Assembly: GCA_905250025.1 (NCBI GenBank)
Contig: CAJNOJ010000056.1
Location: 248,001 to 312,000 of the forward strand
Direction of reading: 5' to 3'
DNA from: Adineta ricciae
Lineage: Eukaryota > Rotifera > Eurotatoria > Adinetida > Adinetidae
Length of the DNA stretch: 64,000 nucleotides
The translations under genes and the position numbers were made by a program. The notes beneath the pieces are model-generated. The model was not told where the DNA came from. It saw only the letters and a program-made list of their open reading frames with translations, and searched no databases. Shown piece after piece: positions 1 through 64,000 of the stretch; positions within the stretch are counted from its first letter, which is position 1; each line of letters starts with the position of its first letter.

Positions 1-819
1 TACGAACATTATCGACACCTGTAAGTCCTTTCGTTTTGTAATTAAGTTTTAGAAAAATCTGATCGTTTGTCTTTCAAGGTATGTGATTCCTCATTTGATC
101 TCAACGAAAAGCTTGACTCGCCCCTTGTGTATGTCAATGGTGATAATGGTGTTCGTCAAACGAAATCTGTTGTAACCAATTCGAAACAAACGTCGAAAAT
201 CGTCCGTCGTTGGAATGATGTACGACGACGTAGTCGATTGAAAGCATTGTATATGAAGTTATCTAATGAAACAGCTACATCGGATCACATGGATGACAAT
301 TCCGGCCTTGGGCCAGATGACATTTCATTACCTTATTCCAATGATAGCAATAGTAATAGTGGAATTAAAGATGATGATATTACGATAAATCGAACAAAAC
401 TTAGTCAAATTCAAACATTACCAGTAGGATTGACAGAGAAAGGTGCAACGAGAAATCTGAGTAAAAAATCGGATGCAAACTTTGACCGACTCACTCAAGA
501 TATTCAAAATGCTGTAAATGATGCACATTCAACATCAATCGGTACATTACCAGTGACATCGACTATGTAAGTGAAATATTTAGCTATTATCCTCCTAATC
601 ATCATTTGTTTCGCCCTTAGACCACAGCAACAGATCAAGCGAAGTCAGAAAGTGAAATTTTCACCATATATGACGAAAATTCCATCACATTTACCGCAAC
701 TGCCCAGTAATGTTCATGATATTTTCAAATCTAACGAATATTCACTAAGTGCAATTCATCACTCCTCGGATGTTCTTGACACATGTGATACTCAATCAAC
801 ATCGTTAAGCAACAGCTAA
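1..819 (+). CDS. 3' end of an unidentified gene (partial)
   Basis: Not recognised. The window opens inside a coding exon: an intron with a GTAAGT donor starts near base 20 and the next exon runs from about 80 to 568. A 50-base GT-AG intron follows, and a last exon ends with TAA at 817-819. Splicing keeps the frame open. The visible tail of about 230 residues is hydrophilic and of low complexity, rich in Ser, Asn, Asp and Thr. It contains a basic patch (RRWNDVRRRSRLK) and no membrane segment. It could be the cytoplasmic tail of a receptor or channel, but nothing shows this directly. The 5' part lies outside the window. Confidence 0.6.
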
Positions 820-1259
820 TATTTGCTCATTTCATCATTACTACACTCTCAATCTAAGTCAAAAAGCATTTTTGCTTTTGTCATATTTAGTCATTCAATA
901 GTTATTTCTATTCTCTTCCGTTTCATGATGAATAATGAAATAAACAAAATAAATAGATTAACGTTTCATTTCTCGAAGCCAAGACTCGAGACAATTCTAT
1001 TAACTGTGATGTCAATAGAGACATCGAATTGCTCCTGTTGCTAAATTGAACTGATCAATTACTTAATGGCAAAGCTAGATAATTCTCTTCACTGACAAAA
1101 TCCTGCGACGTAACAATAAGAAACTGAAATATTCATTTATGATGATTGTTAGTATTCCTCAAGAAATTCTATCTTGACAAATAAATTTACATATACATGA
1201 AAAAGAAAATATGAGCATGAATTATGTATAATCTTCGCACAGAAGATTAAGAATGGTTT
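820..1259. other. Convergent intergenic spacer
   Basis: Between the plus-strand gene ending at 819 and the minus-strand gene ending at 1260. AT-rich and presumably the two 3' untranslated regions. AATAAA-like strings occur (for example near 941-950), but no gene is visible. Confidence 0.5.
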
Positions 1260-2597
1260 TTACGATATCGAACATGAACCTTTCTTTCTATTTTTATGTC
1301 CCCGTCGTTTTGGTGGTCCACTACCAGTCACCCTCCGTTCATCGAGGGTATCGAACCAATCATCGACAGCACCCATCAATACTTTAACAACGTACTTGAA
1401 AAGGAAACAAGATATTTTAATCAAGTCGAGAGTACTGCAATCGCTGAACTTACGTCACCAAAACTAAACGGAAAATCTTTTCCTTGTGCTTTGTGGATTT
1501 CACTTCGTTCCGATCGATAATCATCAGCAACATCGAGATTTGGAATCTTCTTATCCCAATTATTCAAATAACTACACATAGAACAGAATTTTCACAAATA
1601 ATAACAGAAAAAGACATCGTATACTCACCCTATACATTCATCATCATCTGTACAAGCGATGATCGTCACTGGAATGCGATTGATGGGTGTGCGTTGATGT
1701 CGAAGAACATGCTCTAATGTTTTCACATCGTGTTGCCCATTCTCATTAGTTGGAATTCCATCTGTAGCAATAAGAATTAATAATTTGCGTTCTTGAACTT
1801 CAAGTTGTTTTTCTTGTAAAACATGTTGAAGAACACGCGCAATCGGTGTAGGTCCTAGAATAACAATATTAAATATTCTAAGTTGATTAATTGTTTTTTT
1901 TTTTCATTTACCCGATGGCGGCACAGCGAAAATAGGAATGAGTTCGTCGGAACTTTTAACACTTCTTTTCGGTTCACGATTGAGAAAGAAAACATCTTGC
2001 AAACAAAGATAGATCATCATCGGTGTTGTTCATAGGATTTTCTATACTTACCAACACCATCGGGATCGAAACTGATTTAAAACAAAAAGGAAGCACAAAG
2101 CTATAGAGAAAGACGATTGAAAAATAACATACACTGAAGCAATGTCAACAACAATAGAAACTGTTTGTCGAAGTTCATCCCATCGTGTTGGATTGTGATC
2201 GAACGGACCCGATATATCACCTAAAATATGCAAAAAAAACACTTTCCTACATGAATGAAAGTCATCTTGGGAACATTTTACCGAGCGGTGTGTTCATGGA
2301 TCCTGAATCTAAATAGAAATACTCATCAATTATTCAACAAGGTAATTGTTGAGCAACAAGTCATTTCTTTGACATTTAGTTGAAACATTTTCCGATCTTA
2401 CCGTCAACAATAAATACAATTTCATATCCTTCCAATCCTCTTAATCTTGTAGCAAAGTCTCGATTAATTTCATATCGATTTACTAGATGTTGAAATTTTG
2501 ACATGCGTTCATCATTGGTCTGAGGTAACGAATTTGAACCAATTGGATCTGAATAGGGAGGTGGAGGTGGTGTGGTTGGATATGCTTGAGAATACAT
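1260..2597 (-). CDS. vWA-domain protein with C-terminal CaaX box, copy A
   Basis: Several short exons join into a von Willebrand A domain protein. The N-terminus is Pro/Tyr-rich (MYSQAYPTTPPPPPY), then comes a helical stretch and the vWA domain. The MIDAS metal site is clear: VDDSGSMNTPLG formed across an intron, and later ATDGIPT. Introns are about 50-60 bases, for example 1395-1453. The last exon gives the tail RRGHKNRKKGSCSIS, a polybasic run followed by a CaaX box (CSIS, farnesyl type by its last residue). The start at 2597 follows the paralog. The family is close to simple vWA proteins rather than copines, since no C2 domain is present. Its role is unknown. A tandem paralog lies at 3495-4765. 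Confidence 0.82.
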
Positions 2598-3494
2598 AGG
2601 CAATAATTTTTTTCTAATGATTTTCGATTACATAAGACATTTTTCTTATTTGATTTATACGCTTTTACTTACTGTTCTTTTCCTTCTATCTGACGTCAAC
2701 AAGAAATTCTTTCTTTTTTACAATGGACGAGAAAGATAAACAAAATTAATCTAAAAATAACTCGATTTCATCAGACTTCTTGTATACGGATATAATTATC
2801 AATCGAAAATTGTTGTGCAATCCAATGAGTAATATATGACGTCAAGATTTGGATGTATTTCATCTGTTTTGACGTCAACTTGTTGACAATACGAATAGCG
2901 TTGACAATAGGAGGAGAAAAACAAATTCTGGAATGTGACTAACAAACTTCTTTTTCCTCTTTTTTTTTCTTTTTCCACCAGGCATGCAACAAAATAAGAA
3001 AAGAAAAGAATGGAAAACATTCCAGCAAGCGCACACATACACACACGCGTAGATAATCTCACATCAGTTGGCTGATTGCTTATCAGAAAAAAAAATTTCG
3101 CAGTAAGAAAAGAAGAAGAAGAAGAAGAAAAACATGTAAAGCAATAGCCATGAGTGATATATCACTATTAATAAAACTTGTTGAAGTAAATTATGCACAT
3201 AATTCACGAGAATATACATAATAGTGATTATAAATTTTCATTTGTTGGCCAACGGAGGTTTGACAACCAAGATAATGGCCACGACCACCATGACGATGAC
3301 GCTTCGTCGATGCCTATCGTGTTAATGGAAAATCGAACGAAGATTTATTATATAATAAATAATATGACACAAAGCAGTTAGCAGCAAACGATTAATATTG
3401 CATTACATTCAGATATATCAGATAGCGACTGCTGTTCTATTGCACTGAATGTCGAAGGCTTCCTGACAGTTATCTGAACATATTATACGCTTTG
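2598..3494. other. Intergenic region between the two vWA genes
   Basis: Holds the promoter side of copy A and the 3' flank of copy B. There is a purine run of repeated GAA at about 3107-3133 and short pyrimidine tracts. I see no supported gene; the short open frames here have no family resemblance. Confidence 0.5.
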
Positions 3495-4765
3495 TTATAG
3501 AATGATGCAGCTTGGTTTCTTTCGCTTTTGCCCACTACCTTGCCGTATACGCCCGTAGCCATCAGTCGAGACTTTTTTCTCGTCTAAATCATCGAACCAA
3601 CTGTCTACACCACCCATTAGTATTTTAACGACATACTTTAGGAAAACAAAGTAAACAATAGAGAGAATAATAGATACGAGATAAGTTTTACTTACATCAC
3701 CGAAACTAAATGGAAATTGTTTTCCTTGTCGATTTTGAATCTCTCGTTTCTCATTTCGATAATCATCGACAACATCAAGATATGGAAGTTTTTTATCCCA
3801 GTCATTTAAATATCCGATACAATCATCATCATCTACGACACGAAAGTTAAACACTGTCATTGACACAAACTAATTCTAGGATAACTTACCAGTGCAAGCA
3901 ATAATGGTCACAGGTATACGATTAGCAGGTCGACGTTCATGTTTAAGTACATATTCAAACGAACGAATATCTCGATGACCTTGGTTATCAGTTGGCACAC
4001 CATCAGTTGCTAGAAGTATCAACAGTTTTCGTTCTTCGATTTCATGCTGTTTATCATGCAGTACACGTCGCAGCACAGGGACGATTGGAGTTGGGCCTGT
4101 GAAAATCAAAACTCATGTGAACAACAGCTAAGTTCAATTGTTCGACGTACCCGCTGGTGGCATCGCAAAGATCGGCGCTACTTCTGACGAATTACGCACA
4201 TGAAAAATAGGTTCACGATTAAGAAAATAGATATCGACACCATCGGGATCAAGGACACTAGCAATATCAACAACGATCGAGACAGTTTGTTTTAGTTCAT
4301 CCCCTAAAAAGAATATCAGTGAAAAGAAGTGAATTAGGCACAAGTTTAATAATAATTTCATACATCGAGATGGCATTTTATCAAAAGGACCCGACAAATC
4401 ACCTATGAATAAGACATAACTGTTTTCAAATTATACTAAATTAAAGAAGAGATTACCGAGCGGAGTGTTCATTGAACCTGAATCATCGCAAATAAATACT
4501 ATTTCATAGCCTTCTAATGCGCGCAATTTTGTGGCAAATGTATGATTAACTAAATAAAAGAATTTCAATATATAATATGTAGTCTAATGTGTGTGAAATG
4601 CTTACTCTCATAACGGTCGACAAGTTGCTGAAAACCTACCATGCGTTCTTCATTTGATGTGTGATAACTTGTCGTGGATTCTCGATATTGTTGGTTATCC
4701 GATTGCATACCAGAAGTGTATGGCGGAGGGGCAGAAGCGACCGCCGGGTATTGCTGAGGATACAT
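3495..4765 (-). CDS. vWA-domain protein with C-terminal CaaX box, copy B
   Basis: Paralog of the gene at 1260-2597 in the same orientation. Exon order matches: a Pro/Tyr/Gln-rich start (MYPQQYPAVASAPPPYT), the MIDAS motif DDSGSMNTPLG, then SGPFDKMPSR, WDELKQTVSIVVDIASV, the LATDGVPTDN loop, and a final exon ending GQKRKKPSCIIL. The CaaX box CIIL ends in Leu, the geranylgeranyl type, whereas copy A ends in Ser. Both copies have a lysine/arginine run just before the Cys, as in membrane-anchored small GTPases. Protein similarity is high through the vWA core and low at both ends. The duplication is old enough for intron sequences to differ. The function is not known. Confidence 0.83.
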
Positions 4766-6059
4766 GATTAGTTAATATTCGTATGTATACTATAAAAGAA
4801 TGACATGAAGTATTATTTCGCGTTTGAAGGAAAAAACTCTTAAGTCGCGGAAATAAATTAGAAAAAGATAGAGATGATGTTGATTTGCATCGAAACGGAA
4901 GAAGAATGGCGTGTAGAAATGGTGGCACATTCGTTTTAATGTAAAATCTAATTGTCACTCGATCTAGTCAACTGTCAGTTTTTCTTCTCTTAATCATTAT
5001 TCATTATAATGAATAGGAAAAGAATCATCATGACTGGCGACAGAGAGAAAAAAGTGCTTCTCACTCACTTCATATTAGTGTAGATAAGAATTATTAAATC
5101 AACACTGGATTTCTTTTCTTTTCTTTTTCTTCTAAAAGCTATATTGATCTTTATACGTATCTGTGACGTATATTTACCATTTATTTTCTCACAGAGATTG
5201 TAAAAAGTATCGTCTAATGTGTTTTTTTTTCTGTCTATTTATTTTTCGTTAGTAATACAAGTAGTTGGTTGGTTTGAACAAATGAGAGGAAAAAGGAGAA
5301 GAAGAAAAAGGAACGAGAAAAAGAACAAACAAACGCCAAAAAGAGAGAGAGAGAGTGAGAAAACAGGTCGTTCACTACATGAATAAAGTGTCAGAACAAG
5401 TTAAACAGATTTAGTTGTGATGAAAAAAGAAACACCATTCCTGGGTAGAAAAACGTATACAGACAAAAATGAAAAGTATATGTATGTGTGGCACTTCCCA
5501 TTCAAATTACACACAAATCCCTGAGACAAAGAAAAAGAAGGTATAGAAAAAAAAAATTCTCCATGCGCACAACAACCGACGAACCCTAGTATCTTCCCTC
5601 TTGTCTCTAACTTCTCATCCGAGTATATTATTTCTCTCATCGAGAGGGTGTGTGTAAAAACAAAACCTTTACAATATATGACGTACGCACACAGACATAC
5701 ACATTTATATATTATGTATATGAAGCAATTACATGTGATAGACAAAAAAGCTGTACAGAAGAATTTTTTGTTTTTTGAGCAAAACAACTAATCAAACCGC
5801 TGTATAGAAGACAAAGACAAGTTTCAAAAAAAAAACGAAGAGAAAAAAGCAGAAAAAACAGTGTTGCCGGGCAAAACCCAAAGGAACATCAACATTGCCT
5901 GAGCCGTTTATATACAGCAAACAAAGAAAACAGAATATGATAGCGCCCACTGTCACACAATAAAAAAAGCAAACAAACAAACAAACAAAAGAAACAACTA
6001 ACTACAGAATAATAGTGATAGTAGAGAATATGAAAAGAAAAAAAAACGTAAACTAAACA
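4766..6059. other. Intergenic: vWA copy B promoter side and Pumilio 3' flank
   Basis: About 1.3 kb with A-rich runs, a GA tract near 5342-5356 and no convincing gene. On the minus strand a TGTATATA octamer lies at 5909-5916, about 145 bases past the Pumilio stop. Minus-strand AATAAA strings occur further on, around 5180-5240. Confidence 0.45.
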
Positions 6060-9000
6060 TTAGTTGTCATAATGCGACAAACCATTTGAATTTGTGGATG
6101 ACAACGGACCTCCCAAGTCCGAACTTTTGCTTAAATGTTTCTCTAATTTGGTTATAATATGCTTTCCGTAGGTAAATTTACGCAGGGATTGAATATGTGG
6201 ACGAACTTTTTGTAATAGAACTTTTCTTTGAGCTGGTTCAGCGACATCGATCATCTGTAAGGAAAATTAATAAATTTAGTCAATAATAAATAACGTGTTG
6301 AAGTGTAAATGACTTTCTTTGTGTTGCTCAATTAATATTTGACAAGAAAAGAAAAAAAATCGCGACTAAGAGCTCTTCAAATGTCTAATTATTTTGGTGA
6401 AAAACATCGAGCTACTCGAAACTTCGCCCGAAAAATGAATAGATCGTTTTCAAATCGTTCTGTACAACTCATCTACACTGTTGAATAAGATTATACATGT
6501 AGAAATCGGATACTTAAACATCGCTCGAAGGAATTCGATCGATGTTAGAAGAGAAGATTTCCCTTTTGAGCTCAAGAATTCATATTTCTCATGAAATATT
6601 CTTCGTTCATAAATATAAAAGCACCCGTGAGATTATGACAAAGATTTGAATTCCTCTGACAATTGTGACGACAAATGCGCACCTTGTATTCATGCGCACA
6701 ATGCTTTTGTTACTAGTAAATTGGCCAATCAAGATTATCGGACTGATTACGAAACATGCACCGATCTTTACTCAGCATATGAAGTTATAGGCGCTCGCTA
6801 GATTGCAATCAATAGTACGAGAATTCATACTATCTGTTTAGATTTTAGTTGCCAAGATCGGAATATTATTTTTTAGTAAATTACCTTTTGTACGACATAG
6901 TTTGCAAATTGATCTTTCATCATGGTTAATAGTGCACTATTAGGTCTGAAATAGACGAACATGTTGTATTACGTATATCGGGAGAACGCTTTCTTACCCA
7001 TCACCGAATGAAACGACTTCGTCGATGAGTTGCCGTTTTTCTTCTCGAGTTGCGTATGTGACACACTTTTCAACCACATTACTAAATAGTTAGAGATAGA
7101 TTCTAGGATCGTCTTGCTTGCATGTCGAATAGTTTACCTGGCAAATTTGTGTTGCGATAGGTGAAGAACTCGTCCCATGATTGCATTCACGATTCGACTT
7201 CGATCTTCTGATTTACCATGTTCTAATACATGTTGAATAACATAATTTCCTAGATGAAAGGAAACGCTCATTCGTCATTTGCTGTCTTTCTCAAACATTT
7301 TTTTCTACGTACCGTACTGATCTTGTACAAGATTTTCTAATTCACTGTATAAAATATCGAGGATAGGTCTTGTTTGCACTTCTTTACAATTTTCAAGTAT
7401 ACGTTGTATAACGCGACATCCGTATGGATGTGCCGATAATTGAAAAACTTGCTTTGTCACATCACGAATGATAAAATCAATATCGTCTCCAGTACAACAT
7501 TCAATACATTTCTGTATAACATGATTGCCATTTTGATCTTCGATACATTTAACAATGTTTCCGTCTAATTCTCTGGCTATTAGAACCTGATAATCAGGTT
7601 GTAAAGTTTCAACAGCTTTTTGAATGACGCGACAACCGTACATTTGTAATGCAAGCGTTAATACGTTGCCACGTACACGTTGTGCTAACATAGCTTTATG
7701 TTCAGGCGAACCAAATTCGAAAAACTTTTGAATGACATAATTACCGAAAACATCGGTCATCAATTGTGGAGCATTGGAAAGAATCTCTTTGAAAACCATG
7801 TCTTTCTCCGCGTTGGTTGCACGTTCAAGTTTCTGTTGAATAAATCTCGAACCATGTTGATCCATAGAAAACTCCGCAAAATATCCAATAACATCACGTA
7901 ATTGTAAATTGGGCATTCGACTATTACGAAAATCATCTAGTAGTTTGCTTCGTGTCACAACGGAATCACGTCCTGAATTGGTATTTGCTGTATTTCCACG
8001 TGTGTTATTATTTCCTGGTCCACCAAAGACATTAGGTGCGTAGAAGTTCGGCATAGGTGCATTCATTCCACCGACGCTGCGACGTCCAGAATAAGCATCG
8101 TTGCCATTTAACATTGGCTGCTGTAACGGCCCTCCTGGTGGTCCTTGTTGAGCTTGAGGAGTATAAAAACGTGGATTAAAGAGTCCATCGAATCCCGTGG
8201 TATTTGAAGTCGGTGGTGGCGTCATTGAAGTCATCAAAGTATTGTAAGCAGGTGACGGGGGTAGACCACCGGGTAATTGACCGTGAAATAATTGTGTTTG
8301 TTGTGGTTGCTGAATTGGTTTTGTCAGACGTGGATCTGCAGGAAGACGAGAGAAGTCTTGTAATGGTGCATCACGCCGTTGATTGGGTACGGGATAGGCA
8401 TCTGCATGAAGAAAATGAATGGCTTTGATGTATGTACATACAAATTGAATTCAGAGAACATACCATTAAATGAACTTGAAAGTGAACTTGCTACTGGGCT
8501 ACCATAGATACCAGGTTGAGTGTTTGTATTAACTGAAATGGATACAAACAATGGAAGAATCGAAACATTTTGATTTCGTATGACAATGATTTACCTGGTA
8601 TTGGCATCTGTGTAGGGTACATTCGAAGTCCTGGTGATCCGTTCGGTGGACGAGTGTTGGACATCATGATACTCGGATCAAGAAAGGTCGGTGATGCAGC
8701 AAAGTATGAGAAGTTCACTAGAATTTCGAGAATGAATGACAATTATACTTTTTGTCCTATCAAAAATCGTCGATCGGCTTTACCTGGTGTCTGTGTTGTA
8801 CGTTGCATATTCATGAATTGTTGAGGTTGTTGATTTGGTTGTGACGTGCTCAATATATCCGTTGAATTGGTTGGTGTTAACGGACGATTCGAATTGGTTT
8901 TTGATTGCGGTGAATGTTGTTCATTGCTTGATGTTTGCTGTTGTGCTAACATAGCTTGTGGAGGTGGTGCTGGAAAAACTACCGGTGGAGGTAACGCTGA

Positions 9001-10460
9001 CCAATATGGTGGTTGACCGAGTAGAGATGGAAGCGAAGCTGGTGATTGATGAAAGCTTGTTAATTGCTGTAAATAATTATCTTGATTCCCATTGATCATA
9101 TATTGATTGGATGATGAGCCATATGGTGAATGTTGATTACCTGTTTGTTGTTGAGCAGCCATAGCATTTGGAAGCCATGACATGAGTGGAGGCTGTCCTA
9201 AACCAGCTAATTGATGGTCTTGTTGATTCGAACTATTAGATTGTGGATTGAAAGCTGTCATTATTGATTGACTTTCGTATCTGAAGAAAACAAACAGTGA
9301 GAGTTGTTTTTTTCAGTGAAAACGACCAAGCCATAGTTCTACTTACGATTGGGGTTGAATTAATGTGTAATCAAACGTTTGAAAATTCGAAGATGGTGCG
9401 TTCATATCATAATTAACTGCCTGTTGTTGTTGTTGTTGAAGCATTTGATATTGTGCTTGAAAACTAAATCATGAATAAAAATCAATACAATTTCGCAACT
9501 ATTTTCCACTGTATACTTACGCTTGTTGTTGCTGTTGTTGATAGAGCAATAACTGTTGTTGTTGCTGCTGCTGTTGTTGTTGATGTTGATTATCAGTTTG
9601 CATACGTTGGAATGGTATAGGTAGTGATGCTGTTGACATACCATTCATCATTAAATGTGATTCCGATATTCTACTATCATGTATATCATCACCGGGACCA
9701 ATGGTGTTTGATGGGGGAAGATTTTCATTATTAGTACCGTTTGACAGATCTTTTGCCGCGTGAGCAGGCGATGGACGAGGCGATTGTTTACGATTGAGTT
9801 CGATTTCACTAATCGTGTCATCAGATTTACCATCATAACCAGTTGGACTATCCACAGCTTTCTTCGCATTATCATTGTCAGTCTAAATGGGAAACAAAAA
9901 AGAACATTATTGGATGTGTTAAAATAGCCGAAATGATATACATATTCAATAGAACATAGACCGAAAAGAATCAACTATTTTTAGTTTTAATCTAGGCTGA
10001 TCGATAACACCACTGTTCGGATTGAAAGTATAAACAATGGTAACGCCTGACGATAGCCATTGATAGAAAGTAGGATCGAACCCAAGAGAATCGAACATCT
10101 ACCCGTTAAACTATTTCGGATCAGTTTTTCTCTCACTTACATAAATCTTCATGTTTTGCATATGTTGAGTAACATCTTTAATTCCATCGTCTTTTACACG
10201 TGGGGAGTTATCACCTTCTAAGATATTAATACACATATTTATTCCCAGATTTGATGGATCTGTTGATTTAGGCGAAAAAACAACGCCGTGTGGATCAGCA
10301 TAACCCGATGCTATGTCAGATTGTCTATTTGGCATATTGATCGGTGCTGATCGTTCTAAATAGATACAATAGATTTTCTATGACACGTTGTTCGATATAG
10401 ATATATATGCATATAATTACCATTAGTTGAATAATCAGTACCACCTTGTGCAGACCACAT
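6060..10460 (-). CDS. PUM: Pumilio-family RNA-binding protein
   Basis: Sequence-specific translational repressor that binds UGUANAUA elements in mRNA 3' ends. Eight PUM repeats can be read in order with classical base-reading triplets: [60 protein letters not shown] and ANYVVQKMI. This matches the standard code in repeats 2 to 8, so RNA specificity should be conserved. The long N-terminal part (exons from 10460 to about 7950) is Gln/Pro/Asn-rich, with CAG/CAA-coded glutamine runs near 9420-9435 and 9525-9585. The start [13 protein letters not shown] at 10460 is the first ATG in the first exon. Most introns are short, but the last one (6255-6882) is about 630 bases. Ends with TAA at 6060. Confidence 0.93.
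10065..10120 (-). pseudogene. tRNA-like relic inside a Pumilio intron
   Basis: Read on the minus strand, this starts TCCGAAATAGTTTAACGGGT, which resembles a tRNA acceptor stem followed by a D-arm/A box. About 25 bases later comes GGGTTCGATCCTAC, close to a T-arm/B box but one base short. The anticodon arm is largely missing, and the whole unit is about 56 bases instead of about 72. I read it as a degenerate tRNA or tRNA-derived element, not a working gene. Confidence 0.45.
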
Positions 10461-11593
10461 AGGTTAACTATAAATATAGGAATAGTATCAGGTCGTTTTT
10501 CATCTCGAGAGTAAAATTTGACGTAACTTACAGTTTTTGTACAGAGAACAAATAATGAAGTAGCAAAAAAAAACAAAATAATTAATCAGCCGGTATACAG
10601 TGCTTGTTATTCTTGTTTTCTTTTTACATAGGTACACAGGTATGCAACGTCAAAAGAAGAATACACACGGAAAGGGAGAAGATAGACAAGGCCTATGTAC
10701 ACTATGAACAGCAGAGAACGGGGGGCGACGACGGCGACGACGCGCGACGATTTGCCTCTGCGAAAATACACACGAATGAAGATCGATAAACAATGACCAA
10801 AAAAGTTGTAAACAATCAACACAGAAATCGAACCATTACGAATTCAGTTCTCCTATGTTCTTTGTGTGTGAGACCGCCATACGATTGTTACAAAGCTTTC
10901 AACTGAAATTTTGAGAATTTTCTCTAAAAAAGAACCAAGAAAAAAATTTTCGTTTGATAAATTAATAGTTATAGGCACTCTCTGGACGATACTAAATTCT
11001 CCGCGATAGATGTCGCTTGTCGATAGTCAACTCAATTAGACAAGAATAAATAATTGAGAACGCATATCTGTCTCAACGATTTTGTTTTTCTTCGATCAGC
11101 ACGTAACCAGATACTAAGATGGGTTACAACAAGAATAACAAAACAACGCGTAGTACTAGAAAAGGATGACTTATGTGTAGAGTGAAAAATGTCCTTATAC
11201 TACTGTTATCTCTACAACCTCTCGCATTTCGTATTTCACGTATGATAACTAGTCGATTGTATGTGCTTGTAACCCTTTTGTTGTTTTTTTTTCCTTTGCG
11301 CATCTATGTGCTTGAAAGAAGACGTTACTTGATTATCTACATACTACGACAGCCATGCCGAGCATTCGAAGATTGATGAGAATATTTTCTCTTCAATCAG
11401 ACGTTATCTTAATTCTATTTACTTCTTACTTTACTTTCAAGGAAAAGCCTTTATTTGCAAAGAGATTTTCGTTGCTTTATCGCACTTCGACAAACGAAAC
11501 TTGAAATCATCGCTTTTCGATTAGTTGATAAAAGCTATTTATTAATATAATAAAGAAGAATAAATCATATAAATGGTTTAAAATTCTGAAAAC
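10461..11593. other. Intergenic: Pumilio upstream region and AIFM3 3' flank
   Basis: About 1.1 kb without a supported gene. The short open frames on both strands have no family resemblance. Minus-strand AATAAA-type strings sit just past the AIFM3 stop, near 11530-11560. Confidence 0.45.
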
Positions 11594-13894
11594 TCATTCC
11601 GGTTTCTTTGTTTTGAAATCTAAGTATTTGCGATAACCATACATATCATGTTCAATATCTTCTTGTCGAATATTTCGTCGATGATGAAATACTTCAGCAA
11701 CTTCGCTGGACAATGGATCATATTTTGATTGAGCTACGGCTCGAACAAACCCTTCGACGATGTAATAAGCTACAAATTTAAACTCGCCGTCGAGATCACC
11801 ATGAACGATGATATTTTCAGGTTTGTGGCAATAGCCAGCGTATCGAATGGTGGTCTTGTTATTTTGAGTTGTCCAAAAGATTGGCGTCGTATAAAAATCT
11901 GTTTTCAACGAACGTGAACCACCACCTTTTGTTTGACCAAGATAATAACGTAAAATGGTGTCAGCTGAATAGAGAAGAACATGCTCGTACTATGAATTTC
12001 TCAAGTCTATCGAAATTCAAGGAAATTACTACATTAATTCTACTATTTAAAAAATAGATCAGGAAATAGACATGTGTTTTTCTTTTCTTTTCCAAATCGG
12101 AACAAATTGTCTCTCGCAATCTTTTCCTTATTCGTCATTCAGTTCGAGTTCTTACCAGCCTGATGTCCTGTTGAACAAGCCATTTGCCAATGTTGACAAT
12201 TTATATCCTCCAAATCAAATACTTTCAACGGATATTTACATATATCTCCAACGGCTAAAACGTGTTCGATGGATGTTTCTAAACGTTGATTAACTTTAAT
12301 AAAGCCGTCGTCAGTCATTTCGATCGATGAATTTTCATATAGCTCTGTACATAATTCACTGCCAATCGCGCAGATAAGTAAATCACATGGAAGAGACTGG
12401 CCTGTGCCTATTTGAACAAATTTAACAACGTTATGATGTCCCTAAAGTAGTACGAAAGGTAGATGTTTCTTTTCTTGAAGCAAATGGCAAACTGAACTGT
12501 TATTTCCGTCACAGTTGCACTGGAAAAGAATTTGGCTCCATTCTTCTCATGAACTTTCTGTAAAGCTTTACCGACCGTCTCTCCAAGGATACGAATCATC
12601 GGTACTTTTGAACGCATGACAACTGACACATTCTTCTTCTCTTCCAAACCAGTCGTCAACCATCCACATATTTCCAAAGCGATAAACGAATCTCCAATAA
12701 TCACGATATTATTGACATCGGGTGATTTTACTTTATCTACACAAAAACTCAACCAGTTCTCTTATCATTGTCATTGTTGAGCAATAGAACTTACTAATGA
12801 GGTTACTTGCATCATCGACTGATCGTAAATAAAAGATATTACGAAGATCATGTCCCAATAATGAGGACGGTAATTTTTTCGGGCGTAAGCCTGTTGCTAA
12901 CACCAGGTAATCATACTTAATAGATTTCAATTGGTTGCCGATGATTCTATACGTGATGACCTTCGTTGTCCAATTGATGGTGGTTACTTCGGCTTCGGTT
13001 AATAGATCTATTTTAACTTTCTTATAATATGTTTGATCGCGTAGAAGTAGATCTTGGGGTTTTTTCGACGGCTGCTTCGACAATTGTACCTAATACGTCA
13101 TCGAAGAACATAATCAATCATCGCTTAAACGGAATAATACGTACACGATCGTACGGCAATGTACCTTCTCGGGTAAATAATATAATACGGCCATAAAATC
13201 CATTTTGACGCAGCATGTCAGCGCATGTAAATCCACCTTAAATGAGATGATTACATGTATACGATAAGATGTAGAATCAAATTTTTTTTACGTGAAAATC
13301 TATTTACCTGCACCAGCACCAATAATAGCTACGACTGGTTCGGGTTCAATTTCAAGATTCTCTGGTATTTTGATACGCTCTAATTTTTCCAAATCCTCTT
13401 TATAGGCAACTAAAATCACGTCATCACCAATAACTTCAACATCGTATTCTAGAAACATTCACCAATCGAAGAACTCCAACGAAAATCCGTGTTAATTGTC
13501 GAACATACTCGGTAAATTGCCATGACCAGGATGATCTTCAATATCGCCGGTATCCACACGAAAGCAAGCGCCATGTGCAAAACAACGCAGACGATTATTG
13601 ATTAGAACTCCTGATAGATCGAAAATATTAATATATACGAAGAATCGAATTTCAAAGCAAACCTTTTGCTAACGGAAGCTTATAATGACAGCATTTACTT
13701 GAATAAGCATAGAATTTATTATTTTGCTTAATTAACAAGACACTCGTATTGACACCATCTGTTTTCACTTCAAGTTCTTTCATTTGTCCATTCTGTAAAT
13801 CATTGATTTTGCACAGAGATTGTCGAATCTCTTTGTTCGGTACTTGGGAGAGGTTCTCACCAGTCTGGCTGCTAACAAACTGAAGAGTGCTCAT
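11594..13894 (-). CDS. AIFM3: AIFM3-like Rieske/pyridine nucleotide-disulfide oxidoreductase
   Basis: Apoptosis-inducing factor 3 family: an N-terminal Rieske [2Fe-2S] domain fused to an FAD/NAD(P)H oxidoreductase. The first exon begins MSTLQFVSSQTGENLSQ. The Rieske ligands are seen as KCCHYKLPLAKG and, in the next exon, CFAHGACF (CxH...CxxH). The FAD-binding GAGAG loop is split by an intron (VAIIGAGAGGFTCADMLR). Next come DYLVLATGLRPKKLP, the second nucleotide-binding segment (NIVIIGDSFIALE), the LAVGDI motif, and a C-terminal domain with PIFWTTQ and IRYAGYCH like vertebrate AIFM3. About seven introns, mostly 50-70 bases, with one near 190 bases (about 11971-12155). A minus-strand acceptor-like TTTTTAG lies about 27 bases before the ATG. 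Confidence 0.92.
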
Positions 13895-15356
13895 TTTGGT
13901 TGAAATCGGATCAAATCTATCTAAAAACTAAACTTTTAGATACAAATCCCTTTATTGAAATAGGCTATTTTGATCAACTGGATTAGAGCTCGAAATAAAT
14001 ACTACCTGTATTTCTTTCCATTCGATAAAGAATGTTTTTCACCTTGTCATAATTGCCAAGCAATCCTATACTGTAAAACTGGTGAGAACATGCTGAAATA
14101 AACAGAATTTTTCTTTTTCTTTCTCTCTGTGTCATTATAACTTGGTAGGCGAAACATCTAACGAACATCATGCATATGTTTTTATATAAAAAAAAAGATT
14201 TTTCTATTCTTCGTTAGTAACGATGAGTTTCTTTCACCATAGGGAAGCGAGTCTTAATGATGACATCTATGTAACAACGTGCAAATCAGCTGTATCTCAA
14301 AATTTCCAAGAATTATCTCTGACAAGATCAATCTTAAAGTCTAAAACACGCTCACTAACAGAATCAAACAAAATTTGTGTCACTTGGAAACTGATCATGT
14401 TGTATCTTTCATCTTATCCGATAATATTATTAGAAATGTGTAAACAATATTGAAAACAATTCCCTTTCTTCTTGTTTTATTTCTGATGTTGCTAAACATT
14501 CGCAGATGTTTTTTGCATGCTGACACGTATTCATTCGTATCTTTTTCATGTTCATTTACAGTGCTTAAAGATAACATATGTGCAAGAAGAGATCTGTTAA
14601 AAACAATGATTCCTCCAGATTAGATAACAACTGACCTATCCTTTGCAAAAAAGAACTACAAGATTGTGAAGTACAACACTGAGAATTTTGAAATGTATAT
14701 TCTATTTTAATTATTTCGTGTTTATCGTTCTCATCGATATCACTTCTATTATATGTACACAAACAAATTCAGTGCTAATGTGAGAAGTGGCATATCGTAA
14801 ACGACAAGCATCTGGCCTCCTATAATAACATGACAATCTCAATTGGCTTGCCGTGTTATTTCACACATTTCGAGGCTCATATGTATACATTATCCTGCGG
14901 TGTGATCACCATCCTTTTTTTTCGTTCATTCATTTATTCGTTCGTTCTCTCATTGCATCCATTCAATCCAATATACACTTCTTTGTACATGTCGCACACG
15001 CAGGATATCAATGAACGTCTGTTCAATAAAAAAAACCTATCGCATGACTGATCAATGACCTCGGACACGCACAGACACACTATCTTTCCGCCTTCTCTCT
15101 CCCTCTCTCTTCACTCCGTTTCTCTCTTTTCCAAGATCTAGTTCGTCACTTTTCGTCTGTTCATATCGGACGATTGTTATTTTACTAAATACTTGTTTTT
15201 CTCTTCTTTCTTCTTATTCGTCGGTCGGATAAGAACAATATACATGTAAAAGTTAGCTGACGAATTCAGTCATTCACTACAAAACAAACATACACATAAG
15301 ACAAGATTTTCTTCTTTCATAAAACATAGTGTATATTGCTGCGAATATTCCATACT
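13895..15356. other. Divergent intergenic region AIFM3/CPEB
   Basis: About 1.5 kb between two divergently transcribed genes, so it should hold both promoters. Pyrimidine tracts occur around 15080-15130 (CTCTCTCCC-like). Open frames near 14223-14762 and 14830-15051 have no recognisable family and I leave them out. Confidence 0.45.
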
Positions 15357-16898
15357 ATGGATGTCAATTGTTGTCCACGTAACGACTTCTCGTTTCCAAT
15401 GAAGAACAATACGAAAGAATTTATTCCAACATGGCCAACAGCGTCGACAACAATTGGCAATGGACTAACTTCAACATTATCAAGTATGTTCATCAAGTAC
15501 AGTTTCGTGTGAAGCGTATAGTAATAATGATATTCTTCTAGGCGAAAACCTGTTTGATCCAGAACCAAAACCTTTTCAAGACTTCATTCTCCGTAATACA
15601 TCGAACATCATGTCACTTGAACAATCATGTGTGTTGCCATTTCAACAACTTGTTTTAAATGATATCAATCCTCGTACATCACCCTCACAACCATTTTCAT
15701 TTAAAAACGAAGCTTTACCATTCAGTTCCAATGTTCAATCAAACGTGAATGACGAAAATGCTCGACCACCCTGGTTGCTTTCGTTAACAGCAGCGTCTCA
15801 ACCACAATCAGCTCTACCCATGCGTGATAATACGACAGAAAACATTCGCCATTGGATTGGTGATTTCGCTACCGAAAATTCAACTGATACGAATGGCATT
15901 CAACAAATCCCTTTGCTCTCGCAAAAGGTCTTCATCGGTGGTGTACCACGTTTTGCAACTGAAGCCGATATTCATGCTAACTTCGATCGTTTTGGCGTCT
16001 TTGAAATCCAATGGCCAAAATTGCATGGCGCACACAAAGAATTACACCGTGAAAATGGATTTTTTCATATCGTCTTTCACAATGCCAAATCAGTCTGTTC
16101 ACTATTAGACAACTGTTCACGGCAAACGAATAACAATGCATGTGCAGACTATTTCATTCATTTTGAAACGGCAACTGGCTCGAGAAAAACTGTTGAAGTC
16201 ATCCCGTGGAATATTGGTGATAACAATTATGCATTACGGTCAGTTGATGATTTGACTGCTGTTGAAGTTTGACGTGTGAAATAATTGTTTTAGACCACCT
16301 CAACAACTTGATTCGAAGAAAACAATTTTTGTAGGAAATCTTCATGGTACCATGACGGCAAGATATTTATGGCGATTGATGGAAGATTTATTCAGTGGTG
16401 TTGTCTACGCTGGTGTTGATATTGATAAATACAAATATCCGTAAGTGATGATATATTATCTTCATGGGAAAATTGTTGTCCGGTCTTCCTTCTAGAATCG
16501 GAAGTGGTCGAGTGACATTCGATAATAGTTCCAGTTTTCTTCATGCAGTTTCTACAGCATTTGGTACGTGTAAAATGTTCGTCAATGTGTCACATAATGT
16601 CGTTTAATCGTTGATTCTAGTTGATGTCCGAACACCTCGTTTTCTGAAACGTCTTCAAATCGAACCACACCTACAATATCGCTTTTGTTCCCTATGCAAA
16701 ATATCTGCTGGTGATTTATTCTGCCGTAATTTTGCTTGTTTCGATTATTTTTGTCAACGATGTTGGCAAAAGATTCATATCGGTAGCATGGCGTCACACA
16801 AGGCTGTTACGCGTCATTCGAAATCCTCACAGCCTGTCTTTCACCCACAAATGCAGGCCCACACAGTTGGCTCTGTTCTTGGTGCAAATGGATTTTAA
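15357..16898 (+). CDS. CPEB: Cytoplasmic polyadenylation element binding protein
   Basis: mRNA-binding translational regulator. Five exons: 15357-15483, 15542-16238, 16294-16440, 16496-16563 and 16621-16898. The frame is continuous across all junctions, and an in-frame TAG lies just upstream of the chosen ATG. Residues about 120-230 form RRM1 with the CPEB signature [16 protein letters not shown] and WPKLHG. RRM2 begins [18 protein letters not shown] and contains [15 protein letters not shown]. The C-terminal ZZ-type zinc domain reads [14 protein letters not shown] and [10 protein letters not shown]. The N-terminal region is short compared with vertebrate CPEBs, and no prion-like Gln tract is present. 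The 3' flank contains TTTTAT elements upstream of AATAAA hexamers. Confidence 0.93.
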
Positions 16899-17565
16899 TT
16901 CTTCGCAAATGAATACATATATTTATGTTTATCTGTATGTATGTATGTTTCATTTTGAATTTCATTTTTCTAGTCGTCGTCATCGTACATGTAGATCAAT
17001 GGCTGTGTGTATGTGTTCTCTTATATTTTATTTTTTTACTTTTTTTTTCTCTTTCTTGTCTCTCGTATCACGAAGATCATTGATAACAAAAATCATTTGA
17101 GATTGCTCGGTGTATGTTCAACTCTTACGCTAATTTTCTTTTTTTTATTAGATAATTTCTCATGCGTATATTAGCCTGTGTCTTAGTTCATTTTTTCCCT
17201 ACTTTCTTCTCTTTCACTAATCTACAATGAGTCATTTAATAAATCAAACCTATTAAACAAATAATTAGTTCAATTCATATGTTGGATGATTATTTTATTC
17301 AAATATTTTTTCTCCTGGTGTTCATATTGTGTTTTTTTTTCTCTTTGTTCTACTTCTGTCTGTATTCGAAATGATCTGATTATCATTCTTTATTTTTTGT
17401 TGTTCTTGCCCTGGCTATCTTTTTCTTCTCTTCTATCTGTGTTTGTCAAGCAAAAATTGAAAATTCTGAATAAAGGTGGCAAACGAATACTAGTTTGCAT
17501 ACATTACTATCTTAATTCAATCGACATACGATTGAGAGATGTCATTTATTCCATGTGAAAACTAA
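16899..17565. other. Convergent 3' regions of CPEB and PUSL1
   Basis: T-rich on the plus strand. AATAAA at 17238-17243 and another near 17469 could end the CPEB mRNA. TTTTAT elements lie at 17026-17031 and 17293-17298. No gene seen. Confidence 0.5.
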
Positions 17566-18725
17566 CTATCGCGACATCATTATTTTCCTATTCAATTGTT
17601 GATCGTCTTCATTTTCGTTTTCATCGTCATCATTCTCTGCATCTTCTTGTACTTCCATAGCAACAGTATCAACATCATCGGCTGCCGTGTCGTCACATCT
17701 AAGCTCCGGTGGATTGAGAAAATCTTGTTCATTATATTTAACTTCGTACAAGAATAGACCATGAGGTTTGAGCGTTTTCGGAAAATTACTGTCGTAATAA
17801 TCGGGCGGACAAGCGAATCGATCAGTAACATCTTGAATAGTCATTTCACCTTTGGCAATGTGTACTAGTGTACCAGTAATTCGTCGAATTAACTTATAAA
17901 GGAATGCTTCGGCTTCAAAAACAAGATTATAAACAGTCATGGGAGAATGACGTGATGATGGTTCAGGTAATGGCACTAAGCGTTCACCTTCGGTTAATGT
18001 AAGGCGCATGGTTTTCACCGGACAACGACGTTCGACTAACATATTCAAACGACCTTGTGTCGTGGTAAATGCCGCAAAGTTGTGTTGGCCCTGATATTAA
18101 AAATACCGAGAGAGTGTTCTTTTTTAGGTCATGATGTACAAGCTTTACTCACTTGAAAGACTTCTATGCCTTTTCGAAAGGCTTCCAAATCATAGGGTGG
18201 TTCGATGTAAGTGATATGATCCTTTTCGAAAAGATTGTAAGTGGCTGGTGTCATATCACGAAGAAGATAGCGGTGTCTTTTCTTCAAAAATGGAATCGTA
18301 GTATTGACATGTGTAAATTCATGTTCATTGAGAAAACCTAAACGATACACATATTTTCGGCCATGGCAATGACGACGAAAATGAAATTGAGGCGAAATAG
18401 GATGAATACGCAGAACGCGTACGTGTTCCTTTTTATCTGTTAAATAAGTATTTAATGGTTGAACAAGTGTTGTAATATCAACGGGCGAAATCCAATCGAA
18501 TGTCGCCGTATTATGTAAGGCATGTACTCCGCGATCAGTTCGAGATGAAACACCGAATCGAAGAGGAGTTTTTTCGGATTGAAAATGGTGAAGGGCACGT
18601 TCGATAACACTTTGTACACTGTCAATTTTAGCGCTTGGATTCCATTGAACACCGGCATAGGTTTGGCCAGCATAGGAAAAGTGCATCATGAAACGTGGTA
18701 GTTTGACATTGGTAGAGTACGGCAT
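17566..18725 (-). CDS. PUSL1: tRNA pseudouridine synthase-like 1 (TruA family)
   Basis: Converts uridine to pseudouridine in RNA; the family is TruA-like. Two coding exons are joined by an intron at about 18095-18151. The N-terminal exon has FSYAGQTYAGVQWNP and the catalytic loop SSRTDRGVHALHNTATF, where the Asp is the conserved nucleophile. HFRRHCHGRKYVYRL follows. After the intron come GQHNFAAFTTTQGRLN and FLYKLIRRITGTLVHIAKG, typical of the C-terminal half. The C-terminus has an acidic tail (Asp/Glu/Asn-rich). I choose the ATG at 18725 because TTATTTCAG stands directly before it. The open frame does extend upstream to an ATG at 18833, so a longer form cannot be excluded. First of four close minus-strand genes. 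Confidence 0.9.
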
Positions 18726-18932
18726 CTGAAATAAGAGAAGATGATCAGGAAATCGCATATCATTCGGATGACTGTTAAGGATATGGATCTCTGAAGAAGA
18801 ACATTTCTTGCTTGAATACAGATTATTTTGCATGTGCGTAAAACTGGATACTTTATTTTTCTAGATTCGATCTGAAGAAATCCGATTACTGATACTCGTA
18901 CTTTTTTTTTATTGTTTTTACAAAATCAAAAC

Positions 18933-19658
18933 TTAACAGAATTTATGCATATATTCGATGCTTGTCGAACGTTTTTGTCCACGTTGTTCGGGCCGAACAG
19001 CGATAGCTGCACCTGAGACGAATACGGTTTGCTCTTTGTCTTTGATTGGAATAGTTATTGAAAAGAGACAGTCTTTCTTCAAAATTGAACATCGACGATT
19101 TTTTGTTTTTTCCACAATAACAAAGATGTTCTTTGTTTCTTGAATCACAATTCCTTCTTTACCGACTAGTGTTTGATTTTTTGCTTCCACAACTCGTATT
19201 TTACATCCATGGTAATCGGCAGTAACGATTCGCTGTAGTATAAAGTCATTGTTCGTAGCATCTTTCAGTAATTCTGCTATGTACTGTTTCCAAAGATGGT
19301 TCATGAACACGTAATTATTATAATCAATTGGCAGTTGATCTATGCGCATTTGTCGAGCATCATGTCGAGCTTTTTTGATCGTTTTCGATAGGACTTTATT
19401 GCCTTGACGAGAGAGATGTTTCCGCTTCTGTCGAGAGAACTGATGGATATTTTTGGAATTAGTGCCAATGATCTGTTGCTGATGTCGAAGAGATTCAATT
19501 AGAGATGTTTGCTTTATCGGATCCGATTGAACGAGTGTATGAACAAGTGATGAGACAAAATCATTCCGATCGGTTTTCAAATGAGGTGCATTCAACAGTA
19601 TGCCACTTAGTTGCGGCGTAGAAGAATAGATCATTGCATGTTGGTGATGTGTATTCAT
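18933..19658 (-). CDS. POP4: RNase P/MRP subunit p29 (POP4/RPP29)
   Basis: Protein subunit of RNase P and RNase MRP, which mature tRNA 5' ends and rRNA. Intronless. The N-terminal half is basic and helical (RQKRKHLSRQGNKVLSK). The middle has FMNHLWKQYIAELL, matching the p29 LHELWKQYI element. The C-terminal Sm-like barrel reads DYHGCKIRVVEAKN, VGKEGIVIQETKNIFVIVE and VFVSGAAIAVRPEQRGQKR, as in human POP4. Start: ATG at 19658, eight bases after a CTTCAG acceptor-like site. An upstream in-frame ATG at 19739 would add 27 mostly hydrophobic residues not expected for p29. The gap to PUSL1 downstream is 207 bases and to WASHC3 upstream is 134 bases. Confidence 0.9.
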   Translation of the reverse strand: MNTHHQHAMIYSSTPQLSGILLNAPHLKTDRNDFVSSLVHTLVQSDPIKQTSLIESLRHQQQIIGTNSKNIHQFSRQKRKHLSRQGNKVLSKTIKKARHDARQMRIDQLPIDYNNYVFMNHLWKQYIAELLKDATNNDFILQRIVTADYHGCKIRVVEAKNQTLVGKEGIVIQETKNIFVIVEKTKNRRCSILKKDCLFSITIPIKDKEQTVFVSGAAIAVRPEQRGQKRSTSIEYMHKFC

Positions 19659-19792
19659 ATCTATCTGAAGTACGTATTTAGATTCAATCATGTAGAAAAA
19701 GATACGAATTCGATAAACTCCATTTTGAAATCGATACACAAAAAAAGAACAAAAATGAACATAAATAAAGACGGAGGAATCATTGCAACTGT

Positions 19793-20569
19793 TTAATCTG
19801 TACCAATCACGGATCTAGATGAAAAAGAGTTCAGTAAAGAAAAACGCAAAGCTTGTATAACCATACTCGATCATTTCTTGATCTAAGCCGTCGATGACCA
19901 TCTTGTGTCGAACAGCCTCTCGTCGTACACCCTAAGAAGTAGGAAGATAGAGCAATGAGATTAACTTGAAGACATGATCATACCATAGTCAACATTTTGC
20001 GATACTTTTCAGTCCGGGGATCTTCGACTTTCGCAGGCTCAGCAGGCGGCGGGGGAGGAGGAGGAGGAGGTGGAACTGGAATTCCGCCACCCGGTGGCGG
20101 GACAGGAGGAGGAGGAGGAGGCGGGGGTGGGATAGATGCTGTACTAGTATTCACTGACGAAGTTGTAGGTTCTGCAACGGCAGCTGCTGAACTCACTGGA
20201 CTTGAGACAATCGGAAGATCAAGTGTCTGATAACCTGGAGTGGAACGAAGCTAAACAATGGAAGGTATGGGTAGTTCATTGAAAAACTGATTCTTACTTT
20301 AGAATCAAGTATTGCAAAATCGGCTTCAATGCGCTGAAGATTGGTTTCTAGTTTTTGGAATTTATTTTCTACTTGTGCACTGAATGTATTAAAAAAATGA
20401 ACTGTATTAAGCAAGAATTGATTAATATGTTCGGTTTGACGTCGTTGATTGATGGGCTCAACCTATACAGTAAATCGAAACATGATGAATATCATTCACA
20501 CTATCTCACCTGAGTATAATCGAGTGCAGTTTGTAAGAGCTCATGATTATCATCAGAACTAAGATCCAT
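19793..20569 (-). CDS. WASHC3: WASH complex subunit 3 (CCDC53)
   Basis: Small coiled-coil subunit of the WASH complex, which promotes Arp2/3 actin branching on endosomes. Exons read MDLSSDDNHELLQTALDYTQ, then HFFNTFSAQVENKFQKLETN and LQRIEADFAILDSKV as in CCDC53, then a proline-rich region, DPRTEKYRKMLTMV, GVRREAVRHKMVIDGLDQEM, and a short last exon after an intron at 19815-19866. The polyproline tracts (runs of 8-10 prolines separated by glycines) are longer than I expect in the family. They produce G-rich DNA on the plus strand at about 20046-20132. The start follows a TTTCAG acceptor immediately. Confidence 0.9.
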
Positions 20570-20742
20570 CTGAAATTGATTTACAAGAAAGACCAAGTTA
20601 TCAAAAAATCTACATAATTATTATCATAGCAAAACACGTGCTGAAGAAAACATTCTACTAATCGTGGGAATAATACAGAAGCCTGTGAGAAAACCAGAGA
20701 CTATAATAGAAAAGAGAGAGCATTGTTCGACGAAATCAACCG

Positions 20743-21136
20743 TTAATCATTCATACCAAAAACAAGAACCTTTTTATTGGACACAAATGAATAGATATCA
20801 CATAGTATTGAACTTTGAGACTGTTTCATTAGAGTTAACCGTTGAATCAATTTTTGCTCTTGATCATGTAACTGAATAATATCATTCTTGAGATTCTCCA
20901 CTGTTTGAAGCAACTGTTCGAGCTCGATTTGTTGTTGAAGTATCATCGCATGCAGAGCATTCTCTTGTGGTTCCTGATACGATCTTTCACAAACTGATTC
21001 CTCTTCCAAATCCTGAAACAATCAATACAAAGATCGAATACTTGAATTCAATGAACCAACTTGTATCTCTCGGTAAAAAAAAGATCTCTATGATATACTT
21101 CAATCTGCTACATACTTGCTTTTTTGGACGACACAT
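20743..21136 (-). CDS. Small coiled-coil protein, unidentified
   Basis: Two exons, 21116-21136 and 20743-21012, give a protein of about 97 residues starting MCRPKKQ and continuing DLEEESVCERSYQEPQ. The centre (ALHAMILQQQIELEQLLQTV, then KNDIIQLHDQEQ) is a heptad-like coiled coil. The splice is GT-AG and in phase. An acceptor-like TACAG lies just before the ATG. Size and layout recall small conserved coiled-coil proteins, but I cannot assign a family. It is the most upstream member of the minus-strand cluster with WASHC3, POP4 and PUSL1. Confidence 0.55.
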
Positions 21137-21682
21137 GCTGTCTGTATATAGCAGTAGTTCTGTTTCTTTGACTATCAAAATCTAGAAGTATAAGATTGTT
21201 TTCTTTTCTTCTATTTATCTGATAACAAGTATTCTTCGACTTTTTTCACAAAAGTAGTTGTAAAGTAAAAATGAAATATCGTTTTCTCCCATGTGTGTGT
21301 GTGTGTTTATTACAAGAACATTTAAACGCATATGATTTTCTTTCTGTTTTTCTGATTTCGTACATGATTTGAAGAAAAAGGCAGAGAAAAGAAATTGTAT
21401 TTATATACTTGTCATCGTTATCATCATCATCACCACCGTCGTTAGTCATTTCTTGTTGGAATCCGAAACGAAGGAAAAAATAAACATGCATCACCGGCAA
21501 TAGAAGAAAAAGAAAGAGAAAATTTCATGTAGGAAAAGTGCGATTACTGTTAGTTTTTCCTGTTTGTGATGACAAGATACTGAGAAAGAAGAAGAAAAGG
21601 AAGAAGTTTTTCAAGCTTAAAAAAAATAGAGTATGTCCAACGAATTTGTTTGGTCTGCTTTTTCTTCACCATTCAACAGAAT

Positions 21683-23945
21683 TTAAAATTGGAATTGACC
21701 TTGTGGGTTAGTGGCATTCGTTTGTCCATTCATTGCCGTCGATGCAGCTGATGTACCAAACTCAAACGGACGCGATTCTCCTTGCTAGAAAAGAACAAGC
21801 AGAAAGTAAGAACTATGACAACAGTGAATATTTCGTCTTACGGCAGGAACGTTCTCGTCTTCGTCAACGCCGAAGTATGTTTCAATTAGGTGGAAAGCTT
21901 TTTGATAGATTTCAATGTTTTCATGACTTTGGAGATATTCGATTTTATCTAAACCGTAACATTCTTCGATCATAATTGTATACGGATTTGGACCATTCGT
22001 TTGTTTAGCTTCGTTAACACCTAATTTAAGAATATTATCGAGACCATTTAGAGCAACTTGGATTATTTTCGCGTCGGCAACACTTAATAATTCACACAAG
22101 GGAGGAATGACACCTTGATCGATAATATATCTAAGAAAATCGAAAAGAAAAATGATGGTCTGCAATAGAAATCTATTTACTTGATTTGTTGGGGTGTGCC
22201 ACCAGATGTTGCATTGGTAACGGCCCAAGCAGCTTCTTTTCGTGTTTTATGGTCACCATGTTTGAGAATGTTAAGTAACGATGGAATTATATTGGCATCG
22301 ATAACAGCCTAGAAAAGAATGATACACAATATTTTATCAGATCAATACAAACAATTTGTTACCTGAATTTGAGCTTGGACACCAGCTGTGATATTGGATA
22401 ATGTCCAGCATGCTTCCTTTTTTATAGATTCTTTTTGACTTTGCAGTAACGTTAAAAGGTGAGGAAGAACACCAGCATCAAGTATGGCCTATCAGAGTAC
22501 AGTAGATTAGTTGGGAACTATTTTGTAAGACTCGTTTGCTTACTTGAGTTTGATGATCGTCACCAGTAACAATATTGCCGACCGCTCGTAAGGCTGATGA
22601 TTGAACATTTAAAACCGGATGCCTAATAATGACAAAGCAAACATAAGATCGTTTACTCTATGTTAATAAAGAAAGAGAATATTTACGCTAATAATTCCAC
22701 GAGTCGTCGAACGTCAACAATCTGAATGACAGCCTGAATTTTTTCATTGGGTCCATCAGATAAATATGAAATAGCCCAACAAGTATCAGCCAAGACGTCA
22801 GCATCCATATTATGTAGAAGTTGATTAAGTACTGGCAACGCTGGCGCAACCTAAGTACAGCACGAAAATAGAGTCATGTTTTCAGTATTTGTATTTACCT
22901 TATTGAACTCAACTGTTGGATTCTTGCCACGACATAAATTCGATAAACACCAGACAGCATTACGTACCATCGTCAAACGAGTATTGCGAGTAAAAATGCT
23001 ACGGAGAAAGAAAAGAGAACGATGGAGCAATTGTGAGGTGAATAAAAATATACTTACTTCAACAACGGTTGAAGGATACCAGTATCGAGAACGTAGTCAC
23101 GACACTCAGGACTGTCACCAGCAATGTTACCAAGAGCCCAAACAGCCTACAAAAAAATGTATTTCAAAGTGAAAAAGAGAAAGAGCTTGACTTTGATTAC
23201 CTGTTCCTGAACATCTTCATTTGCACTGCTCAATAGCTGAACAAAAATAGGTACAGCACCAGCATCAATAACATATTTTGTTTGACTTGAATTGCCCGAT
23301 GCAATATTTGTTAAAGCCCATGCTGCTTCAAACTATAGGGAAAAGTCTTCAAAATTGATCGTTTACAAGTTTATGGTCATCTACCTGAATTTGAAAGTGT
23401 TGAAAGCGTAACAGTTCAACGAAACGAGGAACTATGCCAGCTGTAATTACTTCATCAATAGGTGGATTAGGTTCTAATAGTAAAGTCAAATAAATTCGTC
23501 TATTCTATAATCAACTATTAAACTCAATCAAACCTTTTGAAAGTAATTTTCGGAAACGTATCGTTGTTTCAAGCATCTGTTGAGCATCATTACTATATAA
23601 TGCAGCTGCCATTTGACTAGTAATAGCCTGTCAAAGGAACTTGATAAATCTTCAAAGAAATACGGAGAACGTGATTCTTACTGGTTCAGTAGGTGCTGTT
23701 GGCGAGGTACCAGCAGTAGGCACACCAAATGATGCTGGCGTCTCTTGTTCATCGCTACTAGCTAAGTTTCGTCGTTTGAAATGCTATGAAAATCAGCAGA
23801 TAAAATAATCGATTCGTTTATTTCTTACTTGCTCTTCGCGTTTTTGCTTTCGTAGTGTTATATTAAGATCTTCACGTCGCTTACGTATTTCATCACTATC
23901 AAGTCCTGCATTTTTATAAATTTTCTTACGAGCGTCGTTGGACAT
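21683..23945 (-). CDS. KPNA: Importin subunit alpha (karyopherin alpha)
   Basis: Nuclear import adaptor that binds classical NLS cargo and importin beta. It starts [20 protein letters not shown] with the importin-beta-binding segment [19 protein letters not shown] and FKRRNLA. About ten armadillo repeats are spread over many exons. Visible parts include [52 protein letters not shown] segments, and [16 protein letters not shown] with [11 protein letters not shown]. The end has the acidic stretch [12 protein letters not shown], followed after an intron by a Gly/Asn/Gln-rich tail ending NPQGQFQF at 21683. The KRREE/FKRRN pattern is nearest to the KPNA1/5/6 group by recollection. More than ten short introns. 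Confidence 0.92.
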
Positions 23946-24802
23946 GGTTGTGTTTGTTTAATAGTAAATGAATCGAATGACGATTTTTCTTTATCTGAAA
24001 CATAAGAAGAAAATACCATCAATTTGTTTACATGGTCTATGAAATAGAAAAAAAAAGAACAAAATAATTCTATAAACTTAATGGTGCATGCTGTCGAGGT
24101 ACTAGTCAAAAACGAGTATAACTTTGTTTAAATCTTCATTCATATTCTCTTTCGTCTGTATTTCGACGACGAGTGTGACTTCACGACGACAAGTAGATAA
24201 ATGAACAAAGCTAAATAAAGATACATATTGAAATAAAATGCACATGAGTCACATTTACATCTAACATCATTGGTAAATTAATAGACTCTAACAGATAATC
24301 GTAAAATAAACATAGATGTCGGTAGACATAGGAAGAATAATTCATATGGGTTGTTCCTGGTAAGAGAAATGTTCTATTTGTCTATGACTAAAGATCGTAA
24401 GCGAAGCTTTCGTTTCTGATCAAACTCAAATATTCATTGTATGGTGAAGAGCAGGACATTGCTGATACTTCTATGAGAGTTGTGTTATTACTTTGCTTGT
24501 TTATTATAATAGATCGTTTCATGAAATTGATAGTTAAGGATGGATAAAACTTCGCTAATGTAGACACTTGCTCATTTGTATTCATCACTTCATCTTCAGC
24601 CAGATCTCTTCTCGATCAAGAAGGACTCTTGCTGTGTGTCTTCATCGAGATGGAAGTCAATGACGATCAAAACTTCGTTCTCAACTTTTTATTCCGTGTC
24701 TATATCTCTCTAACAATAATATTTATATACATCAAAAGAAAAGACAAAGAACAAGTTAAACGAACGTGAATGAATGGAGTAGCCAAATTCGAAGAGATTA
24801 GA
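23946..24802. other. Intergenic: importin alpha upstream and WBP4 3' flank
   Basis: About 860 bases. An isolated minus-strand open frame at 24388-24588 has no recognisable family. No supported gene. Confidence 0.45.
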
Positions 24803-25483
24803 CTATAATACTTTCAATCCTTTTGCTCGTTGTTGTTCAATTGAGAGATATACAGTGGGTGGTGTCCATGTTGACGCTCCAGTTGTGTCATTCCAATAAA
24901 ACGATTCTTGATTCTCAGTTTTCGATTCATACCAAGTGCCTTCAGAATCGTTGGCAATCGTCGCAGTTTCTTCTGGCTCTTTGGGAACAGTTTTGCGTAT
25001 TGTTACTGCTGCTTCTTCGTTTGCTTCTGAAATACTCGTTATTTCTTCCTTTTTTGGTACTTTCGTTTCGTTTTCCGACGGTGTAACAATTGGCTCATAG
25101 ACAGGTTTCGCTGTCGGAGTTTTAATGACAAATTTGGGCTTTTTTATTTGCACTTGCACAGGTTGATCAACAGGTCGTTTCAATTTCGATGGAAGACTGA
25201 TATCAGACGCTGCATCACTTGTTTTAGGCATCACACTATTAGCCAGATCACGAGTGTATGCGGCATTAGCAGCGCGTTCCATTTGTCCTAATGTTTCCGA
25301 GAAATTCTTACTTTCACGTTCTTTTTCAACATTTGCTTTACGTAACTGTTCGACTTTCGCTCGAACCATACTCTTGTGATGATTACCACTTTCATGTAAA
25401 TCAATACTAATTTTGTTTCCAGCTAACCAACATTTACAAAATGTGCAGAAGTGCTTTTCACCAGATTTCCAATAATCAGTCAT
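24803..25483 (-). CDS. WBP4: WW domain-binding protein 4 (FBP21)
   Basis: Spliceosome-associated protein. A single coding exon, start MTDYWKSGEKHFCTFCKCW with a matrin-type zinc finger (CTFCKCW...HESGNHH) typical of U1C/FBP21 proteins. A helical charged region and a Pro/Lys/Glu linker follow. One C-terminal WW domain reads GTWYESKTENQESFYWNDTT then GASTWTPP. Human WBP4 has two WW domains and only one is seen here. The C-terminal KGLKVL ends at 24803. An ATG further upstream in frame is possible but would add unrelated residues. The MADYWKS-like start of the family fixes the ATG at 25483. Confidence 0.9.
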   Translation of the reverse strand: MTDYWKSGEKHFCTFCKCWLAGNKISIDLHESGNHHKSMVRAKVEQLRKANVEKERESKNFSETLGQMERAANAAYTRDLANSVMPKTSDAASDISLPSKLKRPVDQPVQVQIKKPKFVIKTPTAKPVYEPIVTPSENETKVPKKEEITSISEANEEAAVTIRKTVPKEPEETATIANDSEGTWYESKTENQESFYWNDTTGASTWTPPTVYLSIEQQRAKGLKVL

Positions 25484-26458
25484 TGTGATGTTGTATGAAA
25501 TGAATCGAAAATAATAAAAACCGTTCGAATGATGTAAGAACAATGAAATTACTAGTATCAGATAAACAAACTCTTATTACGACAGAAATGATCAAGAATA
25601 TGACGGACAACCTTTGAAAGTAGTTAGCGTTCTGTCAAGTTGGATTGGATTGGTCGATCGACGCAGAAGATTCGAGTAAAATTACTCAATCAGCAAATGG
25701 ACAACCATTCGTAGAAAAACGCTCCTGTAACAAAAATAAGTTTAGTCGTTTGTAAAAAAATATCATAATAGGAATTCTATAGATGTCGCTCGAAAAAAGC
25801 CATCGAACTTCAAATCGAAATGCCAACTTGAACAATACTATATGATTGTTCTTTCAAATTTTTATCTCAACGAGGACTGAACGTGCTAATTTTTCAGGCT
25901 AACTCAAACGTTAGCATCAACAATATTGATAATACTTCTATACCGTTGTAGACAGAGTTTCGCCGTTTTCAAAACATTAGTGTAAAGCCCTAGCACAAAG
26001 GAGCTAGCGCGCGAACAAACGATGTGTTAGCTAAAAACGTTTTTACTAAGTATGCCCCGTCCACAAAAAAATTCTGCATCGAATGGTGTAGTTTTCATGG
26101 ACGGGACATACTTAGTAAAAAAAGTTTTCATCTAACATATCGTTTGTTCGTGCTAGCCCCACACTGATCAGTTCAACCGGTGCCGTCCAGCATCCGTTAC
26201 AATTCTGCTTGAATTTGAATACGCGTCAAATTTTTCACGTATTCATTGGGCGATCGATATTTATTTCTATGTTTTAAACATCTTTTAGTGTCATCTATCA
26301 TCATTTTCATCTTAGTCAGTGTTCTTTGACCTAATCCGTCTGTTCACTTAAATGAATAAAACAAAGGCTAAATATCTAACTAAAGAATATTGTTCAACAG
26401 ATTTTATTTCTTTTTCGTTCGAAAGAAAAAGAACACGAATTCATTTGATATAAACAAA
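25484..26458. other. Divergent intergenic region with a fold-back repeat
   Basis: Between WBP4 (-) and an unknown gene (+). It contains the inverted repeat described separately at 26003-26160. Apart from that, AT-rich with no coding signal. Confidence 0.5.
26003..26160. repeat. Imperfect inverted repeat, fold-back/MITE-like
   Basis: The left arm 26003-26062 (starting GCTAGCGCGCGAACAAACGA) and the right arm 26099-26160 (ending CGTTTGTTCGTGCTAGCCCC) are reverse complements over about 60 bases with a few mismatches and a small indel. They share ACTAAGTATG and CCCGTCC cores. The spacer is about 36 bases. No open frame lies inside. This is the form expected of a small non-autonomous DNA element or a long hairpin. 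No target-site duplication is obvious by eye. Confidence 0.8.
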
Positions 26459-27581
26459 ATGGCATCAATCTCAAAATGTACCTTGTATGTATTTGTTGAG
26501 ATCTGATTGATATTTCGATGACGAAATCTTCCTGAAATTGTTGACTCTATTTTAGAATGAAGAGATTGTCTCTCTCACTGAAAAAGATTTATTTTGCGTG
26601 GGGTCGTACAGAATTTCTTCGATTAGTTCAACAAGAATATGGAGAGAAAATGTCTCGATTTCTCGAAGAACTCGATATCGATTCTGCTCAATGTTTAATT
26701 AATATTGATCTGATTTCAATTATTGAAGAAGATGAAAAATTCTTAAGTAAGGAAAGTCGAGATTATTTGTTCAAAGATGGAACGAAAAAGATTCGACCTA
26801 TAATTCAACAGAATATTCAACGTTTCGTTGATCAAATGAGACAACTTGCTATTTATGAAAAACATAAACAATTAACTAGTAAATCAAATTTATCATACAA
26901 TTTACTGTCTAGATGATAAGATCAGTTTGTCATCTTCATCAGATCTCACTGAATATCCAACGAAACGAATACGATTTTGTCACGGACGAACGGTTAGTTT
27001 TTCCTTCATAGAATCCATTGCAATGCTCACTTTTATTTAGATCAAACATCGGCCTGGTTCATCTCGAAGTAAACACACTCACTTTAGATAATAGATAGTA
27101 TCATTCTTTTTGATTTTTCTAGAAAATGACTCATTTTCCAGCGGGGCTTATGAGGCTTGCTCATCAGTGTCGATCAATGAATTGAATAGCGATGAACAAC
27201 TTGAACACCAGATTACAACGACAAGAAGAATTGATTATTTTCTCACGCAATATTGTTTGGTTTCGACAAGTAAATGATGAAACATAAATCAAATATCGAT
27301 TCATTTTCTTTTCTTTTCATTAGTTGATCTTTCAAGTACTAAAATACGTTTGCTTCATCATCTAAGAATACAAGAAGAACAACTCTATGAAATCTTAATG
27401 TATTTACGTAATACCTTCGGTGACACTCTCAAGGAAAATCTCGATAAGAATGAATTGAGTACTTCACTTTTAAAAATGCTCGGCAATTTCGTAAGTTTCA
27501 CCGACTCCTCTCTCAAAGATCCGTAGAGAAGAAGATTTTCTTGATTTGCTTTAGAAACCAATTGGATATTATCGAATGTGA
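26459..27581 (+). CDS. Unidentified multi-exon protein
   Basis: Not recognised. Exon 1 begins MASISKCTL at 26459. After an intron the main exon reads MKRLSLSLKKIYFAWGRTEF and has a helical, charged composition (SAQCLINIDLISIIEEDEKF). Further exons follow through short introns, one of them only about 34 bases by my reading (around 26880-26913). They give a Ser-rich linker, YFLTQYCLVSTIDLSS, and LRIQEEQLYEILMYLRNTFG. The last exon ends FKPIGYYRM at 27581. The frame stays open across six junctions, which supports a real gene. No domain, signal peptide or membrane span is visible. Confidence 0.6.
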
Positions 27582-28442
27582 AGTTCGTTTACTTGTGTTC
27601 GATGTTTATTCTCTGTGAAAATACATGGATGAGTTGTTTTTTTCCTTTGAAATCTATTCTTATATCAATTCATTTTCTTTATTTCTTCATCAATCAAATA
27701 AAAATTAAAAAAAAACGATCTGTTCATTTTACAAAATATTTCAAGTTAGGATCTTCAATGGAATTCCTTTTTGAATCGGAGATTTTCATTGTCGTATGTC
27801 TCACATTTCTTTGGATTTCATCAAAGGAATTTTATCATTCGATTGACGAGAATTTAATCTGGTTGCAAAAAACGGTCGTTCTTCCAATGGACATTTAAAA
27901 GTTTCATTCTGATGCCATTCCCTTTGTTTTTCTGGACGAGGATACAATTTTGATGAGGACAAAACACAGTGAAAATGTTCCATAATTTTCAGCAGGTATC
28001 CCCGCTAATAAATAACTATTTTATCATTCATAACTGTATCAGTGATTGCTTCTTATATGTATCACTTCCACAGATGGCGGTTGTTGATGTCTCATTATAA
28101 AGACTGTCATCTATTATTCAGAATTCATCTGGATTGTGCATTCGAAATTATGTTTTCTATTGAAGCCTTAAAAGTTTTCATCTGATATCAACGATATACT
28201 AGTCCTATGATTAACAATTTCACCGTTGCTATGGTTATCAACTCTTACAAAAATGGCTACAACAAAGAACTGAACTTTGAAGAGGAGAAAAAGAACGAAG
28301 AAAAAAAGATATGCAGATGACTAAAGAGAAAATAAATCAATTACTCAATCGTTGCCAAACAGATTCTTATACTCCCACGCTGCTTGCATCAATCGTCATG
28401 TAGAATATTCTCGTGATTTTTTTCAATTTTAAAACATTTCAA
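27582..28442. other. Intergenic spacer upstream of CEP97
   Basis: About 860 bases. An open frame at 27578-27898 is rich in Phe and Leu from T-rich DNA and has no recognisable homology, so I leave it out. No supported gene. Confidence 0.45.
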
Positions 28443-31400
28443 ATGCAAATCGCTCAGCATCGTCCAGTGCCAACACGGCAAGAACAACCAACAGCTATCC
28501 ATTGGCCAACTGAATCTATGTCTCCCAGATCAACAACTATGTCAAATCGAATTTGTCAACCTTTGAATTTTTCCATTGATGATCGCTTATCTGATCAACA
28601 TTTGACGCGTCTTGACCTGTCATCCAAAAATTTACGAAAAATTGACAAACTTCCAAACAATATTAATTTCAACGTTGTCCTACTGGACAATAATGATATA
28701 ACGAAAGTCGAACATTTAGATGTTCTCACACATCTGGTCCAAGTAAAGATGTTTTATTCAGTAGTCTACTAGAAATATCCATCTGATTTTAGTTATCTAT
28801 ATCTCACAATCGGTTGATTGATATACGTTTAATTGGCCGTTTGCGAACGCTGCAGAAATTGAATCTATCGAATAATTCTCTTGATTCAATCGACGGTAAG
28901 TCAACATCCCATGTTTACCATTCAGTAAATAGCATCATTTCTCTGTTTAGCGCTGAAATCCTTGCCAAATCTTGTCATGCTTAATATCGCTAGTAATAAT
29001 ATACATAGCATAGGTGTATTAAATGCTTGTCATTCATTACAATCATTGGATGTGAGTGATAATTCTATTCGTCTCATCGAAGACCTATCGTATCTGACTA
29101 AACTCAAAGTAAGGTCTCGCATTTCGAACCAACTCATTGAAATTGTTTGTAATAAAATGATTGCGTTCTAGTACTTAAATTTACATCAAAACTTTGTTGA
29201 TACACTAGTGTCTGCCCCTCGACATTGGCCAAAATCTATTCATACGCTTGTTATCTCTGACAATGAAATCAAAGATCTAAGCGAAGTAATAACGGACCAT
29301 CATAAGTTCACTGTTGACGTTCATTGTTTCTATCCTTTCTTAGATATCTTACCTGTCGCAATTCATCGATCTGAACGTATTGTATATACATGATAATCCA
29401 TGTTTATTTGTCACTAATGATCGATACGGCTGTCATCAACCATTTGATTATCGTCCATTTATTCTCAATTGGTGTTTAGGGGTTCAAAATCTTGATGGAA
29501 CGTTTATCACTAGAAAAGAAAGGTTGACTTTTAATTGACCAAGAGTACTAAGAGTCTCTATAACAAACCGTTTATTTAGTTTGAAAGCAGAATGGTTATT
29601 GAGTCAAGGCAAAGGACGGTCATTTCGACCCGGAGATCATTTGGAGTTAGTTCAATATTTAATCAGAGTTTGTGGAACTGATGCCGATGAAGTAATTTTT
29701 CTTCATGCTGAAGTCACTAAATGATTTACTGATGTATGTTTTTGCAGAGAGATGATCTACACTTGTCAAGAATCATGCTTCAACAGGATTTATATCGGCA
29801 TAATAGCGATATCGATGAAGTTTCTACGAAAACATCGGATACACTGAAGGACGCGAATGAAACATTAGCAAAAGGTAAGACGCTCTTTTCGATTTATTGA
29901 AACGAATGTCACTGGAGAATATCTTCAGATCAACAATCGAAGTTACAACAAAGTCTACTTATATCGGAATCGGAGTTTCGAAAAGTAAATCCATTGGCAT
30001 CAGTTTCAACGATCAATGAACCTATTCAACAAAACGATCAACGAAAAATATCAGCTTCCGATGCTTCCAATTCCGATCAACAAATGCGAACGCCGAGTCC
30101 GAAATACGTTCGCTCGATTAGCCATCACGATGAGCACAACTCCCGTTACAGTGATTACGACAATCGACCAATAAAACCACTTGATCAAAATATGTTTCAG
30201 TCGAAATTGAATCAATATCCTATTGACAATCATTCAGGTGATGAAACCAGTATATCTCGAACACGAACGGCAACTAATTCACAACAACCAAAACGAGCGA
30301 CAGGTCACTTAGCATACAATGCTAATAGATATTCACCAAGAACGACAAATCGTGGGCCAGCTGTATCAACGCCAGCGCAAGTTCCTATGCGTCCAAGTGC
30401 AAATAAAAATCTTTCCACACGTAATTATAGCGGTTCAGAGAGCTATTTTTAGATATTAAAAGTACTGTATATTCCAGATCAACAAGATCGATCCAAACGT
30501 CACACTATTGCTTCTGATACATTCAATTTGGCTGACCCACCACAGCGGCGGCCATCTGCGCTTCGAGCCCAACATGAACAACAGATAATTTCCAATGACA
30601 ACAAACATCGTAAGTATCCCATTGGTTAAATTATGGCAATACGTTCCATTGTAAAACTTACAGGCAATAACGACGACGACGACGATGATGAAAATCAAGT
30701 GCAATTAAAGTCTGCACCAATTAATCAATTATCAGCAACTCAACATACGACAACAATGCGTACAAATACAACTGAAATAACAAAACTAACAACATCGATC
30801 GAGTCAGTTCGATCATCGGTGCTTCAAGCGTAAGTGTCATTGAAATTTTGTTGGCTTGATAAAAAACAGGGAATGTTTCATACTCTTCAGATATCTCAAT
30901 CTTCACGAACGCTTCACGAAAACAACCGAGCTGCAAACGTCAGCATTGGCAGCACTTTGGAAAACAGTATGCAAGAGCTCTTCTTTTCCAAAAAAATCTG
31001 TTGACATTCTATACATATTTTAGTTTGAAACTCAAACCAGTACTCATCAACGTGAAACAGAAAAACTTCTTGAAGAAAACCGTGCACTCAGTCGACGATT
31101 ACGTGATTTAGAATCTCGTTTAAATATCAAATCGTGCATTCTACATCCTCCACTTCGTGCACACATATCAAAGCGTGATACGAGAAGTTTCTTTCTTCAC
31201 TGGATACCGAATCCTTTAAATGACCAACGTCCTATTCTTGGCTATCGAATATACATTGATGATGTTTTTAAAGGATCCGTCGATTCTGGCAAATTCGAAA
31301 CAGTTATCGATTGTATTCGTGATGAAGGAGAATATAAAATTAAACTTCGTGCATATAACGACAGTGGAGAATCAGAAGATTCGAATGTAGTCATCGCCAG

Positions 31401-32249
31401 ATTCCGTCGACAACAACCAGTAACACCACGATCCGAATCAGAAATGTCTAATATTCAAACGCATCACCGTACTCAATCAGATCATACGATAAATGAAATT
31501 CCATCAGTGCCAATTCGACAGACGCACTCGCAAGAAAATCTCATTCGAGTGTCAAGTGAACGAATGGCATCGTCTCTTACAAACTCCGAACAACGACAAC
31601 ATGCGCATGATATCCAATCGATGTTATCTGGCGGATTTCCTTTACCCATGCAGCAGCAACAAATGGATCAAAAATCGGTAATCGAAAATAAATTTCTCAT
31701 TTTTAGTTCTTCAATGTTTTCGTTGGTTTTTCAGAATACGTCAAGTCCTTCATATTCTAATCATACCAGTTCTAATGAAAATGTACCTTCTCATCGGCTT
31801 CCAGTATCGTCTATGTCAAGTCCAAGTCAGAGCGAAATTATCACGACTAATGAATCAGGTAGTAAAGTTCTATCTTTCAATGATTCGTCAGCAGCAAAAC
31901 GAAGTCCAGTACGAACAGGAATTATGTCTCGTCTTGTCAAAAGTCCTCACAAAATTAAACGAAATAACGTTCTCTTGAACGCTCTGCCAGTCAATTTATC
32001 ACGTAGTCCAAAACAAACTTCCGATACCGCAAAACTCGAAGTAATTGTCTACAAAATTTTCTTTTCTCATTTCAATTTCTTACTATTTAGGTAAAATCAG
32101 TTGATCGATCTACAACCTTTCAACCAGAATCCAATAGCAACACTGATCACGGTCATATTCTACTTCAACAACTTCCTTTAACATCAATCGATACGTCCAA
32201 ATCAATGGCTATTCCTGCTTCCACACCATCTCCGTTGATTCCATTCTAA
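28443..32249 (+). CDS. CEP97: CEP97-like leucine-rich repeat centrosomal protein with FN3 domain
   Basis: Centriole-cap protein family that, with CP110, restrains cilium assembly. The N-terminal leucine-rich repeats (about residues 45-220) read [60 protein letters not shown] and [20 protein letters not shown]. The cap segment [19 protein letters not shown] then [20 protein letters not shown] is nearly diagnostic of CEP97. A long Ser/Asn/Gln linker and a coiled coil ([20 protein letters not shown]) follow. Then comes a fibronectin-III-like domain ([36 protein letters not shown]), which I do not expect in CEP97. All junctions stay in frame from 30200 to 31040, supporting one gene. The tail is Ser-rich. 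Confidence 0.85.
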
Positions 32250-32422
32250 ATCTTGGTGGACATGAACATTTTTCCTTCGTTTTTTTTTGTTGTACATTCT
32301 TTGGTGTCATGTTTTTTATGGATTTTTCTGTCAGATATTTGATAAAAACTACCTGTATGGATCTGTTGGTGTTTCCATTATCAATTCTTGAATAAAATTT
32401 TCTCTCACTTAAAACATCCAAG

Positions 32423-35400
32423 ATGTCGCACGCAGTACAAACACTAGATTTACTAAAGAAAATACGATTGGATTCGAAAAATGGGTAAAAAAAAGTGAGG
32501 GACGATAGTCAGACAAGTTAGTGTCGTTTCTCATTTGTATTCGATCAATTATGAAACAAAATACATCATCGTCGACAAGTTTCGATCGACCAAAAATCCT
32601 TCTATTCAGATTTCTTGCTCATCAGTAGGAATTTTCTTTTCCATTCCATTTGAACTGCTGTTTTTGAATAGAATTCATCCATTTGCATATGCTGTTAATA
32701 CTTTTCTACAACCAGCTCTTGAAGATTGTCGAACTTTATTACATAACAACCCAGAAGATACATTTAACATCTTATTGTCACTTACACAGACTTTCATCCG
32801 TTTTGCACCTGATTCTGAATTGATCTACGATGACATTCAGCAGTTTGCCAGTAACTTTGTCTTAGATCGCGCGATTCCTTTCGATAAACAATCTTTTTGT
32901 TGTTCTTGCTAGAAAAACTCAAGGATTCTATTGATGATTGCTTAACTTGGATCGATCCGGATACCATTCAACAATCGTCACAAACACTTGAGTCAATCCA
33001 TCGAAGTCTCTTGGCAATTATTCAGCAACAAAGTAAAAATCTTGTCGTGAGACACTTCAATTAGGACATCATTCTCTTCGTTTCGACAGACAATGACAAT
33101 ACAAGTTATACAAATATGTATAAAAACATGTCAGGTAATTGAAAAGTGTAGGTAATCACCTTTGTCATTCATTCTTTATTTTAGCAGTATTGACTAATCT
33201 TCAGAAGATCAATTCTCTACCAGTTGAAGTACACGCCTTGTCATCAAATGGTGATCTTGATGTAACAATACCCATTGAAAAGGTAGACAAACAAGACATC
33301 ATCCCGAACATTTATGGAAATTTAGGTAGTGTACTCCCACGTGTACCACAAAACTAATCGCTGTTCTTATTTGTATTAGATTCGCGAAAGCTTAATGGTC
33401 ATACCAATGGATATCATAGTACCATTTCGAAAGAAGCAGCAGCCAGTTTCAACATTCCACCACCACCATCTTCTATAGCAGAATCTCAATCAATACCGAA
33501 TTCCAGCGTTGCACTAGCGGCAACATCAATTACAACAAAACTTATGAATCAAATGAAGAATTTAACAGTTACTTCTGCATCACTACCAAAGGATACAAAT
33601 GTAACACCATCAATAGCACCACGACCAGTGTCTACTATATCTTCTTCGAATGAGTACGAAATTACAGAAACGATTGTTCAGTCTACGAAAAAACCAGCGG
33701 CGGCAGTCGCAGCTTTCCCACCACATCCGTTTTCGACCGTAGGAGCAGAGGATATCGATCCAAACACAGTAATATCGCAACATGAATGTTCATCGTCAAA
33801 GACAAATGCAATCAACCAAGGTAACAATTATTTTTGCCACGAACGCAATCTAGCAACACCAACGTCATTGTGCGAAGGTACCATTCAATTTGGTAATACA
33901 CTCAAATTATATGGCACGTCATCTGTACCTACGATGTAAGAAAAGGAGCTAAAATAACTATCGATTTGTTTACAAAACATCACTTTTGTAGGGATAATGA
34001 TAACTGGAATCTGGAAAAGGGACGAGAATATTATCTAGACCCATATTTTACCGATCGAGATACAGCCGATGCATGGTAAATTTTGAGAATTCTATAGATG
34101 CATATATGTATATAGCGTGTCATTTTATTCGTAAACTAGTTGGCATCCAATTAAATACAACCTCTCTACCATTGCGGAACAATCACATCTAAATCATACA
34201 ACAGCTATTGTTAATTCACATGTAACTGACGAATTCATTCAAGAATACGCAACGAAACCAAGTAATTCTATTTGAAATAACTACGCACTTCCTCAGTCTT
34301 GATTATAGACCGACACATTTTACGTGGTGATCTATGTATGACATATGGTACTCCACAAAGTGGTCCACAGGCGACATGTTTACCGATTGGTGTTGGCTTG
34401 TCATACGATGAATTAACATTACTTTCATGTGATGTCCACCGCAATTCGCAGAGTGTTCGTTTATTTGATGTTCGAACTGGTCAATTAAAACATACGATTT
34501 CTAGTAATCAGGTATGGTTCATTCGTTTGCATTATTTAGAATGTATTCCGTGACTTTGTTTCAATTTCAGCAAATGAAGTTACATCGTCCAAGTGCTGTG
34601 ATGAGCAATGCACGTGACAATATCTTCATTGTCGAACGAGAACATATTTATGTGACTGAACCTGATGGCCGTTTGATACAAACTATAAGTCATCCTTCGA
34701 TCAAACAACTATATGGTTTGTACTTGTTTTCTACAACAAAGTCAACTATGTCCCTTCTAACTAGGTATTGCTTTGTTTCGTGATCGTTATTTGTTAACCA
34801 TCGAATCGAAAGCAACAGATAATAAAACTGCTGAAAACAGTCGATTGCTACTATTCGATCCAGACAGTCGCCAGCTTGTATTTGAACAGCGCATTGTTAT
34901 TAATAAAGAGTCCGAAGAAATTTTGAAACAACAAAATATTAGCCATATCCAAGGCAAAATTCTACCAGATGCAACTAGTAAACCACGCTTTCTGGCTGTG
35001 CATAATGATAATATCTACATAGCTGATCTCGGTAAGAATATTTGACATGAACGGAACAGGAGGGAATTAGTTGTTTATGTTAGGTCGTAGTTTAATCTAT
35101 GGTACAACTATTCGTAATCAATTTGAATTTTTCTGTACCACAGTATTTGGTGGTCAAGGACGGGGAAATGGTCAACTGATAGATCCGTCGGGTTTATTTG
35201 TTGATTCCGGTGGAAATATTATTAGTGCTGATAGTAAAAATGATCGAATACAGGTAAAAATTGTCGATTGCAAGTGTATCGTTCAATTTTGTCTTTTAGG
35301 TATTTTCATCGAAAGGTGAATATAAAACCACGTTGAAGTTGAATGAACATATTAAACGTCCATCGGGCATTTGTACAAATCGTGCTGGTACGCAATTTTA

Positions 35401-35452
35401 TGTTTCATGTTATCTAGCTGGATGCGTACGAGCATTTAATATTAATTATTAG
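32423..35452 (+). CDS. NHL-repeat protein with coiled coil
   Basis: First exon [20 protein letters not shown] at 32423. After a roughly 190-base intron come helical exons ([40 protein letters not shown]). A Ser/Thr/Ala/Pro-rich linker follows, and then a C-terminal beta-propeller of NHL type. Recognisable blades: [50 protein letters not shown], and [20 protein letters not shown] followed by [20 protein letters not shown]. No RING finger or B-box is visible, so it is not a complete TRIM-NHL protein. The nearest known plan is the Brat/TRIM group of NHL regulators. Substrate or RNA target is unknown. Many introns of 45-70 bases. Confidence 0.75.
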
Positions 35453-35612
35453 ATATGAATTATTTTTTTAAATACAATAGGAAAGAAACTTTACTGCAGT
35501 TATTTGTCAATATTAGGTTTATTTTTTCATCTAGTCTTTTTGTGATTATAAAGAGAATATCTGTGTTAGTGTTTTTTTTTCGTCTTTTGATTGAACAAGA
35601 ATGAAAGAAGGT

Positions 35613-35951
35613 TTAGAAATGATTTAGTTTGGGAACAAGCCCATAGTGTTCGATATATACATATGTGCCAAGACCTTGTTGTAAAACGTCGTGTAAACGT
35701 TCCTTGTTAAAAGTTGACATCGCATCACCTAGCATGGATGATGTTGAGACCGATGAAGAGGGTGGTGGAGCCATGTTGAAGTTGCCTGGAATTGCCGATG
35801 GGCGAACATTTGATGAGGAATAGAGAGCTGTTGAAGGTGGAGGAGCTAGATTCAAAATGTGAGAATCATTGATTGGCATTCGTACGCGTTGAGATTCACT
35901 TTCACGTATGAATGGTTTATTACGTGGAATAACTTCATTATTCAAAGACAT
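35613..35951 (-). CDS. Small Ser/Pro-rich protein, unidentified
   Basis: Not recognised. The reading frame from MSLNNEVIPRNKPFIRES is 112 codons, with NDSHILNLAPPPSTALYSSS and FNMAPPPSSSVSTSSM giving two similar APPPS-containing stretches. The C-terminal part is helical (FNKERLHDVLQQGLGTYVYI). The ATG at 35951 stands two bases behind a TTTCAG acceptor, and this decided the start. The frame continues upstream to about 36008 but without a good ATG. It lies 165 bases downstream of TM2D3 on the same strand, so a shared transcript is possible. Confidence 0.55.
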   Translation of the reverse strand: MSLNNEVIPRNKPFIRESESQRVRMPINDSHILNLAPPPSTALYSSSNVRPSAIPGNFNMAPPPSSSVSTSSMLGDAMSTFNKERLHDVLQQGLGTYVYIEHYGLVPKLNHF

Positions 35952-36116
35952 ATCTGAAACCGATAACAAACGAAGTTTTCTGTATTCACATTCTCCGACT
36001 GTTGACACGTAACGACATTTCTGTTATGAATATAGCTTTTTTATATATTTTAATAGAAAAAAAAAACAACTTTTCGTCACTTATTTACAAATAATGAAAA
36101 TGCGTCTATGTGTTTA

Positions 36117-36728
36117 TTATTCAATATAAACTGAACCATCATCTGGTGTTAGATAACCACAAGCAATAAGTACCGAATCGATCAATGTCCAAATACCAAG
36201 ACCACCAAAGGAAAATATCTTTCCAAACGCTTCTTTAATATGTCCCAAATAGAATCGATCGAAACCAAGACCACCGACAAAAATACTCAATAATAAGGCA
36301 TTCCATTTCTTATATCCACTCGTCCAATTACATTCGATGTTTCGATAAAACGTTCGTGAACCTAAGCAAAGTTGAGTATTATCAGCAATGGTACAATTGG
36401 ATTTGTAACGATTGGAATTTTGATGATGACGACAAGCAATATTGTGTGTACAAGCTAAATCATCCAATGGTACTTGATAACAGTATCGACATATGTACGA
36501 ACGTTGAAACCATGAAACAGGCTTCTGGTTCGTGTTCAAACATGAACCGTTCAACGTTCGACATGAACTTGAAAGTTCTTCACCATAAACACAGTCTGTC
36601 GTTATTGAACAATCGAGAAGTTCAACGGGAACTTGATCACATGGTATAAGACTAAGAAAACGATCATGACCAATAATCACGTTGCATAATTGAAGACAAA
36701 ATAGGAGAATAAAATTGACATTGATCAT
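36117..36728 (-). CDS. TM2D3: TM2 domain-containing protein 3 (almondex family)
   Basis: Membrane protein linked in flies to Notch signalling. Intronless, 203 codons. An N-terminal signal peptide (MINVNFILLFCLQLCNVIIG) precedes a Cys-rich ectodomain with regularly spaced cysteines (CDQVPVELLDCSITTDCVYG; TQLCLGSRTFYRNIECNWTS). The TM2 module follows: a first helix (ALLLSIFVGGLGFDRFYLG) with the DRF-type loop, then KIFSFGGLGIWTLIDSVLIA and the end PDDGSVYIE. TM2D1 and TM2D2 differ in the ectodomain and in the FSFGGLGIWTLID segment, which favours TM2D3. It is divergent from malate dehydrogenase across a 313-base gap. Confidence 0.9.
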   Translation of the reverse strand: MINVNFILLFCLQLCNVIIGHDRFLSLIPCDQVPVELLDCSITTDCVYGEELSSSCRTLNGSCLNTNQKPVSWFQRSYICRYCYQVPLDDLACTHNIACRHHQNSNRYKSNCTIADNTQLCLGSRTFYRNIECNWTSGYKKWNALLLSIFVGGLGFDRFYLGHIKEAFGKIFSFGGLGIWTLIDSVLIACGYLTPDDGSVYIE

Positions 36729-37041
36729 TAGTTCATTGTCTATGAGGAAACTAAGAGAAACAATAAACAGATGAATGATGACAGATGTACATCCATTTCC
36801 TTACTCATTCACAGGCTGACATGAAACTGAAGCATTCATTGGTTTAGCGGACAGCCAATCCAAAATGATCCTCACATATTTCGTTTTTCTCTTTCTCGTC
36901 TCGTCTATACATTACGTTGCCATCTAGGTACAATCCCCCCTCGTCGATTGCTTGCTGTATATAACCCCTTGTATTTACCTATTTTTTCATCGCTTTAAAG
37001 TTCATCTATCTTTAAGATTTTTACATAACTTGTACCAATCT
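36729..37041. promoter_or_regulatory. Divergent promoter region TM2D3/MDH1
   Basis: 313 bases between two start codons in opposite directions, so both promoters must fit here or in overlapping exons. Contains CCAATC at 36855-36860 and a TATATAA string near 36958-36964, 78-84 bases before the MDH1 ATG. Assignment by position only. Confidence 0.4.
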
Positions 37042-38396
37042 ATGTCTTCATCAGTAAGAAAAATGAAACGAACATTTGCGTATTTTTGTATCTGCATCTA
37101 AACAAATAGGGCACCAAAGAACCCATTCGTATTGTCATCACTGGAGCTGCTGGCCAAATCGCTTATTCATTGATTCATCAAATTTGTAACGGTGATGTTT
37201 TCGGCAAAGATCAAGTAAGTTCTCCTTTCTCTCCTTAAATCGATCGTTTTTGAAAGAAAATAATTCTTCTATTTTCAGCCTGTTATTCTTCATTTACTTG
37301 ATATAACACCAATGATGGGCGTACTTCAGGGCGTGGTTATGGAGATCGAAGATACTAGTTTACCTTTAGTTAAAGGTGAGATCATATTATCGAATAAACT
37401 CATCGAACTATCCTCATTTAGGCGCAATACCAACTGACAGCGAAGAGACCGCATTCAAGGATGTTGATGTTGCTTTGTTGGTCGGAGCTATGCCACGTAA
37501 AGAAGGCATGGAACGTAAAGATTTACTCAATGCCAATGTAAAAATCTTCAAATCACAAGGAACTGCACTTGATAAATTCGCCAAGAAATCCGTCAAGGTA
37601 AGAGACACATTCCGTCATTCACTTCGCTACGTATATGTTTCCATCAGGTTCTCGTCGTTGGTAATCCAGCCAATACCAACTGCTATATTCTTGCTCATTA
37701 TGCTCCATCAATTCCAAGAGAAAATTTCAGTTGTTTAACACGTTTAGATCATAATCGTGCTAAAGCTCAAATCGCCAACCGTTTGAAAGTTTCACCTGAA
37801 AATGTTAAAAATGTTACCATTTGGGGCAATCACTCATCAACACAATTTCCCGATGTTCGTTCAGCTACCGTCAACGTTAATGGCAAAGATACACCAGTTT
37901 ATGATGCTGTCAAAGATGACAACTGGCTTAAAAACGATTTTATCTCAGTAAGCATGAAAACTAACTTGGAACTATTCATATCATGTCGTATCTTTTCTTT
38001 AGACTGTACAAAAACGTGGTGCTGCTGTTATTGCTGCGCGTAAACTTTCAAGTGCCATGTCAGCAGCTAAAGCCATTTGCGATCACATGCGTGATTGGTG
38101 GAACGGAACAAAAGATGTAAGTTAGTTAAAACTTAAATTTGTCAATTTGTTCTTTTCTTCTAAACAAAAACAATTTGTTTCAGAACGAATGGGTTTCAAT
38201 GGGTGTAATCAGTGATGGCTCATACGACATTGAAAAAGGCTTGGTCTTCAGCTATCCAGTTCAAATCAAAGACGGCAAAATTTCTATTGTTCAAGGATTG
38301 AAAATCGACGAATGGTCACGCGAGATGATTGAGAAAACACAAAAGGAATTGGTCGAAGAGAAAAACGATGCGGTCAAAGCAACAAGCTCCGATTAA
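37042..38396 (+). CDS. MDH1: Malate dehydrogenase, cytosolic
   Basis: NAD-dependent interconversion of malate and oxaloacetate in the cytosol. Exon 1 codes only MSSS, and a 62-base intron joins it to [20 protein letters not shown] (nucleotide-binding loop). Then come [57 protein letters not shown], the Arg/Asp catalytic area [32 protein letters not shown] with the catalytic His, and a C-terminal [20 protein letters not shown]. Length (about 335 residues) and motifs match eukaryotic cytosolic MDH. No mitochondrial leader. Short introns throughout. Confidence 0.95.
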
Positions 38397-38761
38397 ATCA
38401 TCAATCAATATACATGACCTTATTTTAGTCGATCCTTTTTTTTGCTTCACTCCCGGTTTTCAACAAACATAGTCAGTGATTTGTAGTAGTATGATTTTTT
38501 CATTTTATCGCCGCCTTTCCGTTGGATAATAAACAACAGAATTAGTTATGCTTAGCATTATGATTCAGTAACGATGAAACTTTTGCTCGAAGAATATTGA
38601 CATCATTTTGATTTTATTCAACTAAAGACAATATTCGTATGTTCGATTTGTTACAAGTTAACATGACCGTTTCGAACCTATCGATCGGCTAGAGAAAGCT
38701 TGTTTTATTTTAATTCAATTATCGAACACAGACAATATTTACATTGGAGTCGATATAAAAC
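38397..38761. other. Convergent spacer MDH1/TMEM243
   Basis: 365 bases holding both 3' untranslated ends. Nothing else seen. AATAAAC near 38527 could serve the MDH1 transcript. Confidence 0.5.
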
Positions 38762-39255
38762 TTATTTTCCGCTAATTATCAGATTGGCACAGATACATAA
38801 TAAAATAATAATAGCGGTGTTGAAAAATAGCATATTTCGAAAACGTGGTTCTAGTTCACCTGATCGGTACCAAAATGCCTGACAAAAAAGCGATAGATAG
38901 ATCGAGTTGGCACTTGCTCGAATGACTTACTAGACATAAATGCGAGCCAAGTAGAAGTATAAGACAGATATTCAGAAAAATATGAGTCCCACTGATGTGT
39001 TTGAAAAGAAACATGCCAACAAAGGTTGCCTAGAAAGAATTTCAAAGGCATTCGTTGATTGAGAAAAGATGAATTACTAGAACGAAGACAGTTGTAACTG
39101 CTGTGATGATCATGAATGATATTCGATCCTGAAGAACAAAAAAAAAGAGAATTTACGATTCGTAGTAGGAATGTTTCATATTTTCTTACTCGAGATCTGG
39201 TTTCACCAAAAAGTGGTCGATCGACGAGATCTGCGTACGGTGAGTTCGATGCCAT
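38762..39255 (-). CDS. TMEM243: TMEM243 family membrane protein
   Basis: Small protein of four membrane segments, rebuilt from exons too short to stand out as open frames. Exon 1 reads MASNSPYADLVDRPLFGETR (vertebrate TMEM243 has a DNRPLFGET element). After a 60-base intron comes DRISFMIITAVTTVFVL. After a second intron (about 48 bases) comes ATFVGMFLFKHISGTHIFLN then ICLILLLGSHLCL. The last exon is AFWYRSGELEPRFRNMLFFN then TAIIILLCICANLIISGK. The WYRxGxLEPxFR loop is a strong family mark. A single continuous unspliced frame over 38851-39255 is also open but gives a non-homologous product. Function is poorly known in any animal. Confidence 0.85.
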
Positions 39256-39815
39256 TCGACTTGAAAAAAATCACGTTAATTGTTCAGCAGACACTCTGTA
39301 TGACAATATAATGACTTTCTGTTTTTCTTCATCTTCATCGTCGATGAATCATTTTCCGTTATGCGTGATACGTAGGTTATTTTAGACCAATGGAACAGTT
39401 TTGTTTCCTCGAAAGTTAGTATGACAAGGCTGCGCAGAGATTAGCTTTTTTGGAACAAGTGGAAAATCAAATTTTCTCGTGATTTATACGAAGATTCACA
39501 CAAATAATGCTTCGGAAGCGACTGTAGTTTAAATCACTGGTTATGATCATGCCATATGATCTGAGTGTGGAATGAATATAATTGTTTTCATTTTCGAAAG
39601 ATATACTCGTCTAACGTAGATGAAACTGAAGTGAACGAAAACTGTTCTGCGTATTATGATTGTACAGGCAGTGTGCTAGAGTGTTGTAAGTGAAAGCGTC
39701 CTCTACAGTATGTATGTTTCATTAGCCGTTGAATGTTCGTCGTCGAGACAACACCTATGATCTCCTTCTTTCTCTCCTCGCCTTTCCGTTTGGATCAAAG
39801 TCAAAAGATCCGGAT
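39256..39815. promoter_or_regulatory. Divergent intergenic region TMEM243/Moonraker
   Basis: 560 bases between opposite start codons. The Moonraker 5' end may begin here, because the frame is open back to about 39729. No individual promoter element can be supported. Confidence 0.4.
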
Positions 39816-42649
39816 ATGTTTCAACCGACTCCAACTAGCAGTGATTTACCACGCAATTATCTACAATTTCATGAGAATGCATTCGTTTCTCCACTCAATC
39901 TCATCAATGTTACACATCCAGCTCCGTTCTCATTTGGTCGAGCTCCGCACCTTCTGCAGCAAACGATCCCTCGCAACAACTATCCATCGACAACATCGCC
40001 ACAACTGCAGTCAATTGATGCGAATAAACTACACATGTATCAATTCTTAGCACAGCGAAAACTGAAAGAAGACCGATGGAAAAAAGAATTGGATGAAAAA
40101 AATGCACGGAAACAAACATTTCAGCAGCGAAACGTTCGTTCTTCACAACCACCAGTTCAACGGACACAAAAACCAGCGGCGCGTTCAGCATCAGCTCCAA
40201 AAAGATCAATACCCATTAAGAAATCATATACCAACGAATCGAATCGACAGCAAACTACACCTACACCGATTCAGTTCACACGTCCCGAAGATTCATTGAG
40301 ACAAAATGAGTTAAATGACGTGCACGATCAACTTCTATTACAATTACGCATTTTACATAATCCGCCATCGAGAGAAAATATCATCGACGAAACAGAACAA
40401 GAAAAACAACGTCGAATTCGACTTAAACGTGAAAGAGTCAAACGCGATTCACGTGCAATTTATAATGCACACCAGGAACTCAAACAAATACTGCATGATA
40501 TTCCTCAACCAGATGCAAATCTAGTACGTATCACTGTAAAAACGCGAGCATGTTTAACTCTTCTGTTTTTATAGCCTCGCATTCATCATCGTCATCTCAA
40601 TGCTTATAAAGCAATTCTCCTTGCTGTCGAGACACTTGCAAATGAAGCTCCGCTGAAACAGCAAGATACACCTGTTCAGCAACTTCTGACTTCAATTCTC
40701 TCTGTTCTTGAGACACTATCTCAGACGAACTACGCACTTGGTTTATCTCAACTACAAATTGACTCGTCTTATCTTCGTATGCCATCATCTAAAACCGTAC
40801 GCGCTCGACCTTCAGCTGAAACTCGAACGGGGACACCAACAAATCATCTTCTACCCGCTATTTACACTGAATTGGTAAAAAAGAAGCAACAGCAGCAGCA
40901 GCAACGAAAGCCACGTGTAGTACCATCTGTCTTGCGACCACGTAGTGCTGAGTCAGTGCGATTACCTCGTACCGATGCATCATCTATTACTCGTCCAACA
41001 ATATCCATGCAACATAAGACTAGAGCGCGCAGCCATTCACCGTTACCATCAATACGATCAGCTTCATCAATTGAAACACCGTTTCATTCACGCTTTACCG
41101 TTGATCATATTCTTGTAAAACTAGCTCCTCAACTTCTTGCAAACTATGACGGAGCTGAACTATCAAAACAAATTGAACGAGCACGAACATTAGTTCCAAT
41201 GTTTTTAGTAGATAATCGTTTAACTGACGATGAGATTACTGGGAGAGTATTACAAATGCTAATGCCCAGACTAGGTCAACAAACTCAGCCGTTACCATCG
41301 ACAGCTAACATTGAAGTTTTTGAAACACCTGAAGAACATGCTCGTCGAGTAAACATGGATGTGTATCAAGCGCAGATAACTACGTGGGAAGATGAAATGT
41401 CACAAATTCGACAACGTCTTCAAAATTACAGAACAAATCGATTAGAAAGTGACACAAATTTGCGACAAACACGAACAGTCAAATTTCACATCGATTCACC
41501 ACCACCAATATCATCACTCCTACCAGAGAATGTTCATATCCATACACCTTCATATGAACAGGCATTAGAGGATTTTATGACAAAATCCACTGAAGTCAAA
41601 CAAGCATTTGAACAGACAACAGTGCCACAATCATCACGAGGACAGATTCGGTTGGTCGGCCTAGACTCGGGAAAGATTCGACAAATCGAACGTTACCGAC
41701 GAGACTATCAAAGTTATTTACAAAGAACAGAGTCTGCTAAGAACGAAGATTTCGATCCATGTCGAGTTATTAACAGGTGAGCGCAAGACATTCTATCCTC
41801 GAATAATAGATCAATTCAGATGCTAGATGAGAATCGATTTTATTTTCTAGATTGTCGGAATTTTTACTTGACGAAGCTCTATTGACTGTCGTTCAAGAAG
41901 TTGAACTATTAACTGTTGAATTAAGTCAAAAACTAGTTGAAAACGAATTACTAGGTCAGGAAATCTCTTTAGCTGATGTTGAAAAAGGAGTCAAAACACC
42001 TTCTCAATCACATCATCGTCCAGTACAAAAACCTACTCGAAAGCAGCCATCCATATCGCCTTCGCCTCCACCTGAACAATATAACATGTCCAGTTTCGAA
42101 GAAGACTTAAATACAGAGAGTAAAGTGTCTCGTTCAGACAATGAACGGAATATACCACGTCGAGAATCACCTATGGGAGGTACAGGTCGTTTCACAACAG
42201 CAGCATTTGAACAAAGGAGATTGCCCAGAGATCGATCATCATCGTCATCATCAGCTCGCACTCATTCACCACCAGGCATTATTCTAAAACCCACTGTTGT
42301 TATCAAGAAACCAAGTTCGATCTACGACGAAGTCGAACAAGTTTCCGATCATGATGTTGATTCATCAACGTCGTCTTCTATGTCAAAAAGACATCCACAA
42401 CAACAACAGCAGCAACACCCACGACGTCAGTTCAATGGAAACGATGATGAAGAAGACGAAGATCTCTTGTTGAGCACGAGAACAGGGGAGAAAATTTATT
42501 CGACAGATTTCGATGAATCAAAAAGTAAAGTTCGCAGCGCAGGTAATAATTACGACGAGGAAGACGATGATGTTGCCGATACAATCAAATCATCTGCTCG
42601 ATCATTCAATGCAGCACAACTCAATTCATCGGATACAGATGACGATTAA
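39816..42649 (+). CDS. MNR: Moonraker/KIAA0753-like centriolar satellite protein
   Basis: Human KIAA0753 (Moonraker, OFIP) is needed for centriole duplication and ciliogenesis. Three shared blocks appear in the same order. First, RRIRLKRERVKRDSRAIYNA followed by HQELKQIL. After an intron, PRIHHRHLNAYKAILLAVET, the counterpart of the human KLAAAHRGAIRAL helix. Near the end, RRDYQSYLQRTESAKNEDFD then CRVINRLSEFLLDEALLTVV, matching the human YLRIISHE...SEELVDEALGAV region. Also ANIEVFETPEEH before WEDEMSQIRQRLQNY. The C-terminus continues into a Ser/Asp/Glu-rich tail with a glutamine run, longer than in human. The first ATG is uncertain: 39816 (MFQPTPTSSDLP) is chosen. Three coding exons are visible. 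Confidence 0.78.
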
Positions 42650-42788
42650 TTATTTTCTGCAATTTTCATATTTGTGTGTTCTCTCTTCTGTGTTCTTTTT
42701 ATTAATGTAGAATTGAAGATTTAATAAATTTCTTTCGTGAGAAATATTCATAGGCGCGATAAACTAGTTACACTTCACTCTTTTTTTA

Positions 42789-44058
42789 ATGAATACTATG
42801 CTTGATCAACAGATCGAATCTGTTTCGAGTAAATTAGTCCAATTCATTCAAGATTTAACTGTCAATATTCAAACAGTCTGCCATAAGAATGTGAATTTTA
42901 ATCAGCTATTTCAGTTACGTAGTGATTATGCTAAACAAATGGCATCTCTATTCGATATGTTAATCACTCAACTTATTGAAGAGTTTCTTCCCAATCGAAC
43001 ACTCCAACTCACAATAAATCTGGATCCTGTTCAAATCTGGCGATCGATACAAACCTGTGTTGATCAATTGAATGCTCTACAATGGCAAGACTTGAGCCCC
43101 ATCATCAAACATATTCGAACGATCAACAATTACTTCTATAATCTCCTTTTACAAGTTAAAGTGAGTACTCAAAACGAGTTGAACGAAACAAAGAACTCAT
43201 GCCTAATTGCGATTCAGAATGCTGAATTTCTTCGAGTTGATCAAACACGCTCGCTCTATCGGAATTTATCACACGAGTTATATTGTCTGTCGGAAAGCTT
43301 GATGCAATTTTCAACTATTTTCTATACTCAACCATCGATGGTCGACGAAACAAAACTACAAGAATCTATCAAGCCCATCGATACATATCTGTTTCAAAAT
43401 AATAACCACCATCATCACCTCAATCAACAAAGAACAAATCTTTCTTCAAATGAAAAACCAATGAATTCCAATTGTTATTCATATAACATGCCGAACTACC
43501 AAACATCGTCTAATTGGGCGAATACTGATCGAAATTGCTGCGTTCAGTCAGCTCCAATTCGTTGCGATGCAGCGTCAGCGCCCAGGACGAATACTTTCCC
43601 ACAGCAAAAACCCATGGGCTGTGGCTACGGTTCTCAGAAAACGGATATACCACCGCCACTTTGTTTTCCAACACCTGTGGTCTACACACCAGAAATGGAA
43701 ACACTTTCATCATCGGGTGGTATTATTTACGCTCGAAAATCGGGTCTTGATCTGTATAGTTTGAAAACGAAAGAAAATCTAAGTTTGTTTTTTTATAGGA
43801 AATACATGGATAGCAGAGAATTTGGGCACATTAATTGAGACGTTGAAAGAAATTGGTCAAACGATCGATATGAATGCTCATTGTGAAATTTTAGTTCGAA
43901 AAACGGGTGAACTATTAGTTCGCCGAAAGAAAGGCCGACGAAAACATTTCATACAAGAAAATATGCGTCAGAATACATCACATGGAAACAACGCGTATGC
44001 TGAAATGAATACGAAACAAGAACCATCCGTTTCCAATGCTAGTCACGACGATCACTAG
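42789..44058 (+). CDS. Unidentified two-exon protein
   Basis: Not recognised. Starts MNTMLDQQIESVSSKLVQFI and is helical for about 200 residues (LFDMLITQLIEEFLPNRTLQ; WRSIQTCVDQLNALQWQDLS). A low-complexity Asn/His/Gln/Cys/Pro segment follows. A 47-base GT-AG intron (about 43758-43798) joins it to WIAENLGTLIETLKEIGQTI then VRKTGELLVRRKKGRRKH and a polar tail. Without the intron the frame stops soon after 43838, so the splice is inferred from frame and signals. The C-terminal basic run could bind nucleic acid or membrane. It starts 140 bases after the Moonraker-like gene on the same strand. Confidence 0.65.
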
Positions 44059-44120
44059 GGAAGAAAACAATCGACATTTTTATTACAAAAAAAATATAAA
44101 AATACGAAGATTTATCCGTT

Positions 44121-45140
44121 TTAACTAGATTGTTCCAGCTTCATTTCCAGTTTCGTCGCTTCATCAAGCGGTGGCCACCAATTAGGTATCGAAGGTGTGA
44201 TCGACACATCAGCATTTTGTATTCGTAACGAATTTCTCCACTCATTCAAACGTATCAGTGCAATTCCATCGTGCTCAATGGACGAGCGTAATTTTCCAGC
44301 ACGTCTTTTCGTTTCTTCATTGACAATGGTCAAGTCGTTCGTTTTGTTATCCGAACTTTTCGATAATTCTTCATAGTTTGTTATTTGAACTGGCATTAGA
44401 CGCTTACGTATGACACCGGTATGGTGTGTACGTGCAATTAACTCTTGCCCTATATAACATCCTTTGCTGAACGAAACACCGTTGAGAAAGACGATGTTAT
44501 ACTCGAGAGGAATACATTCGCCCGGCGGAATATCTTCCGTTCCTTCGGCTATTCCGTGTTGATATAACCATCGTTTATAAATGGAGGAATCACTTGATGG
44601 AGTACAGGAATCGACAAGATTAGTAATTTGCGTTTGACGCTCGGTTATCAGACGTATGCCAAGACTTGCATGTCGCGGATCGGATTGGCCAACGATTAAA
44701 CCTTGCCGTGTTTTGAAATTGAAGTTTTCACGAAGATCATTGGTTGTCGATGCAACTTCGTCTTGTAAATATAACAACGACCAAATCCGATATTTTGACG
44801 TCACATCTTCTATGTTAACCTGTCGACGGAGTTTGTATGTGCGTAAGAGACGAAGAAAATCTGCAATCGCGTTTTGAGATATTTCAATTAAATACGATGA
44901 CTTGTTTATTTGGTGATTATAAATAATCATATCATACAAAATTCTTCCACGAGCATTGAGCAACATGCTATAAATAGCATTTGTCGTTTTTAAAAATTCG
45001 ATATCGTTCGTAATCAATCCTTGGAGAAATTTCGATGTGTCAGTACCATGAACTTGAATTAGCGCACGATTATCAAGCGGTATAGCTGTACAATGATGAA
45101 AACGAATGCATGATTTCAAATGAAATAATCTTTTCAGCAT
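44121..45140 (-). CDS. IBA57: IBA57 iron-sulfur cluster assembly factor (GcvT-like)
   Basis: Mitochondrial folate-dependent-fold protein that helps build [4Fe-4S] clusters with ISCA1/2. Intronless, 339 codons. The N-terminus (MLKRLFHLKSCIRFHHCT) is Arg/His/Lys-rich and lacks acidic residues, fitting a mitochondrial presequence. Motifs: ALIQVHGTDTSKFLQGLITN, YSMLLNARGRILYDMIIY, the family signature FSKGCYIGQELIARTHHTG, and VIRKRLMPVQI. The KGCYIGQE block separates the YgfZ/IBA57 group from the glycine cleavage T protein. The intronless state contrasts with most neighbours. Confidence 0.93.
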   Translation of the reverse strand: MLKRLFHLKSCIRFHHCTAIPLDNRALIQVHGTDTSKFLQGLITNDIEFLKTTNAIYSMLLNARGRILYDMIIYNHQINKSSYLIEISQNAIADFLRLLRTYKLRRQVNIEDVTSKYRIWSLLYLQDEVASTTNDLRENFNFKTRQGLIVGQSDPRHASLGIRLITERQTQITNLVDSCTPSSDSSIYKRWLYQHGIAEGTEDIPPGECIPLEYNIVFLNGVSFSKGCYIGQELIARTHHTGVIRKRLMPVQITNYEELSKSSDNKTNDLTIVNEETKRRAGKLRSSIEHDGIALIRLNEWRNSLRIQNADVSITPSIPNWWPPLDEATKLEMKLEQSS

Positions 45141-48100
45141 TTTCTATCAAACAAATAAGAAAAGAATAACTCTTCTTCTTGCTTTGCTAGTTTCTATCGA
45201 TTGGTATTTTTGCATATCCACTCGATAGCTTTCTTCACGACATCTATAAAATTGACAACGAACATTGGCCTAATTAGAAAAATGCATCATAAACTCTAAA
45301 CATAACATAAATGGTGATCTGGTTGAATCAAATAGCAAATGTACTATTGCTCAATTCAAATTCATATAAAATAGTTCAGATTCATTTTTTTCTCGGTTAT
45401 AAAGTCGAAACGAATATTTCTTTTCATGTACAGTTTAAATGGCCAATTGATTCATCACGGACACAAGTGAGAGATGAGCACAGCGTAGTTGTAGGTAGAG
45501 TGCAATATCCGATGACGTTCCTTCCGTGTATGTCATTCTTATTGAGATACATCTATTACAATTGATTCATTCATTAAGTCACTCGGGAAGTACGATAATC
45601 ATGATTCGGCTGTCATCATCTTCTTCACACACACGTATATAGTCAGTCTTATAATCGAAATGAACACGAATACGACACGCATGCACTTGACTGATGCTCA
45701 TCAAATGCATGTCATCCATTGAAATACTGGAAGTGATTACACTAGTCATCATTATATTCTTTTTTTGCATCTCGCTGTCGATTTACCTTTTCTTTTCTAT
45801 CATGCCATATGCACATGTTCACATATATAGAGTGAGATAGAAGAGTGTTCCTATGCTTGTTAGTGTTGAGATGGAATTTCTTGCGGGCACAATGCTTAAA
45901 ATCTGTTTCTTTGGAGCGTGAAATAGAAACGTTGCTCATTAGATCGGCCGCGCTGCGCTACTCTTCTTACTCAACCGAGTTCCACGAGTAGTATTGATGA
46001 ATCGATGATAAGACGACGACGACGACGTGCTTTCATGCATGCATGAGCCTCCTTCTTCTTCTTCTCCTTCACATCTCTGTGTTATATAGTGCCTTTCGTG
46101 AACTTACATGTATACGCATATATATATATATATATATATATATGCACGCGCACTAGATCGACCGATCAACTCTCTATAGCAGTGAAGCATGGCATATTTT
46201 CACGGTCTCTGGAGATGGATGCATATATATATACATCTATACATCCATGCACATTTGTATGATGGTAAAGAGAAACCTAGGAGAGTTAGAGTAGTTATTG
46301 TATTGATAAGAAAAAGAGGGAGAAAGGAAGCAATATAAGAAATAAACGATAGATATAGAAAGAAATGGAGAGAAAGAAAAAACCATCTCTCCGTAACTGC
46401 GTAGAAATATTTCTCGAGCTAACGTCAGCTCTGCCGTCATCGGAATGGAACGAAATGCGAGACTACTTTTACCCTCCAACAGTCATATATCAAACAAACA
46501 GCAGAATAGTCATCTTGTGTACCAATATTTATATATGTATACATGCATATATGCGATCGTATGTAGAAGGTGATCTTCTGTCTTTGCCTCTGTCTTCCTT
46601 TCTCTGCTTCTACATCGTTCTTCCACCCACCTTCTCGGTGTGCCTCTCTTCCCATCATCGTCTCTATGTGTGAGTATGCGCGCATGCGTGTGTGTGTTTG
46701 TAAAGAATCAATAGCTGACATACACAAAGAGAGAAACGAGCATATACACACTCACTCGTGTATACACATAGACATACACGGTGAAGGGGCAAAAAGATTA
46801 AAAGCGCGCAAAGCGAAACCGAACCGCGCCGAGAACGGAACAAACGAAATGAGACAACGCGACGTGAGTGTTGGTGCACACTGCATGCCGTTTTGTATCT
46901 ATCAAGAAAGTGAGAGAGCGACAGAGAGAGGAAAAAGGCAGAGAGACAAAGACAAACACGAATAAAAATAAAAGATGGTAGGAAGGTAAGTATAAAATAT
47001 GACTTTGGTTAAAATGACGAAAGAATGAAGGAAGGTATTCAAGCAAAGAAACTATTTTACGAATAGATTCCTGAATAAAATAAGTAAGAATAGACGTAAA
47101 TTCTCCGAGCGCAACCATGATGAATATCATCGATGGCCTTATCAACTTGAACAAATACAGGTGTCTAAATGTCATCCTTCAATTCGTTCGTATGCTCGTT
47201 CGACTTTCATCAACACAACACTACACGTTTTTTTTCCACTATGGTGTATATCATGCATCTTGTCGCTTCTCGAAGACTATAATACTGGCACTATCGCGTG
47301 TTTTTTTACGTACGCATCACACACGTATATAAGTACCCAGTGTAATCATCTCTCGTCGCTCCCATTCTTCGCTCCTTTCCAGCATAAGAACGTATATCAC
47401 ACGTCTATTCCTTTCACCGTAGTCGTGCTATTCAGTAGCGTCAACAACAAAGAATAATCGAACCGTGATGCGTGTCACCCGATGCCGCTTACATATGGAA
47501 CTCTCCGATAGTAACACCCACATCATCAACGTTCGCAGAGCTACATGATTACATCAATGTATAGATGTTCATAGGTTGTACGCGAATACAAAGAATGTAC
47601 ATAGAAAATGCATGATTTCATCACCGTAATGGTGAACCAAAGCCAATAGGGCGAGTAATATATATATATATATAAAAAGAGGAGAAGAAGAAGAAGAACG
47701 AGGAGAGAATGAGATGGATGAATGACGGACTAAAGCGGATCACCTTTTCGTTCACTACCATTTTTCTTCATCTCATTTTGGTGTACTGTTGGTCCACGAC
47801 AAATAGCAACCAATATATATCGTAGTAATTCAGTATGCATTGCGCGTCATCTCATTATATTTTCTTATTCTCTTGTCTAACGTTCATCATGAGTAAATGT
47901 GTGACGTTTAATTATGTTTTCTTTTCTTGGTTCATCTCTTTCTCCTTTTTATTTTATTTTATTTTTCTAGCCGTCTTTTTTTTTATATTTCTCAGTCGAT
48001 TGCCGTTGAATATGGCGATTTATCGATCTAATTGAGTTGTCTATCATCGTGATGTGTAGTGTCAAGGTTCTACATGTCTAATCTCTTAGCAGGCAGCCAA

Positions 48101-49425
48101 AAGCTTTACGTCATTTTCTGCATATATGTGGAACGACGCATGACCGAGCGTTTGAGTGAGTATGTGAGTGTGTATGTAAGCACTTTTCTCTTCATAGGTT
48201 AAAGTAGGGCGGGCACGGCTGCTTGATGATATGTCTGAAAGAGAGAGAGGGAGCAAACGCATCAGCATTGGCAATGAGTAGAGAGAGCAAGAGGAATAAG
48301 ATTCGTTCCACATGATGAACAACGAACGGCGCCGCTATTCTCTCTCTCTCCTGCTCTCGCTTCATATGCGTGTCGCTCGTTCGTCGATCGCATTCTGAAT
48401 CGCATCGTTGCTAACATGCACACACACACATTTATATTTATTCACAGTGCCAATATAGGTAGATGCAAAAAAAATGAGAAGTAAGAATATATACGAAGAA
48501 AAATCATTATCTTTCATGCATAAACCACTCACTATCACCCATACACATTTTTCTCTACTAGCTTTGTTTTCATCCGCAACATTTATTTGACTGCAAACTG
48601 GAAACAACCTGTCTTTTTCTCCTCATTTCTCTCACTTTCATTTCATATGCACATACACGCACACAACATCGTATGCTATTTGCTTCGTTACACATGCGAT
48701 TAGTCACGCTTGTACGAATTCTTTTCGATTCTCAGTTTTTTTTCCTTCTTCTTCTTCTTCTTTTTTTCCTATTCTGGTAATCATCGAGTGTGTTGATTCT
48801 GGAGTTTGTAGTCAGACATCGATGCATGCATGTATGTGTATGTGTTGCCGGGCGGCTGATTACTCGAGTAGATGAAGCGTGTCTGTCTCTCTCCTTTTTA
48901 CAGTGCACGAACGCACGCCTGGCATTTTCTTTTTCCTCTGTGTCGCTCTCTTTTTTTTTTACAACTATTTCTGTTCTTCATATATGGACGTGGCTGCTTG
49001 CGTCGCAAGGAGAGCAAAAGAGTTAAAGGAAAGGCAGTACTGACGGCAACGAAGAGAACTCGTGCGTGAACAAAATCGATCGTTAATGAGAAGAGTGTGG
49101 GCGACGACGACAGCCGCATCTATAATCTTGAAAAATGTCCTTCTATTTTTTTTTCGGCTGTTGCCAGTAAAGCAGCAGCTTCACACTCTACATTCGAAGT
49201 ATAAAAAAAACCTAATCGCAGCACTAAACTCTCAATTGTAAGTAGACGGTAGAAAAGAAAAAGCTGTAACTAAATAAGCGTGTATTAGTCATGCACAATC
49301 AAATCTGGACAAAAAAGAACCGAAACGAATATTGATTGGGATATCCATTTAACTTAATTTACTCTGTTTTAGATCATGACAAGCATTTATTGCTAGTTCT
49401 TTCTTTTTTCTGGTTTTACTTTTTA
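45141..49425. other. Long non-coding interval upstream of the Pax gene
   Basis: About 4.3 kb without a supported gene, the longest such stretch in the window. It is full of simple repeats: (AT)n at 46118-46143, TA runs near 47660, GAA runs near 47682-47697, AG runs near 48238-48250, and CA/GT tracts near 46688-46698 and 48419-48430. Open frames on both strands follow these repeats and show no family. The position before a developmental regulator suggests cis-regulatory DNA. Confidence 0.55.
46118..46143. repeat. (AT)n microsatellite
   Basis: A clean alternating AT run of about 26 bases inside the interval upstream of the Pax gene. Confidence 0.9.
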
Positions 49426-51359
49426 ATGATGGCTGATACATCAATGACTGATACTCATTCGACTGATCAGAATAATAATGATGACAAGACAAACGTTACT
49501 GATAATAGTGACGAAAAGAACGATAGTATCGACAATGAATCAGACGCAACAACAAGAAATTGTACGTTAGATAAATATGATTGCCGTAACCATGAAATCG
49601 AATTAATTTATTTGATTTTTTAGCGTATAAAAACTTTCAAGATACATCGAGTAACGTTTCCAACGGTGTTAAACGACGTAAGTACTCATATTTCGACGTT
49701 TCGTATATATTTATTCTTGTATCTACTTCGTTCCATAGATAAAAATCGATTTTGTTCCTCATCCATGAATCAACTTGGCGGAGAATTTATCAATGGACGG
49801 CCCCTACCAACCGATACGCGAGAGCGAATCGTTGCTTTAGCTGAAAACGGTGTGCGACCATGTGAAATAAGTCGTCAAGTAACGCCGATCGATTTTAGTT
49901 TGCCCTTTTAACCGATGTTTGCTTTTCTAGCTACAAGTGTCACATGGTTGTGTTAGTAAAATATTAAAACGGTACGTTGTAGGAAAGACCACTAGAATGT
50001 TTGATGTTCAGTTGTTTTTACATGTTGTCTAGACGCTTGTCTCTTCTTCTTCTTTGCGCATAGTGTAAGAAATTAAGCTCGTGGTGATGGTCACTAACCA
50101 TAGCGTACTACTTAAGAAAAACCTATTTTTTCATTGAGGAGTACTTGTTGACTTGAATTTCTTTTTTTTTTGAATAGGTATCGTTTATTTGGTACGACTC
50201 ATCCGGGATTAATTGGCGGTTCGAAACCAAAAGTGGCAACGCCAGATGTTGTTCGGCGCATTCGAGAATACAAAGGCAATAATCCCCAAATCTTTGCCTG
50301 GCAAATCCGAGAAAGTCTACAGAAAGAGGGCATATGTCCAGCTGATAAACTACCAAGTGTGTCATCGATCAATCGAATTGTTCGCAGCAATCGACGAATC
50401 GTTTTCAATAATGATGGTACCATAACTGGTATGTGGTCATTTGAGATTGATATCATTTAGACAAATGTATACTCTTTTAGAACTTGATTCTGACTTTGAT
50501 TCACGGGACGGAAGTGATAATGAAAATGAAAATTCTCAAAAATATGATGTATGATATTCAACAGAAGAACGATTCAGATCATAATATACTTAATGCTTTA
50601 TTTTAGACAAATCATGTTTCGTCATCTTCATCATCTTCTGTTAGTTCGTCATCGCCTCGTTCAACTAACATTCGACATCGTGGTGATTGTCGTTGTGATG
50701 TTTGTATCAAAAAATATAAATTTGCTCCTTCATCAATGCATAATCCAATGAAAAGTTCATCAACGAAATCAACGATATTTGACAGCGGAGAGATGCATAA
50801 TAATGAAAACGATTCGAACAGTATGTCGAATGAGGATCCGGTAAGGCGTTAACAGAAAAAAATCTTTTTTTTTTATATTCATTTTTCTACTGATTAGACT
50901 AAACACAGGATAACATCGCCACCAACTTCATCGTCACCACCACCAGCTACACATTGTAATTCAAATGTTCAATTCAATAGTGACGATGTTAAACCATTAG
51001 ATCTTTCAATTTCATCGAAACAAGCCAATGAACAACCATTGAATTTATGCTCGAAACGTAAACGACACACACCTGTGAGTCTGTCATCATTGAAACGTAA
51101 TAAAACTCCATCAGTTGGAACTGATCTTGCTTCCGCGACTGACACTACAACACCGGCTGCCGCTGCCGCCGCCGCCGCCGCAGCAGCAGCAGCATCGTCA
51201 ATGTTTATTCCATTCTATGCCATATCACCGTTCTTCGATCCTTCAACAGCAAACCAACAAGAAATATTCCAACAATTTCAAGCATTTTATCTACAATTAC
51301 AACAACAACAACAACAACAGAAAGTAACGAATGACACAACAAAACATACAACTAATTGA
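49426..51359 (+). CDS. Pax family paired-domain transcription factor
   Basis: DNA-binding developmental regulator. Exons begin 49426-49561, 49624-49677, 49739-49878, 49931-49971 and about 50178 onward. The paired domain is complete: [91 protein letters not shown] and [15 protein letters not shown]. The linker between the two half-domains, normally YETGSIRPG, reads [10 protein letters not shown]. No homeodomain or octapeptide is visible downstream. The C-terminal part has Ser runs, PLDLS at 50994-51008 and PLNLC at 51036-51050 (CtBP-type motifs), an alanine run of about 13 (51156-51194), and a glutamine run before the TGA. Which Pax subclass it belongs to is unclear. Confidence 0.9.
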
Positions 51360-52135
51360 AAGTTCACTTTTACACAACGATCTAGTCAAACATGAATAAC
51401 ATCTACAGAATGATTTCACATAACTTTGCTTGTTTATTTGAGCCATGTATTTAAATATATATATATATTATAAAATCATTTCGAGACCTAGATTTAAGTT
51501 TTTCTGGATGTTCAATGGAAGAAAGTCGAGAAAAAAACTACAATTGTTTTCATTTTAATTATATGTAATTTACAGCCGTTAATTTTGTTCTCTCTCTCTC
51601 TCTTCATTGTTTTGCTTCCTCGTTTCTCTTTTTTGTCGAATGAGAATGCCATGTGCCATAGAAATGAAATAAATATACGTATATACAGCTTCGAAAGTAC
51701 TCTCGTGGTTTATAGAAGTTCAACAGGAAAATGCTATTGTGTTTCTTCGATTCTCCGTGAATTGGCCTGGTTCTTGGACATGGATGTAAATATGATGATT
51801 AATGCGTCATGCGCTTGAGCACGTATAAAAAGCAAGAACTGTTTATACTACGTATAAACTCGTCCCGCCTACGTCAGACGAATAACTTCGCATTGGTTAC
51901 AGATTTTCTTTTTCTTCCATGCTCTGATGCTCGTCTCCGTTTTTCTCTTCTTCGCCATTATTCATCATGTATCATATTATGATCTTTGATAACAGAAAAA
52001 GAATTGTTTAGGTTATCTATGCGTAATATGGCAGATGGTATTACTACGAGGAGAAAAAGAAGCAAGATAGACAGATAGATAGATAGAAAGAGAAAGTATA
52101 AGTAGAGGAAGAACGAGACATAGTCTTTCATAATC
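51360..52135. other. Pax 3' flank and protease promoter region
   Basis: About 780 bases. Short AT run at 51457-51469, CT run near 51590-51602, and GATA repeats near 52072-52085 just upstream of the protease. No gene supported. Confidence 0.45.
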
Positions 52136-53626
52136 ATGTCTCGTATAATTCGAAGTATGAGTCTTCTCCTATTCATCCTTCTTCTCAATGGTGTTATACA
52201 AATCGAAGCAGCACCAACGTCTGACTTAGGACAGTTTTTGAATAAAGTAGGTGATAAAATCTCTCAAACGGCAGCAACGATCAAGGACTATCTTTTGGAA
52301 CTTTTCTACCGTTTTCGAGCATTCTTCATGGGACATTCAGAGGCGACTCATCATGAAACGACTTCACGCGGATGTGGCTATGCTACAGATAACGAACCGG
52401 CTATTTATCACAAACAAGCAGCTGTTGTTTCAAAAATCAGAGGTGGCGATAGTGCTATTTGGCATACATGGTATGAATTCAATGCAAGGAGATTATCATT
52501 CATGACGAATATCTTCTTTTTATAGGCCATGGATGGTATCATTGTTTACCAGTCCTCGTCAAGGTTGGAGTTGTGCAGGTGTACTTATCAATGAAAATAC
52601 TGTCCTAACTGCTGCACATTGTCTGACACAAACAACAGCAAGCGAAATGAAAGCAATCATCGGTGTGCATTCAATACTTGGTAAACTAAATCCAATGAAT
52701 TACTATTCGATAAGTGCCATACATCGTCATCCGAAATTCGAAAATTGCTGTAAAAACGATCTAGCGATACTTAAATTAACAAAGTCCGTTCTTTACGGAC
52801 CGAGAATCAATTCGGTTTGTTTACCTTATCAACCCTATGCAACTATTGGTCAAGGAAAAGATCTCGTTAATCGCACTGGTACTATCATCGGATGGGGTGA
52901 TAGTTCGCAAAATAGCATAACCAATACGTTTAAAAGTTTCACTTTACAACAAGGTAAATCATTGTCGTGAAATAGATCCTATCGATAATCGAATTTTACC
53001 GGCTTGTCTTTCAACAATCGAAGATAAGGAAATTAATCTTCGAGTACGACATTGAAGTATCCGATAACATCGAATGAGAAAGACTGACAAGTAAACACCA
53101 ATGAAAAGAACGTGAATATGACATCAGGGGAGAAAGTATCTTTGGCGAATTGATCGTGATGACAAGTTTCCTTCTATATCAAGTTTATTTCATCAGTGTT
53201 TATCATGAATGAAAAAGGTCACAAGGATGACCCCTTATTGACGGATAACATCTGAATATGCTTTTGATAATCGAAGTTGATCTGTCTTTCTTTTCAGCTG
53301 AAGTCCGTGTATTCGATGACTATCATTGTCGTCGTGCTTATGGCAGTGTTTTCGATCCCAATACAGAAATCTGTGCCGGTGATTACAATCAATTAGCTGA
53401 TACGATGGTAAGCCGAAATTGAAAGAGAATCCGTTATCTAGATGCACAAGTGTTTCAGAGTGGTGATTCCGGTGGTCCCTTACTTGTTCGTCAATCTGAT
53501 GGTCGATGGATTGTTCTTGGTATCACATCGTATGGTGCAGCAACCACTCCAAGCACGGCACCAGGTGTTTACGTTAAAATTTCAGCGTATGAGAAATGGC
53601 TTGAACCGTTCATAAAGTCAAATTGA
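52136..53626 (+). CDS. Secreted trypsin-like serine protease (S1)
   Basis: Chymotrypsin-fold protease. A signal peptide (MSLLLFILLLNGVIQIEA after MSRIIRS) and a propeptide of about 75 residues precede the activation site SKIRGGDS (cleavage before IRGG). The catalytic His is in TVLTAAHCL, the Asp in CCKNDLAILKL, and the Ser in SGDSGGPLL. The residue six before the Ser is Asp (chymotrypsin 189), implying trypsin-like Arg/Lys preference. The usual Cys191 is Met and Cys220 is also absent (GITSYGAATTPS). Introns: one short one splits HTWPWMVSL, one of about 340 bases at 52955-53297, and one short one before the Ser exon. Ends FIKSN. Confidence 0.9.
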
Positions 53627-54553
53627 ACATATACATTTGTACAAAAAAGAAAGAACTGAAGAACTTGTTTTTTGTTTGTTTTTCAACATGGTTTTTAGTC
53701 TATATTACGTTTTCATTCAATAAAAACATCACGAGACTTTGAATGCATCTAAATTTGTGATGTAGTCGTCGACTTTTATTTTTTACTCATGGAAAAAAAT
53801 AATAATCTATGTGAGAGTAATACACGTGTGATTAAAAAAAAACGGACAAACACGGAAATAAACAAAAACATTCATGTTAGAAAAGGGCACGCATGTGTGC
53901 ACACATGCAAAAGGCATAAAAGTGCGACCATCAAGAATATTTCTCGATATATATGTGTGTATATAGAGATTCTTTTGTTTTGCATAATTATCCAAATAAA
54001 TTAAAACTGGAATTATCTTCGAATCATAAGGATTGAAACGAAACACGTCCACTCATCTGACTTGACTGACATGACATATACGTAGACAAGAAGCAACATA
54101 AAACTGTATGTATTTGTGTGTGTGCGAGAGAGACTTTTTCTATGAATTTTTCCACTATATGTATTCAATACGTATAACCGATTGAATTGTTCAACATTTA
54201 ATACATCCTAATGCACAGACAGCCACTGTTACATAAACGTAAAAGAAGGAAAAAGAAAGAAAACAAAAAGAACAATTCTTTTTGCATATTGAAGAGAAAA
54301 ATTAAGAACTAAGAATTAACTATTTGTTTGTAAGATATATATGTATAAATTTGAATCGTTACATGGTTGTATATTGTTATAATATGATCATATATAGGTC
54401 GGTCCTAAGGAAAAAGAAATAGCTGTAGGACAATCGTAGATAAAACGAGATTCAACGTCACAACTGAATATTCTTCTTTAAACTTTATTTTGTCTGATTA
54501 ACGATGACTGATTTGATTACAAATGAAAGCTGACGTGATTGATTGAACTTACG
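53627..54553. other. Convergent spacer protease/syntaxin
   Basis: About 930 bases, AT-rich. Plus-strand AATAAA at 53719-53724 probably ends the protease mRNA. A minus-strand AATAAA at 54484-54489 lies about 65 bases past the last syntaxin stop. No gene supported. Confidence 0.55.
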
Positions 54554-54640
54554 CTATCTTTTAAGACCAAGCCAACCAGCAACCATGGATCCAAGGATAA
54601 CGATGATAACAGCCAAGCAGATGAGGATAATGATTTTTTT
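54554..54640 (-). other. STX1: Syntaxin-1 terminal exon alpha (membrane anchor)
   Basis: Reads [20 protein letters not shown] then AGWLGLKR and TAG. Acceptor TTTTTAG, phase 0. It is the closest of the four to the canonical syntaxin-1 anchor and the only one with an AATAAA soon downstream (54484-54489 on the minus strand). Confidence 0.88.
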
Positions 54641-57600
54641 CTAAAAACAAAGCTCTGCAATTGATGTTTCAATTCTCAATCACAAACAACGAGACAACAT
54701 ATAGGATGCAAACACAAATGCGAGCAAAATCGAATCGATCCAATGCATAGTTGGATGCTATTTTCATACATTAACTTTTCATTTTATCGAAGTGCATTGA
54801 GAACGAGACCTGTTATGATCAGTAGTAATAACGCTGAGACGATTCCAGCGACAGTGAGTAAGCAACATTTTTTCTATGACAAAAAATACGATTTGTCAGT
54901 TTTCAAGTGTTTACATCACTTTGTCCCTTGGTAATAATAACGAAACGAAGAAGGAGAACGAGGAGGAGGAGGAAAGAATGAAGAAATATAATTCAATATT
55001 CATCGGCATCGAACCGGAAGACATATGAACGACACAAAGGCAAAAGAAAAATCATATTTAATGATTTCGAGATAATGACAAATCTTCTTTTTTTTTCATA
55101 CACAACGAAAGCCTATTGATAACGACATTCATTTCCTGGTGTTTTTCACGTGACAATACAACATACACACGTATATATATAGTGAGGTGTACCTATATTT
55201 GCTTTTATCTTTATATAAATACGCGTGTAATTCAATAAACATAACAAATTAACAAGCGATGTGTGAGAGAAAAAAAAACGAGACGAGAAAAATATCGAAA
55301 TATATGAATAAGATACGAAGTCTCATGCAAACATAGACGAGAAAACAACACGAAACAGAAGCATATTAGAAATAGGACGATAGAAAGACCATGAATGTGT
55401 AAATTTGTACAAAAATCGAAAAAACGCCGCGTACTTTTTTTCTTCGTAGCGAATATAAAACAACGAATAAAGAAAAATATTGGACAAGCCGATCAACGGT
55501 CTTGGAAATGTATACATATACATATACTTCTGTGCTTTGTTTTGGAAGAAAAATCAAAAGGAGATTATCGAAAATAGAAGCTATTTCGAACGACCGAAAA
55601 CGATTGCTAAAATAATCACCAATATAATGAGGACGCCAGCAACAATCCCAATAATAATAAATAATTTCTTGAAAATGAAAAGAAAAAGACAAAAGGAAGT
55701 TTTGTACATGATAGATAACAGTTTCTCGTGTGCTTAGATATGTGTATGAATATGTAGCCATGCCGTTAGTATGTCAGAGCGTATTGTATATGTGTGTAGA
55801 TTTCGTCTAACTATCGTTTTCCTGGAGTTGCAGTAACTGCTGACGAATTGTCAGTAGTTTTACTTTTAACCACGAAATAAATGACAATTATGAGAATAAT
55901 AATGATGACTGTTACAATCAGGCAAATGATAAGCAGAATTTTTTTCTAAATAAGATTAATGATATAGATTGTTGATGACAAATGACTAGTAACCCAAATT
56001 GATCAGTTAAATCATGAATAATAGATGAGCGTAGATACGTTAGAATAAATCAAATGAGAAGAGCGCGTTAAATTAGTAGTATGAACAAGCAACAAAGCGT
56101 ATTTACGTGTTAGAGTAAAGCGGATAGACCCGAAGAACCATGCAGTTTTACAAACACATTCAACTACTCTACGAAGATGAACACTTACCCGTCGGGCGGC
56201 ACTCTGGAATTTAACAGCTTTTTTCGTATCTGTACTAGCAGCCTTGACGAAATTTTCTGATTGTACAACATTGTATTCGATTCGATCAATCATTTCACCC
56301 TTAAATACAATGTCGATTGTTGATGACATCATCAGGAAAGAAAGATATACCTGTGTTTGAACAAGTGCAGCCATATCAATAAACATATCGTGTAGTTCTT
56401 TGATACTCTTTTCTAATTTCATAATATCACCATGGCGAGCTTCAATATCTGCTAAGGATTGTTTAGCTTGTGCTGTTTCGACCATAATCTACAGTACAAA
56501 AGTAGGACAGTCGATGCTAGTCGTCAAATTCGTAAGCACTTACGCCTTGTGTAAACACTGCTGGATTACCTGATTCCAACATTTCTTCTACTTCTCCTTC
56601 AGTTACTGATCTTCCGGCTAAATACATCAAATTTAGTTAAATTCATCCGTTCTTGCTTGGTTCGTTTTCGGACAACAATTATTAAAGCAAAGAATAAGAA
56701 AATATGAGCTCACTGATCTCAAGCTGTCGCTGTATTCTCTCTTTGCACTTTTGTCGGTAACCCAACTGAACTTGATTATAATCGTTCATCACATCACGAA
56801 ATGTTCGTGTTAATACACATAACTACAACATAAATGCAAAACAACATCGAAAGCATGAACATACAATACATAAACAAAAACAAAGACTTTGCAGAATCGA
56901 AAGGAAAGAATTTCGAAAACTCACTCAATTCGATTTGTTTTCTTAACTTTCTTTTACTTTCTTCGAGATAATTTCGTTTAGCGAGATGATAATCAGTCAT
57001 AATTTGATTGAATCTTTTCAAATTATGATGCAACTAACAAAGATAAATATACAACGAGACAGACAAGTCAACATCGAAAAGCATATAGATATTTGACACG
57101 ACACAATAGGTAGAGTTCCTCACTGATCTCAAGTTGACGTTGAATACGAGCTTTACATCGCTCTCGATATTCAATCTCAGCATTTCGATATGAATTCATC
57201 ACATCGATGAATTTACGTGATAATGTCGCATGCTAAACGAGGAAAAACAATCGGTTATATCTCAAAATCTTGTCCAAACAAAGGCGAATATATGAAACAT
57301 CGAACAAGAGAGGGGAAGATTTGCAATATGTCGTATCGACTTGTTGGTTTCAAATTGATCTGTATATACTACCTGTGATTTTTCGATTCGTAATTGTGCT
57401 TGAGTTTTGCTCGACGATGTCTGAGATTGCTCTTGACTTTGTTCCATTTCTGTAAGAAGAAGGGGGGAAACAACAAAGAATAATGTCACAAGACAACAAC
57501 GAAAATGAAAAGAAATAATAGGGAAACAACACCGAAACTGACTACAGATATAGAAACAACACCTGTGTTTTTCGTATGCGGATATCGGCCGTACGCCAAG

Positions 57601-58086
57601 CATTTTCAGTTCCTTCTTGTTCTAGTTCAGTTTCCATAGCTAAAAGTTCGTTTTGTCAAAAGTCGGATCAAGAAATTTCGTCGTCTCGTCGAACTTCAAC
57701 TCTTTTTTTTTCTTCGGGATCACTTACCTTTCAATTTTTGTCGAACACCATTCGCCAATTTTTTGATATCGGCCATTTTTTCTTCGAGCTCTTCTTTCGT
57801 CCGATCATCGGCTTGTGGTGCCGCGAGAATCGTGGAATGAAGACGTTTGACTTCATCCACTAATTCACTTATTTTATCGATGTTCGTACGCAGTGAATCG
57901 ACATGAGCAAAAAAGTCGGACATGAACCGACTGTTATCTTCCATATTGATAGCAACATAGGCAGCATCAGGATCGCTGTCCTCAGTATTCTGAGCCTAAA
58001 AGTGATATTTTTTTCGAAAAAAACAATTTCTCCTTGAAGGCAAATTCACTCACCGCCCGTAAAGCGGGCAATCGATCTTTCGTCAT
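54554..58086 (-). CDS. STX1: Syntaxin-1 with three sets of alternative exons
   Basis: Plasma-membrane Qa-SNARE for regulated exocytosis. Starts [11 protein letters not shown] (58054-58086), then the Habc domain ([35 protein letters not shown]). Next are two versions of a linker exon (about 57560-57637 and 57372-57449; in phase 1, out phase 0). Then three versions of the Hc-helix exon (about 57126-57231, 56930-57031 and 56719-56821; in phase 0, out phase 1). Constant exons give [20 protein letters not shown], the SNARE motif ([20 protein letters not shown], zero-layer Gln in [14 protein letters not shown]) and [10 protein letters not shown] ending at 56189. Four terminal exons follow, all phase 0, each a complete transmembrane anchor with its own stop. 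Potentially 24 isoforms. A second syntaxin lies upstream. Confidence 0.9.
54784..54873 (-). other. STX1: Syntaxin-1 terminal exon beta (membrane anchor)
   Basis: Reads [20 protein letters not shown] then TGLVLNALR and TAA. Acceptor GTCATAG, phase 0. Two cysteines next to the membrane edge could be palmitoylated. Confidence 0.86.
55581..55667 (-). other. STX1: Syntaxin-1 terminal exon gamma (membrane anchor)
   Basis: Reads [20 protein letters not shown] then AIVFGRSK and TAG. Acceptor TTTTCAAG, phase 0. One lysine instead of two follows the shared ARR. Confidence 0.86.
55811..55945 (-). other. STX1: Syntaxin-1 terminal exon delta (anchor plus luminal tail)
   Basis: Reads [20 protein letters not shown] then VIYFVVKSK and a polar tail ([15 protein letters not shown]), TAG. 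Acceptor TTATTTAG, phase 0. It adds about 18 residues after the membrane span, longer than the usual syntaxin end. It is nearest to the last constant exon. Confidence 0.87.
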
Positions 58087-59369
58087 GGAATATGGATATT
58101 AATGATTCAAAAGTTTACACATCTGTTTAAAAATCTGCAAAGAAACCCCAAAACAACAACAACAACAATAAGAAAAACAACAAGAAAAAAATTCTATAGG
58201 TGACACTCTTTCTATTGAAAAATAATCGAAACATTTGACGACATCCATCCTGCCTACTCACTTTATTTTATATAGAAAAAAAAGAGAAACGTTGATGAAT
58301 CATTATTTGATCTCCAGCGAAAAAATCACAGTACATTGAGATTACTCGTAATAAGATGCCATTGAAGACAGCATCAGTTTTTTTCTTCAATGCATACATA
58401 AACAAATCATTTGTGCACTGTTAATAAAATCTCTCGACCAATCAGAAACGATCTATGAGTCATGAATTAGTTGCTGCTATTGAGTGCGCGAGTGAGTATG
58501 TATTCAATAAAGAAACGGAGATCAAAAACATCGTATATGGTTCGGTTATTTCAGCTGAGATTATACAAAAAAAAACAAAAAGAAAACAATCACGCTTTGC
58601 GATAAGAATAAAACCCGCTTTCTACTCATAGTCATATTACAACAGATGCTGAAGAAGTTTCTAAATTTAGCTCTATATCATTAAAAATATTCAGCCATGC
58701 ATAAACATCATCACATATACAGACGCACCTTATTCCACCGAGTGCATACGCATGTTTGGCAGGGAATTCTCTGAAGACTCGTGGAACCAATCCAGGTAGT
58801 TCAGCAAATACGAAGAACCGAAGTTTAGATTCTATTTGATTATACTGGAGCCAGGATCGTTATTAATATGACTTCAATCAGGTGAGTTTGATTGAAATTC
58901 GTCGAGAAAGAATCTCGTAGATCTTACTAACTCAAAAAAAAGTATGCAAAAGTCATGCACAGCTTTTTGTTCGCTGTGTTTACCATACGATAAAGTTAAT
59001 TACTTCAATAAGATTGAACAAGAGGAAATATTTCTTTCAATATGCTTTTAATTTATTAAGCAATTCGATGTAGGAGTGTGTCTGACTGACGTCGATATAT
59101 GATATGCCAACATGTTTTTTTCCCAATTCAATGGTTCACCTGCGGAAATGTTTCATCTCAATTGTGACGATTGATCTACATTATTTATTGAATTAATCTT
59201 CAATTATTTTCATATATCAGCTACAACTGATATCTTCTGAACCGCAAAAGCAAAAACATGTTTATACTGAAATGAAAAAAAATCATTAAAAATACAACGA
59301 GAAGATTTAGCGACAAATTTGAAAAGAGAATCACTACGTTTTGTGTTTCACAATATCTATCGAGATATT
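58087..59369. other. Spacer between the two syntaxin genes
   Basis: About 1.3 kb with the upstream region of the first syntaxin and the 3' flank of the second. No further syntaxin-like exon was found here by eye, and no other gene. Confidence 0.5.
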
Positions 59370-61011
59370 TCATTTGCCTAATAATTTTCTTTGAGTTGTG
59401 AAATAAGCAGCGAGGATCAAGAGAAGAATAAGAACAACAGCAATTAAAATGACACACACGACGATTTTTTTCTAAATAGAAAACGAGAGATTTTTCTTCG
59501 GATTCATTTCTACCTACTTTCATAACTGATTTGTGAGCTTCTTGTGCAATGTAGACTTGCTCAACGGCATCATTGACATAATCGGTAGCTTTGGAGACAC
59601 TATGTTCAATGTTATCAATCATTTCACCCTTTGAATGGAGAAATGTGACAAGTACAATCAATTGAATGATTCGACAAACATCTCCGATGTCCTCTCTACC
59701 TGAGTTGCAACGAGTTGAGCTAAATCAATGAACATGTCGTGCAATTCTTTGATGGAATTTTCGAGTTTCGTTATATCGCGCTGACGTGCTTCAATTTCAT
59801 TGACAGCCTGCTTAGCTTTTTCAATATCGACCATAATCTGAAGTACAAAGTCCTTATCGACTAAAGAAGACGGCAACAATGTTAATTTTACCGAGAAGTT
59901 AAATGTTCCTGGGAAACCATGCTCAAGCATTTCTTCTAGTTCATCATTAGTTCGCCGATTACCAGCTTAAAAAGGTGAATGAAACGAGCGTTCTTGTAAT
60001 CATTCGAAGTCTTTCTCACTTATTTCGAGTTCACGAACGATCGCTCGTTTACATCGTTCTCGATGCAAAACAAACTCTTGGTTATATACATTCATAACTT
60101 CACGGAAACGTCGGGTGATATTGAATATTTGTGTTTCCTTAATACGCCAAACAGCATTGGCTTTATCAGCTTCGGGAAGATCTTCTTGAATCTTTTCCAT
60201 TTCTAAGAATCCGAAGGTCTATGCGACAGCAAAGGAAAATGGGTTTCTGTACTTTTCAGTTTTGCTGAAACATCGTACGATAACTTTTTTATATCAGCCG
60301 TTTTATCATCGAGTTCCTGTGCGAGTTCTATCAAAGGAAAACACAAATACAGTAACATTGTCTTCTTCTGATAGTGAAAGGGAATTTTTACTCGAATCGG
60401 CCATAGGTTCAAGCATTTTACTATGAATTTGACGAACATTTTCTGCATCTTCTTCGATTTTATCGATAAGTAGACGAATTAGATCAATCTGAATGAAAAT
60501 TTTCACTATCACAATTCGATCCAAAGCATTCATGCTCACTTACTTGAGTTAAAAATTCTGCCACATTGTAGTCCTTATCTATATCGATAGCAGTAAGCTG
60601 CATAGCACCATCGTTAGCAGCATTTGGTAAATCCGAGCTTCGAAGCTATTATGAACAAAAGAACAACATGGTTGAAAGTTGCTTGCAACTGAACAATGTC
60701 CTGCTACATAAAATACAGATAGAATACAGCAAAGCTATAGACATGCATAAACGAGAACAAAACAAGAACACACGATTAGATCACTCGCCCTCGGTTTTAT
60801 AATATTATTTTTTCGTCTAAACTCTGAGCATTAGTTTTTCGTAGATGATTAAGCGTATTTATACTTGTCGAGAGAATCTTCGATGCGATCCACGTGCCCA
60901 TGGACTCTTGAAAATATAAAAGAACAATAGCTATAAAAAAAAAGAAAGAGTATGTTTTGAGTGATGAAAACTTACAGTTTTTTGCAAATCTTTCAATCTA
61001 TCTTTCGTCAT
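59370..61011 (-). CDS. Second syntaxin (syntaxin-1-like Qa-SNARE)
   Basis: Starts MTKDRLKDLQKT at 61011. Exons give LRSSDLPNAANDGAMQLTAI, IDLIRLLIDKIEEDAENVRQ (Habc), the linker MEKIQEDLPEADKANAVWRI with FREVMNVYNQEFVLHRERCK, RRTNDELEEMLEHGFPGTFN, and the SNARE motif (IEARQRDITKLENSIKELHD, zero-layer Gln in VATQGEMIDNIEHS). One anchor exon reads KKIVVCVILIAVVLILLLIL then AAYFTTQRKLLGK. Only one copy of each exon was found, unlike its neighbour. It is more diverged, so may be specialised. Tandem duplication with the gene at 54554-58086. A possible 42-base cassette exon sits in the first intron (60865-60906). Confidence 0.88.
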
Positions 61012-62984
61012 TGATCAACGATTAGGTGATCACGAATATCACAAACATAATTTGTTTTCAGTTTGGAAGTGATTCAAGTACGAACAAGAGTATTTGATTT
61101 TTGGTTCTGCGCTACATGATGTTTATTACACTTAATTTTTAATACCAACGTCTAATTGGTGATTCATTGATGATTCTACTCCATCGACCAATCTTACTAT
61201 TGCAATAAAAAAAGCACACCAATGAATAGATGGCGTACCTTTATCCTACCTGGTCTACCATAACTGAATTGAAAAGAGGTATAACGACTGGATCTTTGTC
61301 ACATTCAATCAACAACAATGTTCATAGGATGTTTATTACACTGCAAATGTAGTTTTATTAAAGAAAAAGATTTTTGAATATTTCTCTAAGATATTCTGTG
61401 TCACAAGAAATATATGCAGAAGTAATGCGAGTGAAAACATGCGACATAGGATTAACTTATATGAAAAGATAATTAATATTGATCTCATAATTAAGTGTGA
61501 CTATATGAGTAGTCTTTTTTTGTTCTTTTTCTATTGAAAATTCTGCTCTCGTGTATTTTAATTATGTTTGTCGGGAATTGATTAACTACCTTGTTCGACA
61601 ATAGTCCAAACATCAATATAATTTATTGTTCCGAGAAAGCATAAAATGAGACTATTCAGTTACGATCTTAATCACAATCGTTCGACAACATCCATTCGAT
61701 GATCCACAGGTAGAGTTAACATGAAATTCAGAAACAATATGTTTTTTTTCACTACACTATCAACAAAAGAATATTCTTTTTGCATCCGTTTTTATCGTTT
61801 CTGTGCATCATGATGACAAAAACAAGAATTGTATTATAAAAGATCTTACATATATCATGCTTTCTTCTAAGCTTTACCCGTGTCTACATATTACAAATGC
61901 TATCACAACTCTCATTACGGTCATAGAATAATTACTGAGTAAGTATTCATTTAGTAAAATATGTTTTCGTTGATATATCGACGGACTATGATTTGTAATT
62001 CATATTAGCAGCTTAGCCGTATACGATCGTTAGAATAAAGTTTACTCTGTAAATACAAATATTGACTGCGGAATAATAATGGAATATAAGTAGAAACCTG
62101 GTTTCGCTAGTCGTGTGAAACCAACCCAATCTAACAAAAATAAATTGTGAATTAGAAAAATGTCACAAACGGGCTTTCTCTTTCTACCAGATCTAGTGCT
62201 GTGTAAAAAAAAATGAAGAGTGCGTCATTGTTGCAGTCAGCTAATGAATAATTTTCTTCTGAAAGAAAATAACTACGTTTTCTTTTCACACTTCTTACAA
62301 TCTGAAAAGAAAATCATATAAAGAAACATGTAATAGTATGTCGATCGGTGGATATCATTGGTTTTTGTCTTGCACTTCATGTCTTGTCATGCAGAACATA
62401 CACATTAATAGCTATAGATGCTAAACAGGCTTTTCTCGATCAATTAGTATAAAATACGCAGTGTTCTTTTAACTATCAACTTCAACATCTTCATCTTGGA
62501 ATGTTTTGAAGGTTTTGTGAACATCGACGACGTGCTGTAGTTTAGTATGATTTATAGACAGTCGATTTTGTAATAATAACATTTTCATACTTAATGAGGT
62601 TTGGTATAAAAAGATTTTTCGCATTCTTTCCTAAATCATTTTTTCTGGTCTTTAAATGATCACTTGAGCGTTGAACATGAAGAACTGACATTATATTTAT
62701 ATCTCTTTTGAACAAACTGACGTAAGGAAGATCTTCGTATATATATCCATTCTCCCTTTCTCTGCCACTTGTCATTACAATACATTTCTAGTCAACAGCA
62801 TACTTCAACAAAGATTTCGTCATGAATATGTATGTGATTTCCAACCTTCTTATGTCGAGTCATTAGCAAAAGCAGACTAATTTTCTTTTTTGCCAAGTCA
62901 TGCTGATGAGAAATAGATTCGTATCTGAGAAAAATAAAAGTTTGACAATAGCATTCCTACAACTTTCTTTTCTCGTCAACAGAT
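61012..62984. other. Divergent intergenic region syntaxin/TRPA
   Basis: About 2 kb, AT-rich. A 15-base string GATGTTTATTACACT occurs twice, near 61118 and 61328. Open frames here (for example the minus-strand one at 62542-62775) have no recognisable family. No gene supported. Confidence 0.45.
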
Positions 62985-64000
62985 ATGATTGCACACTCTA
63001 TGTTTTCAACTGCTGCTTCACAAAACTCTTCACCATCGTCAAGGTTAGTTGAAATAATGAGCAAAAGCAATATCTTTATACGTATTCGTAGTAGAATGGA
63101 TTCAAACTTACCAAATAATCATCATCGGTCGGGCTCTGATTTTACCAAAGTATTTCGTGATTTCTTCGGTCGATCAAAGAGAAGCAAAATTGTACAAGGA
63201 GGACGGGAAATGAGTACCTTATCCAAAACATTGATTATACCAAATGAAGTAACTGACACATTGGTTAGTGTCCCTACTCGTTCACATAGTGAAGATTTAT
63301 GTTTATTTTCCGAAAGTCCACATTACATTGTTCGAGTATGCGGAATTCACGTGCAATTTCGAGGAAAACATGCATTGATTGATTCTAGATCGCTGGAAGT
63401 GGAAATGTGGATGAATTCGAACGAATTCTTCGTGAAGATCCAAGTAAATTAAAAGTAGCAAATCCAGCTGGTCTCTGCGCCGCTCATACAGCAGCTGCTC
63501 GAGGTCGTGTGGCAATTCTGAGTTTAATCGCTCAGTACAATGGAGGTATATATGTCGAAGTGGAAAGAGGAGATATTTATTTATAATATTGTTTATTTCA
63601 GATTTAAATATTGAAGATAAGGATGGTTGGACACCTTTACATCATGCTGTCCGAAATAACGCATTGAAATCAATTGAATTTCTTTTGGATAATGGAGTTG
63701 ATGACAGTCGTTTGACGAAACAAAACGAAGCAGCAATTCATCTTGCTGTTTTACATAATCAATTGAAAGCTCTTGAAGTACGTTGAAGTTTTCAATAATC
63801 ATAGAACAATCGAGAACTGAGTTGACAGAATACGCATGATATGTGCTATTTCTTTCACACTGAAAATAATGAATCATGTCACTGTCTTGACTCTGAGCAG
63901 GTTTTGACATTGATGTTAATTGATATCAAGGACTAAAATCTGAACTTGTGTTCCAGACAAGATGATCTGACGATCCGTTATGATGTCAATATTATTGTTT
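62985..64000 (+). CDS. TRPA1: TRPA-type ankyrin channel, 5' part (cut by window end)
   Basis: N-terminal cytoplasmic part of a TRPA cation channel. Starts MIAHSMFSTAASQNSSPSSR two bases behind a CAACAG acceptor. A Ser/Arg-rich leader contains FTKVFRDFFGRSKRSK. After an intron beginning near 63336 comes IAGSGNVDEFERILREDPSK, then GLCAAHTAAARGRVAILSLI and YNG. After a second intron: DLNIEDKDGWTPLHHAVRNN then KSIEFLLDNGVD and EAAIHLAVLHNQLKALE. Insect TRPA1 has the same order (AESGNLDDF; AAHQAAARNRVNIL; DAYDALDYLL). Exons after 63777 are uncertain: VLTLIQDDLTIRYDVNIIV is one in-phase solution using introns ending near 63900 and 63955. The pore is outside the window. Confidence 0.82.

Follow-up and report, generated by a model that had tools for sequence, protein, structure and literature searches.

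The exon anatomy of a syntaxin-1 gene in the bdelloid rotifer Adineta ricciae, its conservation between gene copies and the switching of anchors in transcript-like contigs together suggest that this is a working syntaxin-1 gene in which regulated alternative splicing would generate two protein bodies with several anchors, a reading that we consider probable. Syntaxin-1 fuses vesicles with the cell membrane and is commonly regarded as one protein with minor anchor variants. In the model that we propose, (i) each transcript would select one connector between helices Hb and Hc of the Habc domain, one Hc helix and one membrane anchor, (ii) connector L1, helix H1 and anchor T4 would be the canonical versions and would probably make up the neuronal syntaxin-1 body, (iii) L2 and H3 would form a second body, the one met in public transcript-like contigs, and (iv) several anchors would probably be available to complete either body. 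The realised output would probably be about two bodies with three or four anchors rather than 24 isoforms.

The gene occupies minus-strand positions 58086-54554 of the window, the stretch of 64,000 nt of genomic DNA that was analysed, and this copy is referred to as C56. Its product is identified as syntaxin-1 by its best match to a solved structure, syntaxin-1A 3c98_B (E 1.7e-93, query residues 3-273 of 298), and by the two Pfam domains that score above the cut-off in the A. ricciae isoform P0004, PF00804 Syntaxin (Habc) with 134.1 bits and PF05739 SNARE with 55.9 bits. The exons, all on the minus strand, follow in the order E1, E2, L1, L2, H1, H2, H3, X6, S7, S8, T1, T2, T3, T4, i.e. two constant first exons, a 77-nt pair, a 109-nt trio, three constant exons and four terminal exons. 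E1 (58054..58086) carries the start codon and encodes a peptide that is identical in the two further copies of the gene, C74 and C66; E2 (57728..57995) encodes the N-terminal part, helix Ha and most of Hb; X6 (56544..56617) encodes the interdomain linker helix, S7 (56351..56488) the first part of the SNARE motif and S8 (56189..56299) its second part as far as the membrane. The exons for Ha/Hb and for the SNARE motif are single, in line with the once-only core proposed in a first-pass annotation of this DNA. The span given there, 54554..57640, holds all the alternatives but stops short of E1 and E2, with which the gene extends to 58086.

That annotation described one syntaxin-1 gene with two, three and four alternative exons of matching phases, and all nine are indeed present and open, with splice signals. 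The Hb-Hc connectors L1 (57563..57639; canonical) and L2 (57373..57449; alternative) both have 77 nt and phase 1 to 0. The Hc-helix exons H1 (57124..57232; canonical), H2 (56925..57033; a third version, present in C56 and C74) and H3 (56714..56822; alternative) all have 109 nt and phase 0 to 1. The terminal anchors T1 (55811..55945; with a longer polar tail), T2 (55581..55667; KLFIIIGI...), T3 (54784..54873; KKCCLL...) and T4 (54554..54640; canonical type, ...GSMVAGWLG) run from phase 0 to a stop and have a mean Kyte-Doolittle value of 2.67-3.95 over 20 residues. AG precedes all nine alternative exons and GT follows every L and H exon. Similarity between copies exceeds that of shuffled sequences by 6.0 SD for L1/L2, 6.3 SD for H1/H2, 13.6 SD for H1/H3 and 8.1 SD for H2/H3, H2 being the most divergent H copy, and none of 5000 shuffles reached the observed score for any of these four pairs. 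A scan for anchors returned exactly the four T exons on the sense strand and none on the antisense strand; 200 dinucleotide shuffles gave a mean of 0.075 and a maximum of one, and of 60 control tiles taken from the window, two gave a single anchor. Chance origin of the L, H and T exon sets is excluded by these shuffle tests.

The first-pass annotation argued from the reading frame that exons are chosen one at a time. For a single position this holds, since two copies of the same set together break the frame (77 mod 3 = 2; 109 mod 3 = 1); for the two positions jointly it fails, because 77 + 109 = 186 and joint skipping of one L and one H exon would preserve the downstream frame. No product of such joint skipping was found among the matches listed that are transcript-like bdelloid contigs (0 of 17).

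These contigs come from three protein searches, the best 120 matches of each yielding 170 different proteins, of which 65 were classed as bdelloid from their names or their similarity. Among the 65, 17 derive from contigs (jgi or lgn) 938-1424 nt long, which we take to be cDNA because they are too short for the unspliced gene. Every one of the 17 listed carries one L and one H segment, always of the L2 and H3 types, and none is attributed to A. ricciae. Their anchors are of T1 type in three, of T2 type in six and of T4 type in four, ambiguous in two (one possibly T1-type, one possibly T2-type) and absent in two. The first 273 residues of P0044 and P0049 are the same, after which P0044 continues with T4 and P0049 with T2; P0043 and P0050 show a single residue difference ahead of the anchor and end in unlike anchors. 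Anchor switching is in this way supported by the transcript-like contigs, with the caveat that assembly of short reads may attach an anchor to the wrong body. L1, H1, H2 and T3 occur in 0 of these 17 listed contigs, so that use of L1 and H1 is suggested by conservation and by gene models, and the association of L2 with H3 is inseparable from both merely being common; a coupled choice of L and H would be compatible with it.

The 48 bdelloid gene models combine L1 with H1 in nine cases, L2 with H3 in 19, L2 with H1 in 11 and L1 with H3 in one. The remaining models either fuse both L exons (P0011, P0021, P0046, P0063) or run H1 into H3 (P0015, P0024, P0027, P0030), four of each, and we read these as annotation artefacts. 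The first-pass annotation envisaged up to 24 freely combined isoforms. That all 24 combinations of two connectors, three Hc helices and four anchors are made would agree with the splice phases, which permit every one of them, with the four pairings in the gene models and with the three anchor types found together with L2-H3. The uniform L2-H3 content of the transcript-like contigs and the lack of L1, H1, H2 and T3 from them argue against it, as does the finding that H2 was the best match of 0 of the 65 classified bdelloid proteins, though one search query had carried H2 and T3; we regard free combination as unlikely.

Three copies of the gene were found in the genome among the scored search candidates. 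C74 is 96-100% identical to C56 across exons (98.0% overall) and keeps all nine alternatives. C66 is an old homeolog near silent-site saturation, with a dS of 1.70 in the constant exons relative to C56; it carries L1, L2, H1, H3, T1, T2 and T4, i.e. a 2 x 2 x 3 set, open and in the same phases, and H2 and T3 were looked for in it and not found. The first-pass annotation had named related species as the place where unused copies would show accumulating stops. Seven of the nine alternatives are open in C66, and gene models of Rotaria and Didymodactylos contain the same exon kinds. P0004 has a connector that matches the C74 version, and the L2 and H3 segments of another A. ricciae protein, P0062, are those of C66. 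In a tree of the constant region built from 22 rows, P0062 groups with a Rotaria protein (91/76) and P0004 with a bdelloid contig (90/78); these groupings, of moderate support, fit a homeolog split older than Adineta and Rotaria. Tree building gave no identity for the protein P0137; P0121 lies on a long branch beside the bdelloids and is perhaps from another rotifer.

Between C56 and C66 the constant exons have a dN/dS of 0.02 and L1+H1 of 0.03, the H1 protein being identical across C56, C74 and C66, and T4 shows one nonsynonymous change in about 64 sites. L2+H3 have a dS of 0.77 and a dN/dS of 0.34, and T1+T2 a dS of 1.69 and a dN/dS of 0.25. These rates suggest that the canonical L1, H1 and T4 are nearly frozen and that L2, H3, T1 and T2 drift faster under constraint. 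The faster evolution of the latter four would also be expected if the extra exons were pseudoexons left by local duplication and a single isoform were made. L2+H3 and T1+T2 have, however, stayed open at these silent distances and with dN/dS ratios of this order, and it is the L2, H3, T1 and T2 types that occur in the transcript-like contigs, from which L1 and H1 are absent, which contradicts this explanation if the contigs are bdelloid mRNA. We consider the pseudoexon explanation highly improbable.

H2 and T3 stand apart from the other alternatives. For these two the sole comparison is C56 with C74, in which three silent and two replacement changes say little. Possibly L1/L2, H1/H3 and T1/T2/T4 are functional and H2 and T3 are young or decaying exons of minor importance, as the lack of detectable H2 and T3 in C66, the divergence of H2 among the H copies and the lack of transcript-like contigs with either exon would suggest. 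Yet both exons are open with intact splice sites in C56 and in C74, H2 retains its similarity to H3, and a T3-like anchor in the Didymodactylos gene model P0065 indicates that T3 could be an old exon that C66 has lost. We give this mixed state a substantial chance, if somewhat short of even, and it is compatible with the preferred model of two bodies with several anchors.

To place the alternatives in the protein, the 3c98 alignment was combined with a predicted structure of P0004 (mean pLDDT 76.6, pTM 0.46; alignment of 44 of the 170 proteins), in which helices span residues 29-69, 75-111, 117-163, 169-177 and 181-296. Residues 101-126, encoded by the L exon, comprise the last part of Hb, the loop between Hb and Hc and the first part of Hc; the H exon (residues 127-162) corresponds to Hc. 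The pair of phase 1 to 0 had been called linker exons in the first-pass annotation; it encodes the Hb-Hc connector, and the interdomain linker is the constant X6. Because the linker helix sits in X6, exon choice affects the Habc domain and the anchor and leaves the interdomain linker as it is. The proposal that the isoforms differ in closed-state control and in anchoring stands in so far as the anchor and the Habc domain vary; the linker residues known to control the closed state, L165/E166 in mammals, fall in constant X6. The Hc helix faces Munc18 in the closed form of syntaxin. From known syntaxin biology, exchange of the connector and of Hc is expected to change the face that the closed form presents to Munc18 and may affect Munc18 binding, and a swapped anchor should alter membrane placement with SNARE pairing unchanged; the bodies may also differ in their tissue roles. 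A search of the genome for the Sec1/Munc18 family gave 36 matches.

We suggest that exon choice would be regulated by conserved intron sequences. Introns of C56 and C66 were compared using 100 dinucleotide shuffles each, with splice sites trimmed and 120 non-homologous intron pairs as controls, the best of which had a z of 4.2 and four of which reached a z of 3. Three of the 12 homologous comparisons exceeded all 120 controls: intron L2-H1 (57233..57372, minus strand; z 5.4), intron S8-T1 before the anchor exons (55946..56188, minus strand; z 6.1) and the T2-T4 stretch (z 5.9), the first two being candidate splicing-control sequences. L1-L2 (z 3.8) and H1-H2 (z 2.0) stay below the best control; of the further introns that touch alternative exons, E2-L1 (z 0.9), H3-X6 (1.8), H2-H3 (0.1) and T1-T2 (-0.6) are not conserved, and E1-E2, X6-S7 and S7-S8 show no homeolog conservation (z 1.8 or less). 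An apparent conservation of T1-T2 in simple shuffles was lost under dinucleotide shuffles with trimmed splice sites. Between T2 and T3/T4, a stretch at 54975-55049 of the window (minus strand), matching L037 8205-8275, is conserved between the homeologs; it has no obvious reading frame and may be 3'UTR or control sequence.

The donor of L1 differs from GTAAGT in each of the three copies (GTGTTG, GTGTCA and GTTTCT, the first being that of C56) and that of L2 is GTAGTA in 3/3, a pattern that fits L2 as the default choice. A single ATTAAA at 55062 and a single AATAAA at 54489 fit two candidate polyadenylation units, T1/T2 and T3/T4. An enrichment of the UGU-rich CELF motif was considered as well: TGTTGT, chosen by eye, occurs 11 times on the sense strand of the gene against 2.4 expected from shuffles and 0 times on the antisense strand, but similar densities occur elsewhere in the window, where 8 of 100 overlapping 3550-nt stretches reach 11 and 12 of 535 stretches of 629 nt reach 7, and the motif is a weak lead at most.

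Alternative anchors of syntaxin-1 have been described in Caenorhabditis elegans, in which UNC-75/CELF switches unc-64 between two anchors encoded by exons 8a and 8b (PMC4946901). That study gives UNC-64A as the main neuronal form and notes a disagreement with another study over the locomotion isoform (PMC4946901). As in the bdelloid gene, alternative terminal exons of one syntaxin-1 gene give different anchors, with the choice in unc-64 under neuronal splicing control (PMC4946901); the choice described there is that of the anchor, whereas the bdelloid gene adds alternatives in the Habc domain and four anchor exons. Exon 5a/5b of SNAP-25 (PMC2581893) is likewise a mutually exclusive duplicated exon in a SNARE protein but concerns another protein, one position and two copies.

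The first-pass annotation knew of no comparable combinatorial arrangement, a view that the protein isoforms of other animals contradict. Six RefSeq isoforms of Lineus longissimus (X2, X4-X8) differ from one another in Hc, in the C-terminal half of the SNARE motif and in the anchor; they resemble the bdelloid gene in swapping the same Hc segment (HATLSRKF... vs YSTISRKF...), in having at least four anchors and in varying three positions, and differ in that the second half of the SNARE motif varies instead of the Hb-Hc connector. This swap in Lineus (P0073, P0074, P0078, P0081, P0084, P0107) could alter SNARE pairing. In the scallops Mizuhopecten and Argopecten, Hc is the sole difference between isoforms X1 and X2. 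These lophotrochozoan swaps were deduced from protein isoforms, not from exon maps. Bdelloid H3 scores nearer the first lophotrochozoan Hc form and C66 H3 nearer the second (YSTISRKF), so the scores are ambiguous as to orthology of bdelloid H3 with the second form. Syntaxin-1A isoforms of Daphnia, Coccinella and Anopheles place two anchors on one body, and those seen lack the Hc or connector swap of the bdelloid gene. Finally, 19 jgi/lgn contig proteins from an animal, between P0128 and P0166, share near-identical N-terminal 100 residues; like the bdelloid gene they have two Hb-Hc connectors and at least four anchors, though paralogs may be included, and unlike it they have two versions of the C-terminal SNARE part, small linker-segment differences and one Hc version. 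They would represent another combinatorial syntaxin-1, possibly as rich as the bdelloid one. In searches of the open-licence PMC literature, the entries listed gave no account of a swap of Hc or of the connector in syntaxin-1, which is weak evidence of absence. The bdelloid arrangement is an elaborate version of a known design, with related swaps annotated in other animals.

Both in the bdelloid gene and among the isoforms seen in the nemertean and the scallops, Hc is exchanged and the beginning of the SNARE motif stays the same. Such genes offer a natural test of how the identity of the Habc domain bears on Munc18 binding and on the closed state, and of the reasons why the anchor sequence is important, and an almost invariant canonical body beside a drifting alternative in two old copies makes their roles separable by comparison. 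More speculatively, and with considerable doubt, one gene may encode two separately evolving bodies, a frozen L1-H1 and a fast L2-H3, through a coupled choice of neighbouring exons mediated by conserved introns and with several anchors each; this arrangement would be older than the homeolog and the Adineta-Rotaria splits and part of an as yet undescribed splicing code that acts at fixed positions of syntaxin-1 across protostomes.

Upstream of the gene, at 59385-61012 of the window on the minus strand, lies a more divergent tandem syntaxin-1-like gene, in which the open stretches listed comprise a single version each of the connector, Hc and the anchor. The genome search gave matching hits to it in both C74 and C66, and gene models P0001, P0002 and P0009 (A. 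steineri, Rotaria) join it to the syntaxin-1 gene, which we read as annotation artefacts; because of these hits and the fused models the tandem pair looks old. On the other side, the terminal part of a gene for a trypsin-like protease (Pfam PF00089) lies at 53423-53626 of the window on the plus strand.
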